A stretch of 11,379 nt of DNA from Chloroflexota bacterium (lineage in GTDB: Bacteria; Chloroflexota; Anaerolineae; DTPP01): contig JAAYZY010000340.1 of NCBI GenBank assembly GCA_012514615.1, forward strand, positions 1 to 11,379, written 5' to 3'. Shown here one piece after another: positions 1 to 11,379 of this stretch. The notes beneath the pieces were generated by a model. That model saw nothing but the letters and a program-made list of their open reading frames with translations. It was not told the DNA's origin and ran no database searches. Position numbers and translations under genes: made by a program. The number at the start of each line of letters is the position of its first letter. Within the stretch, counting starts at the first letter, position 1.

Positions 1-37
1 CTGCTACCTGCTTCAGGGCAGGGGCAAGGGTTCTGCC

Positions 38-1018
38 ATGTCCAGACTGTGCGGCCTGCGCCAGTTGCCGATGGTCTATCGCCTGCGGGATCAGGGGACC
101 CCCCTGCACGTGCGCCAGGCGGTCTTCGGGCTGGGCGCCGCCCTGTGGCCAGCCTTGGCTGGGTCGTTGTCGGGCCCCCACCTGGGGGAAGCGATCTACG
201 TGCTGGAAGGCAACGACAGCGACGACGGTTTTCTGCAGGTGCGGCGGCGCGGCCAGCGGCCGGAGATCGACCTGGTCTACATCGCCCCGCGGCTGGGCTC
301 GTCGCCGGCGCTGGAGGCAACCTGGGAGCAGTTGCTCAGCGGAGCCTGCCTGGCGCTGGGCGCGCAGGGCATGACCAAGGTCTACGCGGGCCTGCCGGAG
401 ATCGGGGACGAGGTCGCCATCTTCCGCAAGGCTGGCTTCGCCCTTTACACCCGCGAAGACCTCTTCTGCCTAGAGGCCGGGGCCGCCATCCCGCCGCCGG
501 CGGCCGGCGCGCTGCCCCTGACCGAGCGCACATCGCTGCACGAATGGGGGATACAGCACCTCTACAACGAACTGGTGCCCTGGCTGGTGCAGCAAGCCGA
601 AGGCGGGCTTTGGCCCAACGGCGTCCGCGAGGCCCCTTTCCTGGCGGAGTCTGGCGGCGAGTTCGTGATCCTGGACGACGGCGAGGTGGTGGGCGTCCTT
701 CGGCTCAAGCCTGGGCCCAAGGCCCATTGGCTGGACCTGCTGCTGCACCCGCAGGCGCACCACCGGGCGGGAGCGGCCATCGCCCATGGAGCCGCCCAAC
801 TGCAAAGGTCCCTGGACCGGCCGGTCTACTGCGCCGCTCGAGACTACCAAGGCGGCCTGCAGGGCCCGCTGGAGGCCCACGGCTTCCGCCGGGTGGGCAG
901 CCAGGCGTTGCTGGTCAGGCAGCTCGCCGCCTACGTGCGGGTGGAGCGGCCCCTGCCAGTGCATCGCGAGGGGCAGCCAGAAGCGGTGGTCTCTACTGTG
1001 CTGCGGTCAGAGCCCTGA
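38..1018 (+). CDS. Tandem GNAT-like N-acetyltransferase-type protein
   Basis: A 326-residue soluble protein that reads as two degenerate GNAT (acetyl-CoA-dependent N-acyltransferase) domains. Each half ends in the aromatic-rich stretch usual late in the GNAT fold: FRKAGF at residues 129-134, then a beta strand (FALYTREDLF), and LEAHGF at 278-283, then GSQALLVRQL. The second half also has the expected strand GEVVGVLRLK (215-224). I do not see a clean acetyl-CoA loop (Q/R-x-x-G-x-G/A), so activity and substrate are unknown. The ATG at 38 is chosen because the opening MSRLCGLRQLP looks like a family N-terminus. The frame is open to the window edge, so an upstream start cannot be excluded; a second in-frame ATG lies at 71. 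It is the first gene of a plus-strand run and ends 33 bases before the R3H ATPase. The two-domain reading is inference from short motifs. Confidence 0.72.
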   Translation: MSRLCGLRQLPMVYRLRDQGTPLHVRQAVFGLGAALWPALAGSLSGPHLGEAIYVLEGNDSDDGFLQVRRRGQRPEIDLVYIAPRLGSSPALEATWEQLLSGACLALGAQGMTKVYAGLPEIGDEVAIFRKAGFALYTREDLFCLEAGAAIPPPAAGALPLTERTSLHEWGIQHLYNELVPWLVQQAEGGLWPNGVREAPFLAESGGEFVILDDGEVVGVLRLKPGPKAHWLDLLLHPQAHHRAGAAIAHGAAQLQRSLDRPVYCAARDYQGGLQGPLEAHGFRRVGSQALLVRQLAAYVRVERPLPVHREGQPEAVVSTVLRSEP

Positions 1019-1051
1019 CCGCATGCAGAAATCGAGGGGAAAACCGAGAAC

Positions 1052-2629
1052 TTGGTCAAGCAGATGGAGATCACGGACGACCTAGAGGCCCTCTTGGCCG
1101 TGCTGCCGCCGAGAGTGAAGGCGGCCCTAGAGCGCGCCGATCGAGGAAACGAGCTGCTGGAGATCGTGCTGGACCTGGGCCGCGTGCCCGAAGCGCGCTT
1201 CCTGCAGCACGAGCTGATCCTGTATCACGACGAAGTAACGGCAGACGATATCCACTACGTCTTGGAGGGGATCAGCGACTTCGACGCTGACAACCGGGCC
1301 GGGATCGCCCGCACCCTGCACCGCATCTCCGCCATCCGCAACCGCCAGGGGCGGGTGGTAGGCCTGACTTGCCGGGTAGGTCGGGCCGTCTACGGTACCA
1401 TCGACATGATCCGCGACATCATCCAGTCGGGCCGCAGCGTCCTCATCTTGGGCAAGCCTGGCGTGGGGAAGACCACGCTGCTGCGCGACGCGGCCCGGGT
1501 GCTTTCGGAAGGGAAGCGGGTGGTAATCGTCGACACCTCCAACGAGATCGGGGGCGATGGCGACATCCCCCACCCGGCCATCGGCCGGGCCCGGCGCATG
1601 CAGGTGGCCACCCCCACCCTGCAGCACGAGGTGATGATCGAGGCGGTGGAGAACCACATGCCCGAGGTGATCATCATCGACGAGATCGGCCGGGAACTGG
1701 AGGCCGCGGCGGCGCGCACCATCGCCGAGCGCGGCGTGCAGTTGGTGGGCACGGCCCACGGCAACTCGCTGGACAACCTGATGATCAACCCGACCCTGTC
1801 GGACCTCATCGGCGGCATCCAGGCGGTCACGCTCAGCGACGAGGAAGCCCGCCGCCGCGGCACGCAGAAGACGGTGCTGGAGCGCAAGGCCCCGCCTACC
1901 TTCGAGGTGCTTATCGAGATGCAGAGCTGGGGGCGTTTGGCCATCCATCAGAACGTCTCCACCTCGGTGGACGCCATCCTGCGCGGGCGTCCAATCCCGG
2001 CTGAGCTCCGGGTGCGGGAGTCCGACGGCTCCGTGCGCACGGAGGAGATGGAGCTGCCATCGCCGCCCCTGCAGGAAAGGGCCGAAGGGCGGCCGGCCTC
2101 GCGTGGCCGTGACCGGGAGCGGGAAAGGGAGGACGAACGAACCCTGCCCACCCTGCGCATCTACGCCTACGGCATCGGCCAGAACCGCCCGCAGCAGGCG
2201 GCCCAGAGGCTGCACCTGCCGGTGTTCCTGGCCCGGGAGGTGGAGCAGGCCGACGTGGTGATGACCCTGAAGAACTACTACCGCAAGCGGCCGCAGCCCA
2301 TCGAAGACGCCGAGGCCCGGGGCGTGCCGATCTACGTGCTGCGTTCCAACACGGTGAACCAGATCGAGAGCTGCCTGGCCGACATCTACGAGTTGCCGCC
2401 GGTCAGCGAGACGCGCCAAGAGAACGGCATCTCCGGGGCCATGGTGGAAGCGCAGGAGGCCATCGAGCGGGTGCTCAACGGCCTGCCCATGGTGGAGCTG
2501 ACGCCCCAGGCGGCCTACGTGCGGCGGCGGCAGCACGAGCTGGCGCGCACCGCTAACCTGGTCTCCTACAGCAAGGGGCGAGAGCCCAACCGCAGGGTGC
2601 GCATCTATGCCGAACGGCGAGCGCAGTGA
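1052..2629 (+). CDS. R3H-domain AAA ATPase (Ycf45/SpoIIIAA-like)
   Basis: A 525-residue predicted nucleic-acid-associated ATPase of the Ycf45 type, related in its ATPase core to SpoIIIAA and secretion-type P-loop ATPases. Order: helical N-terminal domain (about 5-110); P-loop ATPase with Walker A GKPGVGKT (134-141) and Walker B VIIIDE (206-211); a charged linker (about 333-366) with a run of alternating Arg and Glu; a conserved alpha/beta segment starting IYAYGIGQN (370-378); and a C-terminal R3H domain with R491-x3-H495. R3H domains bind single-stranded nucleic acid. The precise role of Ycf45 proteins is not established to my knowledge. The start is TTG at 1052 or the in-frame ATG at 1064, four codons later; GAGGGG at 1034-1039 is 12 bases from the TTG, so the start is uncertain. 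The 3' end overlaps tmk by 23 bases, suggesting co-translation. Confidence 0.9.
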
Positions 2630-3272
2630 GCCGCCCCGGCCCTACGCCGGTCGCTTCATCACGTTTGAGGGGCCTGAGGGAGCCGGTAAGACCACGCAGT
2701 TGCAGCTCCTGAGCGAGTGGCTGCGGGAGCGGGGCCATGACGCCCTGACCACCCGCGAGCCCGGGGGCACCCACATCGGCGACCGCATTCGCGCCATCTT
2801 GCTGGATCCGGCCTGCACCGAGATGCTGTCGACGGCTGAGGTGCTGCTCTTCTCGGCAGCCAGGGCGCAGTTGGTGGGGCAGGTCATCCGCCCACACCTG
2901 GAAGGGGGCGGGGTTGTCTTGTGCGACCGCTACAGCGACTCGACCCTGGCCTACCAAGGCTACGGCGCAGGCATGGACCGTCAGGCGCTGCGATCCATCA
3001 CCGCCTTTGCCACCCAGGGGTTGACGCCGGATCTGACCATCCTGCTGGACCTGCCGGTGGCGGAAGGGCTGCGGCGCAAGGCCGCTGGCAGCGACGAAGA
3101 GTGGAACCGCATGGAACAGAAGGCCCGCTCCTATCACGAGCGGGTGCGGCAGGGATACAGGCAGTTGGCCGCCGCAGATCCGCGGCGGTGGGCGATGCTC
3201 GATGCCACGGCAACCGTTGAGACCATCCAGACAGCCATTCGACAGAGGGTGATGAGGGAGATCGGCGCATGA
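2607..3272 (+). CDS. tmk: Thymidylate kinase
   Basis: dTMP kinase, 221 residues, phosphorylating dTMP to dTDP with ATP in the dTTP pathway. Visible motifs: P-loop GPEGAGKT (22-29), TREPGGT (49-55) and [12 protein letters not shown] (107-118), then a lid region around 154-170 carrying Arg156, Arg157 and Arg168. The P-loop has no basic residue in its variable positions and the arginines sit in the lid, as in the E. coli-type (type II) enzymes. The length is normal, with about 13 extra residues before the first strand. The ATG at 2607 is preceded by AGGGTG at 2594-2599, 7 bases away. The gene begins inside the end of the R3H ATPase gene and ends in an ATGA overlap with the cyclic-di-AMP receptor gene, so the three are probably translated from one message. 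Confidence 0.97.
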
Positions 3273-3598
3273 AACTAATCGTAGCCATCGTAAACAGCGA
3301 CGACAGCCGAGACCTGGTGGACAGCCTGACCAAAGAGGGCTTTCGGGCCACCGTGATCAGCACCACCGGGGGGTTCCTGCGGGAGGGGAACGCGACGGTT
3401 CTGGCGGGCATCGAAGACGGGCGCTTGTCCGACGTGCTGGGGATCATCCGCGAGAACTGCCACACCCGCACACAGTTCGTCAACCCGCTTCCCCCAGTAA
3501 TGGAACCCGGCGAGCTCTACATGCCCACGCCAGTGGAGGTGCAGGTGGGCGGCGCCACCATCTTCGTGATGAACGTGGAGCGCTTCGACCGCTTCTAG
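3269..3598 (+). CDS. darA: Cyclic-di-AMP receptor, PII-like (DarA/PstA/YaaQ family)
   Basis: A 109-residue PII-like protein of the YaaQ/DarA/PstA family, which forms trimers and binds cyclic-di-AMP. It keeps the core pattern through GFRATVISTTGGFLREGN (24-41), with Arg26, Thr28, Phe36, Leu37, Asn41 and Gly47 at positions matching the ligand-contact region described for Firmicutes PstA. The C-terminal strand VEVQVGGATIFVMNVERF is also typical. The length matches the family. Its ATG overlaps the tmk stop (ATGA, 3269-3272), with GAGGGAG at 3254-3260 as a good ribosome binding site 8 bases upstream. Firmicutes also often place this gene next to tmk. No cyclic-di-AMP cyclase or phosphodiesterase lies in the window. 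The downstream target of the family is still poorly defined. The symbol is by family similarity. Confidence 0.93.
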   Translation: MKLIVAIVNSDDSRDLVDSLTKEGFRATVISTTGGFLREGNATVLAGIEDGRLSDVLGIIRENCHTRTQFVNPLPPVMEPGELYMPTPVEVQVGGATIFVMNVERFDRF

Positions 3599-3609
3599 GC
3601 CCTGGGCCG

Positions 3610-4002
3610 TCAGTCCAGAGCGTCGGCTGGCTCGCCGCCTGGCGTCCCCAGATCCGGCAGCGCTTCTTCGATCTGTTCCGGGCTCTGGCCAGCTTCCAGG
3701 CGGCCGACCACTTCATGGAACTCCTCGCCCAGGTCTTCGCCGCTGGCGTCGCCCATGCGGCGCATCCAGCGAGCGATGGAGCGGGGATCGTTCTCATCCA
3801 CGTCGTCCATGCCCGGCTCATCCAGGTCGGCCACGTCGGCGGAGCCGCCCTTCAAGACGGCGACTCGGGAGAACAACCGGCGCAGCGCCGTGCCCCCACA
3901 ACGCGGGCAGCGGGGCTGGCCATTCTGGGCCTCGCTGTAGCTGCGCCAGAAGAGGCTTACTTTGCGGCGGCAGTCCGCACAGCGGTATTCGTAGATCGGC
4001 AT
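3610..4002 (-). CDS. FmdB-family zinc-ribbon protein with acidic C-terminal tail
   Basis: A 130-residue small protein with the classic FmdB opening MPIYEYRCADC and a putative zinc ribbon formed by Cys8, Cys11, Cys32 and Cys35. The family is named after a regulatory protein of the formamidase/acetamidase system, but most members have no tested function. The C-terminal half (about 60-130) is acidic and probably flexible (DLDEPGMDDVDENDP, then EDLGEEFHEVVGRLEAG), making the protein longer than the roughly 70-110 residues usual for the family. The start is well supported: SD GGAGGG lies 8 bases upstream, behind a near-consensus promoter. The gene is convergent with the cyclic-di-AMP receptor gene (11-base gap) and divergent from the guanylate kinase gene. 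Confidence 0.88.
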   Translation of the reverse strand: MPIYEYRCADCRRKVSLFWRSYSEAQNGQPRCPRCGGTALRRLFSRVAVLKGGSADVADLDEPGMDDVDENDPRSIARWMRRMGDASGEDLGEEFHEVVGRLEAGQSPEQIEEALPDLGTPGGEPADALD

Positions 4003-4010
4003 GGCCTTTT

Positions 4011-4016
4011 CCCTCC
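4011..4016 (-). promoter_or_regulatory. Strong Shine-Dalgarno of the fmdB-like gene
   Basis: Read on the minus strand the sequence is GGAGGG, 8 bases before the ATG at 4002. It fixes that start and suggests efficient translation. Confidence 0.8.
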
Positions 4017-4040
4017 GCGAAAGATGCTTCGATGACCGAG

Positions 4041-4069
4041 ATTATACCGCGGAAGCGACCGCCGTTCAA
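4041..4069 (-). promoter_or_regulatory. Sigma70-type promoter for the fmdB-like gene
   Basis: On the minus strand there is a perfect -10 TATAAT at 4041-4046 and a -35 TTGAAC at 4064-4069 (4 of 6 matches to TTGACA), separated by exactly 17 bases. Transcription would start near 4034, giving a leader of about 30 bases before the ATG at 4002, with the GGAGGG site inside it. In such a GC-rich stretch a perfect TATAAT at correct spacing is unlikely by chance. The promoter lies in the gap shared with the divergent guanylate kinase operon. Confidence 0.75.
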
Positions 4070-4116
4070 CCGCCCGGGGGGGGAGCGGCCCAAGCGGCGA
4101 CGCTTCAGGGGCGCTT

Positions 4117-4132
4117 CGGTCGGGGGCGACCG
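4117..4132 (+). other. Small inverted repeat in the gmk leader
   Basis: CGGTCG (4117-4122) and CGACCG (4127-4132) can form a 6-bp stem with a GGGG loop in the leader ahead of gmk, 32 bases before its ATG. There is no U-tract, so it is not an intrinsic terminator. It may be a chance product of high GC. Confidence 0.3.
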
Positions 4133-4164
4133 CAAGACACAACGACGAAGGTGGGGGAGCCTTG

Positions 4165-4863
4165 ATGACGGCATCCGACCTGTGGGTCACCCAGTTCTAT
4201 CAGCGAATCCAGCAGCCACCGGCGCTGTTCATCGTCATCTCCGGCCCTTCCGGCGTGGGCAAGACCGCGCTCTTGCGGCGGATGAGGGAGATGGGCGCTC
4301 CGCTGCACTTCGTCATCACCGCCACCAGCCGCGCCCCGCGTCCCGGGGAGGTGAACGGCGCAGACTACCACTTCGTCTCGCCGGCGCGCTTCGAGGAGAT
4401 GATCGCCGACCACGAGCTGCTGGAGCACGCGGTGGTCTACGGCGAGTACAAGGGCATCCCCCGGCGGCAGGTGGAAGAGGCGCTGGCCAGCGGCAGAGAT
4501 GTCATCGTCAGCTTGGATGTGCAGGGGGCCCATACCATCCGTCAGTTGGCGCCCGGGGCGCTGCTGATCTTCCTCACCGCCGGCAGCGAGGCCGAGCTGA
4601 CCCAGCGGCTCCAGGGCCGGGCCACCGAAGACCCGGAGGCGCTGGCCCGACGCCTGGCCACCGCCCACGCCGAACTGCAGCGCGCCGACGAGTTCGATTA
4701 CGTGGTGCTCAACGGAGAAGGGTGTCTGGACCGGGCGGTGGAGCAGGTGCGCTGCATCCTCCAGGCCGAGAAGTGCCGCGTGGACGCCCGCCGGGTGGTT
4801 CTTGGCCAGCCTGCCGCCGCCCTGGTCGAGGAGGGTGAAGATGATGCCCAAGGCGCCGTTTGA
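4165..4863 (+). CDS. gmk: Guanylate kinase (divergent GMP loop)
   Basis: A 232-residue guanylate kinase (GMP + ATP to GDP + ADP). Seen: P-loop GPSGVGKT (27-34); the GMP-binding segment TSRAPRPGEVNGADYHF (54-70), close to the usual TTRxPRxGE; the YGEYKGIPRRQV segment; LDVQGA; and the lid RLQGRATEDPEALARRL. In the segment usually reading NYYGT/S, this protein has EYKGI, so the second Tyr is Lys. The tail after AEKCRVDARRVVL adds about 25 residues to the typical length of about 205. ATG 4165 is preferred over the TTG one codon earlier, because GGGGGAG at 4153-4159 sits 5 bases before the ATG. It heads the plus-strand group gmk-MEMO-priA-ceramidase-like and overlaps the MEMO gene by about 20 bases. 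It is not next to rpoZ, its partner in many bacteria. Confidence 0.92.
   Translation: MTASDLWVTQFYQRIQQPPALFIVISGPSGVGKTALLRRMREMGAPLHFVITATSRAPRPGEVNGADYHFVSPARFEEMIADHELLEHAVVYGEYKGIPRRQVEEALASGRDVIVSLDVQGAHTIRQLAPGALLIFLTAGSEAELTQRLQGRATEDPEALARRLATAHAELQRADEFDYVVLNGEGCLDRAVEQVRCILQAEKCRVDARRVVLGQPAAALVEEGEDDAQGAV
4828..4835 (+). promoter_or_regulatory. Shine-Dalgarno that sets the MEMO gene start
   Basis: GAGGAGGG lies inside the end of gmk, 5 bases before the ATG at 4841 and 8 bases before a second ATG at 4844. It argues for one of these two codons rather than the in-frame TTG at 4802 as the true start. Confidence 0.75.
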
Positions 4864-5689
4864 AGGGGTGCGCCGGTCTCGGATCGCCGGCGCCTGGTAC
4901 CCGGGGTCTCGAGAGGCGCTGGCGCGGACCGTGGACAACTACCTGCAGGGCGCGGCAAGCCAGCCGTTGCCAGGCGAGACGGTGGCGCTGGTTGCGCCCC
5001 ACGCCGGCTACATCTATTCTGGGCAGGTAGCTGCCTACGCCTACCGCCAAGTGCAGGGCCGGGAGTTCGAGACGGTGGTGGTGGTGGGCCCCAGCCACCA
5101 GCTAGACCTGCGACGCTACGGCGTGACCGCGGTGCGCAGCTACGAGACGCCCCTTGGCCAGGTGGCGCTGGACGTGGACCTGCTCACCGCCCTGGCGGAG
5201 GCTGCCGGGCCGGTGGAGTTCCTCCCCGAGGACGGCGAACACTCGCTGGAGATCCAACTGCCGTTCCTGCAGCGGGCGGTGGGGTCTTTCCGCCTGGCCC
5301 CGGTGATGATGGGCGATCAGTCGCTGGCGGCCTGTCAGGAGCTGGGCCAGACCCTGGGTCGGCTGTTGGCCGGCCGCTCGGCCCTGCTCGTGGCCAGCAG
5401 CGACCTCTCCCACTACCACACCTACCAGCGGGCCAACACCCTGGATCACCGCGTGGCAGAACGGCTGGAGGCGTTCGACGCGTTGGGGCTGGCCAACGTG
5501 CTCGTGCAGGGCAAGGCTGAAGCGTGCGGCGGCGGCCCGATCATCGCTGTGATGCTGGCGGCCCAGGCCCTGGGCGCAGATGCCGCCCAAGTGCTGCGTT
5601 ACGCCAACTCCGGCGACGTGACCGGCGACCACGCCCATGTGGTTGGCTACCTCGCCGCCGCCCTGTACCGACGTGGGTCGGCGGCGTAA
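4841..5689 (+). CDS. amrB: MEMO1-family protein (AmmeMemoRadiSam system protein B)
   Basis: A 282-residue MEMO1-like protein. Family marks in order: RIAGAWYPG (14-22), APHAGYIYSG (52-61), VVGPSH (81-86), EHSLEIQLPFL (133-143), SSDLSHY (186-192), EACGGGPI (227-234) and NSGD near the C-terminus. His54, His86, His191 and Cys229 align with the residues forming the metal-type pocket in human MEMO1. In prokaryotes the family is grouped with an AMMECR1-like protein and a radical SAM protein (AmmeMemoRadiSam), but neither partner is present here. The exact reaction is not settled. Start: ATG 4841 (or 4844), overlapping gmk by about 20 bases. A strong hairpin covers its TAA stop, and priA begins 18 bases later. 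The symbol follows the system name. Confidence 0.92.
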   Translation: MMPKAPFEGVRRSRIAGAWYPGSREALARTVDNYLQGAASQPLPGETVALVAPHAGYIYSGQVAAYAYRQVQGREFETVVVVGPSHQLDLRRYGVTAVRSYETPLGQVALDVDLLTALAEAAGPVEFLPEDGEHSLEIQLPFLQRAVGSFRLAPVMMGDQSLAACQELGQTLGRLLAGRSALLVASSDLSHYHTYQRANTLDHRVAERLEAFDALGLANVLVQGKAEACGGGPIIAVMLAAQALGADAAQVLRYANSGDVTGDHAHVVGYLAAALYRRGSAA

Positions 5690-5698
5690 GCCGCCGGC
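5677..5698 (+). promoter_or_regulatory. GNRA-loop hairpin over the MEMO stop codon, ahead of priA
   Basis: Bases 5677-5685 pair with 5690-5698 (nine pairs, one of them U-G), closing a GUAA tetraloop (5686-5689) of the GNRA type. The loop contains the UAA stop of the MEMO gene. The priA ribosome site GAGGA (5699-5703) begins at the base after the stem, and the priA GTG is at 5708. No U-run follows, so this is not an intrinsic terminator. A role in priA translation or message stability is inference. Confidence 0.6.
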
Positions 5699-5707
5699 GA
5701 GGACGCT

Positions 5708-8599
5708 GTGAGCATCCCCCTCTACGCCCAGGTGGTGGTCAATCGCCCCATCGGGCAGCCCACCGCTCCAGACGAGAGCGGGAGCTTCACCTACGCCGCG
5801 CCCCAGCGGCTGGCCGCCCAGTTGCAGCCTGGCCAGTTGGTGCATGTCCCCTTTGGGGAGGTGCGGTTGGTGGGCGTGGTGATGAGCCTCTCCCCTGTCC
5901 CACCATCGTCGCCGCTGGCCCTCCGGGAGATCGAAGCGATCTTGGACCCCCGGCCCGTGCTCTCGGCGCACCACCTCCAGCTGGCCGCCTGGCTGGCCCA
6001 AGAGTACCTGGCCCCCCTGGCCCGCTGCGTGGCGGTCATGCTGCCGCCGGGCGTCTTCCCGCCGCCTCGGGTCCTCTTGCGGGCCGCGCCCCTGGCCCAA
6101 GGCCAGCCCGACGAGCAGACCTTGAAGCCGGCAGAGAGGGAGCTGCTAGCCCTGCTGCGGACCAAGGGCACGCTCTCCCTGAGCGGGCTGAGGAGAGCGG
6201 CCCCCTGGCCTTGGCCGGCCACCGTCCGCCGGGTGGGGCGGCTGGCGCGGCTGGGGTTGGTGGAGCGCCTTCCGGCCGACACCCTGCCTCGCCTGCGCAC
6301 CCAACAGGCCGAGCAGGTAGCCCTGGCCCTGCCGTGGGAGGCGGCTGCGGCCGGTCTGCTGCGTCTGGGCCGAGACACCGCCGCCGCCCGCCTGCTGGAG
6401 GCCCTGCTGCGCCACCCCGACCCCCTCCCGGACGCCGCGGCCTTGCTGCGGCAGGCCAGCGCCGATCGAGCCGCCTTCCACGCCCTGGAGGAACGAGGCT
6501 GGGCTCGCTTCCTGCCGGCGCGGGGCTGGGCGGAGCTGGCCGTCCCCCCCTCCCAGGCCGCCGTTGAGGCGTCGCCCCGAGCGCCGCGGCAGGCCGAGGC
6601 CCTGCGTCTGTTGGTGGAGGCCGGCGGCCGGGCCGAGCTGGCCACGCTGGCCCAGGCCGGGGCAGAACGCGCCGCCTACCGCGCCCTGCAGCAGAAAGGG
6701 CTGGTGCGCCTGGCCGAGGAGCCAGCCCTGGCCACACGCCTGGTGGAAGGCGAGGCTGGCCTGGACGCCCTGGCGGAGCTGCGCGGCCTGACTCGCCATC
6801 TGGCGGTGCTGCGGGTCCTGCGGGACGAGGGCAAGCCGGTCTGGATCGGCTGGGTCTACGCCCAGACGCCCGCCCACCGCAGCACCTTGCGCGCCCTGCA
6901 GGAAGCCGGCTTGGTAACGCTGCAGAGCCAAGACGCGCCCCGCGACCCCCTGGCCGGCCAGCGCTTCCCAGCCGATCCTGCCCCCACCCTCACCGCCGAC
7001 CAAGAGGCCGCCTGGCGGGAGGTGCGTCAGGGGGGCGCGCCGGTCTACCTGCTGCACGGCGTCACCGGCTCAGGCAAGACGGAGATCTACCTGCGGGCGC
7101 TGGCGGCTGCCCTGGGGCAGGGCCGTCAGGCCCTGGTGCTGGTACCGGAGATCGCCCTCACCCCCCAGACGATCCGCCGCTTCGCCGGGCGGTTCCCTGG
7201 CCGAGTCACCACGCTGCACAGCGGCCTTTCGCAGGGCGAGCGCCACGACCAGTGGCAGCGCATCCGCGCCGGCCAGGTGGACGTGGTCATCGGGCCGCGC
7301 TCAGCGCTCTTCGCCCCCTTGCCCCGGCTGGGGCTCATTGTCCTGGACGAGGAGCACGAACCGTCGTACAAGGAGCCGCGCCCACCGCACTACCACGCCC
7401 GGGAAGCGGCCCTGCGCCTGGCCCAGTTGGTGGGGGCCACGGTGATCTTGGGCAGCGCCACCCCCTCCGTGGAGAGCTACCGACAGGCCCAGGCCGGGCA
7501 GTACCGGTTGCTGACGCTGCCCAGACGCATCTTTCGCTCGGCTGCCCCCGGCGGCGCAGCGGCATCGGCCCCTCTGCCGCCGGTGCAGGTGGTGGATATG
7601 CGCGCCGAACTCAAGGCCGGCAACCGCAGCATCTTCAGCCGCGCCCTGCAGGCCGGTCTGGACGGGGCCCTGGCCCAGGGGCAGCAGGCCATCCTCTTCC
7701 TCAACCGCCGCGGCAGCGCCACCTTCGTTCTCTGCCGAGACTGCGGCCACGTGCTGAGCTGCCCCCGTTGCGAGCTGCCGCTCACCTACCACCGGGCCGG
7801 CGAAGCCTTGCGCTGCCACCACTGCGGTTACAGCGCGCCGCCGGCGGCGCGCTGCCCAGCCTGCAGCAGCCGCCGCGTGCGCTATTTCGGCGCCGGCACC
7901 GAAGCGGTGGAGCAGGCGGTGCTGGAGCGCTGGCCCCAGGCCCGGGTGCTGCGCTGGGACCAAGACACCACGCGCCCGCGGGGCGCCCACGAAGAGATCA
8001 TGAGCCGCTTCGCCAACGGGGAGGCCGACATCCTGGTGGGCACGCAGATGCTGGCCAAGGGTCTGGACCTGCCCCGGGTGACCCTGGTGGGGGCCATCGC
8101 CGCCGACACGGCGCTGCACCTGCCGGACTTCCGCTCCGGCGAGCGCACCTTTCAACTGCTGACTCAGGTAGCCGGGCGAGCCGGGCGCAGCGCCTTGGGC
8201 GGCCAGGCCATCATCCAGACCTACGCCCCAGAGCATCCGGCCATCCAGGCGGCCAGCCGCCACGACTTCGCCGGCTTCTACCAGGCCGAGATCGCGTTTC
8301 GCCGCCGCCTGAGCTACCCGCCGTTCACCCGGCTGGTGCGGCTGCTCTTCACCCACGGGCGCTGGGCCGCCTGCCAGGAAGAGACGGCGCAGGTGGCTGC
8401 CTGGATGGAGGCGCGGCTGGCCGACCTGGGCCTGCCTGGCTCAGCTCTCATGGGGCCAGCGCCCTGCTTCTACCAGCGGGAGCGCGGCCTCTTCCGCTGG
8501 CACTTGCTGGTGCGAGCCGCCGACCCGCTGCAGGTGGTGCGGGGCGCGCCGCTGCGGGCGGGTTGGCGAGTGGAGGTCGACCCGCTGGAGCTTCTGTGA
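5708..8599 (+). CDS. priA: Primosomal protein N' (PriA helicase), long form
   Basis: A 963-residue PriA, the superfamily 2 helicase that reloads the replisome at stalled forks. Order: N-terminal 3'-end-binding domain (about 1-110); a long region with several winged-helix-like units (about 139-406); a helicase core with Walker A GVTGSGKT (451-458), DEEH (547-550) and SAT (583-585); a zinc-binding insert with eight Cys (676, 679, 685, 688, 703, 706, 716, 719); then GTQMLAKG (778-785), QVAGRAGR (820-827) and a C-terminal domain. E. coli PriA is 732 residues; the extra length is mainly the winged-helix region. All key catalytic and zinc residues are present, so it should be active. The start is GTG 5708, with GAGGA at 5699-5703 and only 4 bases of spacing, 18 bases after the MEMO stop and directly behind a strong hairpin. 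Confidence 0.97.
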   Translation: MSIPLYAQVVVNRPIGQPTAPDESGSFTYAAPQRLAAQLQPGQLVHVPFGEVRLVGVVMSLSPVPPSSPLALREIEAILDPRPVLSAHHLQLAAWLAQEYLAPLARCVAVMLPPGVFPPPRVLLRAAPLAQGQPDEQTLKPAERELLALLRTKGTLSLSGLRRAAPWPWPATVRRVGRLARLGLVERLPADTLPRLRTQQAEQVALALPWEAAAAGLLRLGRDTAAARLLEALLRHPDPLPDAAALLRQASADRAAFHALEERGWARFLPARGWAELAVPPSQAAVEASPRAPRQAEALRLLVEAGGRAELATLAQAGAERAAYRALQQKGLVRLAEEPALATRLVEGEAGLDALAELRGLTRHLAVLRVLRDEGKPVWIGWVYAQTPAHRSTLRALQEAGLVTLQSQDAPRDPLAGQRFPADPAPTLTADQEAAWREVRQGGAPVYLLHGVTGSGKTEIYLRALAAALGQGRQALVLVPEIALTPQTIRRFAGRFPGRVTTLHSGLSQGERHDQWQRIRAGQVDVVIGPRSALFAPLPRLGLIVLDEEHEPSYKEPRPPHYHAREAALRLAQLVGATVILGSATPSVESYRQAQAGQYRLLTLPRRIFRSAAPGGAAASAPLPPVQVVDMRAELKAGNRSIFSRALQAGLDGALAQGQQAILFLNRRGSATFVLCRDCGHVLSCPRCELPLTYHRAGEALRCHHCGYSAPPAARCPACSSRRVRYFGAGTEAVEQAVLERWPQARVLRWDQDTTRPRGAHEEIMSRFANGEADILVGTQMLAKGLDLPRVTLVGAIAADTALHLPDFRSGERTFQLLTQVAGRAGRSALGGQAIIQTYAPEHPAIQAASRHDFAGFYQAEIAFRRRLSYPPFTRLVRLLFTHGRWAACQEETAQVAAWMEARLADLGLPGSALMGPAPCFYQRERGLFRWHLLVRAADPLQVVRGAPLRAGWRVEVDPLELL
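6122..6925 (+). repeat. Tandem winged-helix-like units within PriA
   Basis: This is a protein-level repeat. Four stretches end in a similar recognition-helix and wing pattern: TVRRVGRLARLGLVERL (172-188), DRAAFHALEERGWARFL (253-269), ERAAYRALQQKGLVRLA (320-336) and HRSTLRALQEAGLVTLQ (390-406). Each is preceded by a helical segment such as EALRLLVEAGG or LAVLRVLRDEGK. The last, directly before the helicase, sits where the single winged helix of ordinary PriA is expected. The first three look like additional or decayed copies. Similarity was judged by eye. Confidence 0.6.
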
Positions 8600-8638
8600 C
8601 GAACGTGCCATTCCACGTAACTTGAGGAGCAACCGACC

Positions 8639-9856
8639 ATGACCGTACGCGCTGCCGTACAAGCGGTAGACATCACTCCCGCTCTGGGCTGCCCTGTGCA
8701 GGGGTGGGATTACCCCCGCCAAGCCCGGGAAATGCCCCTGCCCCTCACCGGCAAGGTGCTACTGCTGGACGATGGCCAGCGGCAGGCCGGCTTGGTGACG
8801 CTGGACCTCTTCGGCCTGGAAGCGCCCTGGGTGGCCCGCCTGCGTCAGCGGCTGGCCCGGGCCACCGGCATCTCCCCTGCCCTGTGGATGATCGCCGCGA
8901 GCCACACCCACTCTGCGCCGGTGACCACCAGCCTGGCCCTGCCGGCCGGCAGCACGCCAGACGCCATGTACCTGCAGTGGGTGGGGCAAGCCCTGGCCGG
9001 GGCAGCGCAGCGGGCTCAGCAGGCGCTGGAGCCGGTGCGGCTGGGCTGGGGGGCTGGCCAGGTGCGCTTCCCCATGAACCGACGCCACGTCATCTGTGGC
9101 CAAGTGGCTTGGCCGCCCATGGCTAACCCGGAAGGGCCAGTCGATCGGGAGGTAGGCGTGGTGCGGCTGGAGCGGGAGGACGGCCGCCCGTTGGCCCTGC
9201 TTATGAACTGCGCCTGCCACGCCAGCATCCTGGGCAATGCCCACGCGGTGCACCCCGACTACCCCGGGGTGGCCCAGGCGCAGGTACAGGCGGCCCTGGG
9301 CGGCGACGCCGCGGCCATGTTCCTGCTGGGCTGCTGCGGCAACGTGCGCACCAACTTCACCGAGCCGTCTGGCCGCTTCGACTGGCGCGCCGGCGCCGCC
9401 GAAGCGGCCACAGCCGGCGAGGAGCTGGCGGCAGAGGCGCTGCGGGTGTGGGAGAGGATCGTCGCCAAGCCGGTCGAGCAGTTGGCCGTAGCCGAGGCGC
9501 ACCGCACGCTGTCCTTCCGGCCCGGCTTGCCTGAACCGCTGCCCCGGGTGGAGGCGGAGTTCCAGGGGCTGCGGGCCGGGCCTTTGCTGGCGCTCTCAGT
9601 GCCGGCAGAGGTCTTCGCCGAGATCGGCCTGGCGGTGAAGGCCGGCCTGAGCCAAGCGCCGCTGCTGGCCACCTGCACCAACGGCTTCGTGGGCTACGTC
9701 CCCACCGCCGAGGCGATCCCCTTGGGCGGCTACGAAGTCCACGGCTGGCCCCAGTGGTGGGGCTACCCGGGCGCGTTCCACCCGGCCACCGGCGATCTGT
9801 TCCGCGAGGCGATGCTGGAAGTGGCGGCGGCGTTGGGCGCAGCCAGGGAAGGCTAG
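8639..9856 (+). CDS. Neutral/alkaline ceramidase-like protein (short, cytoplasmic)
   Basis: A 405-residue protein resembling the N-terminal domain of neutral/alkaline non-lysosomal ceramidases. It keeps the likely zinc-site motifs: SHTHSAP (His89, His91), CACHASILG (His194), SVPAEVFAEIGL (Glu324) and TNGFVGYVPTAEAIPLGGYE (Tyr353 or Tyr365). The segment that carries the nucleophile Ser in the Pseudomonas enzyme here reads LLGCCGNVRTN (229-239), without an obvious Ser. True ceramidases are about 650-700 residues with a signal peptide and a C-terminal domain; this one has neither. It is probably a metal-dependent hydrolase of unknown substrate, and a true ceramidase role is not supported. TTGAGGAG (8622-8629) lies 9 bases before the ATG, and the gene follows priA after 39 bases. 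Its TAG stop shares the CTAG at 9853-9856 with the convergent NUDIX gene. Confidence 0.85.
   Translation: MTVRAAVQAVDITPALGCPVQGWDYPRQAREMPLPLTGKVLLLDDGQRQAGLVTLDLFGLEAPWVARLRQRLARATGISPALWMIAASHTHSAPVTTSLALPAGSTPDAMYLQWVGQALAGAAQRAQQALEPVRLGWGAGQVRFPMNRRHVICGQVAWPPMANPEGPVDREVGVVRLEREDGRPLALLMNCACHASILGNAHAVHPDYPGVAQAQVQAALGGDAAAMFLLGCCGNVRTNFTEPSGRFDWRAGAAEAATAGEELAAEALRVWERIVAKPVEQLAVAEAHRTLSFRPGLPEPLPRVEAEFQGLRAGPLLALSVPAEVFAEIGLAVKAGLSQAPLLATCTNGFVGYVPTAEAIPLGGYEVHGWPQWWGYPGAFHPATGDLFREAMLEVAAALGAAREG
9853..9856. other. CTAG shared by two convergent stop codons
   Basis: TAG at 9854-9856 ends the ceramidase-like gene on the plus strand. The same palindrome read on the minus strand gives TAG at 9855-9853, which ends the NUDIX frame. 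The genes therefore meet tail to tail with a 4-base overlap and no room for a terminator between them. Confidence 0.9.
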
Positions 9857-10290
9857 AGCCCCAGGGCGGCGGCGGTCAGCTCGTGGGCCGGGGCGCGGAA
9901 CTGGCCCCACTCCCGCCAGGGCCGCGGTAGGGTGCGCAGTTGGCTGGCCACGGCGCGCAGCTCAGCCAGCGGCACGGCGCGGAAGTCGGTGATCTGCTCG
10001 TGGGCATCGTGGCACTGGGGCGCGCCGCACGCTTGCGGCTGCAGGAGGAAGACCCAAGAGGCGAAAACGAAGCTCTCGACGCCGTGGCGCACTCGATATT
10101 CGATGAGCCCCACCAGGCGCTCCGCTTCGGCCAGCAGCCCCATCTCTTCCCACATCTCCCGGCGCATCGCCTCTTCCACCGGCTCGCCGCGGTGGACGCC
10201 GCCGCTGGGCAGGCGGTAGACCCCGGCCGGGTAGAACGCTTTGGTGTGCAGCAACACCTGTCCGGGGGATGGGCACAGGGCCAGTACCAC
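9853..10290 (-). CDS. NUDIX catalytic domain, downstream part of the split gene
   Basis: The 145-codon part after the TAG, beginning with a GTG that directly follows the stop. It has VVLALCPSPGQVLLHTK, then LPSGGVHRGEPVEEAMR and REMWEEMGL, which together match the full NUDIX signature (residues 30-52). NUDIX enzymes cleave nucleoside diphosphates linked to another group, using a divalent metal; the substrate cannot be told here. Because the fold can begin at the VVLAL strand, this part alone might be folded and active if translation restarts at the GTG. The nearest upstream purine run (AAGGG) is 13 bases away, so restart would rely on coupling to the terminating ribosome. The 3' end converges with the ceramidase-like gene, sharing CTAG. 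Confidence 0.7.
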   Translation of the reverse strand: MVLALCPSPGQVLLHTKAFYPAGVYRLPSGGVHRGEPVEEAMRREMWEEMGLLAEAERLVGLIEYRVRHGVESFVFASWVFLLQPQACGAPQCHDAHEQITDFRAVPLAELRAVASQLRTLPRPWREWGQFRAPAHELTAAALGL

Positions 10291-10293
10291 CTA
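10291..10293 (-). other. In-frame amber codon splitting the NUDIX gene
   Basis: TAG on the minus strand, in the context CGG CAG GCC TAG GTG GTA CTG. Both sides are in one frame and both look like parts of one NUDIX protein, so this is a substitution-type interruption and not a frameshift. Confidence 0.85.
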
Positions 10294-10430
10294 GGCCTGC
10301 CGGCCCTTGCGGTAGGGCAGCAGGGCAGCATGGTCATCTTGCGCCACCCCATCCTCCAGGTGTACCACCTGGTGCGGGAACGGCCCGTAGGTCACCCGCA
10401 GGCGCTCCAGCTCTTGGGCAGAGAAAGGGG

Positions 10431-11379
10431 TCATGCCGGTTTCCCTCCGCCGGCCCCCCCGTTGCGGCGCTGGGCGCGCCCGCGCCACCAGAGCACCCCA
10501 CCCGGCAAGCTGGAGAGGTAGATGAGGAGCTGCACCAGCAGAGAGAGGGAGATGGCGACCTTGCTGGGGATGGCCCCGGCCAAGGTGGAGTAGAACAGGT
10601 CGTAGGCCCCCTGGTTCACGCCCAACCCGCCCACCGAAGGGATGACGATGGGGGCAAAGGCGATCATGGGGTTGAAGAGGAAGATGTGTTTGAGGGAGAG
10701 AGCGCTGCCCAAGGCTTGGGCCAGCAGCCAGTTGACCATGTTGGCGATGGCCAACACCCCCAGGGAGATGCCGAACGCCTTCAGCAGGCCCAGCGGCCGG
10801 TCGCGGAACGGCTGTATCGCCTCGGAGAGGCGGTGGTAGATGGGCGCCAGCTTGGAGAGCAGCGGCAGGGCGAAGAGCCGCTCCACCAGGCGGCGCAGCC
10901 GCCGGCTCAGCAGGGCAGCGAAGAGCAGCACAAAGGCCCCAAACGCCGCCCAAACTACCCAGATGACCGCCAGCAGGGCCGGCCGGCCTTCGATCCAGCC
11001 CAAGACCACCCCCAAGCTCATCACCGCCGCGGCGGTGCTGTAGGCCAGCAAGCCCACCAGCTTATCCACCAAGACGGAGATGGCCGCCTCGGCCGTGTGC
11101 TCGGTGTGGCGAGCCAGGCTGTAGCCCCGCACCACGTCGGCGGCCACCAGCGGCAGCAGGAAGTTGCCGAAGAACAGCCCCACGAAGGTGTAGTGCCACA
11201 GCGCGGTCAACGGCACCTCAATCCTCTGCAGCCGCAGGAGCAGACGCCACTTGGTGGCGCTGACGCACACGGCCACAAAATAGAGCGCCAGGGCCAGCAG
11301 CGCCAGCCACAGGTTGGCCTGGGCCAGAACTTGGGCCACCGTCCTCACGTCCACCTTGAAGCCGAAGAGGTAAGTGATC
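10431..11379 (-). CDS. Flippase-like membrane protein, LPG-synthase TM family (5' end cut)
   Basis: An integral inner-membrane protein of the lysylphosphatidylglycerol synthase TM region/UPF0104 (YbhN-like) type. Conserved features: GNFLLPLVAADVVRGYSL (usual N-x-x-LP-x-x-x-x-D-x-x-R), VDKLVGL (usual VDRxxGL), IPSVGGLGVNQGAY and LPGGV. Six or more hydrophobic segments alternate with basic loops such as SRRLRRLVERL, and the tail is Arg- and Gly-rich. Family members are linked to lipid or polyprenol-phosphate sugar transport and membrane lipid modification, but the substrate is unknown here. The GTG at 11354 is probably not the true start: the frame stays open to the window edge and reads YLFGFKVD before it, which fits the end of a first membrane segment. 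The gene is therefore partial. It overlaps the NUDIX start by ATGA, implying one minus-strand operon. Confidence 0.88.
   Translation of the reverse strand, partial: ITYLFGFKVDVRTVAQVLAQANLWLALLALALYFVAVCVSATKWRLLLRLQRIEVPLTALWHYTFVGLFFGNFLLPLVAADVVRGYSLARHTEHTAEAAISVLVDKLVGLLAYSTAAAVMSLGVVLGWIEGRPALLAVIWVVWAAFGAFVLLFAALLSRRLRRLVERLFALPLLSKLAPIYHRLSEAIQPFRDRPLGLLKAFGISLGVLAIANMVNWLLAQALGSALSLKHIFLFNPMIAFAPIVIPSVGGLGVNQGAYDLFYSTLAGAIPSKVAISLSLLVQLLIYLSSLPGGVLWWRGRAQRRNGGAGGGKPA

Follow-up and report, generated by a model that had tools for sequence, protein, structure and literature searches.

Single stops in otherwise intact, conserved genes are familiar from interrupted coding sequences and young bacterial pseudogenes, where, according to the available parts of two reports (PMC1852416, PMC7918605), only re-sequencing tells a real mutation from a sequencing error. 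Of 73 such genes of M. smegmatis that were re-sequenced, 28 proved to be errors (PMC1852416, available part). Conserved in-frame stops under purifying selection, with dN/dS below 1, have also been reported across bacteria (PMC7918605, available part), and an oxidative damage artefact with a G-to-T direction has been described (excerpts of PMC12390751 and PMC8748355). Termination-reinitiation at overlapping genes is a further known bacterial arrangement (PMC6728339, in excerpt). As far as these portions go, the published work agrees with both a real mutation and an error as the source of such a stop.

The stretch of DNA analyzed here (the window, 11,379 bases) carries a NUDIX gene on the reverse strand (9853..10434), recorded as 193 sense codons with an internal TAG and a terminal TAG and recognized from homologues on either side of the stop. 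The frame starts with ATG (10434-10432), which is overlapped as ATGA by the TGA (10433-10431) of the flippase-like frame upstream, and ends with TAG (9855-9853). An earlier reading of the same DNA, made from the sequence only, had placed the ATG at 10434, followed by 47 sense codons, a TAG at 10293-10291 and 145 sense codons, and these coordinates and counts were confirmed. The 47-codon N-terminal part thus occupies 10294..10434, the in-frame amber codon (codon 48) 10291..10293, and the 145-codon catalytic part, which contains the NUDIX box, 9856..10290, all on the reverse strand. A palindromic CTAG (9853-9856) is common to the terminal TAGs of the NUDIX gene and of the convergent gene on the forward strand (8639..9856 in the frame list).

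The 145 codons after the stop contained no further stop or frameshift. An open frame alone is weak evidence in this GC-rich window, which also holds an antisense frame of 469 aa. The 47- and 145-codon parts were taken as one gene because homology runs on both sides of the TAG. Like the interrupted coding sequences in the available parts of the two reports above (PMC1852416, PMC7918605), the gene has one stop in an otherwise intact conserved frame, with the same ambiguity between mutation and error. Compared with those cases, as far as they are described there, its stop is distinctive only by the invariant residue that it replaces and the GTG behind it.

The read-through product, with the TAG written as Gln, was used as the query in a protein search, which returned 72 proteins, one of them the window's own 145-aa piece. 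With this piece excluded, 48 of the 71 homologues covered 91-99% of the read-through product. Their lengths ranged from 133 to 216 aa, and 67 of the 71 were 189-216 aa long. The nearest was 52% identical. The nearest named homologue came from an Anaerolineae MAG, and many of the 28 species-level loci described below bear such names. By these names, the source of the window is most probably an uncultured member of the Chloroflexota (Anaerolineae).

Homologues of about 145 residues without an N-terminal extension, the finding that the earlier reading had set against an interrupted gene, were absent, though they lay within the length limits of the search. The closest was P0067 (133 aa), the sole homologue of the 71 that stops short of the TAG column. 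The window gene thus compares with an unnamed NUDIX subfamily of about 190-215 aa, mostly from Chloroflexota, which has a 45-50-residue N-terminal extension. It shares with this subfamily its length and N-terminal part, a Glu-Val-Val strand, HTK, the NUDIX box and a C-terminal WG-FR-H motif. On the other hand, it has TAG at the Glu column, and even the nearest member is only 52% identical.

The sequence-only reading had proposed to look up the residue at the TAG in aligned homologues, and the answer was uniform. In the 72-row alignment the codon-48 column was Glu in all 70 homologues that reach it, and neither a stop nor a gap was seen there (0/70). At the DNA level, a search of the species-level genome collection with an 11-row alignment as query gave 28 loci, all with a Glu codon (16 GAG, 12 GAA); with the read-through protein as sole query, a genome scan gave no match. 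The class-level search gave 26 loci, of which 25 had a Glu codon (21 GAG, 4 GAA), the remaining one (L062) being unread since it begins past the column.

L052, L057 and L061 are apparently the same contigs as L006, L011 and L009 and were counted once. This left 50 distinct readable loci, 35 with GAG and 15 with GAA, and none with a stop; they may overlap with the 70 proteins. A scan of viral contigs found one distant locus (L001, 27% identity over residues 86-186), which falls short of the stop and was left out of the counts.

TAG is one substitution away from GAG, the commoner Glu codon of the relatives. Because of this proximity, the sequences mark the amber codon as a nonsense lesion, one that strikes an invariant residue of the first strand of the NUDIX fold. 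The same residues precede the Glu in four relatives (RQAE in L003, L004, L039 and L049), so the frame at the stop appears to be ancestral. A local frameshift around residues 28-47 was considered and rejected after the other two frames were viewed by eye, as the relatives share RQA before the Glu.

We consider it probable, if by no means certain, that the window carries a recent single-base nonsense allele, that is, a fresh null allele or a very young pseudogene. This reading is favored since the homologues span the stop, Glu is invariant there and the frame is ancestral. The alignments themselves display a stop with homology on both sides, a Glu that is invariant at its position and a frame with no second lesion. 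In the proposed course of events, the gene would have begun as a NUDIX hydrolase gene typical of its family, about 193 codons long, in which one recent single-base substitution changed the invariant Glu codon (residue 48, on the first strand of the fold) to TAG. Ribosomes starting at the ATG would release a 47-residue peptide and no enzyme. In the sampled population this copy would be a fresh null allele, or a pseudogene of very recent origin. Three points are inferred here: the organism really carries this base, the gene gives no active product, and its loss is tolerated. Such an allele would show cleanly how a stop that replaces an invariant residue and is followed by an inherited GTG can mimic a designed split gene; it would mean little beyond the NUDIX gene.

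Against the nonsense allele, the sequence is explained just as well by a miscalled base, the nearest homologue being only 52% identical. It is a substantial possibility, to which we give a clearly smaller share, that the gene is intact in the organism and that the TAG came into the contig through faulty sequencing or assembly or from a minority variant. The window is a complete metagenome-type contig, and the single substitution that separates the TAG from the relatives' Glu codon fits an error as well as a mutation. The proportion of errors among the M. smegmatis genes (PMC1852416) and the G-to-T direction of oxidative damage (PMC12390751, PMC8748355), as given in the portions cited above, speak for an error. 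On the other hand, no other broken frame was noticed in the window; the remaining frames of the 11 are open, and wherever Pfam or NCBIfam recognizes one, the match has the expected length, as far as tested. The contig is therefore not visibly error-rich.

Single in-frame stops are ordinary background in such data. They were surveyed in 396 genomes from the class to which the genome of L015 belongs, drawn evenly from a larger group. The NUDIX family was found at E 1e-15 or better in 133 of the 396 genomes, and an in-frame stop was present in 1 of 150 NUDIX matches among the matches listed, the aligned stretch only being considered. This copy (L083, G028:C439) has an in-frame TGA where the relatives have a conserved Gly, in an ERFLG stretch. 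For the flippase, 3 of the 49 matches listed (48 genomes; aligned stretch) had one stop each, with TAA, TAG and TGA occurring once each.

A separate decayed copy was found in an isolate of Thermosporothrix hazakensis (L029, 4001-4342), with an in-frame TAG further upstream and the C-terminal part lost. Like the window, the L029 and G028 copies have an in-frame stop in the same NUDIX family. Their stops are at codons other than that of the window, and L029 has additionally lost its C-terminal part.

Reassignment of TAG to an amino acid in this genome is most improbable. Nothing specific was found in its favor. TAG terminates three of the 11 frames in the window, namely the cyclic-di-AMP receptor, the 8639-9856 gene and the NUDIX gene itself, which upholds the argument from TAG usage in the earlier reading. 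The Pfam profile of the cyclic-di-AMP receptor is filled exactly to its TAG (109 of 109 positions), and the terminal TAG of the NUDIX gene falls at a length typical of its homologues. Within the window, the other ten frames had no internal TAG. The 8639-9856 gene, previously called ceramidase-like, and the 38-1018 frame, both long, were matched by neither Pfam nor NCBIfam at E 0.001.

The 145-aa part matched the Pfam NUDIX family PF00293 with an E value of 3.8e-12 and 46.8 bits (curated cut-off, 21.1). The alignment spanned its residues 3-118 and positions 9-123 of the 134-position profile. Taken by itself, the 47-aa part had no Pfam match at E 0.001. No NCBIfam model reached its cut-off, with 12 sub-threshold families for the 145-aa piece and 13 for the read-through product. 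Against the consensus G-x5-E-x7-R-E-U-x-E-E-x-G-U, the NUDIX box was intact (G78, E84, R92, E93, M94, E96, E97, G99 and L100 in read-through numbering). The nearest solved structure by sequence was 2pqv (E 5.9e-12). In Foldseek the top matches were NUDIX enzymes, the best being 3i7u (E 1.5e-9, TM by query 0.49).

The structure model of the read-through product, in which the TAG is taken as Gln, had a pLDDT of 92.3 and a pTM of 0.90. In this model the N-terminal part forms a helix (6-16), a strand (21-27), a second helix (36-42) and the first residues of a strand (45-53) that holds residue 48; another strand spans residues 77-81. The 145-aa piece modeled alone had a pLDDT of 95.7 and a pTM of 0.88, with the first strand reduced to 50-53 and the 77-81 strand shrunk to isolated bridges. 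The models suggested that a product started after the stop might fold, though with the invariant Glu missing and the sheet incomplete. The stop had been placed at the edge of the NUDIX fold, leaving the catalytic part whole. The intact box bears out the second half of this statement; the first half does not hold, the stop being inside modeled strand 45-53, at an invariant column.

The codon after the stop (codon 49, 10288..10290, reverse strand) is GTG, so that a possible start codon directly adjoins the TAG in frame. In principle, ribosomes could stop at the TAG and restart at this GTG, so that a 47-aa leader and a separate, active NUDIX protein of 145 aa would result. We regard such two-part expression as unlikely. 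The adjacency in one frame speaks for it, and so do the confident model of the 145-aa part and its match to nearly the whole NUDIX profile. The unusual divergence of residues 28-47, described below, would also fit.

The relatives, on the other hand, offer a simpler origin for the GTG. Val is usual at residue 49 (59 of 71 rows), and codon 49 is GTG in 9 of 28 species-level and 14 of 25 class-level loci, or 21 of the 50 distinct ones. A GTG behind the stop is thus expected by descent. Anti-SD pairing upstream of it scored -5.7 kcal/mol, which equals one and exceeds three of the starts of the 11 scored frames. Of 294 start-like codons inside the frames of the window, 26.5% equal or better this value, which is therefore within background; the gene's own ATG scored -10.0. 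None of the 70 homologues has the TAG-GTG arrangement, and a product from residue 49 is predicted to lose half of strand 45-53, with 77-81 reduced to bridges.

Termination-reinitiation as described in the cited excerpt (PMC6728339) likewise has stop and start adjacent, and the flippase-NUDIX ATGA is of such a kind by sequence. Unlike the systems described there, the TAG-GTG lies inside one conserved domain and is absent in the relatives. A bolder version, marginally less probable again, would make the TAG-GTG a translational valve, in which flippase-coupled ribosomes end after the 47-residue leader and a fraction of them restart to make a little short catalytic NUDIX protein. If this is true, residues 28-47 would have diverged because they belong to a leader that the enzyme no longer includes. 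Restart of either kind would neatly illustrate how reinitiation can make a nonsense mutation tolerable. Of the four options named by the sequence-only reading, then, a fresh nonsense lesion and an assembly or sequencing error came out ahead, and the TAG-GTG restart was weakened by the inherited Val codon.

Stop readthrough was the remaining option. Decoding of the TAG at some rate would produce a little full-length enzyme, for which the undamaged frame beyond the stop and the conserved in-frame stops cited above (PMC7918605, available part) may be quoted. We consider it rather doubtful, more so than either form of restart. Conservation, seen in those cases, is lacking here, with no stop at this column in any homologue or locus, and the window contains no tRNA genes. 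Near-cognate decoding would place some residue other than the invariant Glu at the TAG, except where Glu itself is inserted. No specific support was found in these analyses for restart or readthrough.

The nonsense allele was further examined for its age. Past the stop, codon-position GC was 0.78/0.48/0.88, like that of the other frames in the window. Of the 57 columns there that are conserved in at least 70% of sequences, 7 deviated, against a mean of 5.88. The lack of a second stop or frameshift, this ordinary GC and the intact NUDIX box point to a young lesion. The ordinary column deviation past the stop, together with the losses elsewhere in the family (L029, G028), also favors a nonsense allele.

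Before the stop the picture was less even. Among 8 columns conserved in at least 70%, 4 deviated, against a mean of 1.18, and 13.4% of the other sequences deviated as much (short rows P0042, P0044, P0049 and P0067 omitted from both column counts). In identity corrected for overall identity, residues 28-47 ranked third lowest of 94 sequences and residues 7-27 ranked 72 of 95, with the same four rows and L029 omitted. Against a fresh event, this divergence and the 4 of 8 deviating columns could reflect an older relaxation of constraint that preceded the stop. The divergence of residues 28-47 is the one result that leans to such relaxation of the N-terminal part. The segment may also be just a variable linker, as the read-through model was least confident at residues 30-32. 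A tandem loss of N-terminal function was considered and left without a clear sign, since residues 28-47 were divergent and residues 7-27 were not.

Upstream of the NUDIX gene lies the flippase-like gene (LPG_synthase_TM / TIGR00374; 10431..11378, reverse strand), whose 5' end is beyond the contig. Among 29 loci compared, two (L005 and L015) have a relative with about 60% identity immediately before the NUDIX gene, and the adjacency was seen by coordinates in a third genome (G034). The order in both loci is glycosyltransferase family 2, flippase-like and NUDIX (L005, 1892-5657; L015, 1810-4474), followed in L005 by a GNAT (Acetyltransf_6) gene. From this context, a role of the NUDIX protein in lipid-linked sugar or envelope metabolism may be guessed. 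No paper joining Nudix, flippase and Anaerolineae was found in the literature search.

The NUDIX family was also seen in longer frames. In L007 (2969-4531) a membrane domain of the Type II CAAX prenyl endopeptidase Rce1-like kind precedes it in a fusion. In L009, L043 and L051, open frames of similar length lie upstream. In L022 (3008-4594) a methyltransferase domain precedes the NUDIX domain in one open frame, of which the start, and hence the fusion, is uncertain.
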